Source: Celeribacter baekdonensis (GTDB lineage Bacteria; Pseudomonadota; Alphaproteobacteria; Rhodobacterales; Rhodobacteraceae). From it: a stretch of 64,000 bases of DNA. Position numbers and translations under genes: made by a program. The stretch is from contig NZ_FNBL01000002.1 in the NCBI RefSeq assembly GCF_900102315.1, forward strand, positions 1-64,000. The letters are read 5' to 3'. The notes beneath the pieces are model-generated. The model had not been told where the DNA came from, did no database searches, and worked only from the letters and a program-made list of their open reading frames with translations. Within the stretch, counting starts at the first letter, position 1. Every line of letters begins with the position of its first letter. Positions 1 through 64,000 of this stretch are shown here, in pieces.

Positions 1-88
1 CAACAGCGGCGGTCAGAACAACCCAGTCAACGGTCACAGCACCGTCTTCGTCGCGGGAGAATTTGTTTGCAAGTTTGAAGAATTTCAT
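1..88 (-). CDS. Flp-type (type IVb) pilin, N-terminal part, cut by window edge
   Basis: The reverse strand opens at an ATG (86-88) preceded by a GGAGG ribosome site and encodes a short basic leader, then DEDGAVTVDWVVLTAAV before the window ends. This acidic patch plus VTVDWVVLTAA is typical of the small Flp/PilA-like pilins of Rhodobacterales, whose hydrophobic segment is assembled by Tad-type export machinery. Only 29 residues are visible, so the rest of the pilin and any tad neighbours cannot be judged. The family call is recognition of the N-terminal signature only. Confidence 0.7.
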   Translation of the reverse strand, partial: MKFFKLANKFSRDEDGAVTVDWVVLTAAV

Positions 89-480
89 TGGTGTTCCCTC
101 CAAGGATACATTTCGATTTTTTTCCACGTCTCAGCGTTTGGAGCGTTGGCGTTTCCCGTGCCGTGTGCCGCTCTGTCTTGCTTTTGATGAGGCTATATGG
201 CCTTTGAACTGGGGCAGGAGTTGGGCAGCATTGGTACGTTTTTGGACCCTCGAAAATTTTATGGAATAATCTGATTAACACATTGAAATCATGTAATAAA
301 AAATTTTAACTATTTTGCATAAAAATGCTTTTTTGGTGTTTTTAGAGTTAAAATTCAAATTTGATTGAGTCTGATTGTCGCTAAATCACTGGCAGAAAGG
401 CATGATTTTTGCCAAACTGGGGTCAATAAAAGCACGCGAAGCCAAAGACGTGCCCACCCCGAGCCGTAAAAGTCAGAGAT
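89..480. other. AT-rich intergenic region between divergent genes
   Basis: About 390 bases separate the divergent pilin and transglycosylase genes. The part from roughly 260 to 360 is markedly AT-rich compared with its surroundings and is the likely place for promoters of both genes. I see no convincing reading frame, RNA gene or strong palindrome in it. Confidence 0.5.
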
Positions 481-1398
481 ATGTTCATGATCACCGCAGT
501 TGCGCGCAGAGTTTGCGCCATCGGGTTTAAGGCGGGTGCCGCCTTGGCGCTGACGTCTTTTATATGTGTTGGCGCTTGGGGAACGCCCAGCCTGGCGCAA
601 GAGGCCGACCCAGAGACCGCGCCCAAGACCTATGTTCCGCCCCCGCCTTGGCCCGACGTCAAACCCAAGCGCATCGGTGTGCCCACGGGCGGAGCTGGCA
701 CGCTGATCACCGTGCAAATCCGTCCCGGCATGAAAACCGTCACGGCCCCGCCCAAACCGGCGGCTGTGCCAGAGGGCCTGCCAGAGGCGCCCAGTGTCGA
801 TCTGATGGCGTGGTATTGGAACGCGGTGCCGCATGATCTGTTTGGTGCCGGCCCCGAGCGGTTCGGCGCGGCTTTGGCGGCGCTGGATCTGTCTGAGGCG
901 CGGGCCGTGCCAAAACCCAGCTTTCAACAGATCACCGATCTTGCCAATCGCTATGGCACGTCCTTGTTGCTGCATTCCATCGGCACCAAGGTCAGCCCGG
1001 CCTTGGCTTTGGCGGTGATTTCGGTTGAATCTTCGGGGAAAGAAGACGCAGTGAGCGGGGCAGGGGCGCAGGGGCTGATGCAGCTCATTCCCGACACCGC
1101 CGCGCGGTTTGGCGTTGATCCCACCAACCCCGATCAAAACATCAAAGGCGGCATTGCCTATCTCGATTGGCTGATCAATGAGTTCAATGGGGATGTGGCG
1201 CTGGCGCTGGCGGGGTATAATGCCGGCGAAAACGCGGTCAAATCCAACAACGGCCCGCCGCCTTACGCCGAAACCCGCGCCTATGTCCCGAAAGTCTTGG
1301 CGGCGTGGCAGGTGGCCAAGGGCCTCTGCGTGACCCCGCCCGAACTTTATTCCGACGGTTGTGTGTTTGCCACCAATGCGGTGCGGGCACAAAACTAA
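481..1398 (+). CDS. Lytic transglycosylase, SLT domain
   Basis: This 305-residue protein should cleave the glycan strands of peptidoglycan in the periplasm. An N-terminal hydrophobic stretch (about residues 12-40, ending near LAQ) looks like a Sec signal. A proline-rich linker follows, then a C-terminal SLT domain from about residue 150. The catalytic Glu is expected at residue 183 in ISVESSG, followed by the usual GAQGLMQLIP, and LAGYNAGENAV matches the family's YNAG motif. A second ATG lies two codons downstream of the chosen start, so the true start may be 487. It stands alone and is followed by a terminator. Which lytic transglycosylase subfamily it belongs to is not resolved. Confidence 0.9.
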   Translation: MFMITAVARRVCAIGFKAGAALALTSFICVGAWGTPSLAQEADPETAPKTYVPPPPWPDVKPKRIGVPTGGAGTLITVQIRPGMKTVTAPPKPAAVPEGLPEAPSVDLMAWYWNAVPHDLFGAGPERFGAALAALDLSEARAVPKPSFQQITDLANRYGTSLLLHSIGTKVSPALALAVISVESSGKEDAVSGAGAQGLMQLIPDTAARFGVDPTNPDQNIKGGIAYLDWLINEFNGDVALALAGYNAGENAVKSNNGPPPYAETRAYVPKVLAAWQVAKGLCVTPPELYSDGCVFATNAVRAQN

Positions 1399-1408
1399 CA
1401 GATATGAC

Positions 1409-1434
1409 AAAGGGGCCGCAAAGGCCCCTTTTTA
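1409..1434. terminator. Bidirectional intrinsic terminator
   Basis: A perfect 9-bp stem (AAAGGGGCC / GGCCCCTTT) with a 5-base loop is followed by a short T-run. It lies between the convergent transglycosylase and SDR genes and can serve both strands. Confidence 0.8.
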
Positions 1435-1451
1435 TTGTTTCTCTGTCGTCC

Positions 1452-2192
1452 TCAGATCGACATTTTCTTAAAGATAAATTCCGGGATGTGCCGGATGATC
1501 AACATGATGTAGCGCCAGAAAAACGGCGTGTAGATCACGTTCTTTTTCTTGGCGACCGCGGTCAAAATATCACCCGCCACGGCATCGGGTGACGCGACCA
1601 AAAACATCCCCTCGATCCCCCAGGTCATCGCCGTATCGACAAACCCCGGTTTCACCGTGACCACATGGCCGCCCGCGCGCGTCAACCGATTGCGCAGACC
1701 GGACAGGTAGGTGGCAAAACCCGCTTTCGCCGAGCCATAGACGTAATTGCCACTCCGGCCCCGGTCGCCCGCCACCGATCCGACGCCGACAACCGTACCT
1801 TGGCCGCGTTCCTCAATGTGAGGCGCAAGCATGTGCAGAAAGGTGGCCGGGCCGGTGTGGCTGTCGGTGACAACACCTGCGATCAGCGTCGGGTCGGCGT
1901 CAATCGCGTCTTGTTCCGGCATCGAGCCAACGAAGACCGCGCAGTTGATCACGCCCTCTTCCGTTGTTGCGCGCTCAATAATTGGCGCAAACGTGTCTGT
2001 GTCGCGGGCGTCAAAGGGCAATGCCTCGGCGCACACAGCACCGCGTGCCAGACAATCGGCCGCCGTGGCCGCCAGATCGTCCATGTCTCGGCCACATAAA
2101 AACAAGGTCGCGCCCTCTTTCGCCAATCTGCGCGCCATCGCACGCGCCATGGATGAGGTTGCGCCCAAAATGATCCAGCTCTGTTGCATCAT
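1452..2192 (-). CDS. Short-chain dehydrogenase, DprE2-like (keto-sugar reductase)
   Basis: A 246-residue SDR with an N-terminal nucleotide-binding motif GATSSMARAMA and the catalytic YGSAK (YxxxK) motif. Its C-terminus, with aromatic and basic residues (YTPFFWRYIMLIIRHIPE), resembles the membrane-associated tail of DprE2-type enzymes. DprE2 uses NAD(P)H to reduce the 2-keto sugar made by DprE1, completing a 2-epimerisation of a polyprenyl-phosphate sugar. The start codon overlaps the stop of the upstream DprE1-like gene by four bases (ATGA), indicating translational coupling. The pairing is what makes DprE2 more likely than a generic SDR. The actual sugar substrate is unknown. Confidence 0.75.
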   Translation of the reverse strand: MMQQSWIILGATSSMARAMARRLAKEGATLFLCGRDMDDLAATAADCLARGAVCAEALPFDARDTDTFAPIIERATTEEGVINCAVFVGSMPEQDAIDADPTLIAGVVTDSHTGPATFLHMLAPHIEERGQGTVVGVGSVAGDRGRSGNYVYGSAKAGFATYLSGLRNRLTRAGGHVVTVKPGFVDTAMTWGIEGMFLVASPDAVAGDILTAVAKKKNVIYTPFFWRYIMLIIRHIPEFIFKKMSI

Positions 2193-3511
2193 GCCGCTCC
2201 TGTGCCATCGCGCAGGCCCAACCGGCGCACGAGGTCTGTTTCAAAGGCGCGGTCCGGGTCGGCTTTCGTCACCGCTTTGGCCCATGTGTCCTGGTCCGGG
2301 TACATGCCCGCGATCTGTGCGGCGCTGGCCACGCTGTCCTTGGCAAAATAAATCCGCCCGCCCGCGTCATGCGCCATATCGGTGAGTTCGGAAATCAACT
2401 CTTCCGCACCATCGCGATTGGGGAAATCGACCGCCAAAGTATAGCCCTCCATCGGGAAGGACATATAGCCGCCGCGCCCCGCGCCCATCTTTTTGAGCAC
2501 CGCCAAAGGCGAGGCCAGACCGGATGTGCCGATCCGTGTCAACATCGCGCGCAGCACCTCGACCTGATCCATCGGCACAACGCATTGGAATTGGTGAAAG
2601 CCGCGTTTGCCGTAGAGCCGGTTCCAATTGTGGATCGCATCAAGCGGGAAGAACGGGTCAGTGATGGGTTTGACCGAGGTGCGGCCCTTGGCCGGAACCC
2701 GGCGGAAATACAGCTCGTTGAACACCCGCACCACGGGGGCCGACAGCGCCCAGCTCGGGGCATTGAACGGTACAGATTTTGCCGCATCGCGGCTTTTGTT
2801 GATGCCGGAGGTGATTTCGCCCTCCTCTAAAATTCCACGCCCCAACCGCGCGCCGGTGGCGGTCGCGTCGATCCAACCGACCGTGTAATCGGTGCGGCTC
2901 TCATCAAAGGCCACAAGAAATGCGTCCAACCCATCAATGCGGCGTTCGGTCAGCACCATCATGTCGCCTTTGCAGGGCATGAGTTGGATTTTCGCACGCG
3001 CAATCACCCCGGTTTGACCCAGACCACCCACCGTGGCCTGCCACAGATCAGGGGCGGATTTCGGGGTTATTTTGCGGGTTTTCGCACCTTGGATCAGGGT
3101 GATCGCGGTCACATGCTGACCAAAAGACCCCATCACATGATGGTTTTTGCCATGCACATCATTGGCGATACAGCCGCCGACCGTGGCAAACCCGGTGCCC
3201 GGCATCACCGGCGGAATCCAGCCTTTGTTGGCAAAAGCGCGGCCCAGATCGCCGATCGGCATCCCGGCTTCGACCTCGACGATCCCGGTGGCGGGATCAA
3301 AGGCAATCACCCGGTCCAGCCGGGTCATGTCATAGGCGCGGCCTTCGTCATTGAGCGCGACATCGCCATATGAGCGACGCATGCCAAAGGCGGGCGCGCG
3401 GGTCTCAGTCAGATCGCGGATCAGGGTCGAAAGACGTTCGGGGCGGGCCACCAAACCAGAGGCCACGCGGGCGCGACCCCAGCCGGTGTAGGTGAGTTTA
3501 TTCCAGGTCAT
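2189..3511 (-). CDS. FAD-linked oxidoreductase, DprE1-like
   Basis: This 440-residue flavoprotein has an N-terminal FAD-binding (PCMH) domain with GMRRSYGDVAL and VGGCIANDVHGKNHH. The latter closely matches the DprE1 motif that carries the FAD-contacting His, and MGSFGQHV follows. A C-terminal ALO-type domain completes it. DprE1 oxidises the 2-hydroxyl of decaprenyl-phospho-ribose. At the place where mycobacterial DprE1 has the benzothiazinone-target Cys (CVDFP), this protein has AVDFP. I chose the ATG at 3511 because a GAAGG site precedes it; an upstream extension would run further into the flippase gene. It overlaps the upstream gene by 14 bases and the SDR by 4, so the three genes form one unit. 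Confidence 0.78.
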   Translation of the reverse strand: MTWNKLTYTGWGRARVASGLVARPERLSTLIRDLTETRAPAFGMRRSYGDVALNDEGRAYDMTRLDRVIAFDPATGIVEVEAGMPIGDLGRAFANKGWIPPVMPGTGFATVGGCIANDVHGKNHHVMGSFGQHVTAITLIQGAKTRKITPKSAPDLWQATVGGLGQTGVIARAKIQLMPCKGDMMVLTERRIDGLDAFLVAFDESRTDYTVGWIDATATGARLGRGILEEGEITSGINKSRDAAKSVPFNAPSWALSAPVVRVFNELYFRRVPAKGRTSVKPITDPFFPLDAIHNWNRLYGKRGFHQFQCVVPMDQVEVLRAMLTRIGTSGLASPLAVLKKMGAGRGGYMSFPMEGYTLAVDFPNRDGAEELISELTDMAHDAGGRIYFAKDSVASAAQIAGMYPDQDTWAKAVTKADPDRAFETDLVRRLGLRDGTGAA

Positions 3512-4514
3512 GTTGGACCTTCTTTGACAGGCGTTCAGCGAAAGGGAAAACCACAAGGCCGATGAGAATGGCGAACCAAAGCGTGGTCAGGCGAATGAGG
3601 GCGGTGGCGGGCACGGACATGGCCAAGGGCACGCCTTCGAGCGACAAAAGGGCGATCATGGCGGCCTCCGCGCCGCCAAGCCCGCCGGGTGCGCCGGTCA
3701 GCCCGCCCGCCAATGTGGCAAACAAAAAGATCGCGATGGCACTGGCGGCGTGAACCTCGGCACCCATCCAATGCAGCAAGAGATAAAAGGCCACCCCTTC
3801 GGCCAACCAGCCGCAGAGGGCCAGGGTCGAACCCGCAAACAAGGTGCCGCCTTTGGAAAAGGGTTCAAGCGAGCGCGCGGCGCGGCGGATGCGGGCGAAC
3901 AGCCGCGGGGCCTTGCCCGTGCTGCGGTGGCCGAATTGGGCGAGGCTGGCCAAAAGCCGGGGGCGTGTGGCGATAAACGCCGCCAAAAGCGCGGCCATCA
4001 CCACCGGCACACCACCAGAAATTCGCGTGCCAGAGGCCAAAAGCGCCGCCCCCATCAACACGGCCATCGCCGCCAGATCAGAGGCCCGGTCGACCAAAAC
4101 AAGCGGTGCTGTGCGTTCAAACGCCCAGCCGGTTTCGCGTTTGATCCAGCGCATCCGCACCAATTCTCCGACGCGCCCCGGCGTGACCGTCATGGCAAAC
4201 CCGCCCAGAAAATGGCGCAGGTTGGTGGCCAAGGAGAGCGGCAATCCGAGGTGGCGGGCAAAGAGGTGCCAGCGCAGCCCACGAAACAGGTAATTGACCA
4301 GAGAGAGCGCCAAAAGTGCGGCACCTTGCGGGATCGACAGCTTGGTGATCTGGGCGCGGACCTCGTCCCATCCTGTCGCCGTCACAGCGCCGGTCAGACC
4401 CACCGCAAGCAAGGCCAAAAGGCCCAGCATGAGCGCGCTGTCGCGCAAACGTGGGGACATGTTCGATGCCTTAGGTTTGGCAGATATGGGACGCTGCTCG
4501 GCGGTCATGGACAT
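3498..4514 (-). CDS. Flippase-like multi-pass membrane protein (LPG synthase TM / YbhN family)
   Basis: About 338 residues with roughly seven to eight hydrophobic segments. The motif NYLFRGLRWHLFARHLG and the stretch FAMTVTPGRVGELVRM are typical of the UPF0104/YbhN (lysylphosphatidylglycerol synthetase transmembrane) family, members of which are annotated as flippase-like. GGLTGAPGGLGGAEAAM near the C-terminus also fits. It is the first gene of a unit with the DprE1- and DprE2-like enzymes, so movement of a lipid-linked sugar across the inner membrane is a reasonable inference. The reading frame is open further upstream; I prefer the Met at 4514 (or 4508) because the extra residues look non-coding. 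The start is not firmly supported. Confidence 0.75.
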   Translation of the reverse strand: MSMTAEQRPISAKPKASNMSPRLRDSALMLGLLALLAVGLTGAVTATGWDEVRAQITKLSIPQGAALLALSLVNYLFRGLRWHLFARHLGLPLSLATNLRHFLGGFAMTVTPGRVGELVRMRWIKRETGWAFERTAPLVLVDRASDLAAMAVLMGAALLASGTRISGGVPVVMAALLAAFIATRPRLLASLAQFGHRSTGKAPRLFARIRRAARSLEPFSKGGTLFAGSTLALCGWLAEGVAFYLLLHWMGAEVHAASAIAIFLFATLAGGLTGAPGGLGGAEAAMIALLSLEGVPLAMSVPATALIRLTTLWFAILIGLVVFPFAERLSKKVQHDLE

Positions 4515-4622
4515 TTTGGGCTCTGTGTGTGGCCTGATTTCCCGATGTTTTAGCGACAAATTGGGGCAAGAATATGATGCTGTTTCTAATTTTAGAACAA
4601 TAAGGTCATGAAAAACGACATG

Positions 4623-4655
4623 AAAAAGCGCGGCCACCCGTTTCGGCCGCCGCGC
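4623..4655 (-). terminator. Intrinsic terminator of scoAB
   Basis: On the reverse strand GCGCGGC (4649-4655) pairs with GCCGCGC (4628-4634) and is followed directly by five T (4623-4627). It lies just downstream of the scoB stop codon. Confidence 0.75.
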
Positions 4656-4686
4656 CTTGTTTTGAATTTAGATATTCACAGAGGAC

Positions 4687-5313
4687 TTAGTCGACAATCG
4701 TCGCCTCGGTCGCAGCGCGCAACTCGGCCTCGGTCACGCCATCGGCGCATTCGACGATTTTCAAACCGCCCTCAACCACGTCCAAAACGCCCAGGTTGGT
4801 GATCACCCGGTCGACCACGCCCAGCCCGGTCAGCGGCAGGGTGCATTCCTTCAACAATTTGCTCTCACCGTGTTTGTTGGTGTGGTCCATCACCACCACA
4901 ACCCGGCCCACGCCCGCGACCAAATCCATCGCGCCGCCCATGCCTTTGACCAGCTTGCCGGGGATCATCCAATTCGCCAAATCGCCTTTCTCATCGACCT
5001 CCATCGCGCCCAAAATCGCCATCGCGATCTTGCCGCCCCGGATCATGCCAAAGCTGAACGAGCTGTCGAAATAGGCGGTGTTGGGCAGTTCGGTGATGGT
5101 CTGTTTGCCGGCGTTGATCAGGTCCGCGTCCTCTTCGCCCTCATAGGGGAAGGGGCCCATGCCCAACATGCCGTTTTCAGACTGAAGTGTCACGTTGACG
5201 CCTTCGGGGATGAAATTGGGGACCAGGGTCGGGATGCCGATGCCAAGGTTCACATAGGTGCCGTCTTCGAGTTCCAATGCGGCGCGCGCCGCCATTTGAT
5301 TGCGATCCCACAT
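4687..5313 (-). CDS. scoB: 3-oxoacid (succinyl-CoA:3-ketoacid) CoA-transferase subunit B
   Basis: 208 residues. With subunit A it moves CoA between succinyl-CoA and acetoacetate or a related 3-oxoacid in the cytoplasm, in ketone-body or PHB-derived acetoacetate use. The sequence has the family's [10 protein letters not shown] and the catalytic glutamate in SENGMLG, followed by [17 protein letters not shown]. Length is normal for the B subunit. It starts three bases after the scoA stop codon, so the two are co-transcribed and probably coupled. Substrate range beyond succinyl-CoA/3-oxoacid cannot be read from sequence. Confidence 0.93.
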
Positions 5314-5316
5314 GGC

Positions 5317-6021
5317 TTAGGCCTCCTCACGCTTGCGCAACGTGCGCTGTTCAATCCGCTTTTCGTGGTTGCCCTGAATGAGGCGGTGGACATAGACGCC
5401 GGGCATGTGGATGCAATCGGGGTCGAGACTGCCCGTTGGCACGATCTCTTCGACTTCCATGATGCAGACCTTGCCACACATTGCGGCGGGTGGGTTGAAA
5501 TTACGGGCGGTTTTGCGGAAAATCGCGTTGCCGGTCTCGTCGGCTTTCCACGCTTTCACGATGGAAATATCGGCAAAAATGCCCTCTTCCAAAATATAAG
5601 TCTCGCCGTTGAAATCTTTGTGTTCTTTGCCCTCGGCGATCACCGTGCCCACGCCGGTTTTGGTGTAAAATCCTGGGATTCCAGCACCACCGGCGCGCAT
5701 GCGTTCGGCCAAAGTGCCCTGCGGGTTGAACTCAAGCTCCAACTCACCAGAGAGGTATTGCCGCATGAATTCAGCGTTTTCACCCACATAAGACGACATC
5801 ATTTTCTTGATCTGATGTGTCTCCAACAGCTTGCCAAGGCCAAAGCCATCGACACCTGCGTTGTTGGAGGCAATGGTGAGGTCCTTGACGCCGCTTTCCA
5901 CCAGCGCGTCGATCAACAACTCAGGTATCCCGCACAGTCCAAACCCCCCGGCTGCGATCAACATCCCGTCGTGCAAAAGCCCCTCTAAGGCCTCTGTGGC
6001 GGAGCCGTATACTTTCTTCAT
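5317..6021 (-). CDS. scoA: 3-oxoacid CoA-transferase subunit A
   Basis: 234 residues beginning [12 protein letters not shown]. The glycine-rich stretch [10 protein letters not shown] and the segment [21 protein letters not shown] match the CoA-transferase alpha subunit, which forms the CoA-binding half of the enzyme. I placed the start at 6021 because a strong GGGAGAG ribosome site lies 6-7 bases upstream; nine further in-frame codons upstream lack such support. It is the first gene of the scoA-scoB pair, and the topA terminator lies upstream. Confidence 0.93.
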
Positions 6022-6112
6022 TACTCTCTCCCGTTTCGTTTGGCGCAATTGGAATGAATAGGATGCGGGCTGTCAATGGAGGATGCCGCGCTGCAACAAA
6101 ATGGTGCAGCAA

Positions 6113-6136
6113 AAAGGGCCCGGTGAGGGGCCCTTT
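6113..6136 (-). terminator. Intrinsic terminator of topA
   Basis: A perfect 9-bp stem AAAGGGCCC / GGGCCCTTT with a 6-base loop is followed on the reverse strand by a T-run. It sits 40 bases downstream of the topA stop. Confidence 0.8.
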
Positions 6137-6175
6137 GGCGGATGGGATCTTGGGCTGGGTGGTGTTTTGCCCGGT

Positions 6176-8833
6176 TTACGCGTCTGGGGCCTTGGCCGCG
6201 GGTTTCTTGGCTGCGGGCTTTTTCGCGGCGGTTTTTTTGGCCGCCGGTTTCTTTGCGGCTGCCTTTTTCGCCGGGGCTTTCTTTTTGCCGCCCTTGGTCG
6301 CTTTTTCCGCAATCAAGGCCACCGCCTGCTCCATCGTCAGGTCTTCGGGCGTGATGTCCTTTGGCAAGGTCGCGTTGACTTTTTCCCATTTGACATAGGG
6401 GCCATAGCGGCCTTCCATGACGCTGATCGCGCCACCGCTCTCTGGGTGATCCCCTAATTCTTTCAACGGCTTGGCTGCCGCAGACCGACCCCGCCCCGGA
6501 TTGTTGCGCTTGTCGGTGATCAATTCAACCGCGCGGTTCATGCCGCATTCAAACACATCGTTCGGGTCTTTGAGATTGGCGTAAACGGGCTTTTCGTCGC
6601 CCGGCAGTTTGTGCATCAAATAGGGGCCAAAGCGCCCGAAATTGGCGGAAATCACGCCGCCTTCCGGGTGTTCGCCGATTTGGCGCGGCAGGCTTAGAAG
6701 CGTGAGCGCCTTTTCAAGGTCCATCGCATCCGCGTCCCAGCCTTTCGGCAAAGAGGCGCGTTTGGGCTTTTTGTTCTCTTCCGAAACTTCGCCGCGTTGG
6801 ACATAGGGGCCAAAGCGACCCGAGCGCAGTGAGATTTCGTTGCCGTCTTCGTCCTCGCCCAAAATCCGGTCGCCCGCTTCGGCGGCGTCGCCACTGATCG
6901 GGCGGGTGTAGCGGCATTCGGGGTAGTTCGAACAGCCAACAAAGCCGCCCGAGCGCGAGGTTTTCAGGTGCAAGCTGCCTTGGCCACAGAGCGGACAGAC
7001 GCGCGGGTCGCTGCCGTCTTCGCGCGGTGGATACAGCTGCGGGGCGAGGGCAGCGTCCAATTTGTCGAGCACTTCGGAAATCCGCAGCTCGGAGGTCTCG
7101 CCAATGGCCGCCGAAAAATCGCGCCAGAATTTCGCCAAAACCTCTTTGTAATCGAGCGCGCCGGCTGAGATTTCGTCGAGTTCTTCTTCGAGATTGGCGG
7201 TGAATTCATAGCCGACATATTTGCGGAAGAAATTCATCAAAAAGATCGTGACGATCCGGCCTTTGTCCTCGGGGATCAGGCGGTTTTGTTCTTTGCGGAC
7301 ATATTCGCGATCCACGATGGTGGTCAACACGGAGGCGTAGGTCGAGGGGCGGCCGATGCCCAACTCTTCCATCCGTTTGACCAAAGTCGCCTCGGTGTAG
7401 CGCGGCGGCGGGTTGGTATGGTGTTGCAGGCCCAAAACGGCATCTTCACCGGCCAAAATGGCCTCTTTGTCGGCGGCTTGCGCTTTGAGACCGCCCGCGA
7501 CACGTTTTAACGCTTCGCCGTCCATGATTTGCGGCAGGCGACCTTCGTCATCCTCGTCCACATCGTCGCGGCCCTCGGTGTAAACCGCCATAAACCCATC
7601 AAACACAATGACTTGACCTGTGGCGCGCAGCACGACCTCGTGGTCATCGGAGGTGATGTCTACGGTGGTCCGTTCAAGGCGCGCCGCCTCCATTTGCGAC
7701 GCAATGGTGCGTTTCCAGATCAGGTCGTAGAGTTTGCGTTGATCCGCGTCCGTCAGCTTGGCCTCATCGGGGGAGACAAACATATCGGTCGGGCGGATAC
7801 ATTCGTGCGCCTCCTGGGCGTTTTTGGCTTTGTTCTTATAAATCCGTGGGTTGGCGGGCACATAGCGGTCGCCATAGCGGGCTTTGATCGCGTCGCGCGC
7901 CTGTGTCACCGCTTCGGGTGCCATGTCGATCCCGTCTGTCCGCATATAGGTGATGAGGCCGGCCTCGTAGAGGCGTTGCGCGGCGTTCATCGCTTGGCGC
8001 GCGTCCATGCCGAATTTGCGCGACGCTTCCTGTTGCAGGGTCGAGGTCATGAACGGCGCAGAGGGGTTGCGCGAACCGGGTTTGGCCTCGACGGAGGCGA
8101 CTTTGAGCGCGCGCGAACTGACCGCTTGCACGGCCATCTCGGCGGTGAGGCGGTCTTTGAGGTCGAATTTATCGAGTTTCTTGCCCGAAAGCTGGGTCAG
8201 CCGCGCTTCAAACGTTTGTCCGCGCGGGGTCTCCAAAAGGGCCTTAACGGTCCAGTATTCTTGCGGATTGAAGGCTTCGATTTCGATCTCACGCTCGACG
8301 ATGAGGCGCAGACACACCGATTGCACCCGTCCGGCCGAGCGCGCGCCGGGCAGTTTGCGCCAAAGCACCGGGGAGAGGTTGAAGCCGACAAGGTAATCCA
8401 AAGCGCGGCGCGCCAGATAGGCGTCGACCAGCGGCACATCGACTTGGCGCGGGTGTTTCATCGCTTCCAGGATGGCGGTTTTGGTGATGGCATTGAAGGT
8501 CACGCGCGACACGGCGGTGGATTTTTTGATCGCCTTGCGTTTGGTCAGCGCCTCTTGCAGGTGCCACGAAATCGCTTCGCCTTCGCGATCAGGGTCCGTT
8601 GCGAGGATCAGTTCGTCGTCGTTTTTGAGCGCATCGGCGATGGCTTTGACGTGTTTGCGACTGTCCGCGCCGATCTCCCAGGTCATGTCGAACTCATTGT
8701 CGGTGTCGACAGATCCGTCTTTGGCCGGAAGGTCGCGGACGTGGCCATAAGAGGCGAGGACGGTGTAATTGCTGCCGAGATATTTGTTGATCGTTTTCGC
8801 CTTGGCCGGGGATTCAACAACAACAACTGGCAT
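6176..8833 (-). CDS. topA: DNA topoisomerase I
   Basis: This 885-residue type IA topoisomerase relaxes negative supercoils. The N-terminal Toprim domain begins with VVVESPAKAKTINKYLG and contains the acidic ATDPDREGEAI motif. The active-site tyrosine is Y296 in GLITYMRTDGI. A C-terminal zinc-ribbon-like repeat with CPLCGQGS and CSNYPECRY is seen near residue 590, followed by further topoisomerase C-terminal repeats (RFGPYVQRGE, RFGPYLMHKL, RYGPYVKWEK). The protein ends in a Lys/Ala-rich tail of PAAKK-type repeats, common in alphaproteobacterial TopA and probably DNA-binding. dprA lies upstream in the same orientation, separated by about 240 bases. Confidence 0.97.
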   Translation of the reverse strand: MPVVVVESPAKAKTINKYLGSNYTVLASYGHVRDLPAKDGSVDTDNEFDMTWEIGADSRKHVKAIADALKNDDELILATDPDREGEAISWHLQEALTKRKAIKKSTAVSRVTFNAITKTAILEAMKHPRQVDVPLVDAYLARRALDYLVGFNLSPVLWRKLPGARSAGRVQSVCLRLIVEREIEIEAFNPQEYWTVKALLETPRGQTFEARLTQLSGKKLDKFDLKDRLTAEMAVQAVSSRALKVASVEAKPGSRNPSAPFMTSTLQQEASRKFGMDARQAMNAAQRLYEAGLITYMRTDGIDMAPEAVTQARDAIKARYGDRYVPANPRIYKNKAKNAQEAHECIRPTDMFVSPDEAKLTDADQRKLYDLIWKRTIASQMEAARLERTTVDITSDDHEVVLRATGQVIVFDGFMAVYTEGRDDVDEDDEGRLPQIMDGEALKRVAGGLKAQAADKEAILAGEDAVLGLQHHTNPPPRYTEATLVKRMEELGIGRPSTYASVLTTIVDREYVRKEQNRLIPEDKGRIVTIFLMNFFRKYVGYEFTANLEEELDEISAGALDYKEVLAKFWRDFSAAIGETSELRISEVLDKLDAALAPQLYPPREDGSDPRVCPLCGQGSLHLKTSRSGGFVGCSNYPECRYTRPISGDAAEAGDRILGEDEDGNEISLRSGRFGPYVQRGEVSEENKKPKRASLPKGWDADAMDLEKALTLLSLPRQIGEHPEGGVISANFGRFGPYLMHKLPGDEKPVYANLKDPNDVFECGMNRAVELITDKRNNPGRGRSAAAKPLKELGDHPESGGAISVMEGRYGPYVKWEKVNATLPKDITPEDLTMEQAVALIAEKATKGGKKKAPAKKAAAKKPAAKKTAAKKPAAKKPAAKAPDA

Positions 8834-9073
8834 GGACTGTCCTTCGGGTTATGGTCTCTTGGCCTTATGGCGGCGGAAAATGGGGTCTGCAATGACTGAT
8901 TGTCAATGTGGCATCTACGGTTTTTTTGCGCCAAGGCAAGGCCGTTTTACCCATCATGCGGCATGATGTCCGCGCGATACCTAAAGGTATCGGGACGAAA
9001 AACCGGGTCTCAGCGGTTTGGGAATTTTTTGTGACACGGGTGAGGGCAGGGGCGTGTGAGCCGGGGTGCGCTG

Positions 9074-10225
9074 TCATCCAAGCGCCAAAAGCCCGCCGGG
9101 TTTGCGGAAGATACGACCATCGAGTTCGAGGGTGAGAATTTCAGAACTGAGTTGATCCGCCGGGATGCCGATGTCGCGGATCAGGTCGTCTTCGGGCAGG
9201 GGCGCGCCGGAGAGGCGGGCGAGGATTTCGGCGTGGAGCATGGTGTGGTCGGTGAATGCGCGCGGTTCGGGGCGCGGTGTGACGGGGATCGCGGTTTTCG
9301 GCGTGTGGTGTACGGTTTGGGCCAAGGGCGAGGCGGCGGCCAGCGTGTCGATCACATCGCGCGCGCCACGCACCAAAGTGGCCCCATCGCGGATCAACAT
9401 GTTGCAGCCTGCGGTGCGCGCATCAAACGGATGCCCCGGTACGGCCATGACCTCGCGCCCCTGATCCAGGGCATTGCCTGCCGTGAGCAGTGACCCCGAG
9501 CGCGCCGCCGCCTCGATCACCACGGTGGCATGAGACAGGCCGGAGACGATGCGATTGCGCATCGGGAAATGCCGGGCAAAGGGTTTCATGCCAAAGGGCT
9601 GTTCCGAGATCAAAAGCCCGGTCTCGGCGATTTTATGGTAAAGATCGGTGTTCTCGGTGGGGTAGATCACATCAAGGCCCCCCGCCAAAACGGCGATGGT
9701 GCCGCTTGCAAGCGCCGATTCGTGCGCCGCCGCGTCAATGCCACGGGCCAGACCGGAGGTGACGGCAAAACCTTCGTCGCCCAATTCGCGCGCCAGAGTG
9801 CGGGCAAAGCGCACGCCCAATGATGAGGCATTGCGCGCACCGACCAGCGCCAGAGAGGGGCGTTCAAACAGCGATATGTCGCCTTTGACCCAAAGTGCGG
9901 GTGGAGCGTCATCAATCAATGCGAGAAGGGCGGGATATTCGGGATCGGCGCGGGTGATCAAACGCGCGTCATGTTTGCGACCGGCTTTCAATTCGGCCTC
10001 AACGACACCACGCGGACAGGTTTGATAATCGGATACACCGGCTTGTTTGGCGATTTCAGGGAGGGCCTCAAGGGCGGCGCGCGCATTTCCATGTTCCTCC
10101 AGCATCCGATAAAAGGTGCTGATACCAACGCGGCGGGAGCGCAAGAGGCGGAGCCAATCGACCCGATCTTCCACGGTGTGGGGTGGGGTGAGGGGGTGGT
10201 GGGAAGGGATGAACTCCAAGGCCAA
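9074..10225 (-). CDS. dprA: DNA-processing protein DprA
   Basis: 383 residues. DprA binds incoming single-stranded DNA and loads RecA during natural transformation. The Rossmann-like core shows VGARNASSLG, SGLARGIDAAAHE and GGLDVIYPTEN, all diagnostic, followed by EQPFGMKPFARHFPMRNRIVSGLS. A C-terminal winged-helix region (about residues 310-383) ends the protein. The apparent start is a TTG at 10225 just behind a GGAGAG-type site; no ATG exists before the conserved region, so a TTG or GTG start is needed. Its presence says nothing by itself about whether the strain is competent, since no other com genes are here. Confidence 0.93.
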   Translation of the reverse strand: MALEFIPSHHPLTPPHTVEDRVDWLRLLRSRRVGISTFYRMLEEHGNARAALEALPEIAKQAGVSDYQTCPRGVVEAELKAGRKHDARLITRADPEYPALLALIDDAPPALWVKGDISLFERPSLALVGARNASSLGVRFARTLARELGDEGFAVTSGLARGIDAAAHESALASGTIAVLAGGLDVIYPTENTDLYHKIAETGLLISEQPFGMKPFARHFPMRNRIVSGLSHATVVIEAAARSGSLLTAGNALDQGREVMAVPGHPFDARTAGCNMLIRDGATLVRGARDVIDTLAAASPLAQTVHHTPKTAIPVTPRPEPRAFTDHTMLHAEILARLSGAPLPEDDLIRDIGIPADQLSSEILTLELDGRIFRKPGGLLALG

Positions 10226-10363
10226 CTCTCTCCGTCTCTTGCCCTTTCACATTGCCGCAAATTGGTTAACGAGGCGTTACCAAAACCAAGAAAGATTGCA
10301 TTTGAGCGGAATGATCTTGATTTTTTTTACCATACCGACCGCACCTCGGTCTCGCCCCATACA

Positions 10364-10387
10364 AAAGGGCGACCTCTTCGGTCGCCC
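10364..10387 (-). terminator. Intrinsic terminator downstream of tldD
   Basis: Stem GGGCGACC / GGTCGCCC (8 bp) with a 5-base loop, followed on the reverse strand by TTTT. It lies 90 bases downstream of the tldD stop and upstream of dprA. Confidence 0.7.
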
Positions 10388-10478
10388 TGTTCATAAAGGT
10401 TAACGTGACAAGGTTAACGTGATCCCGCCCAAGATTTGGCCCAGGCTTGGACGAGACTTGGGCCAAGCGCGGGGACGA

Positions 10479-11897
10479 TCAGGCCGATCCGCCCACGGTC
10501 AGCCCCCCGATCAAAAGCGTCGGTTGCCCCACGCCCACCGGCACCCATTGTCCCGATTTGCCGCAATTTCCGACACCGGGGTCGAGCGCCATGTCATTAC
10601 CAATGGCGCGGATGTTGCGCATGGCGGTGGCCCCATCGCCAATCAGCGTCGCCCCCTTGACCGGGGCGCCGACGCGGCCGTTTTCGACCCGATACGCTTC
10701 GGTGCAGTTAAAGACGAATTTGCCGTTGGTGATGTCAACCTGCCCGCCGGAAAAGCCCACGGCATAAATCCCGTCTTTGATCTCGGAGACGATCTCTTCG
10801 GGGGCGGCGTCTCCGCCGAGCATATAGGTGTTGGTCATCCGTGGCATCGGCGCATGGGCGTAGCTTTCGCGGCGACCATTGCCGGTGGGGGCCACATTCA
10901 TGAGGCGGGCGTTTTGGCGGTCTTGCATGTAGCCGACAAGGATGCCGTCTTCGATCAGGGTGGTTTTGGACGAGGGCGTGCCTTCGTCATCGACCGAAAT
11001 CGACCCGCGCCGATCCGGGATTGTGCCATCGTCCAAAACGGTGACGCCCTTGGCGGCGACCTGTTGCCCCATCAGACCGGCAAAGGCGGAGGTGCCTTTG
11101 CGGTTGAAATCGCCCTCAAGCCCGTGCCCGACCGCTTCGTGCAACAACACGCCCGGCCAACCATTGCCAAGGGCCACGTCCATGACGCCCGCAGGGGCGG
11201 GGACGGCCTCAAGGTTGACGGTGGCGATGCGCAGGGCCTCGCGGGCCACGGATTTCCAATGGTCGGGCTGCAACAGGCCGTCAAAGCCATAGCGCCCGCC
11301 ACCGCCAGATGAGCCACTTTCGCGGCGTCCGGCCTGATCGACAATGACCGAAATATTGAGCCGCGCCATCGGGCGGATGTCGGAGACAAGCGTGCCTTCG
11401 GGGCGCAGGATGAACACCTCTTGATGCGAAGCGGCCAGCGTGGCGGAGACTTGCACCACGCGCGGGTCGAGGTCGCGCAGATAGGCGTCAATCTCGCCCA
11501 ATGTGTCGATTTTGACCTCGAAGGCCGCGCCGTCGAGCGGGTTCTCGTCGGTGTAGAGTTTGACATTCGTGGCGCGCGGGCCCGCCGCCATGGAGCCGCC
11601 GCCATCGCCCACCGCAAGACGGGCGGTTTCAGCGGCGCGTTTGATCGCGGCTTCACTGATTGTGGTGGAATGGGCGTAGCCTGCGGTTTCGCCGCGCACG
11701 GCGCGCAGGCCGAATCCCTCGGAGGCATCATAGGATGCGGTGCGAATCCGTCCGTCGTCCAAAACGATGCCTTCGGAGGTGCGCCGTTCAAAGAACAGTT
11801 CGCCATCATCGGCCCCATCCACGGCTGCGCGCAGAATCGCCAGCGACGTGTCGAAGTCGAGTGTGTTTGTAAATGGGTCAAAACGTCTCGATGGCAT
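10479..11897 (-). CDS. tldD: Metalloprotease TldD
   Basis: 472 residues, normal length for TldD. The HEAVGHGLEGD segment provides the HExxxH zinc motif. ELFFERRTSEGIVLDDGRI at the N-terminus and the later FSGGQVDITNGKFVFN are typical of TldD/PmbA proteins. TldD works with TldE (PmbA) as a cytoplasmic heterodimeric metalloprotease that processes small peptides and antitoxins such as CcdA. No tldE gene is in the window, so its partner must be elsewhere. It is divergent from the cytochrome oxidase operon, and its start lies only about 20 bases from an FNR-type box. Confidence 0.95.
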   Translation of the reverse strand: MPSRRFDPFTNTLDFDTSLAILRAAVDGADDGELFFERRTSEGIVLDDGRIRTASYDASEGFGLRAVRGETAGYAHSTTISEAAIKRAAETARLAVGDGGGSMAAGPRATNVKLYTDENPLDGAAFEVKIDTLGEIDAYLRDLDPRVVQVSATLAASHQEVFILRPEGTLVSDIRPMARLNISVIVDQAGRRESGSSGGGGRYGFDGLLQPDHWKSVAREALRIATVNLEAVPAPAGVMDVALGNGWPGVLLHEAVGHGLEGDFNRKGTSAFAGLMGQQVAAKGVTVLDDGTIPDRRGSISVDDEGTPSSKTTLIEDGILVGYMQDRQNARLMNVAPTGNGRRESYAHAPMPRMTNTYMLGGDAAPEEIVSEIKDGIYAVGFSGGQVDITNGKFVFNCTEAYRVENGRVGAPVKGATLIGDGATAMRNIRAIGNDMALDPGVGNCGKSGQWVPVGVGQPTLLIGGLTVGGSA

Positions 11898-11917
11898 TGA
11901 TTTTTCTCCCTTGGGAC

Positions 11918-11931
11918 TTGATCTAGATCAA
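11918..11931. promoter_or_regulatory. Perfect FNR/FnrL-type box between tldD and ctaC
   Basis: TTGAT-CTAG-ATCAA matches the FNR-family consensus TTGAT-N4-ATCAA at every specified position. It lies in the divergent tldD/ctaC intergenic region, about 150 bases upstream of ctaC. A TAATAT that could serve as a -10 element lies at 11975-11980. Control of the oxidase operon by oxygen through FnrL is an inference from the match. Confidence 0.6.
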
Positions 11932-12076
11932 AAAAACCGCTCAAAGCGGCGGGGAATTCTTGTCCCGTCGCGTCTAATATGGTTTTTGATGGGAAAGACT
12001 CAAACGAAAACGCACCCGCATGAACGGGGCGGCATCGACAGGCACCCGCCTTCGACTGCAATAATGGGAAGAGAGA

Positions 12077-12982
12077 ATGCGCACAAAACCCCTTTTGTCC
12101 GGCTTGGCGGCCGTTTTTTTCGCAACCCTTGGCGCGACACAAGCCTTTGCCCAAGACGCTGGTGAGCTTTTGGGCGCGCCAGTCTCCGGGAAAATGGGCT
12201 TTCAGCCCGCCGCGACCGAGTTGGCGCGCGATATTCACGGTCTGGATCATATGCTGAACTGGATCATCGGTGCGATTGTGCTTTTCGTTGCGCTTTTGAT
12301 CCTTTGGGTGATTGTGCGCTACAACACGCGCAGCAACAAAACCCCCGCGACCTTCACCCACCACACTCAAATCGAGGTGGCCTGGACGATTGTGCCGATT
12401 TTGATCCTTGTGGTGATCGGGGCCTTCTCGCTTCCGGTTCTGTTCAAGCAACAGGAAATCCCCGAAGGCGACATTTACATCAAAGTGACCGGGTATCAGT
12501 GGTACTGGGGCTACGAATATGTGGACGAAGGGTTTGCCTTTGACAGCTACATGATCGGTCAACCGGCCACGGGCGGCGAGTATATGCGCACGCCTGAGGT
12601 TGAGCAGATGTTGGTCGATGCGGGTTACACCCCTGATCAGTTCCTCTTGGCAACGGATACACAGGTTGTTGTCCCGGTTGGCAAAACCATCGTCATGGGC
12701 GTGACCGGCGCGGATGTGATCCACAGCTGGACCATCCCGGCCTTTGGCGTGAAACAGGATGGCGTGCCGGGTCGTGTGGCTGAACTTTGGTTCAAAGCCG
12801 AGAAAACCGGCACTTTCTTTGGTCAGTGTTCCGAGCTTTGCGGCAAAGATCACGCCTTTATGCCGATCACGGTGAAGGTTGTGTCCGAGGAAGACTACGC
12901 CACATGGTTGGCGGGCGCGAAAGAAGAATACGCCTCGATCGAGACCGCTCCGAGTGCTGTCAAATTGGCCTTGGCCGAGTAA
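12077..12982 (+). CDS. ctaC: Cytochrome c oxidase subunit II (aa3-type)
   Basis: 301 residues. A Sec signal peptide (ending near AFAQ) is followed by two transmembrane helices (about residues 55-80 and 100-120) and a periplasmic cupredoxin domain. The CuA site is clear: an upstream HSW, and CSELCGKDHAFM carrying the two Cys, the His and the Met ligands. GYQWYWGYEY is the aromatic patch that receives electrons from cytochrome c. A GGGAAGAGAG site precedes the ATG. It opens the ctaC-ctaB-small ORF-ctaG-ctaE-surf1 cluster. Subunit I (ctaD) is not in the window. Confidence 0.97.
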   Translation: MRTKPLLSGLAAVFFATLGATQAFAQDAGELLGAPVSGKMGFQPAATELARDIHGLDHMLNWIIGAIVLFVALLILWVIVRYNTRSNKTPATFTHHTQIEVAWTIVPILILVVIGAFSLPVLFKQQEIPEGDIYIKVTGYQWYWGYEYVDEGFAFDSYMIGQPATGGEYMRTPEVEQMLVDAGYTPDQFLLATDTQVVVPVGKTIVMGVTGADVIHSWTIPAFGVKQDGVPGRVAELWFKAEKTGTFFGQCSELCGKDHAFMPITVKVVSEEDYATWLAGAKEEYASIETAPSAVKLALAE

Positions 12983-13139
12983 GCGTCTTTCATGATTTCA
13001 GGTGAGGGCGGGTCAACCGCCCCATCTGGCATATAAGTCCCACGCACGAAAACGCCCTGTCCGCACAGACATAGACCCCACAGGCACAGACCCAAAGGGG
13101 CAGGTTTGAAACGACAGGGCCAAGGAATAGGTAGACGCG

Positions 13140-14078
13140 ATGACTGACGCGACGATCAATATGGACGACAGCCGCGAGGCCGGGTTTGGCGATTATTTCG
13201 CCTTGCTCAAGCCGCGTGTGATGTCTCTCGTCGTGTTCACCGCCTTCGCGGGCATGATCGTCGCGCCCGGGGGCATTCACCCGTTTATCGGCTTTTTCGC
13301 TATTCTGTGCATTGCCATTGGCGGCGGCGCGTCCGGCGCGCTGAACATGTGGTATGACGCCGATATTGATCGGGTGATGAAACGCACGCAATCGCGGCCG
13401 ATCCCGTCGGGAAAAGTCGCCCCCGAAGAGGCGCTGGCGATTGGCCTGACGCTTTCGGCCTTCTCGGTGGTCATGCTGGGGCTTGCGACCAATTGGGTCG
13501 CTGCCGGGCTTTTGGCCTTTACGATTTTCTTTTACGCTGTCGTCTACACGATGTGGCTCAAACGTTCGACGCCGCAGAACATCGTGATCGGCGGGGCCGC
13601 TGGTGCCTTTCCTCCGATGATCGGCTGGGCGGCTGTGACGGGTGACATCACCCTGCCGTCGGTGTTGATGTTCATGCTGGTGTTCATGTGGACGCCGCCG
13701 CATTTCTGGGCTTTGGCGTTGTTCATGAACGCGGATTACGACAAGGCGAAAGTGCCGATGTTGACAGTGACCCATGGCAAACGCGTCACCCGCAATCACA
13801 TCCTGGCCTATACCGTGCTTTTGGCGCTGACCGCAGGTGCGATGTTCCTCACACCCTTGGCGGGCTGGGCCTATCTGGCGGCTTTCGTCGCGCTCAATGG
13901 CTTGTTCCTGAAGGGCGCGATTGTGATTTGGCGTCGCAACGAAGAACAGGCCGAGGCCGATGGTTACAAGGCGGAGCGGGCGTTTTTCAAACTGTCTCTG
14001 GCCTATACGTTCCTGCATTTCACCGCATTGATGCTGGACAAAGGGCTTATGGCCGCGGGCCTTGGAGGGCCGTTTTAA
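13140..14078 (+). CDS. ctaB: Protoheme IX farnesyltransferase (heme O synthase)
   Basis: 312 residues, UbiA-type prenyltransferase with about eight to nine hydrophobic helices. It farnesylates heme b to heme o for the terminal oxidase. The first aspartate-rich motif is in NMWYDADIDRVMKRTQ, followed by SRPIPSG, both diagnostic of CtaB/CyoE. It lies within the oxidase operon, 157 bases after ctaC. The spacer between them shows no gene. The small membrane ORF starts two bases after its stop codon. Confidence 0.96.
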   Translation: MTDATINMDDSREAGFGDYFALLKPRVMSLVVFTAFAGMIVAPGGIHPFIGFFAILCIAIGGGASGALNMWYDADIDRVMKRTQSRPIPSGKVAPEEALAIGLTLSAFSVVMLGLATNWVAAGLLAFTIFFYAVVYTMWLKRSTPQNIVIGGAAGAFPPMIGWAAVTGDITLPSVLMFMLVFMWTPPHFWALALFMNADYDKAKVPMLTVTHGKRVTRNHILAYTVLLALTAGAMFLTPLAGWAYLAAFVALNGLFLKGAIVIWRRNEEQAEADGYKAERAFFKLSLAYTFLHFTALMLDKGLMAAGLGGPF

Positions 14079-14079
14079 G

Positions 14080-14241
14080 ATGGCAATCACCAAACTTCAC
14101 GAAATTCACACCCGCCGGCGCTCGCGCAATGTTGGGCTTGGGCTGGCCTTGGGCGTATTTGTGATTTTGATGTTGGGGCTGACCGTGGCCAAAGTCACCG
14201 TGATCGACCCGGCGATCATGCAACGGGAGATTGCGAAGTAA
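14080..14241 (+). CDS. Small single-pass membrane protein of the cox operon (53 aa)
   Basis: The frame encodes 53 residues: a basic N-terminus with HTRRRSR, one hydrophobic helix (about residues 18-37, GLGLALGVFVILMLGLTV) and a short end reading DPAIMQREIAK. It starts two bases after ctaB and its stop overlaps the ctaG start (TAATG), so it is translated with them. Rhodobacterales and Paracoccus often carry such a short ORF between ctaB and ctaG. Its function is not established to my knowledge; assembly or heme/copper delivery is a guess from position. It could instead be an oxidase accessory subunit. Confidence 0.8.
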   Translation: MAITKLHEIHTRRRSRNVGLGLALGVFVILMLGLTVAKVTVIDPAIMQREIAK

Positions 14242-14822
14242 TGGCACTTCAGGGACCGCAAAAAACAGTTGTGCAACTCGTGGGGGTCGTTGCCCTCATG
14301 GGGGGGCTGGCTTGGGCGTCCGTGCCGTTTTATAGCTGGTTTTGCGCGGTGACCGGCTTTGGCGGCACCACGGCTGAGGCCTCGACAGGTTCCGATGTGA
14401 TTCTGGACAAGACGATCAAAATCCGGTTTGACGCCAACACCGACCCGGATATGCCATGGGAATTCAAACCGGTTGAGCGCACGATGGAACTGCGGATTGG
14501 CGAAACCGGGCTGGCCTTTTACGAGGCTTATAATCCAACGGATCGTACCATTGGCGGCACCGCGTCCTACAATGTCGCCCCCTTTGAAGCGGGCGGGTTT
14601 TTTACCAAAATCGACTGTTTCTGTTTCACAGAACAGGTGCTCAAACCGGGGGAGCGTGTGCTGATGCCCGTGACCTTTTATGTCGATCCCGAAATCACCA
14701 CAGACCGGGATGCGAAGTTCGTACAACGCATCACCCTGTCTTATACCTTTCACGAAACCGACCTGCCCGACGACTATGCCGCTCTTGAGAGCGACGCAGC
14801 CCCGGTCTCAGGTTTGAACTAA
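14241..14822 (+). CDS. ctaG: Cytochrome c oxidase assembly protein CtaG (Cox11)
   Basis: 193 residues. Cox11/CtaG inserts copper into the CuB site of subunit I. One N-terminal transmembrane helix (about residues 10-30) is followed by a periplasmic immunoglobulin-like domain. The copper-binding CFCF motif is present in [10 protein letters not shown], and [12 protein letters not shown] and FYVDPEI match the family. It is translationally coupled to the preceding small ORF, and subunit III follows 43 bases downstream. Confidence 0.96.
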
Positions 14823-14865
14823 GCTCGCATACGGGCAACCACCTCAAGGGAGAGGGACGCACATT

Positions 14866-15669
14866 ATGGCGCATGAAAAGAACCACGATTACCACATCCT
14901 GCCGCCGTCGCCGTGGCCGCTCATGGGCGCTGTCGCAGCTTTCACCATGCTGTTTGGCGCCGTTCAGTGGATGGCCAATGACAACCCGTTCATTTTCCTG
15001 ATCGGCTTTGTCGGCGTTTTGTATGTGATGTGGAGCTGGTGGTCGGACACGATCAAAGAAAACCAAGCGGGCGATCACACTCCGGTGGTCCGCATCGGCC
15101 TGCGCTATGGCTTTATCATGTTCATCATGTCCGAAATCATGTTCTTTGCTGCATGGTTCTGGGCGTTTTTCAAACACACGCTCTACCCGATGTCTGAGTA
15201 TCCGGGCGCGACCTATGTGCCGCCAGAGATCATTCCGATCGACGCGTTTCACCTACCGCTGATCAACACGCTGATCCTGCTGTGCTCTGGTGCCGCTGTG
15301 ACCTGGGCGCACCACGCTTTGGTGCATGGCAACGTGCGCAAAGACATCATCGCCGGTCTGGCCATCGGTGTCGGTCTTGGCGGCCTGTTCACCGTATTCC
15401 AAGCCTATGAATATTATGAGCTTTTCGTACATGAAGGCTATACGTTCGGTGGCGATTTCTTCTTTGGCTCCTTCTTCATGGCGACCGGGTTCCACGGCTT
15501 CCATGTCATCATCGGCACGATCTTTCTGACCATCTGTCTGGTGCGGTCGATGAAGGGGCATTTCACCCCCGACGACCACATCGGTTTCGAAGCGGCGGCT
15601 TGGTACTGGCACTTTGTGGACGTCGTTTGGCTGTTCCTCTTCGTGGCGGTTTACATCTGGGGCCAATAA
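14866..15669 (+). CDS. ctaE: Cytochrome c oxidase subunit III
   Basis: 267 residues with about seven hydrophobic helices, the usual size. Recognisable segments are [12 protein letters not shown] near the N-terminus, [30 protein letters not shown] and the terminal [14 protein letters not shown]. It forms part of the core of the aa3 oxidase in the cytoplasmic membrane. It is followed by a clear terminator, which may let only part of the transcript continue into surf1. Confidence 0.97.
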
Positions 15670-15718
15670 ATTAGGCACAGATCGGATGAGTATTTTGCTC
15701 ACGGTAAAGACTTGATAG

Positions 15719-15743
15719 AAGGGCGCGATATTCGCGCCCTTTT
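15719..15743 (+). terminator. Intrinsic terminator after ctaE
   Basis: AAGGGCGCG pairs with CGCGCCCTT (9 bp, ATATT loop) and TTTT follows. It lies between ctaE and surf1. Confidence 0.75.
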
Positions 15744-15768
15744 GCGCTGGACCAGTTTTGGAGACGGC

Positions 15769-16437
15769 ATGCTCAAACGAATGATCTTTCCCACCCTGAT
15801 CGGCGTGATCGGCTGTGGCATCCTGATCTGGCTCGGGACATGGCAATTGGCGCGGATGGAGTGGAAGGCGGGTATTTTGGCGGAAATCACCGCCGAGATC
15901 ACCGCCGATCCGGTGCCCATGCCCGCCGTGGTGGACCCGTCGATGAAATACCTTCCGGTCACGGCCGAGGGGGTGATTGGCGATGAGGAGTTGCATGTCC
16001 TTGTGTCGCGCAAACAGATTGGTGCGGGCTATTTGATCGTAGCACCTTTGACGCTCAAAGAGGGGCGGCGGGTGTTGTTGGATCGTGGCTTTGTGGAAGA
16101 GATGGCCAAGGATGCGCCGCGCCCCAAAGGGGCTGTGTCTGTGGTCGGCAACCTGCATTGGCCCGATGATATGAACAGTTCGACGCCGGAGCCGGATCTG
16201 GGCCGCAACATCTGGTTTGGCCGCGACATCCCGGCGATGGCGGCGGCTTTGGGCACCGAGCCGATCCTGATTGTCGCGCGCGACAGCACGGGAGAGGGGA
16301 TCGAGCCGATCCCGGTGGGCATCGAAGGCATCCCCAATGACCATCTGCAATACGCGATCACATGGTTTTCGCTGTGTCTTGTCTGGTTTGGGATGACTCT
16401 CTTCCTCTTGTGGCGTATCAGAACCCGAAAAGTTTAA
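15769..16437 (+). CDS. SURF1-family cytochrome oxidase assembly protein
   Basis: 222 residues with one transmembrane helix near each end and a periplasmic loop between, the SURF1 layout. GTWQLARMEWK near the N-terminus, RGFVEE in the middle and LQYAITWFSLCLVWFGM at the end are family motifs. SURF1 proteins help heme a reach oxidase subunit I. I placed the start at 15769, where a GGAGAC site precedes the ATG. The longer frame opening at 15712 would run across the terminator hairpin. It sits at the end of the oxidase cluster and 13 bases before thrC. Confidence 0.93.
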   Translation: MLKRMIFPTLIGVIGCGILIWLGTWQLARMEWKAGILAEITAEITADPVPMPAVVDPSMKYLPVTAEGVIGDEELHVLVSRKQIGAGYLIVAPLTLKEGRRVLLDRGFVEEMAKDAPRPKGAVSVVGNLHWPDDMNSSTPEPDLGRNIWFGRDIPAMAAALGTEPILIVARDSTGEGIEPIPVGIEGIPNDHLQYAITWFSLCLVWFGMTLFLLWRIRTRKV

Positions 16438-16450
16438 AGTGGCGGACACA

Positions 16451-17833
16451 ATGCGTTATATCTCGACCCGCGGCCAAGCGCCGGTGCTCTCATTTGAACA
16501 AGCGATGCTGACGGGGCTGGCCTCCGATGGCGGCCTTTATGTGCCGGAAACCATCCCGACACTCAGCGCGGATGAGATCGCAGGTCTGGCTGGAAAATCC
16601 TATGAAGAGGCGGCGTTTATCGTGATGCGGCCCTTCATCGGCGACACGTTCACGGACGCCGAATTCAAAGAGATCATCGCCAAGGCTTACGATGGGTTCA
16701 AACATGACGCCCGCGCGCCCTTGGTGCAACTTGGCCCGAACCATTTCCTGTTGGAGTTGTTCCACGGGCCGACCTTGGCGTTCAAAGATTTCGCCATGCA
16801 ACTGATCGGACAATTGTTCCAAGCCGCCCTGTCGCGCTCTGGCAAACGCGTCACCATCGTTGGCGCGACCTCTGGCGATACCGGGTCGGCGGCGATTGAG
16901 GCCTTTAAAGGCTTGTCCAACGTCGATGTGTTCATCTTGTTCCCGCATGGCCGGGTCTCTGACGTGCAGCGCCGGCAAATGACCACGCCGCCCGAGGCCA
17001 ATGTGCATGCGCTCGCCGTTGAGGGCGATTTCGACGATTGCCAAGCGGCGCTGAAAGAGATGTTTGCGGACATAGAGTTCCGCGATCACGTCAAATTGGC
17101 GGCGGTCAATTCGATCAACTGGGCGCGGGTTTTGGCGCAGGTGGTGTATTATTTCACCTCCGCCGTCTCATTGGGCGCGCCGCATCGCGCGGTGTCGTTC
17201 ACGGTGCCGACCGGCAATTTCGGTGACATTTTTGCGGGCTATATTGCCAAGCGCATGGGCCTTCCGATCAAGGATCTGGTGATCGCCACCAACCAAAACG
17301 ACATCCTGCACCGCACTATGGTGACGGGTGCCTACACGAAAGAGGGCGTGACCCCTTCGATCAGCCCGTCGATGGACATCCAAGTCAGCTCCAACTTTGA
17401 GCGTGCTTTGTTTGACGTCTATGACCGTGAAGGCGCGGCGATTGCGCAATTGATGACGGAACTCAAATCGGGCGAATTCAAAATCTCTCAAGGCGCGATG
17501 GATCGCCTGCGCGACACGTTCACCTCTGGACGCGCGTCCGAGGACGAAACCTCCGCCACGATCAGTGCGATGCATGCCCGCACGGGTGAGGTTTTGTGCC
17601 CGCACACGGCCGTCGCGGTCAAAGTCGCGGGAGATCACCTCTCGGATGTGCCGATGGTGTCGCTGGCGACCGCCCATCCGGCCAAATTCCCCGCCGCCGT
17701 CGAAGCCGCCTGTGGCATCCACCCGGCCTTGCCTGCACATATGGCCGACCTGTTTGAGCGCGACGAGCGCTTTACTGTGGTTGCCAATGACCTAGATGGC
17801 CTGAAATCTCTCATTAAGGAGCGTCTCGCTTGA
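16451..17833 (+). CDS. thrC: Threonine synthase
   Basis: 460 residues. This PLP enzyme converts O-phosphohomoserine to threonine in the cytoplasm. The start MRYISTRGQAPVLSF, then DGGLYVPE, the PLP lysine in LAFKDFAMQ and VGATSGDTGSAAIEAF are diagnostic. An in-frame GTG lies four codons upstream at 16439; I prefer the ATG because relatives begin with M-x-YISTRG. Ribosome-site support is weak for both. The next gene starts on a TTG that overlaps the thrC stop. Confidence 0.95.
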   Translation: MRYISTRGQAPVLSFEQAMLTGLASDGGLYVPETIPTLSADEIAGLAGKSYEEAAFIVMRPFIGDTFTDAEFKEIIAKAYDGFKHDARAPLVQLGPNHFLLELFHGPTLAFKDFAMQLIGQLFQAALSRSGKRVTIVGATSGDTGSAAIEAFKGLSNVDVFILFPHGRVSDVQRRQMTTPPEANVHALAVEGDFDDCQAALKEMFADIEFRDHVKLAAVNSINWARVLAQVVYYFTSAVSLGAPHRAVSFTVPTGNFGDIFAGYIAKRMGLPIKDLVIATNQNDILHRTMVTGAYTKEGVTPSISPSMDIQVSSNFERALFDVYDREGAAIAQLMTELKSGEFKISQGAMDRLRDTFTSGRASEDETSATISAMHARTGEVLCPHTAVAVKVAGDHLSDVPMVSLATAHPAKFPAAVEAACGIHPALPAHMADLFERDERFTVVANDLDGLKSLIKERLA

Positions 17834-19089
17834 GCCCACGCACCCATACACTGCCCAACGGATTCCGCATTGTGACGGAACTTCAACCCTCGATGCAAAG
17901 CGCCTCGATCGGCGTCTGGGTCATGGCCGGTGGGCGGCACGAACGCGTTGAACAAAACGGCATCGCGCATTTCCTTGAACATATGGCCTTCAAGGGCACC
18001 GAGCGGCGCACGCCGTTGCAGATCGCCGAAGTGTTGGAAAACGTCGGCGGGTATCTGAACGCCTATACCTCGCGCGAGGTCACGGCCTATTACGCACGGG
18101 TGCTCAAAGACGATGTGTCTTTGGCGCTTGATGTGATCGGCGACATCGTTCTCAACCCGATCTTCGATCCGCGTGAGTTGGAAGTCGAACGTGGCGTGAT
18201 CCTCTCGGAAATCGGTCAGGCGCTTGATACACCTGACGATGTGGTTTTCGATTGGCTGCAAGAGGCGACTTTTCCGAAACAGGCACTTGGCCGCACCATT
18301 TTAGGCCCTGCCGAACGGGTGCGTGCCTTTTCGCGCGATGATCTGGCGGGATTTGTCGAAGAACATTACAGCCCCGAGCGGATGGTTCTTTCTGCGGCGG
18401 GCAATATTGATCACGACCGGATCGTTGAGGAGGCCACCGAGATTTTCGGCGGGTTGACATCGCATGGCCGCGATCACGCCGATCCGGCGCGGTTTGAGGG
18501 CGGTGAATTCCGCAAGGTCAAGAAACTCGAACAGGCGCATTTCACCTTGGCCTTTGAGGGGCCGGGGTATCGCGACGAGGACATCTATATCGCCCAAACC
18601 GCGACCACCGCTTTGGGTGGCGGCATGTCTTCGCGTCTGTTCCAGGAACTGCGTGAAAAACGCGGGCTGTGCTATACGATCTATGCGCAATCAGGGGCCT
18701 ATGCCGACACGGGCATGACCACGATTTATGCGGGCACGTCGGGCGATCAGGTCGGCGAATTGGCCGCACTGACGATTGACGAAATGAAACGCGCCGCCGA
18801 TGAGATGACCCTGGTTGAGGTCGACCGCGCCCGTGCACAGATCAAAGCGGGACTGTTGATGGGGATGGAAAGCCCATCCTCGCGCGCCGAACGCAATGCG
18901 CGGATGATTGGCATCTGGGGCCGGGTGCCTGCGGTGGAAGAAACCGTCAAGCGCATTGATGCGGTGACCTTGGACGGGGTGCGCGATTTCTTGGCAAAGA
19001 TCGGCACAAGCCGTGCGTCCATGGCGCTCTATGGCCCGGTCAAAGGCGCGCCCGATTTGGCAGACCTGCGTGAAAGGTTCGCCGCCTGA
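17830..19089 (+). CDS. M16-family zinc peptidase (processing-peptidase-like)
   Basis: 419 residues. The inverted zinc motif HFLEH (H47, E50, H51) is followed by MAFKGTERRT, as in PqqL/mitochondrial-processing-peptidase-type M16 enzymes. ALGGGMSSRLFQELREKRGLCY in the second half is the partner-lobe motif. The start appears to be a TTG at 17830, overlapping the thrC stop by four bases; an AAGGAG site lies at a normal distance upstream. The thrC-M16 pairing is common in alphaproteobacteria. The physiological substrate is unknown. No signal peptide is visible. Confidence 0.92.
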   Translation: MSPRTHTLPNGFRIVTELQPSMQSASIGVWVMAGGRHERVEQNGIAHFLEHMAFKGTERRTPLQIAEVLENVGGYLNAYTSREVTAYYARVLKDDVSLALDVIGDIVLNPIFDPRELEVERGVILSEIGQALDTPDDVVFDWLQEATFPKQALGRTILGPAERVRAFSRDDLAGFVEEHYSPERMVLSAAGNIDHDRIVEEATEIFGGLTSHGRDHADPARFEGGEFRKVKKLEQAHFTLAFEGPGYRDEDIYIAQTATTALGGGMSSRLFQELREKRGLCYTIYAQSGAYADTGMTTIYAGTSGDQVGELAALTIDEMKRAADEMTLVEVDRARAQIKAGLLMGMESPSSRAERNARMIGIWGRVPAVEETVKRIDAVTLDGVRDFLAKIGTSRASMALYGPVKGAPDLADLRERFAA

Positions 19090-19679
19090 TGTTCCAACGC
19101 CGACCGAAGGTGAGGATTGACACGGAGCGCCTTGTGCTCCGTTTGCCTTTGCATTCGGATTACCGCGCGTGGGCGGCGCTCAGGGGCGAAAGTGCCGGGT
19201 TTTTGCAGCCTTGGGAACCGACCTGGGCCGAGGATCATTTGGCGCGCAAAGCCTTTACCAACAGGGTGTTTTGGGCCGAGCGGTCGTATAAATCGGATGC
19301 GGCATTGGCGTTGTTTTTGATCCGGCGTGCAGATCAGGCCTTGGTCGGAGCGCTGACGCTCGACAACATCCGCCGTGGCCCGTCACAAGCGGGCACCATT
19401 GGCTATTGGATCGGCGCGCGCTATGCCCGCCAAGGTTATATGAAAGAGGCCATCGCAGGCATGGTGCATCACGCCTTTTCACGGATGGATCTGAGCCGGA
19501 TCGAGGCGGCATGTTTGCCTGAAAACACCGCCTCGCGCGGGGCTTTGGAAAAGGCCGGGTTCAAATACGAAGGCGTGGCGCAATCCTATCTTCAGATCAA
19601 CGGGCGCTGGCGCAATCACGTTCTTTATTCGGCACTGCGCCATGATCGGCGTGGGCCAACCACTGTGGGTTTGGCGTAA
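19089..19679 (+). CDS. GNAT acetyltransferase, RimJ-like
   Basis: 196 residues of the RimJ/RimL group: LRLPLHSDYRAWAALR near the N-terminus, the acetyl-CoA region GTIGYWIGARYARQGYMKEA and the closing ALEKAGFKYEGVAQSYLQINGRWRNHVLYS. Such enzymes acetylate protein N-termini (ribosomal S5 for RimJ) or other amines. It starts on the last base of the M16 gene, so the thrC-M16-acetyltransferase group is one transcription unit. The target protein cannot be deduced from sequence. Confidence 0.9.
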   Translation: MFQRRPKVRIDTERLVLRLPLHSDYRAWAALRGESAGFLQPWEPTWAEDHLARKAFTNRVFWAERSYKSDAALALFLIRRADQALVGALTLDNIRRGPSQAGTIGYWIGARYARQGYMKEAIAGMVHHAFSRMDLSRIEAACLPENTASRGALEKAGFKYEGVAQSYLQINGRWRNHVLYSALRHDRRGPTTVGLA

Positions 19680-19723
19680 GCGCGGCCCAAACGGCGTTTG
19701 ATTTTGGCAGAGGAGCTTGATCC

Positions 19724-21154
19724 ATGACCCAGCCCGCCACTCCCGCGTTTCTGGACCGTCTTGCGGCGGCATTGCCCGCAGGTGCGCTGCGCGCACGCCA
19801 TCCCGGCGAGTTGGAGGACCCGCGCGGGCGCTATCATGGCCAAGCGGCGGTGATCGCCTGTCCTGGCCGCGTCGAAGAGGTCTCGACCGTGGTGCGGATG
19901 TGCCATGAGGCGGGCGTGGGCGTTGTGCCTTCGGGCGGCGGCACCGGGTTGGTCTTGGGGCAGGTGGCCTATGACGGCCCTGCGCCGGTGATCCTGTCCT
20001 TGGAGCGGATGACGGCGATCCGCGCGGTCTACGCATCAGAAAACGTGATCATTGCCGAGGCGGGCGCGATCTTGGCCGATGTCCAAGCCGCTGCCGATCA
20101 GGTCGGTCGTCTGTTTCCGCTGTCGCTGGCCTCCGAGGGCTCCTGCCGCATCGGTGGCAATCTTGCGACCAATGCGGGCGGGCTGAATGTTCTGCGTTAC
20201 GGCAATGCGCGTGATTTGTGTTTGGGGCTTGAGGCGGTGATGCCGGACGGGTCGATTTGGCACGGTCTCAAACGCCTGCGCAAAGACAACACGGGCTATG
20301 ATCTCAGGAACCTGTTGATCGGCGCTGAGGGCACATTGGGCGTGATCACAGCGGCCAGTTTGCGCCTTTTCCCGCGCCCGGATCACGCGGCCGCGGCGGT
20401 GTTTGTTGTGTCGTCACCGCAAGCGGCATTGGAGCTTTTGGCCATGGCGCAAGCGATGATTGGCGAAGGCATTTCCGCCTTTGAACTGATGTCCGGCATG
20501 GGGTTCGCGTTTCTGTCGGAGACGATGCCCGATCTGCGACAGCCGTTTACATCCCCGCCGGAGTGGTGCGTGTTGATTGATCTGGGTCTGTCCGGGGTCA
20601 GTGACCCCAAAGAGCGGCTCTCCGCCCTGTTTGAGGCGGGCAGCGCGGCCGGGCTGGTGAGCGATGGTGTTTTGTCGCAAAACGAGGCCCAGCGTCAGGC
20701 CTTTTGGGCGTTGCGCGAAAACATCCCCGAGGCCAATCGGCGCATTGGCTCGATCTCGTCGCATGACATTTCCATCCCGCTGTCGCGCATCCCGGATTTT
20801 ATCCCGGAAGGCATTGAACGGCTTGGAAAAATCGCTGACATCCGGGTCAATTGTTTTGGCCATTTGGGCGATGGCAACCTGCATTATAATGCCTTCCCGG
20901 CCAAGGGGCGCAGCCGCGCCGAGTATGAAAATGTCCGGGGCGCGGTAAAGGCCTGTGTGCATGATCTGGTGGCCGAATATGACGGTTCGATCAGTGCCGA
21001 ACACGGGATCGGGCGGTTGAAAATGGATGATTTGGAACGCTATGGCGATCCGGTCAAATTGACCATGATGCGGGCAATCAAAGCGGCGCTCGACCCGAAA
21101 GGCATCATGAATCCGGGTGCGGTTTTGCGCCAGATCGACGATCAGTTTGAGTAA
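19724..21154 (+). CDS. FAD-linked D-2-hydroxyacid dehydrogenase (GlcD/D2HGDH-like)
   Basis: 476 residues. The N-terminal FAD-binding domain contains VVPSGGGTGLVLGQ and GGNLATNAGGLNVLRYGNARD. The C-terminal catalytic domain ends with the metal-binding CFGHLGDGNLHYN and AEHGIGRLKMDDL. This is the layout of GlcD, D-lactate and D-2-hydroxyglutarate dehydrogenases, which oxidise 2-hydroxyacids and pass electrons to quinone or ETF. No glcE or glcF gene is adjacent, which argues against classical glycolate oxidase and for a single-subunit enzyme. Exact substrate is open. Confidence 0.88.
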   Translation: MTQPATPAFLDRLAAALPAGALRARHPGELEDPRGRYHGQAAVIACPGRVEEVSTVVRMCHEAGVGVVPSGGGTGLVLGQVAYDGPAPVILSLERMTAIRAVYASENVIIAEAGAILADVQAAADQVGRLFPLSLASEGSCRIGGNLATNAGGLNVLRYGNARDLCLGLEAVMPDGSIWHGLKRLRKDNTGYDLRNLLIGAEGTLGVITAASLRLFPRPDHAAAAVFVVSSPQAALELLAMAQAMIGEGISAFELMSGMGFAFLSETMPDLRQPFTSPPEWCVLIDLGLSGVSDPKERLSALFEAGSAAGLVSDGVLSQNEAQRQAFWALRENIPEANRRIGSISSHDISIPLSRIPDFIPEGIERLGKIADIRVNCFGHLGDGNLHYNAFPAKGRSRAEYENVRGAVKACVHDLVAEYDGSISAEHGIGRLKMDDLERYGDPVKLTMMRAIKAALDPKGIMNPGAVLRQIDDQFE

Positions 21155-21161
21155 AAAGCTA

Positions 21162-21189
21162 CGCCCTGACCGGGGGGGGGGTCAGGGCG
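21162..21189. terminator. Hairpin with a 10-G tract, possible terminator
   Basis: CGCCCTGACC pairs with GGTCAGGGCG around a loop made only of G; with the stem it forms a run of ten G (21172-21181). It lies downstream of the FAD oxidase and faces the apt gene. No T-run follows on the forward strand; on the reverse strand a TTTTT follows after a few bases. Confidence 0.5.
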
Positions 21190-21274
21190 CGTGTGATCAC
21201 TCACATGTGGTGCAAACAGCGTCCCGGCTCCTCGGGACAGGGCAATGATTAGGCTTGATTCCTTACCAAACCGT

Positions 21275-21805
21275 TCACATCCCCTCAAATTGGCACAGGG
21301 CATGAATGTCATAGCCTAAGTTTTCCAAAACGGCCCGCCCGCCCAGATCCGGCAGATCGACGATAAAGGCACAGCCGACAATTTCGCCGCCCAGACGTTC
21401 GACCAATTTGATCCCCGCCGCCGCCGTGCCGCCCGTCGCCAAGAGATCATCGACCACAAGGATTTTCTCGCCCGGTTGGATCGCGTCGTCATGGATTTCG
21501 ACAATCGCCTCGCCGTATTCGAGTTTGTATTCCTCGGAAATCACCGTGCCCGGCAGTTTGCCTTTCTTGCGGATCGGCACAAAGCCGATGGAAAGTTGGT
21601 GAGCAATCGCGCCGCCCAAAATAAACCCGCGCGCCTCAAGGCCGACGACCTTATCAATCTGCATCCCGACATAGGGCGCAAGCATCTGATCAATCGCCAA
21701 ACGCATCCCGCGCGGATCGGCAAAGAGCGTGGTGACATCGCGAAACATGATCCCTTCATGCGGAAAATCAACGATGGTGCGGATGTAATCTTTGACGGTT
21801 TTCAT
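21275..21805 (-). CDS. apt: Adenine phosphoribosyltransferase
   Basis: 176 residues. It converts adenine and PRPP to AMP. The PRPP-binding motif is [15 protein letters not shown], preceded by [15 protein letters not shown] and by the N-terminal [16 protein letters not shown], all characteristic. It is downstream of a LysE-type exporter and methylthioadenosine phosphorylase in the same orientation. The phosphorylase releases adenine from methylthioadenosine, which Apt can reuse, so the two form a purine-salvage pair. Confidence 0.96.
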
Positions 21806-21820
21806 TGAGATTCCTTTTGC

Positions 21821-22447
21821 TTACGCGCGTTTGAGCGTGGCGGACAGCGCACCCATCCCGATCAGGGCCGCGCCGCCGGTCCGGGTCAAATTGCGCAACA
21901 CGCGCGGGCGTTGAATGCGCCCGCGCATCTTATTGGCCAAAAGCGCATAGGCCAGCGCATTGAGCACAGCGAGCCCCACGAAGGTGACGATCAGGGCGGC
22001 GAATTGCGGCGCAAGGGCTGTCTCGGGCCGGATGAATTGCGGCACGAAGGCGATGAAAAAGCCGATGGATTTGGGGTTGAGCGCGGTGATCAGGGCGGCA
22101 TGACCAAACACATGTGTGGCGCTGACCTGATCCATCTGGGTCACATTGCCGAGGCTGGCTTTGGGGGCCGAGCGCAGCATTTTGACGCCAAGATAGAGCA
22201 GATACACCGCGCCAACCCATTTTAGCGCAACAAAGGCGGTAGCCGAGGCGGCGACCAGCGCGCCAAGCCCCAAAAGCGAGGCAGTCATGGCGATCAAATC
22301 GCCCAAGGCGACGCCCAAAGCGGTGGCGACGGCGACTCGTTTGCCTTGGGTCAGCGCATAGGACAACACCAAAAGGATGGTCGGGCCGGGGATGATCAGC
22401 AACACGAAAGAGGCGGCGGCGAAGGCCAGCCAAAGATCAAAACTCAT
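21821..22447 (-). CDS. LysE/RhtB-family amino-acid exporter
   Basis: 208 residues with six hydrophobic helices. PGPTILLVLSYALTQGKRVA near the N-terminus and LGVKMLR in the middle are typical of LysE/RhtB translocators, which export amino acids such as lysine, homoserine or threonine. It lies between mtnP (four bases away) and apt, likely in one transcript. The substrate is unknown. Confidence 0.88.
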   Translation of the reverse strand: MSFDLWLAFAAASFVLLIIPGPTILLVLSYALTQGKRVAVATALGVALGDLIAMTASLLGLGALVAASATAFVALKWVGAVYLLYLGVKMLRSAPKASLGNVTQMDQVSATHVFGHAALITALNPKSIGFFIAFVPQFIRPETALAPQFAALIVTFVGLAVLNALAYALLANKMRGRIQRPRVLRNLTRTGGAALIGMGALSATLKRA

Positions 22448-22450
22448 GTC

Positions 22451-23323
22451 TTATCCTTTCAAAACGCGCCCTGCGACGGTTGAGAGTTTTTCGATCACAG
22501 CCGGATCGCGTTTGTCCGGCGCGGTCATGATGGAAAAATCGAGCGCGCGGTCACAGCCGTGTTCGCAGGGCGCGTAGGCCTCGGACAGCAGCGCGGGCAG
22601 GGCCGCGACAAGTGCTTTGGCGTGGTGGGTGTTGGCCTTGAGCGTGGCAAAAATCGCGGTGATGTCGACCGCGCCGTGATCCGGGTGCCAACTGTCATAA
22701 TCGGTGACCATGGCGACGGAGGCGTAGCAGATTTCGGCCTCTCGGGCGAGTTTCGCCTCGGGCATATTGGTCATGCCAATCACGTCACAGCCCCACTCGC
22801 GGTACAGTTTGCTTTCGGCCATCGAAGAAAACTGCGGTCCTTCCATGGCGAGATATGTGCCGCCCATGTGGACCGCCACACCTGTGGTGCGCGCCGCCTC
22901 ATAGGCCAGCCCAGACAGGCGTTCACAGACCGGATGGGCGGCCGACACATGGGCGACGCAGCCGGTGCCAAAGAATGATTTTTCGCGCGCGAATGTCCGG
23001 TCAATGAATTGATCGACAATGACAAAATCTCCCGGTGCCATCTCTTCGCGAAAACTCCCCACGGCGGAGACGGACACAAGATCGGTGACGCCGAGTTGTT
23101 TCATCGCATCAATATTGGCGCGATAATTCACGGTGCTGGGCGATTGCACATGGCCGCGTCCATGACGGGGCAGAAAGGCCATTTTGACGCCTTCCAAGGT
23201 GCCGGTCAAAACCGCATCGGAGGGCGCGCCCCAAGGGGTGTCGATCTGTTGCCATGTGGCTTGTTCCAACCCGTCGATCTCATAGACCCCCGAGCCGCCC
23301 ATCACACCAATCATTCGCTGCAT
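22451..23323 (-). CDS. mtnP: S-methyl-5'-thioadenosine phosphorylase
   Basis: 290 residues. It cleaves methylthioadenosine, a by-product of polyamine and acyl-homoserine-lactone synthesis, to adenine and methylthioribose-1-phosphate. GVMGGSGVYEIDGLE at the start, FLPRHGRGHVQSPSTVNYRAN (phosphate-binding region) and MEGPQFSSMAESKLYR (base and ribose contacts) match the family. The start is set at 23323, where AAGGAG lies 6 bases upstream of the ATG. Upstream in-frame codons are not supported. It forms a salvage unit with apt. Confidence 0.95.
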   Translation of the reverse strand: MQRMIGVMGGSGVYEIDGLEQATWQQIDTPWGAPSDAVLTGTLEGVKMAFLPRHGRGHVQSPSTVNYRANIDAMKQLGVTDLVSVSAVGSFREEMAPGDFVIVDQFIDRTFAREKSFFGTGCVAHVSAAHPVCERLSGLAYEAARTTGVAVHMGGTYLAMEGPQFSSMAESKLYREWGCDVIGMTNMPEAKLAREAEICYASVAMVTDYDSWHPDHGAVDITAIFATLKANTHHAKALVAALPALLSEAYAPCEHGCDRALDFSIMTAPDKRDPAVIEKLSTVAGRVLKG

Positions 23324-23426
23324 TGCTGTCTCCTTGCATGGCCAGTTGATGCAAGTTTGCGGCGCAGAAAAAGGGCGCGCAAGGGGCAAAGTCTCCCGCC
23401 CGCCATGTGGCAAAGGATAAGACCGC

Positions 23427-23555
23427 TCAAAGGTCGATCATCCCCCAAAGCCACGCGACAGATCGGGCGGGTTTGAAACCATAGCCACTCACGGAGCGAA
23501 AGAGCCAGTCGAGTGCAATCAACGCCCGGATCACGCCGCCGTCAAACAGGTACAT
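23427..23555 (-). pseudogene. Short coding-like remnant after the transglutaminase gene (42 codons)
   Basis: In the same frame as the transglutaminase gene, directly after its TGA stop, the sequence stays open until a stop at 23427. A possible Met at 23555 opens 42 codons. The peptide (YLFDGGVIRALIALDWL then FRSVSGYGFKPARSVAWLW) looks like the C-terminal amphipathic/hydrophobic end of a membrane protein, unlike the out-of-frame noise elsewhere. No ribosome site is clear. It may be the surviving end of a deleted gene, a real microprotein, or chance. Confidence 0.3.
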
Positions 23556-23582
23556 CCACTCATTATGGGAATAGGTACGGTT

Positions 23583-24371
23583 TCAAGTGGGCGTCTCGAC
23601 CCGCTGCACCCAGACCGATTGATACCACAATTCTGCGGGCGCTTGTGATTCCATAAAGGCGATGTCGTAGGCGTCACGACCGACCGAGATGATCGCCATG
23701 TCATCGGCGTGGCACATGCCCGTGGCGTCGACCAAATGCCACGCGCCACTGAGCCAGACTTCGGCAACGGCGTGGAAATCTTGTGGCGTGACATAGGGGC
23801 TATAGGTGGCGACCATGCGGGCGGGGATTTGGGCGGCGCGGACCATCGAACACATCAGATGGGCGTAATCACGGCACACGCCTTGGCGTCCGGCGAAGGT
23901 TTCCAACACATTGGTGTCGGTATCGGAGCTTCCGGGGACATAGGACAGGTTGGTTTCGATCCAATCGCGGATCGCGGCCACCTTTTGCCCACCGGAAAGC
24001 CCGCCAAAGCGTTTGCTCACAAAACTGACGAATTTATCCGACTGGCAATAGCGCGAGGGCCGCAGGTAGGGCACGACCTCGCTCGGCAACATATGCCAGG
24101 GTGCGGCCACAAGCCCATCAAGGGCGACGCGCGGGCGGGTGATGTCCAACAGCGCACTGTAATTGAGCAACATCTCATAGCCTGGAATGCGCGCAAACAC
24201 CCGCTCCCCCACATTCGAATCCCCGACGATCCGGTTGACCTCAGCATCGCCAATCAACAGGCTTTCATAGGCGATCTCCTGGCCCGGCGCATGAGCCGCC
24301 TCAAGCGCCAAAAACACCGTGTTCGGGTTTGGAAAGCGGTAGGTCATCGCGACGTCGATTTGAATGCGCAT
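23583..24371 (-). CDS. Transglutaminase-like family protein
   Basis: 262 residues. The C-terminal transglutaminase core shows the catalytic Cys in GRQGVCRDYAHL, the His in QDFHAVAEVWL and the Asp in HLVDATGMCH, in the expected order. The N-terminal beta region (MRIQIDVAMTYRF) is typical of the bacterial transglutaminase-like group, which are probably cysteine proteases or amidases. The start is set at 24371, after a GGATACGG site. No signal peptide is seen. The substrate is unknown. It is flanked by map upstream, about 200 bases away. Confidence 0.88.
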   Translation of the reverse strand: MRIQIDVAMTYRFPNPNTVFLALEAAHAPGQEIAYESLLIGDAEVNRIVGDSNVGERVFARIPGYEMLLNYSALLDITRPRVALDGLVAAPWHMLPSEVVPYLRPSRYCQSDKFVSFVSKRFGGLSGGQKVAAIRDWIETNLSYVPGSSDTDTNVLETFAGRQGVCRDYAHLMCSMVRAAQIPARMVATYSPYVTPQDFHAVAEVWLSGAWHLVDATGMCHADDMAIISVGRDAYDIAFMESQAPAELWYQSVWVQRVETPT

Positions 24372-24566
24372 TCCGTATCCTATGGGTGTGGCTGAATAAG
24401 TACAAAGCTGACAGGGGTGGGGAGAAGCTGCCCCCTCTCTTTCTGCCGTATCTGGTCTTGGATCGGCTTTCAACGAGAGTCAGAGGTCCGTGGTCTCGGC
24501 CCGTTGGAAGACGCGTCATTTTCACAAAACGGTTGCGTTGAGGATGCCGCTTGACCGTTTGATAGG

Positions 24567-25331
24567 CTAACCCGGAAGCGTCACGATGATCGCGCTCTTG
24601 CTGGTCGCCACGACCGTGTGTTCGTATTGTACGACGGGGGCGCTTGGGGTGCTGTAAAGGGTCCAACCATCCTCGCCTTGGTCGGCCCAAAGCCCACCTG
24701 TGGACAGAAACGGTTCGACGGTAAGCACAAGCCCTTTGCGGATGCGGCGCTTGTCGTTTCGGGTCGGCCAAGTGGCAATTTCCTCAGGGTCTTCGTGCAG
24801 CGCCCGGCCCACGCCATGGCTGGCGAGATTGCGGATCAGCGTATAGCCCCGCGCCTGTGCAAAGCGGCCAATGGCAGTGCCGATGCCCGCCAAGGGTTTG
24901 TCTGCGCCCACCTGTGCGATCCCGATCTGCATCGCGCGTTTGCCATCGCGGCACAGGCGGTCCAGTTTGGGCGATCCAGTTTTGGACGACAGGGGGGCAA
25001 GCCGATGGGTCGCGCCGGTGTCGGCAAAATAGCCATTTTTGGAGGCCGACACATCAATATTGACCAGATCGCCGGGGGCGATCACCCGGTCTCCTGGGAT
25101 GCCATGGGCGATTTCTTCGTTCACGCTGATGCAGGTGGTGCCCGGAAACCCATATGTGGTGCGCGGCGCAGACATCGCACCTTCGCGTTCAAGACATGCG
25201 CTGCCGATGTCATCGAGTTCGCGCGTTGTCATACCGGGTTCCATCGCTTTCGACATGGCTTGCAATGTGTTGGCGACAATCCGGCCGATGTCTTTTACCC
25301 CGTCCAACTCGTCTTGCTGGGTGATCGTCAT
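24567..25331 (-). CDS. map: Methionine aminopeptidase, type I
   Basis: 254 residues. It removes the initiator methionine from nascent proteins. Metal ligands are visible in NIDVS, ADTGATH, SHGVGRALHE, TVEPFLS and QYEHTVVAT, in the order Asp, Asp, His, Glu, Glu. A GAAGGAC site lies upstream of the ATG. Compared with typical MetAP1 it carries a divergent segment after ADTGATH (RLAPLSSKTGSP). Whether this is the only MetAP of the strain cannot be seen from the window. Confidence 0.92.
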   Translation of the reverse strand: MTITQQDELDGVKDIGRIVANTLQAMSKAMEPGMTTRELDDIGSACLEREGAMSAPRTTYGFPGTTCISVNEEIAHGIPGDRVIAPGDLVNIDVSASKNGYFADTGATHRLAPLSSKTGSPKLDRLCRDGKRAMQIGIAQVGADKPLAGIGTAIGRFAQARGYTLIRNLASHGVGRALHEDPEEIATWPTRNDKRRIRKGLVLTVEPFLSTGGLWADQGEDGWTLYSTPSAPVVQYEHTVVATSKSAIIVTLPG

Positions 25332-25424
25332 GCTGGGCGTGTCCTTCTATTGACGCGCTATTGACGCGGTGTGTGTCCGGGCAGGCGCATCTGTTTTGCA
25401 TGGGCGCGCCTCTCAGTCATGCAT

Positions 25425-26009
25425 TCAATCATTCGGTCGAGTCAATTCAAACACCGTGGTCACCTCGGCATAATCGCGGTAGCCAAGGCGCGACAACATC
25501 CGGGCTTTGATCACGTCAAACCGCCCGTCCACCACGCAGTCCGGGCGGATGTGGATGGCGACGACCATGCCAAAGACGACATGGTTGTCCTTGCCGTCGA
25601 GTTGCACAATCTGGGTCATTTTACATTCGAGTGCGGCGGGTGCGTCTTCGACCCGCGAACAGGCGATGTCGCGACAGGGCGCGCGTAGGGCCCCGGAATG
25701 GGTGAATTCGTCCTCATCAAACGCCAAGGATTCGGAGGAGGCATTCATCACGGAGATTTGCGCCGCACTCACCAGATTGACGCAAAACTCTCCGGTCTCG
25801 CGAATGTTGCGGATGCTGTCTTTGCTGCCGACCGAGGCAAACATCACCTGCGGCGGGACATAGGCGACGGCATTGAAAAACGAGTAGGGTGCAAGGTTTT
25901 CAACGCCCGTGGCCGAACGCGACGAGATCCAGCCGATTGGGCGCGGCGACACGATGGCGTTGAACGGATTATGCGGCAGGTCGTGGCCCTCGGTCGGTCG
26001 ATAAAACAT
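25425..26009 (-). CDS. Flavin reductase-like FMN-binding protein
   Basis: 194 residues with the split-barrel flavin reductase fold: NPFNAIVSPRPIGWISSRS, APYSFFNAVAYVPPQVMF and KDSIRNIRETGEFCVNLVS are family hallmarks. Such proteins bind FMN and reduce flavin or serve as the reductase of two-component monooxygenases. No monooxygenase is adjacent, so the physiological partner is unknown. It is transcribed toward map and divergent from the acetyltransferase. Confidence 0.88.
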   Translation of the reverse strand: MFYRPTEGHDLPHNPFNAIVSPRPIGWISSRSATGVENLAPYSFFNAVAYVPPQVMFASVGSKDSIRNIRETGEFCVNLVSAAQISVMNASSESLAFDEDEFTHSGALRAPCRDIACSRVEDAPAALECKMTQIVQLDGKDNHVVFGMVVAIHIRPDCVVDGRFDVIKARMLSRLGYRDYAEVTTVFELTRPND

Positions 26010-26124
26010 CTTGGCGCTGTCCTCTTCTTCGCGTTGCCCCTCATCTAGCGCCGTGTTAAAGCCTTTTCAATTCACTTGAGGCAGGGGTTCCTTGAAAAGG
26101 CCCGCGACATCAGGCTGTTGCACG

Positions 26125-26165
26125 GCGTTTTACGAAAATCACTGGGGTCGATTTTCGTAAAACGC
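26125..26165. repeat. Perfect 16-bp inverted repeat with conserved flanks (hairpin family, copy 1)
   Basis: GCGTTTTACGAAAATC and GATTTTCGTAAAACGC form a perfect 16-bp stem with a 9-base loop. The left flank reads GTTGCACGGCGTT and the right flank continues AACGCTTTCG. A second hairpin with an unrelated stem but similar flanks and the same loop length lies at 30385-30421. It is in the divergent region between the flavin reductase and an acetyltransferase, so it is not a simple terminator. Confidence 0.75.
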
Positions 26166-26238
26166 TTTCGCAGGATTTCGAGCCAAAATCCGGGCGCATT
26201 GCGGGTTCGGCCAAAGAAGGACAGGGGCAGGGGCAGGC

Positions 26239-26730
26239 GTGTATCAGCTCGAAGTTGAAACGGCGGATGATTACTGGGAGGTTGAGAACCTCTATGACAC
26301 CTGTTTCGCGCCTGGGCGCGAACTGTTGTCCTCCTACCGATTGCGGGATGGCGTTGAAAAAGTATCCGATCTTTGCCTCGTGGCGCGCGATCCCGATGGG
26401 GTTTTGGCCGCGGTGATCCGGTTTTGGCCGATCCGGGTGGGCGCGGGCGAAGATCGCGCTTTGCTGTTGGGGCCCGTGGCGGTTCACCCGACGCGGCAAG
26501 GCGAGGGTTTGGGCGGATTGTTGATCACCGAAGCCATGGCCGAGGCGGTCAAACTGGGCTGGGAGCGGGTGCTTTTGGTGGGGGATGAACCCTATTATGG
26601 CCGCTTTGGTTTTGAAAAACTGGACCATGTCGAAATGCCGCCGCCGACCAACCCGGATCGGGTTTTGGGCGTGGCATTGCGGCCCGGCGCATGGGATCAT
26701 GTGTCCGGTCTGGTGCATAAAGACGATTGA
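26239..26730 (+). CDS. GNAT N-acetyltransferase (YhbS-like)
   Basis: 163 residues. The GNAT acetyl-CoA region is seen in LGPVAVHPTRQGEGLGGLLI, with later GDEPYYGRFGF and the closing PGAWDH, all usual for the YhbS group. The start is a GTG at 26239 with an AGGGGCAG stretch upstream. The acceptor substrate is unknown. An EcsC-family gene follows 50 bases downstream in the same direction. Confidence 0.87.
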   Translation: MYQLEVETADDYWEVENLYDTCFAPGRELLSSYRLRDGVEKVSDLCLVARDPDGVLAAVIRFWPIRVGAGEDRALLLGPVAVHPTRQGEGLGGLLITEAMAEAVKLGWERVLLVGDEPYYGRFGFEKLDHVEMPPPTNPDRVLGVALRPGAWDHVSGLVHKDD

Positions 26731-26780
26731 GCGCCCATCTGGGACTTGGCAAAGCTGGCGAGTCCCCCCAATTATCATAC

Positions 26781-27551
26781 ATGAAACAAAAAACACCCGC
26801 CCTGACCGACGGTGATAACGTCGTGTTGCAAGCTCCGACCCCGGAGACCATTCGCGCCCTTGCGCGTCGGCTCAAACGTGCCAACACGCCGGGGATGCAG
26901 CTTTTGAACCTCGTAGGCGGTACGGCGGACGGGTTGTTTGGCAAATTGCCAAAACCTGTGCGCGCACATCTTGAAACGGCAACCCTTTCGGCGCTTGAAC
27001 TGGCCTTTGATGGCGCGGCGCGCGGGCGGCGCACGGTGAAGGGCAGCGCGTGGATGTCGCGGGCTGTGACCTCCGGTTTGGGCGCAGCGGGTGGGGCGGG
27101 CGGATTGCCAACGGCCCTGGCCGAATTGCCGGTGACCACGACCGTGCTTCTTCACGCCATTCAAAATGTGGCGGAAGAATACGGGTTTGACCCCGAGCGA
27201 GAGGACATCCGTAAGGCCTGCATCCAAGTGTTTGCCGCTGCCGGACCTTTGGAAAGCGATGATGGTGCCGATCTTGGGTTTTTGGCAACGCGCACGACCT
27301 TGACTGGCGCGACATTGAACGGGATCATCGCGCGTGTTGCGCCGCGCCTGTCTTTGGTGCTGGGACAAAAACTCGCGGCGCAAACCGTGCCGATTTTGGG
27401 CGCTGTTGCCGGGGCGGCAACCAATTACGCCTATACCGCCTATTATCAGGACATGGCCCATGTCAGCTTTGGCATGTTGCGTTTGGCCGAGGACAGCGAT
27501 CAGAGTTTTGATCAGCTCAAAGAGCTGTTGCGGGCCGAAATGAAGCGTTAA
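26781..27551 (+). CDS. EcsC family protein
   Basis: 256 residues matching the EcsC family, named after a Bacillus protein of unclear role. Family-like segments are AAGGAGGLPTALAELPVTTTV, AEEYGFDPEREDIRKACIQVF and a hydrophobic glycine/alanine-rich part near LGAVAGAATNYAYTAYYQDMA. It has weak hydrophobic stretches and may be membrane-associated. I set the start at 26781 (ATG); an in-frame TTG at 26727 overlaps the previous stop but extends into non-conserved sequence. It converges with ptsP nine bases away. No specific function can be given. Confidence 0.82.
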   Translation: MKQKTPALTDGDNVVLQAPTPETIRALARRLKRANTPGMQLLNLVGGTADGLFGKLPKPVRAHLETATLSALELAFDGAARGRRTVKGSAWMSRAVTSGLGAAGGAGGLPTALAELPVTTTVLLHAIQNVAEEYGFDPEREDIRKACIQVFAAAGPLESDDGADLGFLATRTTLTGATLNGIIARVAPRLSLVLGQKLAAQTVPILGAVAGAATNYAYTAYYQDMAHVSFGMLRLAEDSDQSFDQLKELLRAEMKR

Positions 27552-27560
27552 CTCATAAAT

Positions 27561-29813
27561 TTAAGCAATCATGCCTTGGTTGGCGAGATGGGCGATCAAA
27601 TCTGCGCGCACCGATTGCGCGCCGCGTGCGGCAGCTTGGTCGATCACGGCGGTCACCTCACCGAGATCAAGCCGACGCAACACGGATTTCACCGGACCAA
27701 TTGAGGCTGGGCGCATCGAAAGTGTGCGCACGCCCATGGCGGTCAGCGCGATGGCCTCAAGCGGACGCCCGGCATCTTCACCACAAAAGGACACTGGCGT
27801 CCCAAATCGGTCACAGCGGGCGACGATTTGGCGGATGAAGCTGAGGAAGGAATAATTCAGCGTGTCATAGCGCTTGCGGACCCGTTCGTTTTCACGATCT
27901 GCGGCAAAAAAGAACTGTTTCAGGTCATTGCCGCCGATGGAAATAAAGTCGGTTTCCTCGAAAAACCGATCCGGGGCAAAGGCCAGCGAAGGCGTTTCCA
28001 ACATCGCGCCGACTTTGATCGCACAGGGCGGGACGTGGCCGAGTTTCGCCTCGCTTTCCAGAACTTCCATCAGGATTGCACGGGCTTGGCGGAATTCTTC
28101 GAACTGGGCCACGAAAGGGAACATAACGGTCAGCGGGCGGCCTGCGGCGGCGCGTGTCAGGGCCTGAAGCTGCATCCGCATGACGCCACGTTTGTCCAAC
28201 CCAACCCGGATCGCACGCCAGCCCATCGCCGGGTTCGGCTCGTCTTGCGGCTTCATATAGGGCAGCACTTTATCGGAGCCGATGTCGAGAGTGCGAAACA
28301 CCACGGGCTTGCCGCGCGCGGCGTCCATGACTTGCGCGTAGATCGTTGCCAACTCGCCCCGACGCGGGACTTTGTTGCGGATCAGGAATTGTAATTCGGT
28401 GCGAAACAGCCCCACGCCCTCGGCGCCAGAGGTGGCCAGAGACGGCAGATCGGCCATCAGCCCCGCGTTCATATGCATGGCGATGGTTTTGCCACAGGCG
28501 GTTTCGGCCGGCAGGCCCACGAGACCAGCATAGCGTTTTTGTGCCTCGGCCTGCATCGCGATTTTGTCGCGAAAGGCAAGGGTGACAGTGTCGTCGGGCC
28601 GCAGGTGTGCGATGCCTTGATCGCCATCAATCAGGATCGCATTGCCGTTCAACGCCTCGGTGGTGATGCCCTCGGCATGGATCACCAAAGGGATCGCCCA
28701 GGCGCGCGCCACCACGGCGGCATGGGAGCCAACGGAGCCCTGTTCCAACACGATGCCCTTGAGGTTCTTGCCATAATCCAACAACTCGCCGGGGCCGATG
28801 TTGCGGGCCACGAGGATCGGGTTCTCGGGCATTTCCGCCCCGGTCTCTGACCCCTGTCCGGTCAGAATGCGCAGCAATCGATTGGACAGATCATCCAGAT
28901 CATGCAGCCGCTCTCGCATATAGGGGTCGGGGGCGGTGGTCAAACGACCCCGCGCGGTGGATTGTTCTTTTTCAACGGCGGCCTCGGCAGAGAGGCCACG
29001 GTCGATATCCTCTTCCATCCGGCGCATCCAGCCGCGCGAATTGGCGAACATCCGGTAGGCCTCAAGCACCTCGCGCTGGTCTTTTTCCGCCGGTTCCACG
29101 GTGGCGAGCATCCCGTCCACCGAGAGGCGCAGCGTGTCGATCGCGGCTTTGAGCCGGACTTTTTCGGCCTCGGGATCGTCGGCCACCGGGTTGGTCACAA
29201 CGACGCGCGGTTCGTGCAGATAGACATTGCCCTCGGCCACGCCCTCTTGACCTGTTGCGCCCTTGAACATCACCGGGTGTTGATGCAGCGCGGCCATGCC
29301 GCCTTCTTCGGAAATGAATGCGCCGAGTTCGGTCATCTCGGCCAGAACCATGGCGACCACTTCAAGCGCATAGATTTCATCGCCGGAAAATTCACGCGCT
29401 TCCTTTGATTGAACCACCAGGACGCCTAAGATTTCACCCAGACGTTGGATTGGCAGACCAAGGAAAGAGGAATAAATCTCCTCGCCGGTCTCGGGCATAT
29501 AGCGAAAGCCGCGCTCAGAGGGGGCGTCGGCGGTGTTGACGATGCGGCGGGTCCGCGCGACACGGCCGACAAGCCCTTCACCGACGCGCATCCGGGTTTT
29601 GTGGACGGCTTCGGCCTTGAGACCTTCGGTGGCGCAGAGTTCAAGCGTGTCAGAATCGCGAAACAGGTAGATCGAACAGACTTCGGTATACATGCTGTCG
29701 GCGATCAGATGGGTGATGCGGTCCAGGCGGGTTTGGCCAGCACTGCTTTCAGCAAGCGTGTCGCGCAGCCGACCAAGCAATTTCCGGCTCTCAGATTCCA
29801 GATGTTGGGGCAT
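27561..29813 (-). CDS. ptsP: PTS-Ntr enzyme I (PEP-protein phosphotransferase, GAF domain)
   Basis: 750 residues. An N-terminal GAF domain (about residues 20-165, with VGEGLVGRVARTRR) is followed by the enzyme I parts: the phosphorylated His in GSVGSHAAVVARAWAIP, then ATSGAEGVGLFRTELQFL and the PEP-binding barrel with RTLDIGSDK and FISIGGNDLKQFFF. EI-Ntr takes phosphate from PEP and passes it to NPr and EIIA-Ntr, a regulatory relay that senses nitrogen status (glutamine binds the GAF domain in relatives). NPr and EIIA-Ntr are not in the window. About 620 bases of non-coding DNA separate it from lysC upstream. Confidence 0.95.
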   Translation of the reverse strand: MPQHLESESRKLLGRLRDTLAESSAGQTRLDRITHLIADSMYTEVCSIYLFRDSDTLELCATEGLKAEAVHKTRMRVGEGLVGRVARTRRIVNTADAPSERGFRYMPETGEEIYSSFLGLPIQRLGEILGVLVVQSKEAREFSGDEIYALEVVAMVLAEMTELGAFISEEGGMAALHQHPVMFKGATGQEGVAEGNVYLHEPRVVVTNPVADDPEAEKVRLKAAIDTLRLSVDGMLATVEPAEKDQREVLEAYRMFANSRGWMRRMEEDIDRGLSAEAAVEKEQSTARGRLTTAPDPYMRERLHDLDDLSNRLLRILTGQGSETGAEMPENPILVARNIGPGELLDYGKNLKGIVLEQGSVGSHAAVVARAWAIPLVIHAEGITTEALNGNAILIDGDQGIAHLRPDDTVTLAFRDKIAMQAEAQKRYAGLVGLPAETACGKTIAMHMNAGLMADLPSLATSGAEGVGLFRTELQFLIRNKVPRRGELATIYAQVMDAARGKPVVFRTLDIGSDKVLPYMKPQDEPNPAMGWRAIRVGLDKRGVMRMQLQALTRAAAGRPLTVMFPFVAQFEEFRQARAILMEVLESEAKLGHVPPCAIKVGAMLETPSLAFAPDRFFEETDFISIGGNDLKQFFFAADRENERVRKRYDTLNYSFLSFIRQIVARCDRFGTPVSFCGEDAGRPLEAIALTAMGVRTLSMRPASIGPVKSVLRRLDLGEVTAVIDQAAARGAQSVRADLIAHLANQGMIA

Positions 29814-30433
29814 GTCCCGCCGTTCCCTTCGCGCCTGTTTTCAGCGTCTCATGTTTAGAGCACAGACGTGGCGCTTGCCCAGAGGAAATCAACCTTAAGA
29901 GTGGTCGTGAGCAAAGAATTGCGCGGAAAAAGTGCAGAAAAATCTGAGCCTTGATGCTGCATGCGCAGAAAGATGACGGGTCATTTGCCGCGGCGGGCCT
30001 GTCATTTTTCTCTGGTAAATCCGTGCCCCGAGGTGATTTCGATCCCTGTCGCCACCGCATTGACCGTCTCTACGGATCTCAGCCCCAAGATCGGGGGCGG
30101 GGTGATTTTCTCCGAAGTGGACCATGTCGGAAAAGTGACACAGCAGGGACCGAAGCCGCGATCCGAGGTGGACCTCCTGCCCATGCTGGCCGATGTGCTG
30201 GCTGACTGTGCTGGCCGACTGTCAGGACGTGACCACGACATGCGACCATGACGGTGCGCCCGGTCACGTCGGGTGGCGGTCAACAAAGGGGGGGCGAATG
30301 CGGGCCAAAGTGGTGACCCAAGGCCAAGGCGTCTGGCAGCAGGGCAAGGACAGGCCGCTGTCAGACATATCAATGTTGCGGGCGTTCCGCCATAAACCCG
30401 TGAGTCAGGTTTATGGCGGAATGCTTTAGGCCT
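29814..30433. other. Long intergenic region between lysC and ptsP
   Basis: About 620 bases without a convincing gene. The part next to ptsP should hold its promoter. The middle (about 30,190-30,260) has short imperfect direct repeats around GTGCTGG-CTGACTGT. The end next to lysC holds the 30385-30421 hairpin. Short frames on both strands look non-coding. An unannotated small RNA is possible but nothing specific supports it. Confidence 0.45.
30385..30421. repeat. Perfect 14-bp inverted repeat with conserved flanks (hairpin family, copy 2)
   Basis: TTCCGCCATAAACC pairs with GGTTTATGGCGGAA around a 9-base loop. The left flank GTTGCGGGCGTT resembles that of the hairpin at 26125-26165. The right flank AATGCTTTAGGCCT resembles the sequence at 43318-43331. 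It lies 13 bases downstream of lysC and may terminate it, but no T-run follows on the reverse strand. Confidence 0.7.
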
Positions 30434-31669
30434 TTAGGCTTTGTCGAGTTCGAACGCGTCGTGCAGGGCCTGAACCGCCAATTCAGTGTATTTGCGGTCG
30501 ATCAGCACGGAGATTTTGATCTCGGAGGTGGCAATGACCTTGATGTTGATGCCCTCGTCCGAGAGCACTTTGAACATCTTGGCGGCCACACCGGATTGCG
30601 AGCGCATCCCAATGCCAACGAGCGAGATTTTCGCAACGGTTGTGTCGGAAATCAGCTCTTCAAAATTGAAATCCCCGCGCTCTTTGGCGGCATCCAGCGC
30701 GGCTTTCGCGCGGGCCACCTGATCCACCGGGCAGGAGAAGGTCATATCGGTACGACCGTCTTCGGAGATGTTTTGGATGATCATGTCGACGTTGACACCG
30801 CTTTCGGCCAAAGGCCCGAAAATGGCGGCGGCGATGCCGGGACGGTCAGCAACCGACACGAGGGTCATTTTGGCTTCTTCGCGGGAGGCGGCGACGCCGG
30901 CCACAGGTTTGTTTTCCACGATATCCTCCTCGGCACAGATCAAAGTGCCAGCATTGGGGTCATATTCCTCGAACGAGGACAGCACACGCAGTTTGACGTT
31001 AAAGCGCATCGCCAATTCGACAGAGCGGGTTTGCAACACTTTCGCACCAAGCGACGCCAGTTCAAGCATCTCCTCAAAGGCGATTTTCTCGAGCTTGCGG
31101 GCTTTGCTTTCGATCCGCGGATCGGTTGTGTAAACACCGTCCACGTCGGTGTAGATGTCACACCGCTCCGCGTCAAAAGCGGCGGCAAAGGCGACGGCGG
31201 TGGTGTCAGATCCCCCCCGGCCCAGCGTGGTGATCCGGCCCTCATGCGAGAGACCTTGAAAACCCGCGACAACCGCGACTTTCATGCCTTCGCCGAATTT
31301 GGCCAGGATATTGTCGGTCGGGATCTCTTCGATCCGCGCCGCGCCATGGGCGGAATTGGTCTTGAGCGGCACTTGCCAGCCCTGCCAGGAGCGCGCGGGC
31401 ACATCCATCTCTTGCAAGGTCAAAGCCATCAGCCCCGCCGTCACGTTCTCACCCGAGGACACCACGGCGTCATATTCGCGCGCGTCGTACATCGGCGAGG
31501 TTTCATTGACGAAGCCCACGAGTTTGTTGGTTTCGCCCGACATGGCAGAGACAATGACGATCACGTCATAGCCATTGGCAACCTCACGCCCCACGCGCTT
31601 TGCGGCGCGGCGGATGCGGTCAAGCGTGGCGACGGATGTTCCGCCGAATTTCATCACGAGAATTGGCAT
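30434..31669 (-). CDS. lysC: Aspartate kinase
   Basis: 411 residues. It phosphorylates aspartate, the first step toward lysine, threonine, methionine and diaminopimelate. The N-terminal kinase motif VMKFGGTSVA, then VSAMSGETNKLVG, GFQGLSHEGRITTLGRGGSDTTA and DVDGVYTTDPR are diagnostic. Two ACT domains fill the C-terminus (about residues 265-411, with VSVADRPGIAAAIFGPLAESGVNVD), so allosteric feedback by lysine and/or threonine is likely. The start is at MPILV, 31669. thrC of the same pathway lies elsewhere in this window. Confidence 0.96.
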   Translation of the reverse strand: MPILVMKFGGTSVATLDRIRRAAKRVGREVANGYDVIVIVSAMSGETNKLVGFVNETSPMYDAREYDAVVSSGENVTAGLMALTLQEMDVPARSWQGWQVPLKTNSAHGAARIEEIPTDNILAKFGEGMKVAVVAGFQGLSHEGRITTLGRGGSDTTAVAFAAAFDAERCDIYTDVDGVYTTDPRIESKARKLEKIAFEEMLELASLGAKVLQTRSVELAMRFNVKLRVLSSFEEYDPNAGTLICAEEDIVENKPVAGVAASREEAKMTLVSVADRPGIAAAIFGPLAESGVNVDMIIQNISEDGRTDMTFSCPVDQVARAKAALDAAKERGDFNFEELISDTTVAKISLVGIGMRSQSGVAAKMFKVLSDEGINIKVIATSEIKISVLIDRKYTELAVQALHDAFELDKA

Positions 31670-31792
31670 GATGTGCCCCGTTCCCCCGTTAAATTTAACC
31701 ACGTCGTCCTAAGAGACCTTGGGCGAAAGCGCAAGAGCGGCGCGTGCTGGTATGTGAGTATTTTTACAGCAATGAAGCAGCGGGTGCGGCAC

Positions 31793-32464
31793 TTAATAGG
31801 CGTGCGCGCGGCCATCCCATGTTTCGAAACAGCCGGTTGTGGTCAAAGACAGGGCCGCAAACCGATCTGAAAGGCCTTTTGCGGATTGCTCCGCGCTGAT
31901 TTCAGCCTCCGTGCCGCCCATATCGGTTTGCACCCAGCCGGGGTGATAAATGCCGACCGCGATGCCGTCAGATTTGAGATCGGTGGCAAGATTGCGCCCA
32001 AGGTTCAGTGCGGCGGCTTTGCTGGCGCGGTAGATATAAGAACCGCCCGGCGCGCGGGTGTGCGAAGCCATTTGCGAGGAAATAATGGCGATCTTACCGC
32101 CTGTCTTATCGTGGGTGGGTTTGAGGGCAGGCAGGAAGGCCTGAACCGTCAGAAACACGCCGGTGACGTTGACGGCAAATTCTGTCGCCCACATCTCGCT
32201 TGGGTATCCGTCGGCAAGCGACTGATCTTTGTCCAAGTACAGCCCGGCGTTGCAGACCAAGAGATCGATGGCCCGACCGGATAGGGATTTTGCCAAGGCA
32301 GCGGGGCCATTCGGGTCCAACAGGTCGAGCGGGCGCAATCCGTTGCCGCCCTTGGTCGACGTGCCGATGACCTCATAGCCCCGTGCCGTCAGCTCCTGCG
32401 CCATCGTGGCACCGATGCCGCGCGACGCGCCGGTGATCAGAGCGGTTGGGGATTTGGCTGTCAT
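31793..32464 (-). CDS. Short-chain dehydrogenase/reductase
   Basis: 223 residues. The NAD(P)-binding motif TGASRGIGA is at the N-terminus, NAG in LVCNAGLY, and the active-site YRASK (YxxxK) in SYIYRASKAAALNL. HPGWVQTDMGG near the end is typical of the C-factor/CsgA-like SDR branch. Substrate is unknown. It is followed upstream by a DUF1178 gene at 32470, five bases away in the same orientation, so they are co-transcribed. Confidence 0.87.
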   Translation of the reverse strand: MTAKSPTALITGASRGIGATMAQELTARGYEVIGTSTKGGNGLRPLDLLDPNGPAALAKSLSGRAIDLLVCNAGLYLDKDQSLADGYPSEMWATEFAVNVTGVFLTVQAFLPALKPTHDKTGGKIAIISSQMASHTRAPGGSYIYRASKAAALNLGRNLATDLKSDGIAVGIYHPGWVQTDMGGTEAEISAEQSAKGLSDRFAALSLTTTGCFETWDGRAHAY

Positions 32465-32469
32465 GTCAG

Positions 32470-32952
32470 TCAGTTCATCTTGCGTTTGGACAGGAAGGGC
32501 AGGGGCAAAATCGGCACACCGTCTTCGAGCAATGCTTTGGTGTCCTCAAAGTTTGCCTCGCCGTAAATCGCGCGCGCCGGGGCGTTGCCAGCATGCATTT
32601 TGCGGGCCTCATCGGCGAATTCGACGCCGACATAATCGGAATTCTGTTCCACTTCAGCACGCAGCCGCGCCATGGCGCGTTCAATTTGCTCAGGCGCGGG
32701 CTGATCCGGCGCGAGGGGGCTGGTGTGTGAGGTGATTTGAGCGGGGGCCGGGTCTGGCTGGGCCGAGGGCGTGTCCCCGGTGACACGCGTGGTGCTTACG
32801 GTTGGGGCCATCATCGCCTTGGCGACCTTTTCCGAGCCACAGATCGGACAGCTCACCTGCGCCTGTGCGCAGAGCGCGTCAAAGGCGTCAGCCGAACGAA
32901 ACCAGCTTTCGAACTGATGGTCTTGGTCGCATTTGAGCATGTATCGGATCAT
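32470..32952 (-). CDS. DUF1178 family protein
   Basis: 160 residues. The N-terminus MIRYMLKCDQDHQFESWFRS and the cysteine pair CPICGS are diagnostic of DUF1178, a family common in alphaproteobacteria. The Cys pattern suggests a zinc ribbon. The middle (about residues 50-85) is proline- and threonine-rich and probably disordered. The C-terminus has EFADEARKMHAGNAPARAIYGEA, also conserved in the family. Function is unknown. It is upstream of and probably in one transcript with the SDR gene. Confidence 0.85.
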   Translation of the reverse strand: MIRYMLKCDQDHQFESWFRSADAFDALCAQAQVSCPICGSEKVAKAMMAPTVSTTRVTGDTPSAQPDPAPAQITSHTSPLAPDQPAPEQIERAMARLRAEVEQNSDYVGVEFADEARKMHAGNAPARAIYGEANFEDTKALLEDGVPILPLPFLSKRKMN

Positions 32953-33062
32953 AGGGGGGCGATCATAGGGAAAGGGTCGGGTTCAAACATATCGCCCGTC
33001 TCCGGGCTTGGCAATCATGTGGGGCATTGCGCCAAAAACTCAAGGCACTGACAGCGCGACGA

Positions 33063-33542
33063 TCAGAGGCGATAGTGACGCGGATCGAAATGGCGGATGA
33101 TCTGAGCCAGTTCCGGGTCATCAACCATCGCCACGGCCTTTTTGAGGGTCACCCATTTGCGCTTACGTTGATCGGCTTCGGGATATTTGTCAAACACCCA
33201 GCGCGCTTTGAGTGGAAAGACGGCAACGACACAGGGCATCGGGGGCTGTCCATCGCGCGGATATTTCAGGTAGGAATACAGCCCAATGCAAATCGGCGCA
33301 GGGCGGCCTTTTATGCCCGCCTCTTCCCAGGCTTCGGTGGCGGCGGCCTGAACCGGGGTTTGACCATCCATCGGCCAGCCTTTTGGGATGATCCAGCGCT
33401 TGCGACGGCGCGATTTGATCAGCAAAACCTGCACCTTGTCTTTGCGATAGCGCCACACCAATGCCCCAAATTGGGTGCGCACACTGTCTTTGGTGCTGCG
33501 CCCGAGTTTGACCGGATGCTGTCTGGCTCTGATCATCGACAT
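33063..33542 (-). CDS. Nudix hydrolase (DIPP-like) with altered Nudix box
   Basis: 159 residues. After VRTQFGALVWRY the protein has KSRRRKRWIIPKGWPMDG, typical of diphosphoinositol-phosphate-type Nudix enzymes. The Nudix box reads GWPMDGQTPVQAAATEAWEE then AG: the EE pair is intact, but the first Glu of the consensus is Gln and the usual Arg is Thr. Metal binding by the EE core may survive. The start at 33542 has a GGAGAA site upstream. Substrate is unknown. Confidence 0.85.
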   Translation of the reverse strand: MSMIRARQHPVKLGRSTKDSVRTQFGALVWRYRKDKVQVLLIKSRRRKRWIIPKGWPMDGQTPVQAAATEAWEEAGIKGRPAPICIGLYSYLKYPRDGQPPMPCVVAVFPLKARWVFDKYPEADQRKRKWVTLKKAVAMVDDPELAQIIRHFDPRHYRL

Positions 33543-33685
33543 AGGTCCGTGGTTCTCCTGCCCCTTGCTGAGTGCAACAGACCCTCCCAAGCCCAATCAC
33601 ACCCCAACGTAGACGAGCAGTACCAAAGCCACATGACACTCGGAAAGAAAAATCGCATCTCAAAGATATGAGCCGCAAAAAACGC

Positions 33686-34984
33686 TTATCGCAATGCTTG
33701 TAATTTGGGCACATCGGCCAAAGCGGCCCAAAACGCCTCTTGCTGAGCGGCGGCCCCGCGCAAAGGCGCAAGTGCTGCATGGGCGGCCTCTGCCATGGTT
33801 GCCGTTTGGGGCGGGTCATTCATCAGCGCACGCACAGCCTCGGCCAAAGAGGCCGCATCGGTGATTTCAATTGCCGCCCCCGCCGTGTCCAAAGCCCGGT
33901 AAGCCGACATATGGTTTGAGACAAAGGGGCCATGCAGGATGGCAGTGCCGCATTGGGCCGGTTCAAACGGGGTGTGACCGCCGAGATTGATCAAAGAGCC
34001 ACCAATGAAGCTGATGCTACACAGCCCGTACCACAATGGCATTTCTCCCAAACTATCCGCCAGATAGACGGGCGCATCGCCAAGGGTATCGCCTTTCGAG
34101 CGGCGGGCAAAGGCAAACCCGGCGCGGGTCAATTCGGTTGCGATACTGTCGGCACGCGCCGGGTGACGCGGCGCTAAAATCAGCCGCGCATGCGGGTGGG
34201 TTTGGCGCAGGTCATGAAAGGCCTCAAGCACGGGGCGCTCTTCGCCCGGATGGGTCGAAGCGGCCAAAACCGTGGTGGCGCGGTCAAACTGCGCCGCAAT
34301 GGGGTCGGCGTTTTTGAGCGGCGAGATGTCAATGTCGACCGTACTTTTGAGGTTCATTTTGGGCAAAAGGGCTGCGGGCGGCAGGCCCAGCTGTAACAGG
34401 CGCTGTTCCGAGGCGGTGTCTTGGGCGGCAAGGCGGGTGATGGCGGCGATGGTGGGGCGGATGACGCCGCCAAAAATCGGCGTCATTTTTTCCCAACGCT
34501 GGGCGGAGCGATCCGACATGCGCGCCCCTGCCACAATCACCGGGATGGCGTTTCGCGCCAATAGGGCAAAGCGATTGGGCCAAATTTCGTTTTCGATCGA
34601 CACGAGGGCTGCGGGTTGTGTCGCGCGGATGAAGCGGCGCAACACCGGGCGCAGATCGAAAGGGGCGAGCCGGACGGTGACGCGCGGCAAGGCCCAGTCG
34701 CGGACCATTTTACGTGCTGTGACGGTGTTGGTCGTGACCAGAATCTCAAGGCCAGGGGCGCGGCGCAGGGCCTCTTCGATGAGGGCGCGCGCACCGGTGA
34801 GTTCGCCATTTGAGGCCCCGTGGACCCATAGCTTTGGCGCGCAGGACGTCGGGCGGGTGGACAGATCCGCCCCAAAGCGTTCGGTCAAATCCGACAGGCG
34901 TTCGCGACCACGCAGCAGTTGGCGCAGCATGAGCAGCGCGAAAAGCGGGCTGAGCGCGGTCAGAAGAAGGCGATAGATCAGCAA
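33686..34984 (-). CDS. waaA: 3-deoxy-D-manno-octulosonic acid (Kdo) transferase
   Basis: About 432 residues. It adds Kdo to lipid A precursor at the inner membrane. A hydrophobic N-terminal anchor (LLIYRLLLTALSPLFALLML) precedes the GT-B glycosyltransferase: LWVHGASNGELTGARALI, VSIENEIWPN and the acceptor/CMP-Kdo region EMPLWYGLCSISFIGGSL with GGHTPFEPAQCGTAILHGP are family motifs. No ATG precedes the anchor. I place the start at a TTG (34984); a GTG at 35101 with 39 further codons is the alternative. An LPS-making Gram-negative host follows from it. Confidence 0.9.
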   Translation of the reverse strand: MLIYRLLLTALSPLFALLMLRQLLRGRERLSDLTERFGADLSTRPTSCAPKLWVHGASNGELTGARALIEEALRRAPGLEILVTTNTVTARKMVRDWALPRVTVRLAPFDLRPVLRRFIRATQPAALVSIENEIWPNRFALLARNAIPVIVAGARMSDRSAQRWEKMTPIFGGVIRPTIAAITRLAAQDTASEQRLLQLGLPPAALLPKMNLKSTVDIDISPLKNADPIAAQFDRATTVLAASTHPGEERPVLEAFHDLRQTHPHARLILAPRHPARADSIATELTRAGFAFARRSKGDTLGDAPVYLADSLGEMPLWYGLCSISFIGGSLINLGGHTPFEPAQCGTAILHGPFVSNHMSAYRALDTAGAAIEITDAASLAEAVRALMNDPPQTATMAEAAHAALAPLRGAAAQQEAFWAALADVPKLQALR

Positions 34985-35175
34985 AAAGCCCCCGATGGCA
35001 ATGGGTTTGGTCGATGCGATTGGTTCGCTCCGGCTTACGCGGGAGGCGCAGAGTTGGCAAGCGCGTTGGCAATCGCGTTGCAATCGGGACCTGTCTCGCA
35101 CAGGCCCGAGGATTGGCTGGCTTGAGGATTGGCAGGCTTGAGGAATGGCAGGCGTGAGAACTGTCCGGGGTAAAG

Positions 35176-35203
35176 CGCGCCCCTAAGCAAAATCAGGGGC
35201 GCG
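35176..35203 (-). terminator. Hairpin, likely terminator of the decarboxylase gene
   Basis: CGCGCCCCT pairs with AGGGGCGCG (9 bp, 10-base loop) 16 bases after the decarboxylase stop. On the reverse strand the stem is followed by CTTT, a weak T-run. Confidence 0.55.
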
Positions 35204-35218
35204 GGATAGTGAGTGCGC

Positions 35219-37510
35219 TTACTGCGCCACGCAATCGGCAAAGTAATGCGACACGCCGTCTGGGCCGATCTCATGCACCAGACCATGAATGTCGGTTTCA
35301 AACCCTGGACATTCGCGCGCGAATTCGCGGTTGAATTTCAGGTAATCAACGATCTTTTTGTTGAACACCTCGCCCGGAACCAAAAGCGGAATGCCGGGCG
35401 GGTAGGGGGTGACCAGGCTGGTGGTGATGCGGCCTTCGAGATCGTCAATCGGCACGCGTTGCGTGGTGCGTTGGGCGATATGGGCGAAGGCATCAGAGGG
35501 CGTCATCGCCGGGGTGTGATCGCTCAGATAGATGTCGGTGGACAGGATCGCCACGTCATATTTGGCGTAAAGCGTGTGCACATGTTGGCACAGATCGCGC
35601 AGGCCCATTTGTTCATAGCGCGGATGCTTGGCGCAAAATTCCGGCATCGTGCGCCACAGGGGTTGGTTGCGGTCATAGTCGTCTTTGAACTGTTGAAGCG
35701 CCGCCAACAGCGTGTTCCAACGGCCTTTGGTGATGCCGATGGTGAACAGGATGAAGAAGCTGTAAAGCCCGGTTTTTTCAACAACCACCCCATGTTCGGC
35801 CAAGTATTTTGACACGATTGAGGCCGGGATTCCGGTGTCTTCAAACCGCCCATCCAAATTCAGGCCGGGGGTGATCAGCGTGGCTTTGATCGGGTCGAGC
35901 ATGTTGAAACCCGGTGCCATATCGCCAAAGCCATGCCATGCGTCTTTGCCGTCCACCGGTTGAACGCCATCGGCGTCGGTTCGTTTGAGCACCCAATCCT
36001 TGGTCGCGCCCATGCCCTCGTCGCCGATCTCATCGGGGCCCCAGACCTCAAACCACCAGTCGCCCTCACCGAACTCGGCGTCGACCTTGCGCATGGCGCG
36101 GCGGAAATCAAGCGCCTCAAGGATGCTTTCCTCCACCAAAGCGGTGCCTCCCGGAGGTTCCATCATCGCCGCCGCCACATCGCAGGACGCGATGATCGAA
36201 TATTGCGGACTGGTCGAGGTGTGCATCAAATAGGCTTCGTTAAACAGGTGCCGATCCAGTTTGGTATCAAGCGAGTCCTGCACCAAAACCTGACTGGCTT
36301 GCGAAATGCCCGCCAGCAATTTGTGAATGGATTGCGTGGCATAGGTCACGGAATGCTGGTTGCGTTCGCGTTTGCGGCCCATTGCGTGATAGGTGCTGTA
36401 AAACGGGTGAAAGGCGGCGTGGGGCAACCAGGCCTCATCGAAATGCAGGTTCTCGACATAGCCATCGAGCAGGCCTTTGATGGTCTCGGTGTTGTACAAC
36501 ACGCCATCATAGGTGGACTGGGTCAGTGTCATGATCCGGGGTTTGACCGCATCGGCATCAACGCCCGCAAGCAACGGGTTGGCGCGGATTTTGGCCTTGA
36601 TCGCTTCGGGTTCAAATTCGGATTGCGGGATCGGACCGATGATGCCGTAATGGTTGCGCGTGGGTTTCAAAAACACCGGAATGGCCCCGGTCATGATGAT
36701 CGAATGCAGGATGGATTTGTGGCAATTGCGGTCGACCACAACCACGTCGCCGGGGGCCACGGTGTGATGCCAGACCATTTTATTCGAGGTCGAGGTGCCA
36801 TTGGTGACGAAAAAGCAATGATCGGCGTTGAAAATGCGCGCGGCGTTGCGTTCAGACGCGCCAATCGCCCCGTTGTGGTCCAAGAGCTGACCAAGTTCCT
36901 CAACCGCGTTGCACACATCCGCGCGCAGCATGTTTTCGCCGTAGAACTGGTGATACATCTGGCCGATGGGCGATTTCAAAAACGCCACGCCGCCGGAATG
37001 TCCCGGGCAGTGCCATGAGTATGACCCGTCTTCGGCATAGTCCAACAGCGCCTTGAAAAACGGCGGCTGGATGCCTTCGAGGTACTGTTTCGCCTCGCGG
37101 ATGATGTGGCGGGCAACGAATTCCGGCGTGTCTTCAAAGGCGTGAATGAAACCGTGCAATTCGCGCAGGATGTCATTGGGCAGATGGCGCGAGGTTTTGG
37201 TTTCGCCATAAACGTAAATCGGCACATCGGCGTTTTTCCACCGCACTTCCTCGATGAAATTGCGCAGGTTCAACACCGCCGGATCAAGATCGGGACCGGG
37301 GCTGAACTCTTCGTCATCAATCGACAACAAAAACGCGCTGGCGCGCGATTGTTGTTGGGCGAATTGTGACAGATCACCGTAGCTGGTGACGCCCAAGACC
37401 TCAAATCCCTCGCTTTCAATCGCCGTCGCCAAGGCGCGGATGCCAAGGCCGGAGGTGTTTTCGGATCGAAAGTCCTCATCAATAATGACGATGGGAAACC
37501 TGAATTTCAT
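35219..37510 (-). CDS. Orn/Lys/Arg-family PLP decarboxylase
   Basis: 763 residues, the size of the inducible/biodegradative AdiA, LdcC and SpeC group. An N-terminal receiver-like wing domain (about residues 1-125, starting FPIVIIDEDFRSENTSGLG) precedes the PLP core. The core shows SWHCPGHSGG, DHCFFVTNGTSTSNKMVWH, HFDEAWLPHAAFHPFY and the PLP lysine in TQSIHKLLAG. It would convert a basic amino acid to a polyamine precursor while consuming a proton. No antiporter or other polyamine gene is adjacent, so arginine, lysine or ornithine cannot be chosen from sequence alone. A GGAGAATG-type site precedes the ATG. Confidence 0.88.
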   Translation of the reverse strand: MKFRFPIVIIDEDFRSENTSGLGIRALATAIESEGFEVLGVTSYGDLSQFAQQQSRASAFLLSIDDEEFSPGPDLDPAVLNLRNFIEEVRWKNADVPIYVYGETKTSRHLPNDILRELHGFIHAFEDTPEFVARHIIREAKQYLEGIQPPFFKALLDYAEDGSYSWHCPGHSGGVAFLKSPIGQMYHQFYGENMLRADVCNAVEELGQLLDHNGAIGASERNAARIFNADHCFFVTNGTSTSNKMVWHHTVAPGDVVVVDRNCHKSILHSIIMTGAIPVFLKPTRNHYGIIGPIPQSEFEPEAIKAKIRANPLLAGVDADAVKPRIMTLTQSTYDGVLYNTETIKGLLDGYVENLHFDEAWLPHAAFHPFYSTYHAMGRKRERNQHSVTYATQSIHKLLAGISQASQVLVQDSLDTKLDRHLFNEAYLMHTSTSPQYSIIASCDVAAAMMEPPGGTALVEESILEALDFRRAMRKVDAEFGEGDWWFEVWGPDEIGDEGMGATKDWVLKRTDADGVQPVDGKDAWHGFGDMAPGFNMLDPIKATLITPGLNLDGRFEDTGIPASIVSKYLAEHGVVVEKTGLYSFFILFTIGITKGRWNTLLAALQQFKDDYDRNQPLWRTMPEFCAKHPRYEQMGLRDLCQHVHTLYAKYDVAILSTDIYLSDHTPAMTPSDAFAHIAQRTTQRVPIDDLEGRITTSLVTPYPPGIPLLVPGEVFNKKIVDYLKFNREFARECPGFETDIHGLVHEIGPDGVSHYFADCVAQ

Positions 37511-37743
37511 GACATTCTCCTATCGGGGCATTCGATGATATTTTGATCAAACGAATAAGGGGTTTGCCCCGGATTTTTGTGCGCGGTTGCGCCGGACTAT
37601 GGTGCGATTTGCACGGCTATGTCCAGACGCCGTCATCAACGCAGAAGTGTTGTTGTGCGGGTGCTGGAGGGCGGGGGGTGTGTGCAAAGCCGGGCGCGCA
37701 CAGACAGGTTGCAACGCGCCCAGAAGGTCCATGGAGCCCCCTG

Positions 37744-38583
37744 TCAGTCGCCAATCCGTTGCCAGGTATCGCTGCCAATGACGCGACAGCCCTCGGGGCT
37801 CACGCCCAACGTCGCAACAGCCACATCGGGCAAGATGATTTCAATCGTATGGTCAAAACGGATCAGATCAGGACGGACCACGTCCAGCACCAATGACAAA
37901 CGCGATCCGCCTCCCGCGCCCTGTGGGATTTGGTCAAAAACTTCGGGCGACACGTCGGTCTGCCAGCGGTTTTTCCCGGTTTGGGTCCAGCGAGCCTTCA
38001 TCGTGTGCGACATCTCTAATGTGTTGGGATCAAAAGGGGAGGAAAACGTCATTCGGCGGGTGTCCCCCGTCATCCCCGGCAGCGCGCCGGGCGAGTTTGG
38101 GAACGCTTGCGCCACCATCGGCGGACAGCCTTCCATGCGGGTCGGACCGATGTTGGCCTGCCAAAGACCATCGCGCGGGCCGCCCCCCTCTGGGTCATCC
38201 GGGAACAGAACCACGGGCGTGTTGGGCGTGGCGGGTTCACCTTCGGGGAACAGGTCTTCGGGCAGGCCGGGCATATTTGGGCGACAGCGGGCCGGGCCGA
38301 CAAAGGCGACCCGCTCGGCCCCAACCAAGACCTGTACTTCGGCGAGCGTCACCTCGGCCAGATTGATGTTTCGCGTGGTGCGGGCGTTTGCGTCGATCAA
38401 AACTGCATGGCCTTCGACATACTCATCGACGATGGCCGCCATGCCGCCGCTGGCATAGACGTCCGTGGCAGGCGTTTCATAGGTCAGCGTGTCGCCGCGA
38501 AATGTCAGGATCGGCGGATTGCAGCTTTGCGCGAAGGCAGGTGCGGCGGCCATCACCGCAAGACATGTCAGAATGGCACGCAT
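37744..38583 (-). CDS. Secreted protein of unknown function, partner of the VWA gene
   Basis: 279 residues beginning with a clear signal peptide (MRAILTCLAVMAAAPAFAQS). The mature part has five or so Cys residues (QSCNPP, ARCRPN, MEGCPP, PEGCRV), which suggests periplasmic disulfides. A proline-rich stretch lies near residues 100-135 (LPEDLFPEGEPATPNTP). I do not recognise a domain. It begins three bases after the VWA gene stop, so it is co-expressed with that protein and may act with it. The region 37511-37743 downstream holds no recognised gene. Confidence 0.75.
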   Translation of the reverse strand: MRAILTCLAVMAAAPAFAQSCNPPILTFRGDTLTYETPATDVYASGGMAAIVDEYVEGHAVLIDANARTTRNINLAEVTLAEVQVLVGAERVAFVGPARCRPNMPGLPEDLFPEGEPATPNTPVVLFPDDPEGGGPRDGLWQANIGPTRMEGCPPMVAQAFPNSPGALPGMTGDTRRMTFSSPFDPNTLEMSHTMKARWTQTGKNRWQTDVSPEVFDQIPQGAGGGSRLSLVLDVVRPDLIRFDHTIEIILPDVAVATLGVSPEGCRVIGSDTWQRIGD

Positions 38584-38586
38584 GGG

Positions 38587-41502
38587 TCAGTTTCCTTCCA
38601 GTTGCGACAGCAAAGCGTCAAGGGCGGCGGGGTTGGTGATCGGTTTTGGCGCATCGACTTTGTCGGCAATGGCGTTGCGGACATCCGCCGCGCCGCCCTG
38701 CACCAAGGTGGAGGCGATCAACCCGATCTCATCGGTTGCGATGTAGGGCGTGAATGCGCACAGCGTTCCGACACGGGTCGCAACACAGCCGTCTCCCCCG
38801 CTCTGGTTCAGCCCGATCCGCTTGGCATTGCCGGCGGGGTCTTTGTCGGTGAACCAGGTGGCGACGGTGCCATCCGCCTGACGGGTCATCACCTCGACGG
38901 ACCAGCTCGGCGGCAGGACGCCTGCGATCTGCACATTGGGCTGTTCAAAGGGGCAGGCGGCCTTCAGAGGACAGCGCCGCAAGACCTCACCGGGCACATA
39001 GGGTGATGCCGTGGGTGATGCCGTGGGTGACGCCGTGCCTCCGGTGGCCAGCGTGCCCAAAACGTCCCCCATATCCGGCATCGCGCCGTTGCCACTTGTC
39101 GCTGCCCCCGCCGCTGCGCCCATCAGGGCCTCCATTGCGCGCGCGGCATTGGGGTCCTCTTTGGCCAGATCTGAGATGATATTCGCCATCGCTTCGGCCG
39201 GGCTGGGCAGGTTGCGTGGCGCGGTATCGCGCAACAGCAGTTTGAGCATGTCAAACGCCGCCAAGGTCTCTGCGCTGGCGGGCTCAAACCGACAGAGTAG
39301 GCCGGGCTGGACCTCAAGGCAGGGACCGTTCGTCTCCAACCACTGACGCGGGTTCAGGATGACGGCGTTCTCGGGCGCATCAGGGTTGAAAAAACTCATA
39401 CGGACAAGCCCCCGATCCCCGCCTGCCACATAGGCTTCGCGGGTCGGAACATCGGTGACCCAGCCTGCGGGAAGGACGCCGATGATCTGTGCCTCGGGGT
39501 CCTCGAAACTGCACTGAACCGCATCGTCACAGGTAAATCCGATGTCATCTGAGAGGGGCGGTTCGACCTCGATGGGCATGTCACGCGGGATCGCGAAAGA
39601 GACCGGCCCGCTGGCGCTGACGGTGATTTGGCCAAAATATGTCGCCCCATCGGCCAAGCCGTTGACCCCCCAAATGCCTTCATCCAGCGCCGTGGTCCAC
39701 GGTCCGGCAATGGCGGCCCCCGAGGCGACGGGGGGTTCGCCCGCGCGACCGATAGGAATGAGCGTCCAGTCAATGGGCTGACCCTGCGCCCCGTCGGCGG
39801 CAATCTCCACCTGCACCACACCCGATCCGGGGTGTGGCGCATCCTCGCCCATGCCGCAGCCGGTGTCGTCATCACAGCGCGCGGCTTCGGTCATTTGGGG
39901 CGTCGGTGCGGTGGTGCTTGTGTCTGAGGCAGCACCTATATCTGTCGCGCGGGCTTCCTCGTCAAAATCCACCACAGTGCCAACCGTCAAGGGCAGGCGG
40001 GCCGCAACCTGATGTGCGTCATCTAGGCCGCCAAAAATATAGACCAGCTCATATTCACCCGGCTGTGTTGGTGCCAAAAGCGGCTTGGCAGGGCCATAGC
40101 GATTGTCGAAAAACTCGGCCAGGGTGACCGTGTTGTCCCAAGACAGGCGTTGGTCGTTCAGCCGAATTTCAAGCCAATCGTCACTGCCCATGCCGCCCGC
40201 GATGGTCACCGGAATGTCGGCCCCCGGTTCCACGGCGGGCGGGGCGGTCAATGTGACGTCCGGGCGCTCCACAAAGGTCACGACAAAGGTTTTCATCACC
40301 GCGTCTATCGGCAGGTCGGCGTTGCGACTGAAGGTCAAAAGATAATCGCCCGGTTCCGGCGGCGCACGAAACGCCCCGACATGGCCGCCAAGGGTGCTGT
40401 CTTGGCTCGCATAATCATAGCGCCGATCCGTTGTGGTGGCGGCATCCAGAGGCAACAGCGAGAGGATGAAATCACCACCGCCGGTGGCCAAGCCTTCCTG
40501 ACGCACACGGTAGGGCAACAGCGCATTGACCCCCGCCCGAAACGCGCCTGTCGGAGCGGGCATGTCGAGTGTGGGCAACAGGCCCTGAAACGGCACATAA
40601 ACGGTGCGGTTGTCCCCGGCGGCCACGGGCACGACGACCTCGCCATGGCCCATCTCGCCCGCATCGGCGATGATCCGGTAGTCACTGGCGATCAGGTCCA
40701 CGGGCAGAGCCGCCGCTTGGGTGAAATCCAAGGTGCCAACGGCGCTGATGGCCCCGGTTGCCAGGTTTTCGGCACTGAATTGCACGCGGTCCGGGCGTCC
40801 GGCACTGTCGGCGCGGATGGTGAGATTGAGCGTCGCATGATCCGCGGGCAGGTCATCGACGACAACGGGAGCCGTGGTGCGGATCAACGCGTCGGCCAGT
40901 TCGGCGCCGGATTGGGTCGACAGCATAAGCCCGCCCGTGGTGTCGGCGACGCAGGCGATCTGGGCCATTTCGGTCTCGGTCAGGCCAAACCCCACCACAT
41001 GCGCGCGCACAGGGATGCCCATCGCGGCCAAACCGGACGCGACCGCGCAGACATTGCCACCACAGGTTTCCAACCCGTCCGTGACCAGAACGATATCCGC
41101 CTCTTCGCTGGTCGCCGGGATTTGCGTCGCCGCAAGTTGCAGGGCGTCGGCCAAGGGGGTCTTGCCGCGCGGGTTCAGCGTCCGCAGCCGGGCGCCCAAG
41201 CCCGCAGGGTCTTGTCGCCCGACCGGGGCCAGCACTTCGATGTCCGTACAATCGCCTTTGCGGGTGTGACCATAGGCGATGACACCCAAAGGCTGTGCCG
41301 GATCACGCGCCGCCAAAAAATCGCTCAACACATCGCGTGCCACTTCGATCCGGGAGGTGCCATCGTCCAATTGCGACCACATCGAACCGGAGGCGTCCAG
41401 GATCAGCACCGAGGCCCTGTCCTGAGCCGTTTCCTGAGCCGATGCCATCACCGGGAGCGACAAGAGGAGAGAGGCCATCAGCCCCTTAAACGCTGTGCGC
41501 AT
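38587..41502 (-). CDS. Secreted VWA-domain protein with duplicated C-terminal module
   Basis: 971 residues with a signal peptide (MRTAFKGLMASLLLSLPVMASAQ). A von Willebrand A domain follows directly: the MIDAS motif is LDASGSMW, with later TDGLETCGG. The middle is predicted to be several beta-rich repeats (around VAAGDNRTVYVPFQG and PGEYELVYIFGG). The C-terminus contains two related modules, each with the pattern CxFE-x-P-x-x-QI-x-GVLP-x-x-W and a later LCxF, separated by an Ala/Gly-rich linker with three TASP-type repeats. AAAGGA precedes the start. It is probably periplasmic or surface-bound. The role is unknown; metal-dependent protein contact is the family expectation. Confidence 0.8.
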   Translation of the reverse strand: MRTAFKGLMASLLLSLPVMASAQETAQDRASVLILDASGSMWSQLDDGTSRIEVARDVLSDFLAARDPAQPLGVIAYGHTRKGDCTDIEVLAPVGRQDPAGLGARLRTLNPRGKTPLADALQLAATQIPATSEEADIVLVTDGLETCGGNVCAVASGLAAMGIPVRAHVVGFGLTETEMAQIACVADTTGGLMLSTQSGAELADALIRTTAPVVVDDLPADHATLNLTIRADSAGRPDRVQFSAENLATGAISAVGTLDFTQAAALPVDLIASDYRIIADAGEMGHGEVVVPVAAGDNRTVYVPFQGLLPTLDMPAPTGAFRAGVNALLPYRVRQEGLATGGGDFILSLLPLDAATTTDRRYDYASQDSTLGGHVGAFRAPPEPGDYLLTFSRNADLPIDAVMKTFVVTFVERPDVTLTAPPAVEPGADIPVTIAGGMGSDDWLEIRLNDQRLSWDNTVTLAEFFDNRYGPAKPLLAPTQPGEYELVYIFGGLDDAHQVAARLPLTVGTVVDFDEEARATDIGAASDTSTTAPTPQMTEAARCDDDTGCGMGEDAPHPGSGVVQVEIAADGAQGQPIDWTLIPIGRAGEPPVASGAAIAGPWTTALDEGIWGVNGLADGATYFGQITVSASGPVSFAIPRDMPIEVEPPLSDDIGFTCDDAVQCSFEDPEAQIIGVLPAGWVTDVPTREAYVAGGDRGLVRMSFFNPDAPENAVILNPRQWLETNGPCLEVQPGLLCRFEPASAETLAAFDMLKLLLRDTAPRNLPSPAEAMANIISDLAKEDPNAARAMEALMGAAAGAATSGNGAMPDMGDVLGTLATGGTASPTASPTASPYVPGEVLRRCPLKAACPFEQPNVQIAGVLPPSWSVEVMTRQADGTVATWFTDKDPAGNAKRIGLNQSGGDGCVATRVGTLCAFTPYIATDEIGLIASTLVQGGAADVRNAIADKVDAPKPITNPAALDALLSQLEGN
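39002..39037. repeat. 12-bp tandem repeat, three units, inside the VWA gene
   Basis: GGTGATGCCGTG occurs twice and GGTGACGCCGTG once, head to tail. On the coding strand it gives TASP-like repeats in the linker between the two C-terminal modules. The unit is a multiple of three, so copy changes keep the frame. Confidence 0.8.
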
Positions 41503-41606
41503 TTTAAAGTCCTTTGAACGATTCGTGACTTGTGACACCAAAATGTCCTTGAAACAGACCCGCTCTCCCGCTTTATTTCAATGTATGGTTTTCCATAGGT
41601 CTCGCG

Positions 41607-42323
41607 ATGCATGTCGAAGATATCTACCATCTGCTTGCCACAGGTGCGTGTCCCGAGACCTGTTGGGGCGCCATTCGGCGCTATCTCGATCATCTGGGAT
41701 TTGATCGCGTCATCTACATTGCCCAGAACGGCGTGGCAGACGGGCCCAGTGTGCGCACAACGATGCCGGACAGGTTTCAGAGCTTTTATGTGGGCAATGG
41801 CTACGCGCAGGACGATCCCTTCTTACAGTATTGCCTGTCCTCGCCCGTTCCTGTTGACACCGGCAAAGCCCATATGGATCAATACGCGTATCTGACCGGG
41901 CGGCAAAAAGACCTGATCGCGGCGGCGGGCGATGTGGGGTTCAACGCCGGGTTTTCTGTGGCGACACGCTATCCCACGACGCGCAGACCCGAAGGCTGGA
42001 ACCTTGGCTCCAGCCAGTCGATGCATGAGGTCGAGGCGATCAAGAGGGCGCATCTCGCACAGATCAAGTCTGTGCTGTTTGGGCTGAGTGGTCGGCTTGC
42101 CACAGATGGCCCGACCGTTGTTCTGAGTCCGCGCGAGACCCAATGCCTTGATCTTCTCAGCGCGGGATTGCGGATCAAGGCGATTGCAATGGAGCTTGGG
42201 ATCAAACCCGTCACCGTCGACATGCACCTGTCTAATGCCCGCAAAAAAATGAACGCGCCGACGACGAAATATCTGCTCAAGACCTATTGGGACGCAAAGG
42301 CGCGACGTCACGGGTGCGGCTGA
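41607..42323 (+). CDS. LuxR-family regulator with autoinducer-binding domain (solo)
   Basis: 238 residues. The N-terminal autoinducer-binding domain is recognisable by FQSFYVGNGYAQDDPFLQYC, matching the YxxxxYxxxDP region of LuxR-type receptors. The C-terminal HTH (about residues 172-225) has LSPRETQCLDLLSAG and TVDMHLSNARKKM. No luxI-type synthase is nearby, so it is a solo that may respond to exogenous acyl-homoserine lactones or another ligand. It is divergent from the VWA gene, with about 100 bases between the starts, so control of that operon is a fair guess. Some ligand-pocket residues, such as the usual first Trp, are not obvious. Confidence 0.85.
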   Translation: MHVEDIYHLLATGACPETCWGAIRRYLDHLGFDRVIYIAQNGVADGPSVRTTMPDRFQSFYVGNGYAQDDPFLQYCLSSPVPVDTGKAHMDQYAYLTGRQKDLIAAAGDVGFNAGFSVATRYPTTRRPEGWNLGSSQSMHEVEAIKRAHLAQIKSVLFGLSGRLATDGPTVVLSPRETQCLDLLSAGLRIKAIAMELGIKPVTVDMHLSNARKKMNAPTTKYLLKTYWDAKARRHGCG

Positions 42324-42393
42324 GTGAGAGGCGCAATTGAACGAGGCCCCTGTCGGTGTTGGGCCAGCGGCCCCCGCATGAGCGCGCTTAGAT

Positions 42394-42406
42394 TTATTAT
42401 GATGAA
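42394..42406. promoter_or_regulatory. Candidate operator 1 (TTATYATGATGAA) upstream of the FadR-type gene
   Basis: TTATTATGATGAA lies about 45 bases upstream of the regulator start and resembles two other sites at 42445-42457 and 44057-44069. It is a relaxed form of the palindrome TTATCATGATAA. Confidence 0.4.
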
Positions 42407-42444
42407 TTAGGCTCTACCCAAGCCCTGCCGCCTCGGTTAGAAAA

Positions 42445-42457
42445 TTATCATGATGAA
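42445..42457. promoter_or_regulatory. Candidate operator 2 overlapping the FadR-type start codon
   Basis: TTATCATGATGAA matches the palindrome TTATCATGATAA with one mismatch and includes the ATG-ATG start of the regulator gene. Binding here would block its own expression. Confidence 0.45.
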
Positions 42458-43265
42458 AAATACAGCCCCTCCGATCAGCCCGAAAGTCACCGATCCGAAA
42501 GTCACCGATGCACCGCGCGCGCTTAAACGGTCGCGTCCTGTTCAGGTCGCTGATCAGATCAAGCGTTGGGTGGTCGAACGCGATTTGCGCAAAGGCGACA
42601 AGTTACCCAACGAGGCCGAAATGATCGCGCAATTCAAAGTGTCAAAAGGCACGGTGCGCGAAGCGATGCGCATCCTTGAAGCGCAGGGGTTGATCGTCAC
42701 CAAGACCGGTCCCGGCGGCGGCAGTTCGGTGGGCGAGGTGAGCAAGGATCGCGCCATGTCTTTGCTCGGCAATTACTTTTACTTCAAGGATCTGTCCCTG
42801 TCTGACATCTACCAAATCCGCAAATTGTTGGAGCCGGAAATGGTGGCCAATCTTGCGGGCCATTTGGATGACAGCACTTTGGCGGAATTGCGCGAGATGG
42901 CGCATCAGTACCCTGAACCCGCGCGTTCGCCCGAAGAGGAAAAGCAACAGCACATCTCTTCGCTGGCCTTTCATGCGCGGCTTGCGGAGGCTTCGGACAA
43001 TGACTTGTTGGGCTTTGTCATCGCTTTCATGGCGCGGATTTTGGCGGATTTGACGGTTTATCGACGGTTATATGCCGCGCCCAACAAAGAGCTATGGGAA
43101 CGGGGGCGGCGTCACCAAATTGAACTTGTCGATGCCTTGGAGCGCGGCGACGGTCCGGGCGCGCGCGCGATCATGCTGTCGCATATGAAGGGTGCTGAAA
43201 CGATGATGAACGCTCAGGAAATGCGGATCACCCGCGAGTTTATGGCCGAAACTCCAACACCCTGA
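42450..43265 (+). CDS. FadR/GntR-family transcriptional regulator (FCD domain)
   Basis: 271 residues. The N-terminal winged helix (about residues 30-95) has KGDKLPNEAEMIAQFKVSKGTVREAMRILEAQGLI, a near-perfect GntR HTH (shown here in overlapping parts across the domain), followed by GPGGGSSVG. The all-helical FCD ligand-binding domain follows, with HARLAEASDN supplying the conserved metal-binding His region and HQIELVDALERGD near the end. The ligand is usually an organic acid or amino acid. No strong ribosome site precedes the ATG. Its neighbours are a convergent DUF1028 gene and a peptide-type ABC importer, both probable targets. Confidence 0.9.
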   Translation: MMKNTAPPISPKVTDPKVTDAPRALKRSRPVQVADQIKRWVVERDLRKGDKLPNEAEMIAQFKVSKGTVREAMRILEAQGLIVTKTGPGGGSSVGEVSKDRAMSLLGNYFYFKDLSLSDIYQIRKLLEPEMVANLAGHLDDSTLAELREMAHQYPEPARSPEEEKQQHISSLAFHARLAEASDNDLLGFVIAFMARILADLTVYRRLYAAPNKELWERGRRHQIELVDALERGDGPGARAIMLSHMKGAETMMNAQEMRITREFMAETPTP

Positions 43266-43331
43266 AATCTTTCGAAAAAATCACCTTTCGTAAAATCTGT
43301 GTCTCAGGGTTTCGCGAAATGCTTCAGGCCT
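43261..43331. repeat. Imperfect hairpin between convergent genes, related to the hairpin family
   Basis: CCTGAA (43261) pairs with TTCAGG (43323-43328), with TTTCG-rich partial pairing inside. The right side AATGCTTCAGGCCT resembles the flank of the hairpin at 30385-30421. It lies between the regulator and DUF1028 stop codons and could work as a two-way terminator. Confidence 0.45.
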
Positions 43332-43336
43332 GTTTT

Positions 43337-44026
43337 CTACGTGATCGGCGCGGGCGCGACAGGGCCGACCGGCGCACGCGTTCGGTCGGTTTTGACCGGG
43401 ACTTCCCCCAACCAATGCGCATAGGGCGGCTGGCTGACCTTGTTGGCAAGGGCTGCGAGATCGTCCAGCGGCGTGTCGCTTTGATCAATCCTAAGGTCGA
43501 TTGGCGGGGCCAACGGGTTGAGGATCAAGAGGGCGGCGGATTGCAATCCGCGTACGTCGCTGCCTGCGGCTTCGGCTGTGCGCAGGGCGGACAAAAGCCG
43601 GGTGGCGGGGGTGCCGGTGCTGTTTCGGAAACTTTCGGCCATCGCCTCTAAGACAGCGCGTGATTGGATCATGTTCCCGGCCACAATCAGGTTTGGGGTG
43701 GCGATGACATCGGCAAAGGCAACGCTTTCAGCCCCGGTGAATCCCGCCGTGTCGCCGGAGCGGTCCAGCACAGAGAGTTGACGATGATCGCGGCCTGTGT
43801 CCGCCGCGGTCAGCGATGCGACCACATCGGTGGCGGCCGCTCCGGCGTATAATTGGCGCATGGCATCGTCGCGCCAGAACGTACTGGGCGCGGTGCCTTG
43901 AGAGGCGCAAAGCCCCGATTCGATGTCGCCCCGCAACACCCAGCCCCCAACGCACAGGCTGCCCGTCGCGGCGGCCCCTGCGTAAACGCCTGTTTTTTCG
44001 TCATATGTGAGAATGGAAAATGTCAT
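43337..44026 (-). CDS. DUF1028 family protein (Ntn-hydrolase-like)
   Basis: 229 residues. MTFSILTYDEKTGVYAGAAATGS at the N-terminus and the G-rich repeats around AVLEAMAESFRNSTGTPATRLLSALRTAEAAG match DUF1028. A structure in this family shows an N-terminal-nucleophile-hydrolase-like fold. Thr2 would become the N-terminal residue after Met removal and could be the nucleophile; that is inference. DUF1028 genes are often next to peptide-type ABC importers, as here, which suggests amide or peptide hydrolysis. It is divergent from the transporter operon and shares its operator region. Confidence 0.85.
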   Translation of the reverse strand: MTFSILTYDEKTGVYAGAAATGSLCVGGWVLRGDIESGLCASQGTAPSTFWRDDAMRQLYAGAAATDVVASLTAADTGRDHRQLSVLDRSGDTAGFTGAESVAFADVIATPNLIVAGNMIQSRAVLEAMAESFRNSTGTPATRLLSALRTAEAAGSDVRGLQSAALLILNPLAPPIDLRIDQSDTPLDDLAALANKVSQPPYAHWLGEVPVKTDRTRAPVGPVAPAPIT

Positions 44027-44056
44027 GGTGCGACCTCTAACACATTTGCCTTGAAT

Positions 44057-44069
44057 TTATCATGAGAAT
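44057..44069. promoter_or_regulatory. Candidate operator 3 between DUF1028 and the ABC transporter operon
   Basis: TTATCATGAGAAT differs from the palindrome TTATCATGATAA at one position. It lies in the 96-base divergent promoter region of the DUF1028 gene and the transporter operon, and resembles the two sites upstream of the FadR-type regulator. Confidence 0.45.
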
Positions 44070-44122
44070 TTGTCCAAATGCAATTAATCATTATAAATAG
44101 AATGCAACAGAGAGGATATCCC

Positions 44123-45697
44123 ATGACTTTCCGAGCCCCTTCACGTCGCGCCTTGTTCGCGGCGACTGCGGCCGCGGCGCTGATGCTGTCGCTGGGCGGC
44201 GCACAGGCGCAAACGCCCGAGAATGTGCTGATCGTCGGTCAAATCGCGGAGCCGCAGGCGCTTGATCCGGCGGCGGTGACGGCGGTCAATGATTTCCGCA
44301 TCCTGATGAACATGTATGACGGCTTGGTGCGCTACAAAGACGGCACGCTTGAGGTTGAACCCGCCTTGGCCACCGACTGGACGATTTCCGAGGATGGCAC
44401 GGTCTACACCTTCACCCTGCGTGAGGGCGTGATGTTCCATGATGGTAGCGCCTTCGACGCAGAGGCCGTGAAGTTCAATTTTGAGCGGATGTTGAAGGAG
44501 GATCACCCCTATCACAACACCGGCCCGTTCCCGCTTGCGTTCTTCTTTTCGGCGGTCGAGAGCGTTGATGTGATTGATCCCCTGACGGTGGCCTTCACGC
44601 TCAACGCCCCCTACGCGCCATTTTTGTCCAACCTCGCCTATCCAACCGGCCTGATTGTCTCGCCCGCTGCGGTCATGGAATATGGTGTCGATTTTGGTCG
44701 TCATCCGTCGGGCACGGGGGCGTTTTCCTTTGGCGAATGGCGCAGCAACGAGGCCGTCGTCGTGCAGGCCAACCCCGAATACTGGGACGGCGCACCCAAG
44801 CTTGAAACCGTGGTGTTCCGCCCGATCACCGATGCCAACACCCGTTCGGCCGAGATGCTCGCAGGCGGGATTGATCTTATGGTCGAAGTGCCGCCCGTGG
44901 CACTGAGCGAGTTTCAAAGCGACGCCTATACCGTCTATGAACAGGCGGGGCCGCATGTCTGGTTCCTGATCCTCAATGCCAAAGAAGGCCCCTTTGCCGA
45001 CAAGCGCGTGCGTCAGGCGGCGAACTATGCGATCAACAAAGAGGCGATCGTCAATGACGTGCTTGAAGGCACGGCAGAGGTCGCAGCGGGCCCAACGCCG
45101 CCCGCGTTTGCCTGGGCGTATAATGCCGATCTCGATCCCTATCCCTATGATCCCGCGCGGGCGCAGGCCTTGCTCAAAGAGGCGGGGGCCGAAGGCGCGG
45201 AGCTGACATTCTATGTCACCGAAGGCGGCTCTGGCATGTTGGACCCTGTCGCCATGGGCACCGCGATTCAGGCCGATCTGGAGGCCGTGGGGCTCGACGT
45301 GAAAATCGAAACCTACGAGTGGAACACCTTCCTGGGCAATGTGAACCCCGGCCTTGAAGGCAAGGCGGATATGGCGGAAATGGCATGGATGACCAATGAT
45401 CCGGACACGCTGCCCTTCCTCGCGTTGCGCACCGAAGCCTGGCCCGACAAGGGCGGGTTCAACTCCGGCTATTATTCCAACCCCGAAGTGGACGCCTTGC
45501 TTGATGCGGCCCGTGTCGAGACCGATCAGGACGAACGCGCGCGGCTCTATCAAGAGATGCAGGTGATCGTGCAAGACGACGCGCCTTGGGTGTTCGTGGC
45601 CAACTGGAAACAAAACGCAGTCACCTCTGATCGCGTTGAGGGCTTTGCTTTGCAGCCTTCGTTCTTCCTGCTTTTGGATGATGTGACCAAAAATTGA
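44123..45697 (+). CDS. ABC transporter substrate-binding protein, Dpp/Opp/Nik family
   Basis: 524 residues. A signal peptide (RRALFAATAAAALMLSLG then AQAQ) is followed by a class C (family 5) solute-binding domain with LDPAAVTAVNDFRILMNMYDGL, TFTLREGVMFHDGSAFDAEAV and ANYAINKEAIVNDV. It captures a peptide-like or related solute in the periplasm. The start at 44123 is supported by GAGAGGA upstream. It opens an operon with two permease parts and two ATPase parts. The real substrate may be the product or source of the DUF1028 hydrolase. Confidence 0.92.
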   Translation: MTFRAPSRRALFAATAAAALMLSLGGAQAQTPENVLIVGQIAEPQALDPAAVTAVNDFRILMNMYDGLVRYKDGTLEVEPALATDWTISEDGTVYTFTLREGVMFHDGSAFDAEAVKFNFERMLKEDHPYHNTGPFPLAFFFSAVESVDVIDPLTVAFTLNAPYAPFLSNLAYPTGLIVSPAAVMEYGVDFGRHPSGTGAFSFGEWRSNEAVVVQANPEYWDGAPKLETVVFRPITDANTRSAEMLAGGIDLMVEVPPVALSEFQSDAYTVYEQAGPHVWFLILNAKEGPFADKRVRQAANYAINKEAIVNDVLEGTAEVAAGPTPPAFAWAYNADLDPYPYDPARAQALLKEAGAEGAELTFYVTEGGSGMLDPVAMGTAIQADLEAVGLDVKIETYEWNTFLGNVNPGLEGKADMAEMAWMTNDPDTLPFLALRTEAWPDKGGFNSGYYSNPEVDALLDAARVETDQDERARLYQEMQVIVQDDAPWVFVANWKQNAVTSDRVEGFALQPSFFLLLDDVTKN

Positions 45698-45750
45698 GGG
45701 CAGGCGGCGCGATCTCTTGCGGGGTCGCGCCACAGTGAGGGGACGATCAC

Positions 45751-46698
45751 ATGACCGGATATATTCTCAAACGGCTCGTCTCGGCGATCCCGGTGCTTTT
45801 GGGCATCAGCGTGATCGTGTTTTTGATCATGGCGATGATCCCCGGTGATCCGGCGACGGCGATCCTTGGCTCTTATGCCACGCCTGAAAACGTCGAAAAA
45901 CTGAACCGTGATCTTGGTTTGGATCAGGGCTTGGTGCCGCGTTATTTCATTTGGCTCGGCCATATGGTGCAAGGCGATTTCGGCCGCAGCTTTGCGCTCA
46001 ACCGTCCGGTTTTGGACGAGGTGCTTGACCGTTTCGGGGCCACGCTGATCCTTGCGGGCACGTCTTTTGTGTTGTGTTCGCTCTTGGGCGTGGCGGCGGG
46101 CGTGGTGTCCGCCGCGCGTCAATATGGATGGGCCGACAAGGCGATCACCTTTGTCGTGCTCGTGGGGATTTCGATCCCGTCGTTTTTCCTCGGCATGATG
46201 ATGATCCTGATCTTTGCGGTGCAATTGCGGTGGTTTCCGGTCTCTGGCATGTGGCCCATTTATGGCGATCGCACGTTGTGGGTGTTGCTCGATCACCTGT
46301 TCATGCCTGCCCTTGCGTTGGCGGTGGTGGCGACCGGGGTGATTGCGCGGCTGGCGCGCTCTGCCATGCTGGAAGTTTTGCGACAGGATTTCATCCGCAC
46401 GGCGCGGGCCAAAGGCGTGCGCGAAGGGCGCGTGATCTGGCGCCATGCGTTGCGCGCGGCGATGGTGTCGATCATTCCGGTCTTGGGGATTCAGGCCGGG
46501 TTTGTGTTGTCTGGCGCGGTCTATATCGAGATGGTGTTCCAATGGCCCGGCGTGGGCCGGATGTTGGTCGATGCCATCCTGAAGCGGGATATTTTGCTGG
46601 TGCAGGGCGGGGTGGTGTTCATCGCGGCCTGTTATGTGATGTTCAACATCATGGTGGATGTGGCGCAGGCCATGCTCGACCCGAGGATCAAAACATGA
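45751..46698 (+). CDS. ABC transporter permease, DppB-like
   Basis: 315 residues with six transmembrane helices. The N-terminus (GYILKRLVSAIPVLLGISVIV) and the EAA-like loop region (TARAKGVREGRVIWRHALRAA) match DppB/OppB permeases. It forms half of the inner-membrane channel for the solute-binding protein upstream. Its last codons overlap the start of the fused permease/ATPase gene (ATGA). Confidence 0.93.
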   Translation: MTGYILKRLVSAIPVLLGISVIVFLIMAMIPGDPATAILGSYATPENVEKLNRDLGLDQGLVPRYFIWLGHMVQGDFGRSFALNRPVLDEVLDRFGATLILAGTSFVLCSLLGVAAGVVSAARQYGWADKAITFVVLVGISIPSFFLGMMMILIFAVQLRWFPVSGMWPIYGDRTLWVLLDHLFMPALALAVVATGVIARLARSAMLEVLRQDFIRTARAKGVREGRVIWRHALRAAMVSIIPVLGIQAGFVLSGAVYIEMVFQWPGVGRMLVDAILKRDILLVQGGVVFIAACYVMFNIMVDVAQAMLDPRIKT

Positions 46699-48578
46699 GG
46701 GGCTTTTTGACATTGCTGGCGCGTAACCGATTGGCGCTTGTCGGGCTGATCGTGATCGGCTGTGTCGCGCTTTTGGCCCTGATCACGCCGCTTTTGCCAC
46801 TGGCCAACCCGAATGTGATCGACACGCCCAATCGGTTTCAGCCGCCGTTCAGCGCCGGGGCGGTTTTGGGCACCGACCATTTGGGCCGCGATCTTCTCAG
46901 CCGGTTGCTCTGGGGCACCCGCCTGAGTCTTGCCATGGGATTGGCCGCCGCGATGATTGCCGCGACCATCGGTTCGGCCATTGGCATCATCGCGGGCTAT
47001 TACGGCGGGCGCACCGATAATGTGATCATGCGCGGTGTCGATATGTTGATGGGGTTTCCTTATATTCTTCTGGCGCTGGCGATTGTGGCCGCTCTTGGGC
47101 CGGGCCTGATGAATGCGCTGATCGCGGTGGCTGCGGTCAATGTGCCGTTTTTTGCCCGTAACATTCGCGGTATCACCGTTGGCATCGCGCATAAGGAATT
47201 TGTCGATGCGGCGCGGCTGTCGGGGATGCGCAACCGCGACATCATCCTCAGCGAAGTGTTGCCCAATGTCTTGCCGGTCATCGTCATCGCCATGTCGACG
47301 ACCGTGGGCTGGATGATTTTGGAGACGGCGGGGCTGTCGTTCCTTGGTCTTGGCTCGCAGCCGCCGCAAGCGGATTTGGGGTCGATGCTGGGCGAGGCCC
47401 GTTCGGCGCTGATCACCCATCCACACACCTCGATTGTGCCCGGCGCGATGATTTTGGTCATTGTGATGGGGATCAATCTTTTAGGCGACGGCGTGCGCGA
47501 TGCGCTTGATCCGCGGTTGAAATCCGGCGCGCTGAGCCGCCCGATGCCTGCCACCACTGTGGATCGTCACGGCCCTGTGCCCACGGCCCGGACCGACAGT
47601 CTTTTGGATATCGTCGGGTTGCGCACGGAGTTTCGGGTGCGTGATCGCGTGTATAAAGCTGTGGGTGGCGTCGATCTACATGTTGAGCAGGGCGAATGCC
47701 TTGGCATCATCGGCGAAAGCGGGTCCGGCAAATCGGTGACCGCCCTGAGCGTGATGGGGCTTGTCGCCTCGCCTCCGGGTGTGATCACTGGCGGTGCGGT
47801 GCATTTCGACGGCACGGACCTTATCGGTGCGCCTTATGAGGTGTTGCGCGCTCTGCGTGGGCGTCGTGTGGCCTATATTTTTCAGGACCCTTTGGCGACA
47901 TTGCATCCGCTTTACAAGGTTGGCGATCAGTTGATCGAAGCGATCCAGACCCATGACCCCCTGTCGAAAGAGGCGGCTCGCATCCGCGCGATTGATCTGC
48001 TCAAATCGGTGCGTATCCCCAATGCGGAGAGCCGGATCGACAGCTATCCCTATGAAATGTCTGGCGGAATGCGCCAAAGGGTTGGGATTGCCATGGCGCT
48101 GGCCAATGACCCCGACGTGATCATCGCGGACGAACCAACCACTGCGCTTGATGTCACCGTGCAGGCGCAAATCCTGTCGGTGCTCAGCGACCTGCGGCGC
48201 GAGCGTGGCTTGGCGATCATTTTCATCACCCATGATTTCGGTGTTGTCGGCCAATTGTGCGACCGTGTGGCGGTGATGTACGCAGGCCAGATCGTTGAGG
48301 AAGGTCCGACCGAGGCGGTTCTGCGCAACCCGCACCACCCCTACACCAGCCGCCTGATCGATTGTGTGCCGACCTTGGGCGGCGGGCAGCGCAAACTGGC
48401 CGCGATTCCGGGGCTGCCGCCTGTTGTGGACAGATTGCCCGTGGGCTGTGCTTTTGCCGAGCGCTGTGACAAGGCCGATCCCACCTGCCGCGCGGATGCG
48501 ATTGCGCTCATGCCAACGGGGGCGGGCCGCAAGACCCGCTGTCTTTTCCCCGAAACCAAACAGGAACGCATCGTATGA
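46695..48578 (+). CDS. Fused ABC permease (DppC-like) and ATPase (DppD-like)
   Basis: 627 residues in one frame. Residues 1 to about 275 form a DppC-type permease with [20 protein letters not shown] and [21 protein letters not shown]. After a short linker, an ATPase of the DppD type follows with Walker A GESGSGKS, signature MSGGMRQR and Walker [13 protein letters not shown], ending in the oligopeptide-type C-terminal [16 protein letters not shown]. Such fusions are known in this transporter class. The start at 46695 overlaps the DppB-like stop. The frame remains open further upstream, but that part lies inside the DppB-like gene in another frame. Confidence 0.92.
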
Positions 48579-49540
48579 GTGAGGCCCTGAAACTGACCGA
48601 TCTGTCAAAGTCCTTTGCGGTTGGCAAACGTCTGTTTGGTCCGCCCAAAGCGATGGTTCATGCGGTGCAGCCGCTGGATTTGACCGTGACAACCGGGGAG
48701 ACCTTGGGGATCGTGGGCGAGTCTGGCTGTGGCAAATCCACACTGGCAAAAATGCTTGTGGGCCTTTTGCCGCCCACCACCGGCCAGATTGAAATCGAAG
48801 GGGCGGTTTTGGACAATGCCGATCCCGCACGCTTTGGCAAGCGCATCCAATATGTGTTCCAAGACCCGATCAGCAGCCTCAATCCGCGCAAGACCATCCG
48901 GCAGATCATGGAGGTGCCCCTGCGGCGGTTGCATCACATGGACAAAGCCACCCGTGCCGCCCGCATCCGCGAGATTTTCGCCGCCGTGAACCTGCGCGAG
49001 GAGTTTCTTGATCGCTATCCGCATGAGTTTTCCGGCGGTCAGGCGCAACGGATCGGCATTGCCCGCGCCTTGGCGGCCCAAGCGCGGATCTTGATCCTGG
49101 ACGAACCGGTCTCGGCGCTTGACGTATCGGTGCAGGCGCAGGTTTTGAACCTGTTGGCGGACCTCAAGGAGGCGTTCGGCCTGACCTATCTGTTCATCAG
49201 CCATGATTTGGCGGTGGTCGAAGCGGTCAGCGATCGCATCGCGGTGTTGTATTTCGGAGCGATTGTCGAAGTGGGGTCCGCGCGCGAGATTTTTGCCAAT
49301 GCACGCCACCCCTACACCGCGCTTCTGGCCGCAAGTGCCCCCGAGGTCGGTCGCCCGATTGTGGCGCCCGAGACTGCGGCCACCGAATTGCCCGATCCGT
49401 TGTCGCCGCCTTTGGGCTGTGCGTTCAACGAGCGCTGTGGCTTTGCAACGGATCGGTGTCGCGCCGAGAAACCGGCGCTGACCACCGATGAGACCGGGCG
49501 CGCCTTTGCCTGTTTCAACCCACTGGCCACAACGCGCTGA
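48575..49540 (+). CDS. ABC transporter ATPase, DppF-like
   Basis: 321 residues. Walker A is GESGCGKS, the signature is FSGGQAQR and Walker B is ILILDEPVSALD. The oligopeptide-type C-terminal extension with GCAFNERCGFATDRC is present. It overlaps the fused gene by four bases and completes an importer with one solute-binding protein, two permease domains and two ATPase domains. Confidence 0.93.
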   Translation: MSEALKLTDLSKSFAVGKRLFGPPKAMVHAVQPLDLTVTTGETLGIVGESGCGKSTLAKMLVGLLPPTTGQIEIEGAVLDNADPARFGKRIQYVFQDPISSLNPRKTIRQIMEVPLRRLHHMDKATRAARIREIFAAVNLREEFLDRYPHEFSGGQAQRIGIARALAAQARILILDEPVSALDVSVQAQVLNLLADLKEAFGLTYLFISHDLAVVEAVSDRIAVLYFGAIVEVGSAREIFANARHPYTALLAASAPEVGRPIVAPETAATELPDPLSPPLGCAFNERCGFATDRCRAEKPALTTDETGRAFACFNPLATTR

Positions 49541-49682
49541 ACCAAGGGCGATTTTCCGATTGGCGAAGGATGCGCACGCGTCCACAGGCAGGGCAGAGAT
49601 CTCTGGCCGGGACGGGGGGTCGTTGTTTTTAGACTTCACAGCGCCGATGATTCCCATTAGGACGAACCCGCTTTGGTCCGGG

Positions 49683-49857
49683 CGGTTCGCCGTCCGGTTA
49701 AAAGGGAATGTGGTTCGGTTCACCCAATGGGTGCCAAGTCCACAACTGCCCCCGCAACTGTAGGCGGAGAGCGAAGCCGGAAAATGCCACTGTCGCACAT
49801 TGGGCGACGGGAAGGTTCGGCCAAGCGATGACCCGTGAGTCAGGAGACCTGCCAAGG
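49683..49857 (+). ncRNA. Cobalamin (AdoCbl/B12) riboswitch
   Basis: The leader upstream of the TonB-dependent receptor contains the hallmarks of a B12 riboswitch. It has an early GGTTAAAAGGGAA, then GCCAAGTCCACAACTGCCCC, CGCAACTGTAGGCGG, AAGCCGG and GCCACTG. The B12 box GAGTCAGGAGACCTGCC is at 49837-49853. Element order and spacing are normal. It should lower expression of the downstream uptake operon when cobalamin is plentiful. GC-rich hairpin-forming sequence at about 49,870-49,945 may be the expression platform. Ends are approximate. Confidence 0.93.
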
Positions 49858-50001
49858 TGCTCACCCTGTTCGGACGCGTGGGGCGTGCCGGGCTGCGGAC
49901 GTTCCGCATGTGGTGATTTCACCGTCTGCGGGGGGTCACTTTCCCTCGACTGGCATTTGTTCAAATCCGCGACCTCAAAGGGTCGTTTTCGAGGGTTATA
50001 C

Positions 50002-51858
50002 ATGAATCGCTTTACTTTTCTGGTCGCATCCGCCGGCCTTTGTGTGATTTCCGCGCCGGGTGTCGCGCAGGAGACATTCGTTTTGGATGAGATCATCGTC
50101 ACCGGCGGGTTGTCCCCGATCGCTGCCGAAAAATTTGGCCGCGCCGTCAGTGTCGTGACCGCAGAAGACATCAAAGAGCGCGGCATCACCACGGTGCAGG
50201 ATGCCCTGCGTGCTTTGCCCGGCGTATCGGTCAACGGCACTGGCACAAGTGACACCCAAGTCCGCATCCGCGGCGGCGAGGCCAACCACACGCTGGTCCT
50301 GATCGACGGCATCGCCGCCGCCGGGGGGAATGGGGAATATACGTTCAGCGGTCTGGAAACCGCCAATATCGAGCGCATAGAGGTGCTGCGCGGGCCGCAA
50401 TCGGTCTATTACGGCTCAAACGCCTCCGCCGGGGTGATCAACATCATCACCCGCAAAGGCACGGAGGGCACGACACTGAATGGCAGTCTTGAGGTTGGCT
50501 CCGGCACCACCGCGAGCACCTTTGTGGCACGGCGGGATGCGCAGGGCGGTGTGTCTTTGGCACTGTCGCACATGGATGATCCGGGCTTTGACCAATCGGG
50601 CGATGGTGGGGAAAAGGACGGGCTGACGCGCTCCACCGCGATCCTGTCGGGCGATTATCAGGCGACGGATGAATTGAAACTGGGGTTCACTCTACGCCGT
50701 TCTGAAGAACGTTACGAGTATGACAGTGCAAACTGGCTGGCGAGCGATGCGGACAGCTATATGATGGATGATCCAACGCAGTATGCCAATCGTGATGAGC
50801 TGACGGCTGGCGTCTTTGGTGAATATAGCATGAGGGAGGGGCGATTGACCCACCGTCTGGCTGTTGAAACGACGCAAAACAGGTTGAAAAACAATGGCGG
50901 AGCCACCACCAAAACCACCACAGATGCGGTAAAATACCGGCTCAGCTATGGCCTCGACGGCGCGGTGGATCAGGCGGATCAGCTTCTGAACCTATTGTTG
51001 GAACATCGTGAGGATGACAGCAGTTCCAACCCGACCTATGGCCGCGCGGCGACATCCGTGGCACTCGAATATCGCGGTAGCTTTGCCTCGGGGCTTGATG
51101 TTCAGGCCGGGGCGCGGTTTGACGACAACGACGTGTTCAAGGATGCGACAACATGGAATCTCGGCCTGTCCTATCTCATGGACAACGGTGTGCGGCTGCA
51201 TGGCTCTGCGGGCGAGGGCGTGGTGAACCCCACCTATTTCGAACTCTATGCCGATGCCTTTGGCTACACCGGGAACCCGGACCTGCAACCGGAGCGCAAT
51301 CTCAGCTATGATCTCGGTGTCGAGCTGCCGATTTTTGGCGACCGGGGGACAGTGGATGTGACCCTGTTTAAAGAGCGCCTGACGGATGAAATTACCTCTG
51401 TCAGCACCGATTCGGGGCGCACCTTTATCAACCAGACCGGGAACAGCGATCGACGCGGCGTTGAGATCGCAGGCGTGCTTGACGCCACCGATGCGCTGTC
51501 TCTGCGTCTTGGCTACACCTATCTTGAGGCCAAAAACCCCGACAAAACCGTCGAGATTCGCCGTCCGCGCCATGAGTTGACACTTGGCGGCACGCTGGAC
51601 GCCTTTGGTGGGCGTGGTTCGGTTTCGGCCGATCTGCGCCATGTTGCGGGCAATTACGACACGCAGTTCTGGGGGAGCTATCAAACGGTCAAACTGCCCA
51701 GCTCCACCACCGTCAATCTGGCGGCGCACTATGATCTGACAGATCGTGTGCAACTCACCGGGCGGGTCGAAAATCTCTTTGATGCGGATGCCACCGAGGT
51801 CTGGGGCTATGCCACGCGGGGTCGCGCCGTTTATGTCGGGCTCAATGCACAGTTCTAG
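50002..51858 (+). CDS. btuB: TonB-dependent receptor, BtuB-like
   Basis: 618 residues. A signal peptide (to about APGVAQ) precedes the plug domain with DEIIVTGGLSP as the TonB-box region, VTAEDIKERGITTVQDALRALPGV and RIEVLRGPQSVYYGS. A 22-strand beta-barrel is expected, ending in ...YVGLNAQF with the terminal Phe needed for outer-membrane assembly. Its riboswitch leader and operon mates identify cobalamin or cobamides as the ligand. The start at 50002 lies after the riboswitch; the reading frame is open far upstream but that part is riboswitch RNA. Confidence 0.92.
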   Translation: MNRFTFLVASAGLCVISAPGVAQETFVLDEIIVTGGLSPIAAEKFGRAVSVVTAEDIKERGITTVQDALRALPGVSVNGTGTSDTQVRIRGGEANHTLVLIDGIAAAGGNGEYTFSGLETANIERIEVLRGPQSVYYGSNASAGVINIITRKGTEGTTLNGSLEVGSGTTASTFVARRDAQGGVSLALSHMDDPGFDQSGDGGEKDGLTRSTAILSGDYQATDELKLGFTLRRSEERYEYDSANWLASDADSYMMDDPTQYANRDELTAGVFGEYSMREGRLTHRLAVETTQNRLKNNGGATTKTTTDAVKYRLSYGLDGAVDQADQLLNLLLEHREDDSSSNPTYGRAATSVALEYRGSFASGLDVQAGARFDDNDVFKDATTWNLGLSYLMDNGVRLHGSAGEGVVNPTYFELYADAFGYTGNPDLQPERNLSYDLGVELPIFGDRGTVDVTLFKERLTDEITSVSTDSGRTFINQTGNSDRRGVEIAGVLDATDALSLRLGYTYLEAKNPDKTVEIRRPRHELTLGGTLDAFGGRGSVSADLRHVAGNYDTQFWGSYQTVKLPSSTTVNLAAHYDLTDRVQLTGRVENLFDADATEVWGYATRGRAVYVGLNAQF

Positions 51859-52708
51859 GTCCGCCCTTGGTCTCGTTCTGTCGGGGGTGCTGGTGTGCAG
51901 TGCCCCCGTCCTTGCCCCCGTCATGGCGCGTGCAGAGATGCCCGCGCGCGTTGTCTCAATGAACCTGTGCACCGATCAGCTTGCGATGATGCTGGCGGCT
52001 CCGGGGCAATTGAGGTCGGTGTCGTTCTTGGCCTCCGATCCGCGCTCTTCCGCGATGGCGGAGGAGGCCGCATCCTATCCCGCCAATCGTGGGCAGGCCG
52101 AAGAGATTTACCTGATGCAGCCCGATCTGGTGGTCGCGGGGGCGTATACCTCCCGCGCCACCGTCGCCTTGTTGCAACGTCTGGGGGTCCAGGTCGAGAT
52201 TTTCGCGCCTGTCACCGCACTCGACGACGTGCCCGCACAGATCACGCGGATGGGCGATGTTTTGGGCCAACAGGACAAGGCCGCACAGATCATCGCGACC
52301 TATGAGGCGGATTTGAAAGCCTTTCAGCAGGAAAGCGGGCGCAGCCCCACTGCCGTGCTCTATGAGGCCAATGGCTACACCTCAGGGGCGCAAAGCCTGT
52401 CGGGGCAAATTTTGGCCACGGCAGGGTTCACCAATCTGGCCAATGAGGCCGCTTATGCCTGGGGCGCCAACATGCCGCTTGAGGTGTTGGTGATGAAAGC
52501 CCCCGAAGCGGTGATCACCAGCCGATCCTATCCGGGCGGCTCGCGCGCCGAGGATATCCTGAGCCATCCGGCCCTGCGCGCCACCCAAGACCGTCGCGCA
52601 GAAGGCAGCGTGTCCGATAGCGATTGGGTCTGTGGCACACCTTATGTTTTGCGTGCGGTCGCGCAGATGGTAAGCCTGCGCCATACGCTGACAAACGGAG
52701 AGGATTGA
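51845..52708 (+). CDS. btuF: Periplasmic cobalamin-binding protein, BtuF-like
   Basis: 287 residues. A signal peptide (to about ARAEMPARV) is followed by a helical-backbone type solute-binding domain with VVSMNLCTDQLAMML and AEEIYLMQPDLVVAG, typical of B12/iron-chelate binding proteins. It delivers the cobamide to the BtuC/BtuD transporter. The start overlaps the receptor gene by 14 bases; the in-frame open stretch upstream of 51845 is inside the receptor. Its stop overlaps the btuC start. Confidence 0.88.
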   Translation: MHSSRSALGLVLSGVLVCSAPVLAPVMARAEMPARVVSMNLCTDQLAMMLAAPGQLRSVSFLASDPRSSAMAEEAASYPANRGQAEEIYLMQPDLVVAGAYTSRATVALLQRLGVQVEIFAPVTALDDVPAQITRMGDVLGQQDKAAQIIATYEADLKAFQQESGRSPTAVLYEANGYTSGAQSLSGQILATAGFTNLANEAAYAWGANMPLEVLVMKAPEAVITSRSYPGGSRAEDILSHPALRATQDRRAEGSVSDSDWVCGTPYVLRAVAQMVSLRHTLTNGED

Positions 52709-53685
52709 TGCGCCTCTATGTGATCCTTTTGATCCTGATGGGGACGCTGTTTGGCGTGGCCTTGATGATCGGCCCGGCAGGCATTGCGCCGCTGGACAGT
52801 CTGCGCGCGCTGATCTTTGGCGGTGACGGCCCCATGACGCTGGTGATGCGCGAAATCCGCCTGCCGCGCGCGCTTTTGGCGCTGATGATCGGGGCGGCGC
52901 TTGGAATGTCGGGGGCGGCGATGCAGGGCTATCTGCGCAACCCTCTGGCCGATCCGGGGCTGATCGGCGTGTCAGGATCGGCGGCTTTGGGGGCGGTGAT
53001 CGCGATCCAAACCGGCATCGCGGCCACCACCACCTTGGCGCTGCCGGTTTCGGCATTGGTGGGCGCGTTGGTCGGCGTGGTCCTGGTGCTGATGCTGGCG
53101 GGGCCACGCGGCGGATCGCTGACGCTGATCCTTGCGGGCATTGCGATTTCGGCCCTCGCCGGGGCTTTGACCTCCTTGGTTTTGAACCTGTCGCCCAATC
53201 CTTTCGCGGCCAATGACATCGTGTTCTGGATGATGGGGTCGCTGGCCGATCGTTCGATGACCCATGTCTGGCTGGTACTGCCGCTGATCGTCGTGGGGCT
53301 GGGGATGTTGGCGCTGATGCGCCGGGGGCTTGATGCGCTCACATTGGGCGAAGATGCGGCGCAGGCGATGGGGATCAACCTTGCCCAATTGCGCCTGTTG
53401 TTGGTGCTTGGCACGGCCTGTGTGGTCGGGGCCTCCACCGCCGTGGCGGGCGCGATTGGGTTTATCGGCCTTGTGGTGCCGCACATGCTACGTGGCTGGG
53501 TCGGCGCTCGTCCGGGGCGGCTTCTTTGGGCCTCAGCCCTTGGTGGCGCGGTGATGCTCCTGGCGGCGGATATCGCTGTGCGGGTGATTTTGCCCATGCG
53601 CGATCTGAAACTTGGCGTGGTGACGGCACTGGTCGGCGCGCCGCTGTTTCTGCATTTGATCTATCGCACGCGGAGGGGGCTATGA
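52708..53685 (+). CDS. btuC: Cobalamin ABC permease, BtuC-like (FecCD family)
   Basis: 325 residues with about nine to ten hydrophobic helices. REIRLPRALLALMIGAALGMSGAAMQGYLRNPLADPGLIGVS (recognised in parts) and GFIGLVVPHMLRGWVGARPG are hallmarks of FecCD/BtuC permeases. It forms the inner-membrane channel. The start overlaps the btuF stop (TGATG) and its stop overlaps the btuD start, showing tight coupling. Confidence 0.92.
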   Translation: MRLYVILLILMGTLFGVALMIGPAGIAPLDSLRALIFGGDGPMTLVMREIRLPRALLALMIGAALGMSGAAMQGYLRNPLADPGLIGVSGSAALGAVIAIQTGIAATTTLALPVSALVGALVGVVLVLMLAGPRGGSLTLILAGIAISALAGALTSLVLNLSPNPFAANDIVFWMMGSLADRSMTHVWLVLPLIVVGLGMLALMRRGLDALTLGEDAAQAMGINLAQLRLLLVLGTACVVGASTAVAGAIGFIGLVVPHMLRGWVGARPGRLLWASALGGAVMLLAADIAVRVILPMRDLKLGVVTALVGAPLFLHLIYRTRRGL

Positions 53686-54440
53686 CGTTGCTTTCCGTCA
53701 AAGGACTTGCCGTTTCGCTTGGCGGCAGGTCGGTGTTGCAAGACGTCTCCCTGACTGTGGACAAGGGCGAGGTCGTTGGGTTGATCGGGCCGAATGGCGC
53801 GGGCAAGACCACGCTTATGCGCGCCATTTTGGGCCTTGTGCCGCATCAGGGCCGCTCGTCTTTGGCGCAACTGTCGCCGCGGGCGCGGGGGCGCGCCGCC
53901 GCGTGGATGCCGCAAACGCGCGAGATTGCTTGGCCGGTGTCGGTTGAAACGCTGGTGGCGCTGGGCCGCACGCCGCATCTGGCACCGGGGCAACGCGCCA
54001 GTGCCGAGGACCGCGCGGCGGTGGATCGGGCGCTTAAGCGGATGGGGTTGCAAGAGTTCCGCCACCGTATCGCCACCGCATTGTCGGGCGGCGAACAGGC
54101 CCGTGTGCTGATGGCGCGCGCTCTGGCGCAAGACGCGCCGCTTTTGATGGCGGACGAGCCGATTGCCGGGCTGGACCCGGCGCATCAAATCTCGACCATG
54201 CGCACGTTTGCATCGCTTGCCGCCGAAGGTCAGGCGGTGATCGTGTCCCTGCATGATCTGGGTCTTGGGGTGCGTCATTGCACGCGGCTGATTGTGTTGG
54301 ATCAGGGCCGCATCGTCGCCGATGGCGCGCCGACCTCGGTGCTGACGCCTGCGCTTTTGCGCGACACATTCGGCATCTCGGCTTGGTTTGAAACCACGCC
54401 TCAAGGTGCCGTTTTTCAGCCGCTGGAGGTGCTGGAATGA
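53682..54440 (+). CDS. btuD: Cobalamin ABC ATPase, BtuD-like
   Basis: 252 residues. Walker A is GPNGAGKTT, the signature is ALSGGEQARV and Walker B is LLMADEPIAGLD, as in FepC/BtuD-type ATPases. It energises the BtuC channel. It begins at an ATG that overlaps the btuC stop and ends overlapping the cbiZ start by four bases. Confidence 0.9.
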   Translation: MTLLSVKGLAVSLGGRSVLQDVSLTVDKGEVVGLIGPNGAGKTTLMRAILGLVPHQGRSSLAQLSPRARGRAAAWMPQTREIAWPVSVETLVALGRTPHLAPGQRASAEDRAAVDRALKRMGLQEFRHRIATALSGGEQARVLMARALAQDAPLLMADEPIAGLDPAHQISTMRTFASLAAEGQAVIVSLHDLGLGVRHCTRLIVLDQGRIVADGAPTSVLTPALLRDTFGISAWFETTPQGAVFQPLEVLE

Positions 54441-55126
54441 CTGTCGCCCTGAACCGGCCTTGGCTGTCTTTCGATCTTGGGCAGGACATGCAGGTGCTCA
54501 GTTGGGCGCTGAACCGTCCGGGGTTTGTCACCGCGCGGCGCATCCTGTGGCGCGAGGTGCGCAACGCCGATCTGAGCGAAACGCTGGATGCGCGCGCATG
54601 GCTTTGCGGTGAGTTGGCCGGGCTTGGCGCGCAAGACGCCGTGGCTTTTTTGACCTCGCGCGATGTGCGCCGTTTTCAAAAATCCGAGGTCGAGGTGGAC
54701 GGCATGTGCGCCACCTGTGTGGTCACGGTTGGCCTGTCCAATGCCGAACGTGTGGGGATGCGCGTGGTGCGGCCTCACGATGCCTGGGGCACGATCAACA
54801 TCGCGGTGCGGCTGAGCCATGGTTTGTCGCAGGCCGGGTTGATCGAGGCGCTCACGATCATTGCCGAGGCCCGCACCGCCGCCATTCTTGACGCCGCCTT
54901 GCCGCTTGAGAGCGCTGGCGGCACGGCCACCGGTTTGGCCACTGGCTTGGCCACCGGTTTGGCCACTGGCACGGGCACCGATTGTATCGCGGTCGCCGCA
55001 CCTGTCGGGACCGACGATTATGCTGGCCTGCACACGGCGGTGGGCGAAGCGATCGGGGCCGCCGTCTATCGCGCCACGCTTCAAGGCGCTCAGGACTGGC
55101 TGGTGGATCGCCAGCATGTCTCATAG
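54437..55126 (+). CDS. cbiZ: Adenosylcobinamide amidohydrolase CbiZ
   Basis: 229 residues. CbiZ hydrolyses adenosylcobinamide (and in Rhodobacter relatives pseudocobalamin) to adenosylcobyric acid, letting the cell rebuild the lower part of imported cobamides. Family features are WLSFDLGQDMQVLSWAL, FLTSRDVRRFQ, GMCATCVVTVGLSNAERV and GTINIAVRLSHGLSQ, and the conserved ATGTGTDCIAVAAPVG near residue 175. Directly before that motif there is an unusual GLAT-type tandem repeat. It is the last gene of the B12 uptake operon and gives it a salvage function. Confidence 0.9.
   Translation: MTVALNRPWLSFDLGQDMQVLSWALNRPGFVTARRILWREVRNADLSETLDARAWLCGELAGLGAQDAVAFLTSRDVRRFQKSEVEVDGMCATCVVTVGLSNAERVGMRVVRPHDAWGTINIAVRLSHGLSQAGLIEALTIIAEARTAAILDAALPLESAGGTATGLATGLATGLATGTGTDCIAVAAPVGTDDYAGLHTAVGEAIGAAVYRATLQGAQDWLVDRQHVS
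54925..54972. repeat. 12-bp tandem repeat, four units, inside cbiZ
   Basis: The unit GGCCACYGGYTT is repeated four times head to tail, the last unit ending CAC. It encodes ATGL repeats merging into the conserved ATGTGTD motif. Copy changes would keep the frame. Confidence 0.85.
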
Positions 55127-55414
55127 GGCTTGTCGCGGGCACACATCTGAGAAACATCACAAAGTTCTGCCTTTTGCGTCAGTGGCTTTGTCTCTGCCCT
55201 CGGAACCGGCATCGAAAGCAGTCTTTCGCTGCGCCATGTAGGTGTGTCGGCAATGCGGGACTGAGCGGGCTTTCGCTTCGCATAGGCCAATGACGGCAGC
55301 CAGCCCAATCCCGACCTTCATGCACGGTGCAGCGATGACCGTGCTGCAGGCGCGAAGGCACCCGATAGTTTCCCGAAAGCTGCCATTGGTATTGGTTGTG
55401 GTGAATGTATTCGA

Positions 55415-56212
55415 CTACTTCCACCACGTATCGTAAGCTACCGCCCCGGCTTGCACAATCCCGACAACCATCAGAACTGCCGTCAGCCAGAAGATACGGT
55501 TTTGCGTATTTCTATTGTCAGCATGACGCTGTTCTTCGAGCTCGAAGCTGGTGACCGTGTTCAGCGCCTGCGGTCTGAGCTTGTAACCATGGTGCTGCGT
55601 CGTTTCGAGATCTTGCGCCTCCTTCATCGAATCCAGAAGGAGCGTGTAGTAGGTCATCAGTTCTTCTTTATCAGACCGATGAACCCAGCGAACCGTATAG
55701 AAGTGGGTCAGCAAGCTGGTCGGATGTGTCTGGAAGGCTCGATTCTTGACCGTCTCTGAAAGAATGTAGCGCAGCACCTTCATTCGATCATGACGAGTCA
55801 GCTTGCGCTTGTTGAAGCGCGATTGCAGATATCGGTCGAATGTCACCCGTATCCAGGGCCGGCAGCTCCATCGGTAAAGAAAGAACTTCGGAAGGCCGAT
55901 TGTGTAAAAGGTCCAGCCTCGATAGTAGTGCTGGACCCATGGCTGGAACTCTGCCAGTTCGCTAATGTCGAGGGATCGTTCCTCAGTGAAATTCTGACCG
56001 TCGAGCGACCACTTCCCTCTCACCTGATCATCCACGAGGTCGACGACGAGGAGCCTTGCCTCGCCCGCGCTGTCGAGCATGTAGACCAGATAGGTGTCGT
56101 TCTTCAGAGCCTCGTCACCCGCGAGCGGTATCATCCCTTTAAATGGTTTCGCTAATGCCGCCTGAATGACATGCCGTAAGGCTAACTGCCGAATCCTCGC
56201 TGGTATACCCAT
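55415..56212 (-). CDS. Unrecognised protein with C-terminal membrane anchor
   Basis: 265 residues, with a GGAGG site four bases before the ATG. The first part is soluble and charged, with KNDTYLVYMLDSAGEARLLVV and EFQPWVQHYYRGWTFYTIG. A hydrophobic helix near the C-terminus (IFWLTAVLMVVGIVQAGAVA) probably anchors it with most of the chain in the cytoplasm. A glutamate-, arginine- and histidine-rich stretch precedes the anchor. I do not recognise a family. Codon and base use look less GC-rich than its neighbours, and it lies on the opposite strand between two operons, so transfer is possible. The 288 bases before it (55127-55414) hold no gene I can support. Confidence 0.65.
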   Translation of the reverse strand: MGIPARIRQLALRHVIQAALAKPFKGMIPLAGDEALKNDTYLVYMLDSAGEARLLVVDLVDDQVRGKWSLDGQNFTEERSLDISELAEFQPWVQHYYRGWTFYTIGLPKFFLYRWSCRPWIRVTFDRYLQSRFNKRKLTRHDRMKVLRYILSETVKNRAFQTHPTSLLTHFYTVRWVHRSDKEELMTYYTLLLDSMKEAQDLETTQHHGYKLRPQALNTVTSFELEEQRHADNRNTQNRIFWLTAVLMVVGIVQAGAVAYDTWWK

Positions 56213-56538
56213 CCCGCCTCCGATCAATGTCCTTGAAGAAGAAATAAGTCATATTTCGTCTCACGTCTCCCTATTCCGTTCGGATATCTTGAGGGCCACG
56301 GTGCATGGAGCTTCGACCATGGTCCACATCCCTTCCATTCGATGATGCTTGGTGCCTGCATGTGCGGCGAAGGTCTGCTCCTTCCATTGCTCGTGCAGCA
56401 TTGGACCGCTGCAAGTCTGGCAGATCCCTAAGACTTTGCAAATGTCACTATCTGCGCATAGCAGACATCCGTGTCTGGCGCAGCATACGGTACAATGGGC
56501 TCGATGGGGTAAAAAGCCATGTTCGTTTGAGCGTCTAT

Positions 56539-56557
56539 TGTAATGTTATTACATTTT
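56539..56557. promoter_or_regulatory. Zur-like operator 1
   Basis: TGTAAT-GTT-ATTACA is a perfect 6-bp inverted repeat. The 18 bases GTAATGTTATTACATTTT agree at 15 positions with the Zur-type palindrome GTAATGTTATAACATTAC as I remember it. It lies about 220 bases upstream of the flavoprotein gene. Zur binding is inferred from the match and from the zinc-related genes downstream. Confidence 0.5.
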
Positions 56558-56608
56558 GTATAATCAGAGTGTGCGTTATAAAGTAACATGGAATCAACGA
56601 TGCCCGGA

Positions 56609-56650
56609 CCCACAGTCTCGCCCACCGTCTTGCCCACAGTCTCGCCCACA
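56609..56650. repeat. 12-bp tandem repeat, about 3.5 units
   Basis: CCCACAGTCTCG, CCCACCGTCTTG, CCCACAGTCTCG and a partial CCCACA follow head to tail. It lies between the two Zur-like sites, so copy changes would alter their spacing. Confidence 0.8.
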
Positions 56651-56685
56651 TGCCGCGCTGATCTGTCTTTTCAGGGCAATCTAAT

Positions 56686-56703
56686 GTGATGTGATTACAT
56701 ATT
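56686..56703. promoter_or_regulatory. Zur-like operator 2 (weaker)
   Basis: GTGATGTGATTACATATT matches the Zur-type palindrome GTAATGTTATAACATTAC at about 12 of 18 positions. It lies about 70 bases upstream of the flavoprotein start, a normal place for a repressor site. Confidence 0.4.
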
Positions 56704-56772
56704 TGCACCTCCCACCACCCCAAAAGCACCGCGCCCTGTCAAAGCAGCGGCGCGCATGACGAAAGGTATCAA

Positions 56773-57690
56773 ATGCAAGATGCAGTTATCATTGGCGGCA
56801 GCTTCGCGGGATTGACCGCAGCGCTTCAACTTGGGCGCGCCAGCCGATCCGTCACAGTGATCGACGCCGGGGCACCGCGCAACCAAAGCTCATCCGCCGC
56901 GCATGGTGTGGCGGGGTGGGACGGTCTCTCGCCCAGTGCAATCCTTGAACGGTTCCGAGCCGACCTGAGGGCCTATCCGAGCGTCACGCAGCGCAGCGGC
57001 ACGGTGACGGCAATCCATGGCGGAGATGGCGCGTTTTCGGTGACGCTTGCGGATGGCGAAAAAAGTGCCGCAAAACGCATCATTCTGGCCCATGGCGTGC
57101 GCGATATTTTACCGGACATCCCCGGTCTCGCACAGGCATGGGGGCAGACCGTGCTGCACTGTCCCTATTGCCACGGCTACGAGGTCAAGGGCGCAGCGCT
57201 GGCCGTTCTCGCCACACATCCGATGAGCGCACATCAGGCCTTGATGTTGCGGGCCGATTGGAGTGCGCAGGTCACCCTGATCACCGGTGGCATGGCGGGG
57301 CTTGACCTCGACGCACTGGCCACGGCAGGGGTTCAGATCGAGACCAGAACGCTGGAGGCCGCAACCGCCGATGACACGGGCATCGACCTCAGCCTGAGCG
57401 GTGGCAGGGCCGCGCGCTTTGCGGCGCTGTTTGTCGGCCCCCGGACAAGCTTGGCGGCCAGCCCGGCAGAACAGCTCGGCTGCGCCTTGGCCGACGGGCC
57501 GATGGGGCCGTTCGTCAAGGTTGGCGCAATGGCCCAGACCAGCGTGCCGGGCGTGTTTGCCGCAGGCGATCTTGCCCGTCCGATGCCCAATATCAACTTC
57601 GCCCTTGCGGATGGCGCGCAGGCGGGCACGGGCTGCCATGCCTCGCTGCTGTTTCCCGGTCTTGTCACACCCCTGGAGGTCACCCCATGA
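56773..57690 (+). CDS. Thioredoxin-reductase-like FAD/NAD(P) oxidoreductase
   Basis: 305 residues. FAD motif [20 protein letters not shown] at the N-terminus, redox-active CPYCHGYE at about residue 130 and the closing FAD motif [28 protein letters not shown]. This is the thioredoxin-reductase class, but the CPYCHGYE centre (rather than CATC) places it in the AhpF/TrxB-like side branch seen next to transcription or metal genes. The natural disulfide partner is unknown. It is the first gene after the Zur-like sites and overlaps the COG0523 GTPase gene by four bases, so it may keep zinc-binding thiols reduced; that is inference. Confidence 0.87.
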
Positions 57691-58898
57691 CCGATACCCG
57701 CCTTCCTGTCACTGTTTTGTCCGGCTTTCTGGGCGCAGGGAAGACCACGCTTTTGAACCGCGTGCTGAACAACCGCGAGGGGCGGCGTGTGGCGGTGATC
57801 GTCAACGACATGTCAGAGATCAACATCGACGCCGATCTGGTGCGCGAGGGTGGGGCGAACCTCAGCCATACGGATGAAACATTGGTCGAGATGTCGAACG
57901 GCTGTATCTGCTGCACCCTGCGTGACGATCTTTTGCAAGAGGTGCGGCGGTTGGCCGAGGATGGTCGGTTTGATTATCTATTGATCGAGTCGACCGGGAT
58001 TTCCGAACCTCTGCCCGTGGCCGCGACGTTTGATTTTCGCGATGAGGCGGGCCAGAGCCTGTCGGATGTGTCGCGCCTCGACACGATGGTGACCGTGGTC
58101 GATGCGGTGAACCTGTTGCGGGATTATTCCAGCCATGATTTCCTGCGCGACCGGGGCGAGACGTTGGGCGACGAAGACGAGCGCACACTGGTCAATCTTT
58201 TGGTCGAACAGATCGAATTTGCCGATGTGGTGATCCTCAACAAGGTCGGTGACGCCGAACCGCATCAGGTGATCGCGGCGCGCAAGATCATCCGTAGCCT
58301 GAACGCCGATGCGCGGATCATCGAGACCAGTCACAGCGTGGTGCCCACGGAGGCGATCCTCGACACCGGGCTGTTCGATTTTGACAAAGCGCATGAGCAT
58401 CCGATGTGGGCCAAGGAGCTTTACGGCTTTGCCGATCATGTGCCCGAGACCGAAGAATACGGCGTCACCAGCCATGTCTACCGCGCCCGCCGTCCGTTTG
58501 AACCGGAGAAAATCATGGCCGTGTTGAATGGTGAAATGAGTGGTGTCATCCGCGCCAAGGGGCATTTCTGGATCGCGACACAGCCCGATTGGGTGGCGGA
58601 ATTTTCGCTTGCGGGGGCTCTGTCTTCGGTCAAGCCGCTGGGCACATGGTGGGCCGCAGTGCCAAAGGACCGCTGGCCGAATCATGAGGGTGCGCGCGAC
58701 TATATGGCCGCGCATTGGGCCGAGCCCTGGGGCGACCGCAGGCAGGAGATCGTCTTTATCGGCTCGGGGATCGACTGGCCCGCGCTCAAGGCGCGTCTGG
58801 ACGCCTGCCTTGTGCCTGAACATCTGGCCTCCGGTCCCGATGCACTGCCCGATTTGCCCGATCCCTTTCCCGTTTGGCGACGCGAGGCGGTGGCATGA
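57687..58898 (+). CDS. COG0523 (CobW/ZigA-type) GTPase, putative zinc metallochaperone
   Basis: 403 residues of the G3E GTPase family: Walker [16 protein letters not shown], the metal-binding CxCC in [21 protein letters not shown] and NKVGD for guanine. The C-terminal CobW domain follows. Family members insert or allocate cobalt (CobW), nickel or zinc (ZigA, YciC, ZNG1). Here the cobalamin genes are nearby but the next genes are zinc-type, and there are Zur-like sites upstream, so zinc allocation is favoured over CobW. It is coupled to the flavoprotein gene upstream. Confidence 0.88.
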
Positions 58899-58938
58899 GC
58901 TGTCTTCGCCATTGGCCAGAGGCCCCGGAGGCGGCGCG

Positions 58939-59241
58939 ATGAGGGCGACGAACCGGGGCCGCACGGGCCTCAAACCCAAACGGCGCAGCGAAGACCCGAT
59001 GCGCGCCTATGACACTTTACCCGCCCCCGTGCGTGCGTGGTTGTCAGAGGCCGCATTGCCTTGGTCGCCCGCATCCTGTCGCAAAATCCTGCGGCGGGCG
59101 CAGGCGCGCGGCGAAGGGTTTGCACAGATATTGGCGCGCCTTGATCACGCCGAACAAAAGACCCTCGCCCGCGACAGCGCCTTTCCCTTTGCGCCCCCCA
59201 AGGCCACCGCCCGCGTCACAGATCAGGACAGCACCACATGA
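58939..59241 (+). CDS. DUF6525 family protein
   Basis: 100 residues, with GGAGG seven bases before the ATG. RRSEDPMRAYDTLPAPVRAWL and AALPWSPASCRKILRRA are the DUF6525 signature known from Rhodobacterales. The protein is basic and soluble. Function is unknown. It stands between the COG0523 GTPase and the ZrgA-like gene, in the same direction, which suggests a role connected with that locus. The reading frame is open upstream into the GTPase gene, but the ribosome site fits only this start. Confidence 0.8.
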   Translation: MRATNRGRTGLKPKRRSEDPMRAYDTLPAPVRAWLSEAALPWSPASCRKILRRAQARGEGFAQILARLDHAEQKTLARDSAFPFAPPKATARVTDQDSTT

Positions 59242-59377
59242 CACGCTTCAGCGTCAGACAGCGCCCGTCAGTGTTGCGCGTTTTGGTGCGCAAACCCAAC
59301 TCTGCCCAAACGCCGCATCGCGTCTGTGTTGCAGTGACCCTCAAACTTTGACTTATATGACACCGAAAGGATTTCTT

Positions 59378-60007
59378 ATGAAACCGATCCGCTTTGCCCT
59401 TCTGGCCTCCCTCACCGCCGCGCCGCTTTTGGCGCAAGAGACCCGCGAGATGGACGCCCATGTCCATGGCCTCAGCACGCTTGAGCTTGCCATCGAGGGC
59501 GAGATCATCGAGATAAACCTTATGTCGCCCGGCATGGATATTGTCGGTTTCGAATACGCCGCCAGCACAGATGCGGATAAGGACAAAGTGGAGGCGGCGA
59601 TCCGCACGATGTTGCTGCCTGAAAACGTTATTGCGCTGCCAAAGGCTGCGGGGTGCCGGTTGACCGAAGTGCTGGCCCATCTTCACGCGGGTGGGCGCGA
59701 TCACGACGACGATGACGATCACGACGAAGGTCACGACAAAGATCACGACGAGGCGACCGATGAACATATGGATGAACATATGCATGACGAGGGCGAGGAT
59801 CACGATCATGCAGAGGCGGCCGCACATAGCGAATTTCACGCGCGCTACATCTTTGCCTGTGTTCAGCCCGAAGACCTCGGCACCATTGGCTTCCCCTTCT
59901 TTGAGCGCTTTGAAAACGCGCAGAAGATCGAGGCGCATTATGTCACCGCAACCGGCGCAGGCGCGGTTGAGATCAACCGCTCGGTTGCTGAACTGACGTT
60001 AGAGTGA
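59378..60007 (+). CDS. His/Asp-rich periplasmic zinc-binding protein, ZrgA/DUF2796 family
   Basis: 209 residues. A signal peptide (to about LLAQET) is followed by REMDAHVHGLSTLELAIEG and IVGFEYAASTDADKDKV, typical of DUF2796 (ZrgA). A central segment (about residues 105-150) is extremely rich in His, Asp and Glu and surely binds divalent metal. The C-terminal HARYIFACVQPEDL and FPFFERFENAQKIEAHYVT match the family. In Vibrio cholerae ZrgA is the zinc-binding protein of a Zur-controlled uptake system. The start at 59378 has AAAGGA upstream. The ABC and permease genes follow directly. Confidence 0.88.
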   Translation: MKPIRFALLASLTAAPLLAQETREMDAHVHGLSTLELAIEGEIIEINLMSPGMDIVGFEYAASTDADKDKVEAAIRTMLLPENVIALPKAAGCRLTEVLAHLHAGGRDHDDDDDHDEGHDKDHDEATDEHMDEHMHDEGEDHDHAEAAAHSEFHARYIFACVQPEDLGTIGFPFFERFENAQKIEAHYVTATGAGAVEINRSVAELTLE

Positions 60008-60009
60008 CC

Positions 60010-60705
60010 ATGATCCCACCCGCCCTTGCTCTTGATGATGTTGCCTTTGCCTGGCCGGGCCGGGGCGGGTTTTCCCTGTCCTGTCCGTCCTTTCAGATCG
60101 CGCCCGGTGAACGGGTGCTGCTGCTTGGGACCAGCGGATCGGGGAAATCCACGCTTTTGTCTCTGGTCTGCGGCGTCGTCCCCGCCACGCGGGGCCGGGT
60201 CTTGGTCGGCGGCACCGATCTTGGGGCGATGAGCGCGGGCGGGCGCGACCGGTTCCGGGCCGAACAGATCGGCGTGATCTTTCAACAGTTCAATTTGCTG
60301 CCCTATGCGAAGGTCATCGACAATATCCTTTTGCCGCTGCGCTTTGCACCGCATCGGCGGGCCCGCGCCGGGGGGGCAATCCATGAGGCCGCGCGGCTTT
60401 GCGCCGGACTTGGCCTGCCGGAGGAGGTTTTGAGCATGCCGTCGGGGCGGCTGAGTGTGGGTCAGCAACAACGCGTCGCGGTGGCGCGCGCCCTGATCGG
60501 TGCGCCGCCTTTGATCGTCGCGGACGAACCCACCTCGGCGCTCGATGCCGCAACTCAGGATCATTTTCTGCGCCTGTTGTTTGATCGCACAGATGAGGCG
60601 CAGTCGGCGCTGTTGATGGTCAGCCATGACGAAAGGCTCGCCCCAAGGTTCGACCGCGTGATCCGTCTTGCGGACATCGTGAGTACCGAAAGGAGCGCAG
60701 CATGA
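60010..60705 (+). CDS. ABC transporter ATPase, MacB/LolD type
   Basis: 231 residues. Walker A GTSGSGKST and Walker B LIVADEPTSALD are normal; the signature reads LSVGQQQR, with Val in place of the first Gly. IFQQFNLLPYAKVIDNILLPL is typical of the LolD/MacB group that works with FtsX-like permeases. An upstream GTG (60004) overlaps the ZrgA stop and is an alternative start. It overlaps the permease gene downstream. Confidence 0.88.
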   Translation: MIPPALALDDVAFAWPGRGGFSLSCPSFQIAPGERVLLLGTSGSGKSTLLSLVCGVVPATRGRVLVGGTDLGAMSAGGRDRFRAEQIGVIFQQFNLLPYAKVIDNILLPLRFAPHRRARAGGAIHEAARLCAGLGLPEEVLSMPSGRLSVGQQQRVAVARALIGAPPLIVADEPTSALDAATQDHFLRLLFDRTDEAQSALLMVSHDERLAPRFDRVIRLADIVSTERSAA

Positions 60706-61949
60706 TCTTGCGTCTGGCCATCGGGTCATTATGTGCGCGCGCCCTCACCGTTGGCATGACGATTTTGGCCATCGCGCTTTCGGTCGCGCTTTTCCTGGGT
60801 GTGGAAAAAATCCGCACCGGCGCGCGCGCCAGTTTTGCTGACACGATTTCGGGCACGGACCTGATTGTCGGGGCGCGTTCCGGGTCGGTGCAGCTTTTGC
60901 TCTATTCTGTTTTTCGAATAGGCAACGCCACCAACAACGTGACATGGGAAAGCTATCAAGACATCAAATCCCGCCCCGAGGTGGATTGGATCGTGCCGAT
61001 CTCACTGGGTGACAGCCATCGCCAGTTTCGCGTCATGGGGACGACATCGGGGTTTTTTGAACATTACAAATATCGCGGCGGGCGGGCGTTGGAGATCCCC
61101 GTGGGGCACGGGCTTGAGGACCTCTATGATGCGGTCATCGGTGCCGATGTGGCCGCCAGTTTGGGCTACGCCGTGGGTGATCCGATCGTGGTGTCGCATG
61201 GGCTTGCCTCCTTCACCGCCCATGACGATCAGCCGTTTCGGGTTGCGGGCATCATCGCCAAGACCGGGACGCCCGTGGACCGGACGGTGATCGTCAGCCT
61301 TGAGGCGATTGAGGCCATTCATGTCGATTGGCAAACTGGTGCAAAGTCCGGCCAGATCACGCCGCGCGAGGTCATTCGCGACATGGACCTGACGCCCACC
61401 GCGATCACGGCGGCACTGGTCGGGGTGAATTCGCGGTTGCAGGTTTTTGGCCTGCAACGCTGGATCAACGACTATCCCGAGGAGCCCGTGTTGGCCATTC
61501 TGCCGGGAGTGGCGCTTCAGGAGCTTTGGCAGATCGTCGGAGTGGCCGAAACCGCGTTGATCGGCGTGTCCGCGATGGTGGTGGTGACGGCGCTGATCGG
61601 CATGATGGCGATGATTTTTTCAAGCCTCAATGAGCGCAGGCGGGAGATGGCGATCTGGCGCGCAATGGGCGCGCGGCCCAGCACCATTTTGGGCCTGCTG
61701 GTGCTTGAGGCGATGCTGATGGCGGCGGCGGGGGCTTTGCTTGGCCTCGGTTTTTTGTACCTCGGTCTCGTGATTGGACAGCCTTGGGTGGACGCCGCCT
61801 TTGGGATTTGGTTGCCGATTGATCCGCCTTCGCTGCGCGACGTCTTGGCGCTTGGTTTCGTGATCGGCGCGGCGGCGCTCACCAGCCTTTTTCCGGCGCT
61901 GAGGGCCTATCGCTTGTCGCTCGCCGATGGCATGATGGTGCGGATATGA
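60702..61949 (+). CDS. FtsX-like ABC permease, MacB/LolC type
   Basis: 415 residues. One N-terminal helix (about residues 10-28), a large periplasmic domain, then three C-terminal helices, the FtsX/MacB layout. SSLNERRREMAIWRAMGARPSTILGLLVLEAML near the third quarter (recognised in parts) and RAYRLSLADGM at the end match the family. Such permeases usually move lipids or drugs or pass mechanical force rather than import solutes in the classic way. Placement with ZrgA-like and DUF3299 genes points to a zinc role as in ZrgABCDE, mechanism unknown. Confidence 0.88.
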   Translation: MILRLAIGSLCARALTVGMTILAIALSVALFLGVEKIRTGARASFADTISGTDLIVGARSGSVQLLLYSVFRIGNATNNVTWESYQDIKSRPEVDWIVPISLGDSHRQFRVMGTTSGFFEHYKYRGGRALEIPVGHGLEDLYDAVIGADVAASLGYAVGDPIVVSHGLASFTAHDDQPFRVAGIIAKTGTPVDRTVIVSLEAIEAIHVDWQTGAKSGQITPREVIRDMDLTPTAITAALVGVNSRLQVFGLQRWINDYPEEPVLAILPGVALQELWQIVGVAETALIGVSAMVVVTALIGMMAMIFSSLNERRREMAIWRAMGARPSTILGLLVLEAMLMAAAGALLGLGFLYLGLVIGQPWVDAAFGIWLPIDPPSLRDVLALGFVIGAAALTSLFPALRAYRLSLADGMMVRI

Positions 61950-62461
61950 AACAACAGATTCACCTCTCACGCAGACAGTTCGGCTGTCTTGCCCTCGCAA
62001 CCACTGCCCTGCCGCGCGTGGCTCTCGCCATGCCGTTTCAGGAACTCACCTGGGAGGAGCTGATCCCGCCCGGCGTGCCCTATTCCGAGATCATCGGCGA
62101 AGGCGCTCTTGATGAGGAAAACGACACGTGGAACCCGATCTTTGATGAGAACGCGACCAAGTTGAACACGGCACTGGATGGCGCGTCGGTCAAATTGCCC
62201 GGCTACATCATTCCGATGCAGATCGAAGCCGAGGGCGTGAGCGCATTTATCCTGGTGCCCTATACCGGGGCCTGCATTCATGTGCCGCCGCCACCGCCAA
62301 ATCAGTTGGTCTATGTGACCACACAAACGCCTTGGCCATCAAACAAGCTGTGGGATGCGATATGGGTCTATGGCCGCCTGAAAGCGCGGTTGCAATCGAC
62401 GGAGATCGCCGAGATTGGCTATGAGATCGTGGCGAGCAAGATCGAGATCTACGACTGGTAG
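61946..62461 (+). CDS. DUF3299 family secreted protein
   Basis: 171 residues beginning with a Tat-like signal (LSRRQFGCLALATTALPRV). The mature part shows ELTWEELIPPGVPYSEIIG, VKLPGYIIPMQIEAEGVSAFILVPYTGACIHVPPPPPNQLVYV (in parts) and IWVYGRLKARLQSTEIAEIGYEI, which match DUF3299. Members occur with ZrgA-type ABC loci; a metal-binding or lipoprotein role is assumed. The Cys and His in GACIHVPPPPPN could bind metal. It overlaps the permease gene by four bases and ends the forward operon. Confidence 0.86.
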   Translation: MKQQIHLSRRQFGCLALATTALPRVALAMPFQELTWEELIPPGVPYSEIIGEGALDEENDTWNPIFDENATKLNTALDGASVKLPGYIIPMQIEAEGVSAFILVPYTGACIHVPPPPPNQLVYVTTQTPWPSNKLWDAIWVYGRLKARLQSTEIAEIGYEIVASKIEIYDW

Positions 62462-62497
62462 CGGCCTGCCTCGCGTGACAGATCAAAAGGGTGCGCG

Positions 62498-63280
62498 TCA
62501 GCCTTTGCTCTCAAACCGAACGACAAGTTTGATCGGCTTTCCCGTCGGTGTCGGGGCAAACGGGCCGGCGCGTTGCACCTGTACAAGGGCAACTTTGTCG
62601 ATCTCGGCATGACCCGAACTTTGCACAATCGCCACGTTTGAAATCGCGCCCGAGGCGGTGATGGTCAGTCCGACCATCGCCTTGCCCCGCGCGCCCGCAG
62701 AGCGTTTTGGCACCCGCGCGATCTTGCGCAAAATCTGGCTTTGATAGGACCGAACGGCCCCGTCTCCGGCGTCCGCTGCCGCGGGTTTGGCGGTTTTTTG
62801 CGATCCCTGTGCGTTTGTGCCACCCGGCGTCGCCGCCAACGCGCCTTTTTTTGCGTTTGTTTCGGCATTGCCGGATTTCGACGGCGGTTGTGTTGTCGGT
62901 TTTGGGGGTTTCTTGACCTCTGGCGGCGCGAGTTTTGGCGGCGGTGTGTGTGCCACAATGCGCTCCTGTGGTGCCTTGGCCGTCACGCGCGGGCTGTCGG
63001 GCACAAGCGCCTTGGGTGGGACGGGGGCTTCGGTCGGGGTGCGCATATCTAGGGGCGGGACCTCAGGCGTTTGAGCCGTGGAAACAGGCGGTGTTTCCAT
63101 CGGGACCACCGGGTGCACGGAGCCTGCAACCAAGTCTTCGAACCCCAATCCGAGCGCCACCTCACCCGCCACCACACCCCCGTCCAAGACGGGTGCTGGG
63201 GCGGCGGGCATCCATCCGGCGGCAAAGACATGCGCCCCGGCTGAGACACAGAGCGCACCCAGGAACCAAGCGTTTCTCAT
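62498..63280 (-). CDS. tonB: Energy transducer TonB
   Basis: 260 residues. An N-terminal signal-anchor is followed by a long proline-, lysine- and threonine-rich periplasmic linker (about residues 60-160) and the TonB C-terminal domain with SYQSQILRKIARVPK, GKAMVGLTITASGAISNVAIVQSSGHAEID and the end VVRFES. TonB links the proton motive force to outer-membrane receptors. It is coupled to exbD upstream (four-base overlap). It can serve the BtuB-like receptor 11 kb away. The zinc-type operon converges with it. Confidence 0.9.
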   Translation of the reverse strand: MRNAWFLGALCVSAGAHVFAAGWMPAAPAPVLDGGVVAGEVALGLGFEDLVAGSVHPVVPMETPPVSTAQTPEVPPLDMRTPTEAPVPPKALVPDSPRVTAKAPQERIVAHTPPPKLAPPEVKKPPKPTTQPPSKSGNAETNAKKGALAATPGGTNAQGSQKTAKPAAADAGDGAVRSYQSQILRKIARVPKRSAGARGKAMVGLTITASGAISNVAIVQSSGHAEIDKVALVQVQRAGPFAPTPTGKPIKLVVRFESKG

Positions 63281-63678
63281 GGCAAGGCCCTTTCTGTCAT
63301 CACCCGGACATGCGTACCGCTCCCCGCGATGGCGATCTCGCGCGCCAATGCCACCAACGTCTGCGCGGGCACGCGGGCGTCGGGTAAAATGCGCAAGGCG
63401 TCAGCGGGCGCGGATGTGTCGGCGGTGGTTGTCGTCACAAAAGCCTCGACCGTCGTCACATCCCCGCGCCACATCAATGTGCCGTCTTGCATCAGCACCA
63501 AGGCATCGGGCGGGGGCACCACATCGGGATCATCGGTGCGCACCAATGTGACCTCTGAGGGCAGGGGGCGGGCGACCTGCGCGGCCACAAGGAAAAAGAT
63601 CAGCATCAAAAACACGACATTGATCAGCGGCAATGTCGGCTCTGTGCGGGAGGTGCGGCGGGTGGAAAGGCGACGCAT
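63277..63678 (-). CDS. exbD: ExbD-family biopolymer transport protein
   Basis: 133 residues. The single N-terminal helix has the ExbD pattern with the proton-carrying Asp region around TLPLINVVFLMLIFFLVAAQ, and the periplasmic part ends with a short beta domain. Compared with ExbD consensus (xPLIDV), the expected Asp is Asn in PLINV, so proton transfer by this copy is uncertain. A second ExbD-like gene lies immediately upstream. Confidence 0.82.
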   Translation of the reverse strand: MRRLSTRRTSRTEPTLPLINVVFLMLIFFLVAAQVARPLPSEVTLVRTDDPDVVPPPDALVLMQDGTLMWRGDVTTVEAFVTTTTADTSAPADALRILPDARVPAQTLVALAREIAIAGSGTHVRVMTERALP

Positions 63679-63681
63679 GGT

Positions 63682-64000
63682 TCACTCCAGAACGGCAAAT
63701 CTTGTGTTGGGCAAGGCGCTCAACACTTGGACCACTTCGACAAACCCCTGGGCATTGGCGTCTTTTGACACCGACAACAACAGGCGGGCGTGGCCGTCGC
63801 GGCGAAACGGGTCCACGGCGGCAGCGACATCGGCCAGTGCCGATCTGTGGCCATTGATCAAGACACCGTCAGCATCAAGTCGGGCAAAGACCACCGGGGT
63901 GTCGTCAAAATCGGGGGACGCCGCGCCACCGGAGACCGTCAATTCCACCTCGCCAAATTTTGAAAATGTCGAAGACAGCATGAAGAACAACAGCAAGAGA
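63682..64000 (-). CDS. Second ExbD-like protein, 5' end outside the window
   Basis: About 105 residues are visible. They begin in the transmembrane helix (LLLFFMLSSTF) and continue with VELTVSGG and a periplasmic domain ending NTRFAVLE, as in ExbD. The start and the helix Asp lie beyond the right edge. It is followed three bases later by the ATG of the next exbD. ExbB is probably also outside the window. Confidence 0.8.
   Translation of the reverse strand, partial: LLLLFFMLSSTFSKFGEVELTVSGGAASPDFDDTPVVFARLDADGVLINGHRSALADVAAAVDPFRRDGHARLLLSVSKDANAQGFVEVVQVLSALPNTRFAVLE

What the first reader, a model, noticed from the sequence alone, without database searches (positions are those of the whole stretch)
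56539..64000. Composite zinc-type locus: flavoprotein, COG0523 GTPase, DUF6525, ZrgA-like, MacB-like ABC, DUF3299, with TonB and two ExbD
Seven forward genes, most with overlapping or closely spaced reading frames, combine parts known from zinc homeostasis (COG0523 GTPase, His-rich ZrgA/DUF2796) with parts not usually called zinc importers (LolD/MacB-type ATPase, FtsX-type permease, Tat-exported DUF3299, a thioredoxin-reductase-like enzyme). TonB and two ExbD genes converge on them. The V. cholerae ZrgA-E system is the nearest described relative. How an FtsX-like permease and TonB would jointly handle zinc is not described to my knowledge.
Basis: partly seen in the sequence, partly recalled or inferred. 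Interest (0 to 1): 0.75.

Follow-up and report, generated by a model that had tools for sequence, protein, structure and literature searches.

The report
Zinc-starvation operon with dithiol-oxidase-like flavoprotein
A marine Celeribacter-like bacterium carries a zinc-starvation operon of mostly known parts; the TonB genes next to it belong to haem uptake instead, and the unexpected part is an enzyme related to those that disarm zinc-grabbing antibiotics, found in its closest relatives beside zinc-response genes.

Summary
The seven forward genes are real and largely overlapping. Their promoter holds Zur-type sites of the published Paracoccus form; the same pattern, with one mismatch, lies between znuA and a Fur-family gene, so the operon is very probably Zur-controlled. 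The last four genes are a ZrgA-C-B-E system known from Vibrio and Pseudomonas, so the MacB/FtsX-type permease is not new here. TonB and the two ExbD genes are the tail of a haem-uptake operon and only converge on the zinc operon. The extra parts are not chance neighbours: COG0523 lies within 5 kb of DUF6525 at 39 of 65 places, and DUF6525 genes away from COG0523 have Zur-like sites upstream in 12 of 20 loci read. The flavoprotein is the most informative part. It is related to the dithiol oxidases DepH, HlmI and GliT, and all 14 loci read from its clade and sister clade have zinc-response genes nearby, against 0 of 67 more distant relatives. Pseudomonas DnoP, a DepH-group enzyme, is induced by zinc starvation and disarms zinc-chelating dithiols; I propose the same job here under Zur (inferred). 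New variant of a known kind.

The parts
56540..56557 (.). Zur-like site 1, GTAATGTTATTACATTTT
   Evidence: 16.4 bits at 56543 and 16.3 at 56540, the best in the window, with a matrix from published P. denitrificans Zur sites; rare in the genome; 15/18 to a recalled Zur consensus (the 16/18 there is to a string written after seeing the site)
56575..56589 (.). possible weaker Zur-like site, GTTATAAAGTAACAT
   Evidence: 13.6 bits with the same matrix; under the threshold of 14 used
56686..56703 (.). Zur-like site 2, GTGATGTGATTACATATT
   Evidence: matches my pattern exactly but only 11.1 bits with the P. denitrificans matrix, below an unrelated place in the window (11.5 at 288)
56773..57690 (+). 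FAD flavoprotein with [10 protein letters not shown] motif, DepH/GliT/HlmI-like; candidate Zur-controlled dithiol oxidase
   Evidence: Pfam; PDB sequence matches 3fbs 1.6e-72, DepH 2.4e-65, 4ntd 4.2e-45, GliT 8.7e-32; tree; neighbourhood
57687..58898 (+). COG0523 (cobW/G3E) GTPase with GCICC motif
   Evidence: Pfam; sequence; relatives at E<=1e-60 in 61 of 198 family genomes
58939..59241 (+). DUF6525, small helical protein with basic N-terminus
   Evidence: Pfam; 66 of 198 genomes; model pLDDT 83.6 with four helices; no PDB fold match at E<=0.001
59378..60007 (+). ZrgA (DUF2796), exported His/Asp-rich protein of a zinc-binding family
   Evidence: PF10986; PDB matches 8ezw and 7ahw/PA4063
60004..60705 (+). 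ABC ATPase (ZrgC type)
   Evidence: Pfam
60702..61949 (+). MacB/LolE-type permease (ZrgB type), long N-terminal helix, large middle domain, three long C-terminal helices
   Evidence: Pfam; Foldseek best MacB 5nik 6.2e-13, LolCDE chain 9rlc_E 1.5e-12, from a middling model, pLDDT 71
61946..62461 (+). DUF3299 (ZrgE type) with twin-arginine-like signal SRRQFG
   Evidence: Pfam; PDB match 4hsp 6.7e-29; signal motif recognised by eye
62498..63280 (-). TonB: last gene of the haem operon, not part of the zinc operon
63277..63678 (-). ExbD (haem operon)
63682..64000 (-). second ExbD (haem operon, continues beyond the window)

Best explanation
A Zur-repressed zinc-starvation operon made of three modules. 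Shown by computation: Zur-type promoter sites; a ZrgA-C-B-E set; a COG0523 of the zinc context with DUF6525; a DepH-like flavoprotein whose clade was found only beside zinc-response genes among the loci read. Inferred: when zinc is short, Zur releases the promoter. ZrgA binds metal in the periplasm and the MacB-type ZrgBC with the exported DUF3299 protein handles it at the inner membrane. The COG0523 GTPase hands scarce zinc to client proteins, with DUF6525 as a small accessory. The flavoprotein acts in the cytosol as a dithiol oxidase: it closes vicinal thiols of zinc-chelating molecules (such as dithiolopyrrolones) into disulfides, so that they release zinc and stop starving the cell. TonB/ExbD take no direct part; they power haem uptake next door. 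The confidence is for the Zur operon and module reading; for the enzyme's substrate class alone I would say about 0.4.
For: Zur: a one-mismatch site lies between znuA and a Fur-family gene (intergenic sequence); the published P. denitrificans Zur sites have the same form, and its operon pden1338-1344, led by a COG0523 gene, is induced more than 8-fold without zinc (passages of PMC5387054). A matrix from five of those published sites puts its best hits in the window in this promoter. Sites >=14 bits occur upstream of zrgA in 18 of 34 loci (1.8 kb), COG0523 in 14 of 21 (1.3 kb), DUF6525 away from COG0523 in 12 of 20 (1.3 kb), against 0.85 per 100 kb in unrelated loci and 1.84 per 100 kb in local shuffles. 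Core: ZrgA over cut-off in 35 of 198 family genomes; ATPase, permease and DUF3299 beside it in 31 of 36 loci. Flavoprotein: zinc-response genes within 8.5 kb in 10 of 10 clade loci and 4 of 4 sister loci, 0 of 67 others (still 0 of 67 at E<=1e-5); COG0523 next downstream in 13 of 14; Zur-like sites >=13 bits upstream, up to 3.6 kb, in 11 of 14. DnoP, a DepH-group dithiol oxidase, is induced by zinc starvation and acts on gliotoxin and holomycin (passages of PMC11317636).
Against: No expression, zinc or enzyme data exist here for this organism. Site 2 scores only 11.1 bits. Matrix threshold and upstream distances were my choice; 16 of 34 zrgA loci have no site within 1.8 kb (the window is one of them, its sites lie before the flavoprotein), and 3 of 14 flavoprotein loci have none. 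Three other one-mismatch genome sites (C15, C22, C37) were not followed up. Zrg lies within 5 kb of COG0523 at only 4 of 36 places, the window included, so the full combination is uncommon. Four of the 14 flavoprotein loci (L124, L126, L128, L129) have COG0523, DUF1826 or DUF6525 but no zinc transporter that I recognised. The active-site motif is widely shared outside zinc loci ([10 protein letters not shown] in 54 of 66 tree rows). The direction of Zrg transport is disputed in print.
Confidence: 0.72

Rival explanations
1. The flavoprotein is a thiol reductase or redox keeper for its neighbour: it sets the redox state of the CxCC zinc site of COG0523 (or of COG0523 clients), so that zinc can be loaded when little is available.
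For: COG0523 is next downstream of the flavoprotein in 13 of 14 loci, with two different kinds of COG0523 (about 665-900 bits in the clade, about 145 bits in three sister loci); GCICC is present in the window protein.
Against: The best characterised relatives are oxidases of small dithiols, not protein reductases (passages of PMC11317636). By eye the NADPH-binding glycine motif of thioredoxin reductases is absent. L170 has the flavoprotein beside an AztC/ZnuA-type gene without COG0523 in reach.
Confidence: 0.3
2. The Zrg part is a MacB-type exporter, moving a metallophore or excess substitute metal (such as cobalt) outward during zinc starvation, not an importer.
For: Permease fold nearest MacB and LolCDE; the P. 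aeruginosa homologue PA4063-4066 is argued to export pyochelin-cobalt (abstract and passages of PMC11481552).
Against: Vibrio cholerae zrgA is needed for normal growth at low zinc in a strain without znuA, taken as import (abstract and passages of PMC9820375). I did not look for a metallophore synthase in this genome.
Confidence: 0.35
3. One reading: TonB, ExbD and the FtsX-like permease work together on zinc.
For: Convergent neighbours here and in Celeribacter baekdonensis (L122); in one other genome (G013) a haem operon with ExbB also lies within 11 kb of a zrg operon, and in a third (G086) within 20 kb.
Against: The TonB genes are the tail of a haem operon; HmuS is near ExbB at 37 of 59 places, zrg near ExbB at 2 of 36.
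Confidence: 0.05
4. Chance neighbours: unrelated genes that happen to lie together in this strain.
For: The full seven-gene set is uncommon: among 36 zrg places, 4 have COG0523 within 5 kb.
Against: Shared Zur-type sites, 4-bp overlaps, the same order in C. baekdonensis (L122) and, with extra genes, in Pseudooceanicola batsensis (L127), and the counts for COG0523-DUF6525 (39 of 65) and flavoprotein-zinc (14 of 14 against 0 of 67).
Confidence: 0.03

Closest known systems
ZrgABCDE of Vibrio cholerae / V. parahaemolyticus; PA4063-PA4066 of Pseudomonas aeruginosa
   Same: ZrgA, separate ATPase, MacB-like permease and DUF3299 protein; zinc/Zur control
   Different: here preceded by flavoprotein, COG0523 and DUF6525 in one operon; ZrgD (DUF2607) was not looked for
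pden1338-1344 of Paracoccus denitrificans (COG0523, two hypothetical proteins, cluster C ABC transporter)
   Same: Zur-bound promoter of the same sequence type; COG0523 first. The two hypothetical proteins are probably DUF1826 and DUF6525, judged from gene order in relatives (inference)
   Different: no flavoprotein and no Zrg in the operon as described; another transporter; no DUF1826 between COG0523 and DUF6525 in the window
AztABCD and ZnuABC zinc import operons
   Same: some related flavoproteins sit inside or beside such operons (L155, L151, L069, L170, L123, L130; the labels Azt and Znu are mine)
   Different: the transporter there is of another ABC type
DnoP (PA4170), DepH, HlmI, GliT dithiol oxidases
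   Same: sequence family, CxxC motif, and for DnoP induction by zinc starvation
   Different: here encoded in a zinc operon under a Zur-type promoter; I had no DnoP sequence to compare; activity not tested
HmuSTUV-TonB-ExbBD haem uptake
   Same: the neighbouring minus-strand operon has its parts
   Different: not part of the zinc operon

Membership tests
ZrgABC(D)E zinc system | ZrgA/DUF2796 protein | tested here: met
   PF10986 165 bits, cut-off 27.4
ZrgABC(D)E zinc system | separate ATPase and MacB/FtsX-type permease next to it | tested here: met
ZrgABC(D)E zinc system | DUF3299 protein (ZrgE) | tested here: met
   PF11736 129 bits; PDB 4hsp, which I take to be PA4066 (recalled)
ZrgABC(D)E zinc system | ZrgD (DUF2607) | not tested
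   not searched; no such family among the ten proteins
ZrgABC(D)E zinc system | zinc-starvation growth role | not testable with these tools
   needs mutants
Zur regulon | Zur box in the promoter, of the same type as at znuA/zur | tested here: met
   (sequence only; no binding data)
zinc-type COG0523 | cobW domain and CxCC motif | tested here: met
   GCICC
zinc-type COG0523 | placement in the published COG0523 subfamily 1 | not tested
   no tree of COG0523 was made
DepH/DnoP-group dithiol oxidase | FAD pyridine-nucleotide-disulphide family with HCxxC motif | tested here: met
DepH/DnoP-group dithiol oxidase | groups with DepH in a tree | tested here: inconclusive
   66-row tree: DepH pairs with 3fbs outside the zinc clade; 4ntd and GliT are long branches at an open fork with it
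DepH/DnoP-group dithiol oxidase | oxidises vicinal dithiols | not testable with these tools
   needs enzyme
TonB/ExbD as part of the zinc system | co-conserved with zrg | tested here: not met
   2 of 36 zrg places near ExbB; 37 of 59 HmuS places near ExbB

The most novel reading that the evidence does not exclude
Rhodobacterales built a dedicated dithiol oxidase into their Zur regulon, beside two unrelated kinds of zinc transporter (Zrg and the Azt/Znu type) and always with zinc-response genes, as a standing antidote to zinc-chelating dithiol antibiotics: loss of zinc itself switches on the enzyme that shuts the chelator and frees the zinc. DUF6525 would be a further, so far unnamed, member of the alphaproteobacterial Zur regulon.
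Probability: 0.38. Interest if true: 0.72.

Novelty: new variant of a known kind. Interest (0 to 1): 0.55.

Why it matters
If the flavoprotein is a Zur-controlled dithiol oxidase, zinc homeostasis and defence against chelating antibiotics are wired together in marine bacteria. That would give a second lineage for the zinc-induced defence reported for Pseudomonas DnoP, whose signalling route was left open in the passages I read. It also gives DUF6525, for which a full-text search of the held open-access library found no paper, a regulon and a testable context.

Tried and rejected
TonB/ExbD as zinc partners: rejected after reading beyond the window. Chance neighbourhood: rejected for flavoprotein, COG0523 and DUF6525.

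A first upstream scan used backgrounds that contained real sites and open-frame starts instead of gene starts; its percentiles are not used, only its site scores. One search replaced it. DUF6525 fold search gave nothing (best E 3.9). The permease model is of middling confidence (pLDDT 71, pTM 0.54), so only its class is used. Tree rooting and the joining of 4ntd with GliT are not relied on; the zinc clade has support 87/90, below the tool's star.

Rows dropped or limited: of 30 DUF6525 places away from COG0523 (more than 5 kb), 20 were read; of 65 COG0523 places, 20 were fetched, picked by hand for spread. The zinc clade was first picked by its neighbours and then found to be one group in the tree. 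L124 and L068 are the same locus (G128). ZrgA: 36 places over cut-off in 35 genomes; two (L066, L067) gave no phmmer match to the window's ZrgA and were left out of the 34; L040 and L048 end with their contigs, and L050 has ZrgA without the other parts. Eight weaker flavoprotein matches (43-47% identity) were not read for neighbours. The labels AztB, AztC, AztD and Zur are mine; Pfam was run on some, and the AztD-like protein has no Pfam family.
Full report
What is there. The reported genes are confirmed: flavoprotein 56773-57690, COG0523 57687-58898, DUF6525 58939-59241, ZrgA 59378-60007, ATPase 60004-60705, MacB/FtsX-type permease 60702-61949 and DUF3299 61946-62461, with gaps of -4, +40, +136, -4, -4 and -4 bp. 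The nearest named relative in the flavoprotein search is Celeribacter baekdonensis B30, whose flavoprotein is 93% identical and whose gene order is the same.

The TonB side. Reading past 64000 shows TonB, ExbD, ExbD, ExbB, a 137-aa protein without a Pfam family, an ABC ATPase, a FecCD permease, a periplasmic binding protein and HemS on the minus strand, with an 815-aa receptor-like frame behind them (judged by sequence). This is a haem-uptake operon. In 198 family genomes an HmuS relative has an ExbB relative within 8 kb at 37 of 59 places, whereas zrgA has one within 11 kb at 2 of 36. The convergent neighbourhood is therefore no sign of a shared zinc mechanism. Against my reading: a zrg-hmu neighbourhood also occurs in G013 (within 11 kb) and G086 (within 20 kb).

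Control by zinc. The pattern GTRATGTNATNACAT, written from the promoter, has no other exact match in 4.44 Mb. Of four one-mismatch matches, the one at C17:182599 lies between znuA (C17:181566-182498) and a Fur-family gene (C17:182776-183129); the other three were not followed up. Published P. denitrificans Zur sites such as GTAATGTAATAACAT have the same form, with gel-shift tests, and the operon led by its COG0523 gene is strongly induced without zinc (passages of PMC5387054). A matrix made only from five of those published sites gives 16.4 bits in this promoter, its best in the window, but only 11.1 bits for the second site. It finds sites of 14 bits or more upstream of zrgA in 18 of 34 loci, of COG0523 in 14 of 21 and of DUF6525 away from COG0523 in 12 of 20 (eleven of these 65-128 bp before the aligned anchor), against 0.85 per 100 kb in unrelated loci and 1.84 per 100 kb in shuffles. 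Threshold and distances were my choice. A gene that by its sequence is of the Fur family stands directly upstream of zrgA in 7 of the zrg loci read (Pfam not run on these).

The Zrg core. ZrgA exceeds the Pfam cut-off in 35 of 198 family genomes. ATPase, permease and DUF3299 accompany it in 31 of the 36 loci read; of the five others, two end with their contig. ZrgA matches the solved V. cholerae and P. aeruginosa proteins, DUF3299 matches 4hsp, and the permease model is nearest MacB and LolCDE. The system is published, as a zinc importer in Vibrio (abstract and passages of PMC9820375; passages of PMC9817125) and as a MacB-type exporter of pyochelin-cobalt in Pseudomonas (abstract and passages of PMC11481552). 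The sequence does not settle the direction.

The cytosolic module. COG0523 relatives (E<=1e-60) occur in 61 and DUF6525 in 66 of 198 genomes; 49 genomes have both (Fisher p about 1e-20, not corrected for kinship), and 39 of 65 COG0523 places have DUF6525 within 5 kb. In several relatives DUF1826 stands between them (Pfam checked on one); in the window the gap is 40 bp. A published figure legend already lists DUF1826 in Zur-regulated COG0523 clusters (passage of PMC2770081). Zrg lies within 5 kb of COG0523 at 4 of 36 places. DUF6525 is predicted as a small four-helix protein with a basic tail and no known fold match; a full-text search found no paper that names it.

The flavoprotein. Only 3 of 198 family genomes have a relative of 52% identity or more. 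Its best solved relatives are 3fbs, DepH, 4ntd (recalled as HlmI) and GliT. In a tree of 66 rows the window protein and the ten nearest named relatives form one group (support 87/90), with four Rhodobacter-type proteins as sister. All 10 fetched clade loci and all 4 sister loci have zinc-response genes within 8.5 kb, and none of the 67 other relatives has (the same at a laxer threshold). By locus: directly followed by COG0523, DUF6525 and Zrg in L122 and L127; Zrg within 8 kb on the same strand in L125 and L131; an Azt-like operon with Fur-family gene in L123; zur- and znuA-like genes upstream in L130; only COG0523 with DUF1826 or DUF6525 in L124, L126, L128 and L129; behind an AztC/ZnuA-type binding protein in the four sister loci. 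COG0523 is the next gene downstream in 13 of 14. Zur-like sites of 13 bits or more lie upstream, up to 3.6 kb, in 11 of 14; L126, L128 and L129 have none.

What it probably does. P. aeruginosa DnoP, placed in the DepH group by its authors, is induced by zinc starvation and re-forms the disulfide of gliotoxin and holomycin; reduced gliotoxin chelates zinc (passages of PMC11317636). A DepH-like enzyme inside Zur-type zinc operons would do the same job with a direct switch. This is inference: no activity is known to me for this clade. The main rival is a redox partner of the CxCC site of COG0523, which the tight gene pairing also fits.

Novelty. The core is known; the full combination and the zinc-linked flavoprotein clade were not found in my searches (open-access full texts only, listings seen). 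I file it as a new variant of a known kind.

Noticed in passing
L003 3084-6856 (G000:C12 about 72084-75856): A second minus-strand ExbD-ExbD-ExbB-like set with a receptor-like 731-aa frame lies just behind the haem receptor: two TonB-type clusters in tandem (names from sequence; one ExbB match there).
   Followed up: partly
L002 14664-15077 (window coordinates 64663-65076): 137-aa exported-looking protein between the haem ATPase and ExbB, no Pfam family; a relative in the same setting in G013 (L038).
   Followed up: partly
L038 (G013): This genome has two zrg copies; one lies directly behind hmuSTUV with ExbB/ExbD divergent, a second zrg-haem neighbourhood with another gene order.
   Followed up: partly
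51746-55126: Upstream operon of BtuF/BtuC/BtuD-like genes with a CbiZ-like last gene: probably corrinoid uptake (names from sequence recognition, not from a family search).
   Followed up: no
L041, L044, L045, L051, L064: Exported-looking protein of about 340 aa behind the zrg permease in 5 loci; the L044 copy has no Pfam family.
   Followed up: partly
zrg loci L002, L033-L067: 13 of 36 loci have two or more open frames matching DUF3299; the window has one.
   Followed up: no
L123 12826-14271, L076 8645-9838: A zinc-binding alcohol dehydrogenase sits between DUF1826 and DUF6525 inside zinc operons (Pfam for L123; L076 judged by its start).
   Followed up: partly
L070, L074, L075, L125, L129, L131: A gene that looks like a peptide-type ABC binding protein follows DUF6525 (by sequence), as in the published pden1338-1344.
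   Followed up: partly
DUF6525 sequences, alignment A2: Two kinds of DUF6525: one ends soon after the last helix, the other has a C-terminal VWGxxHP motif.
   Followed up: no
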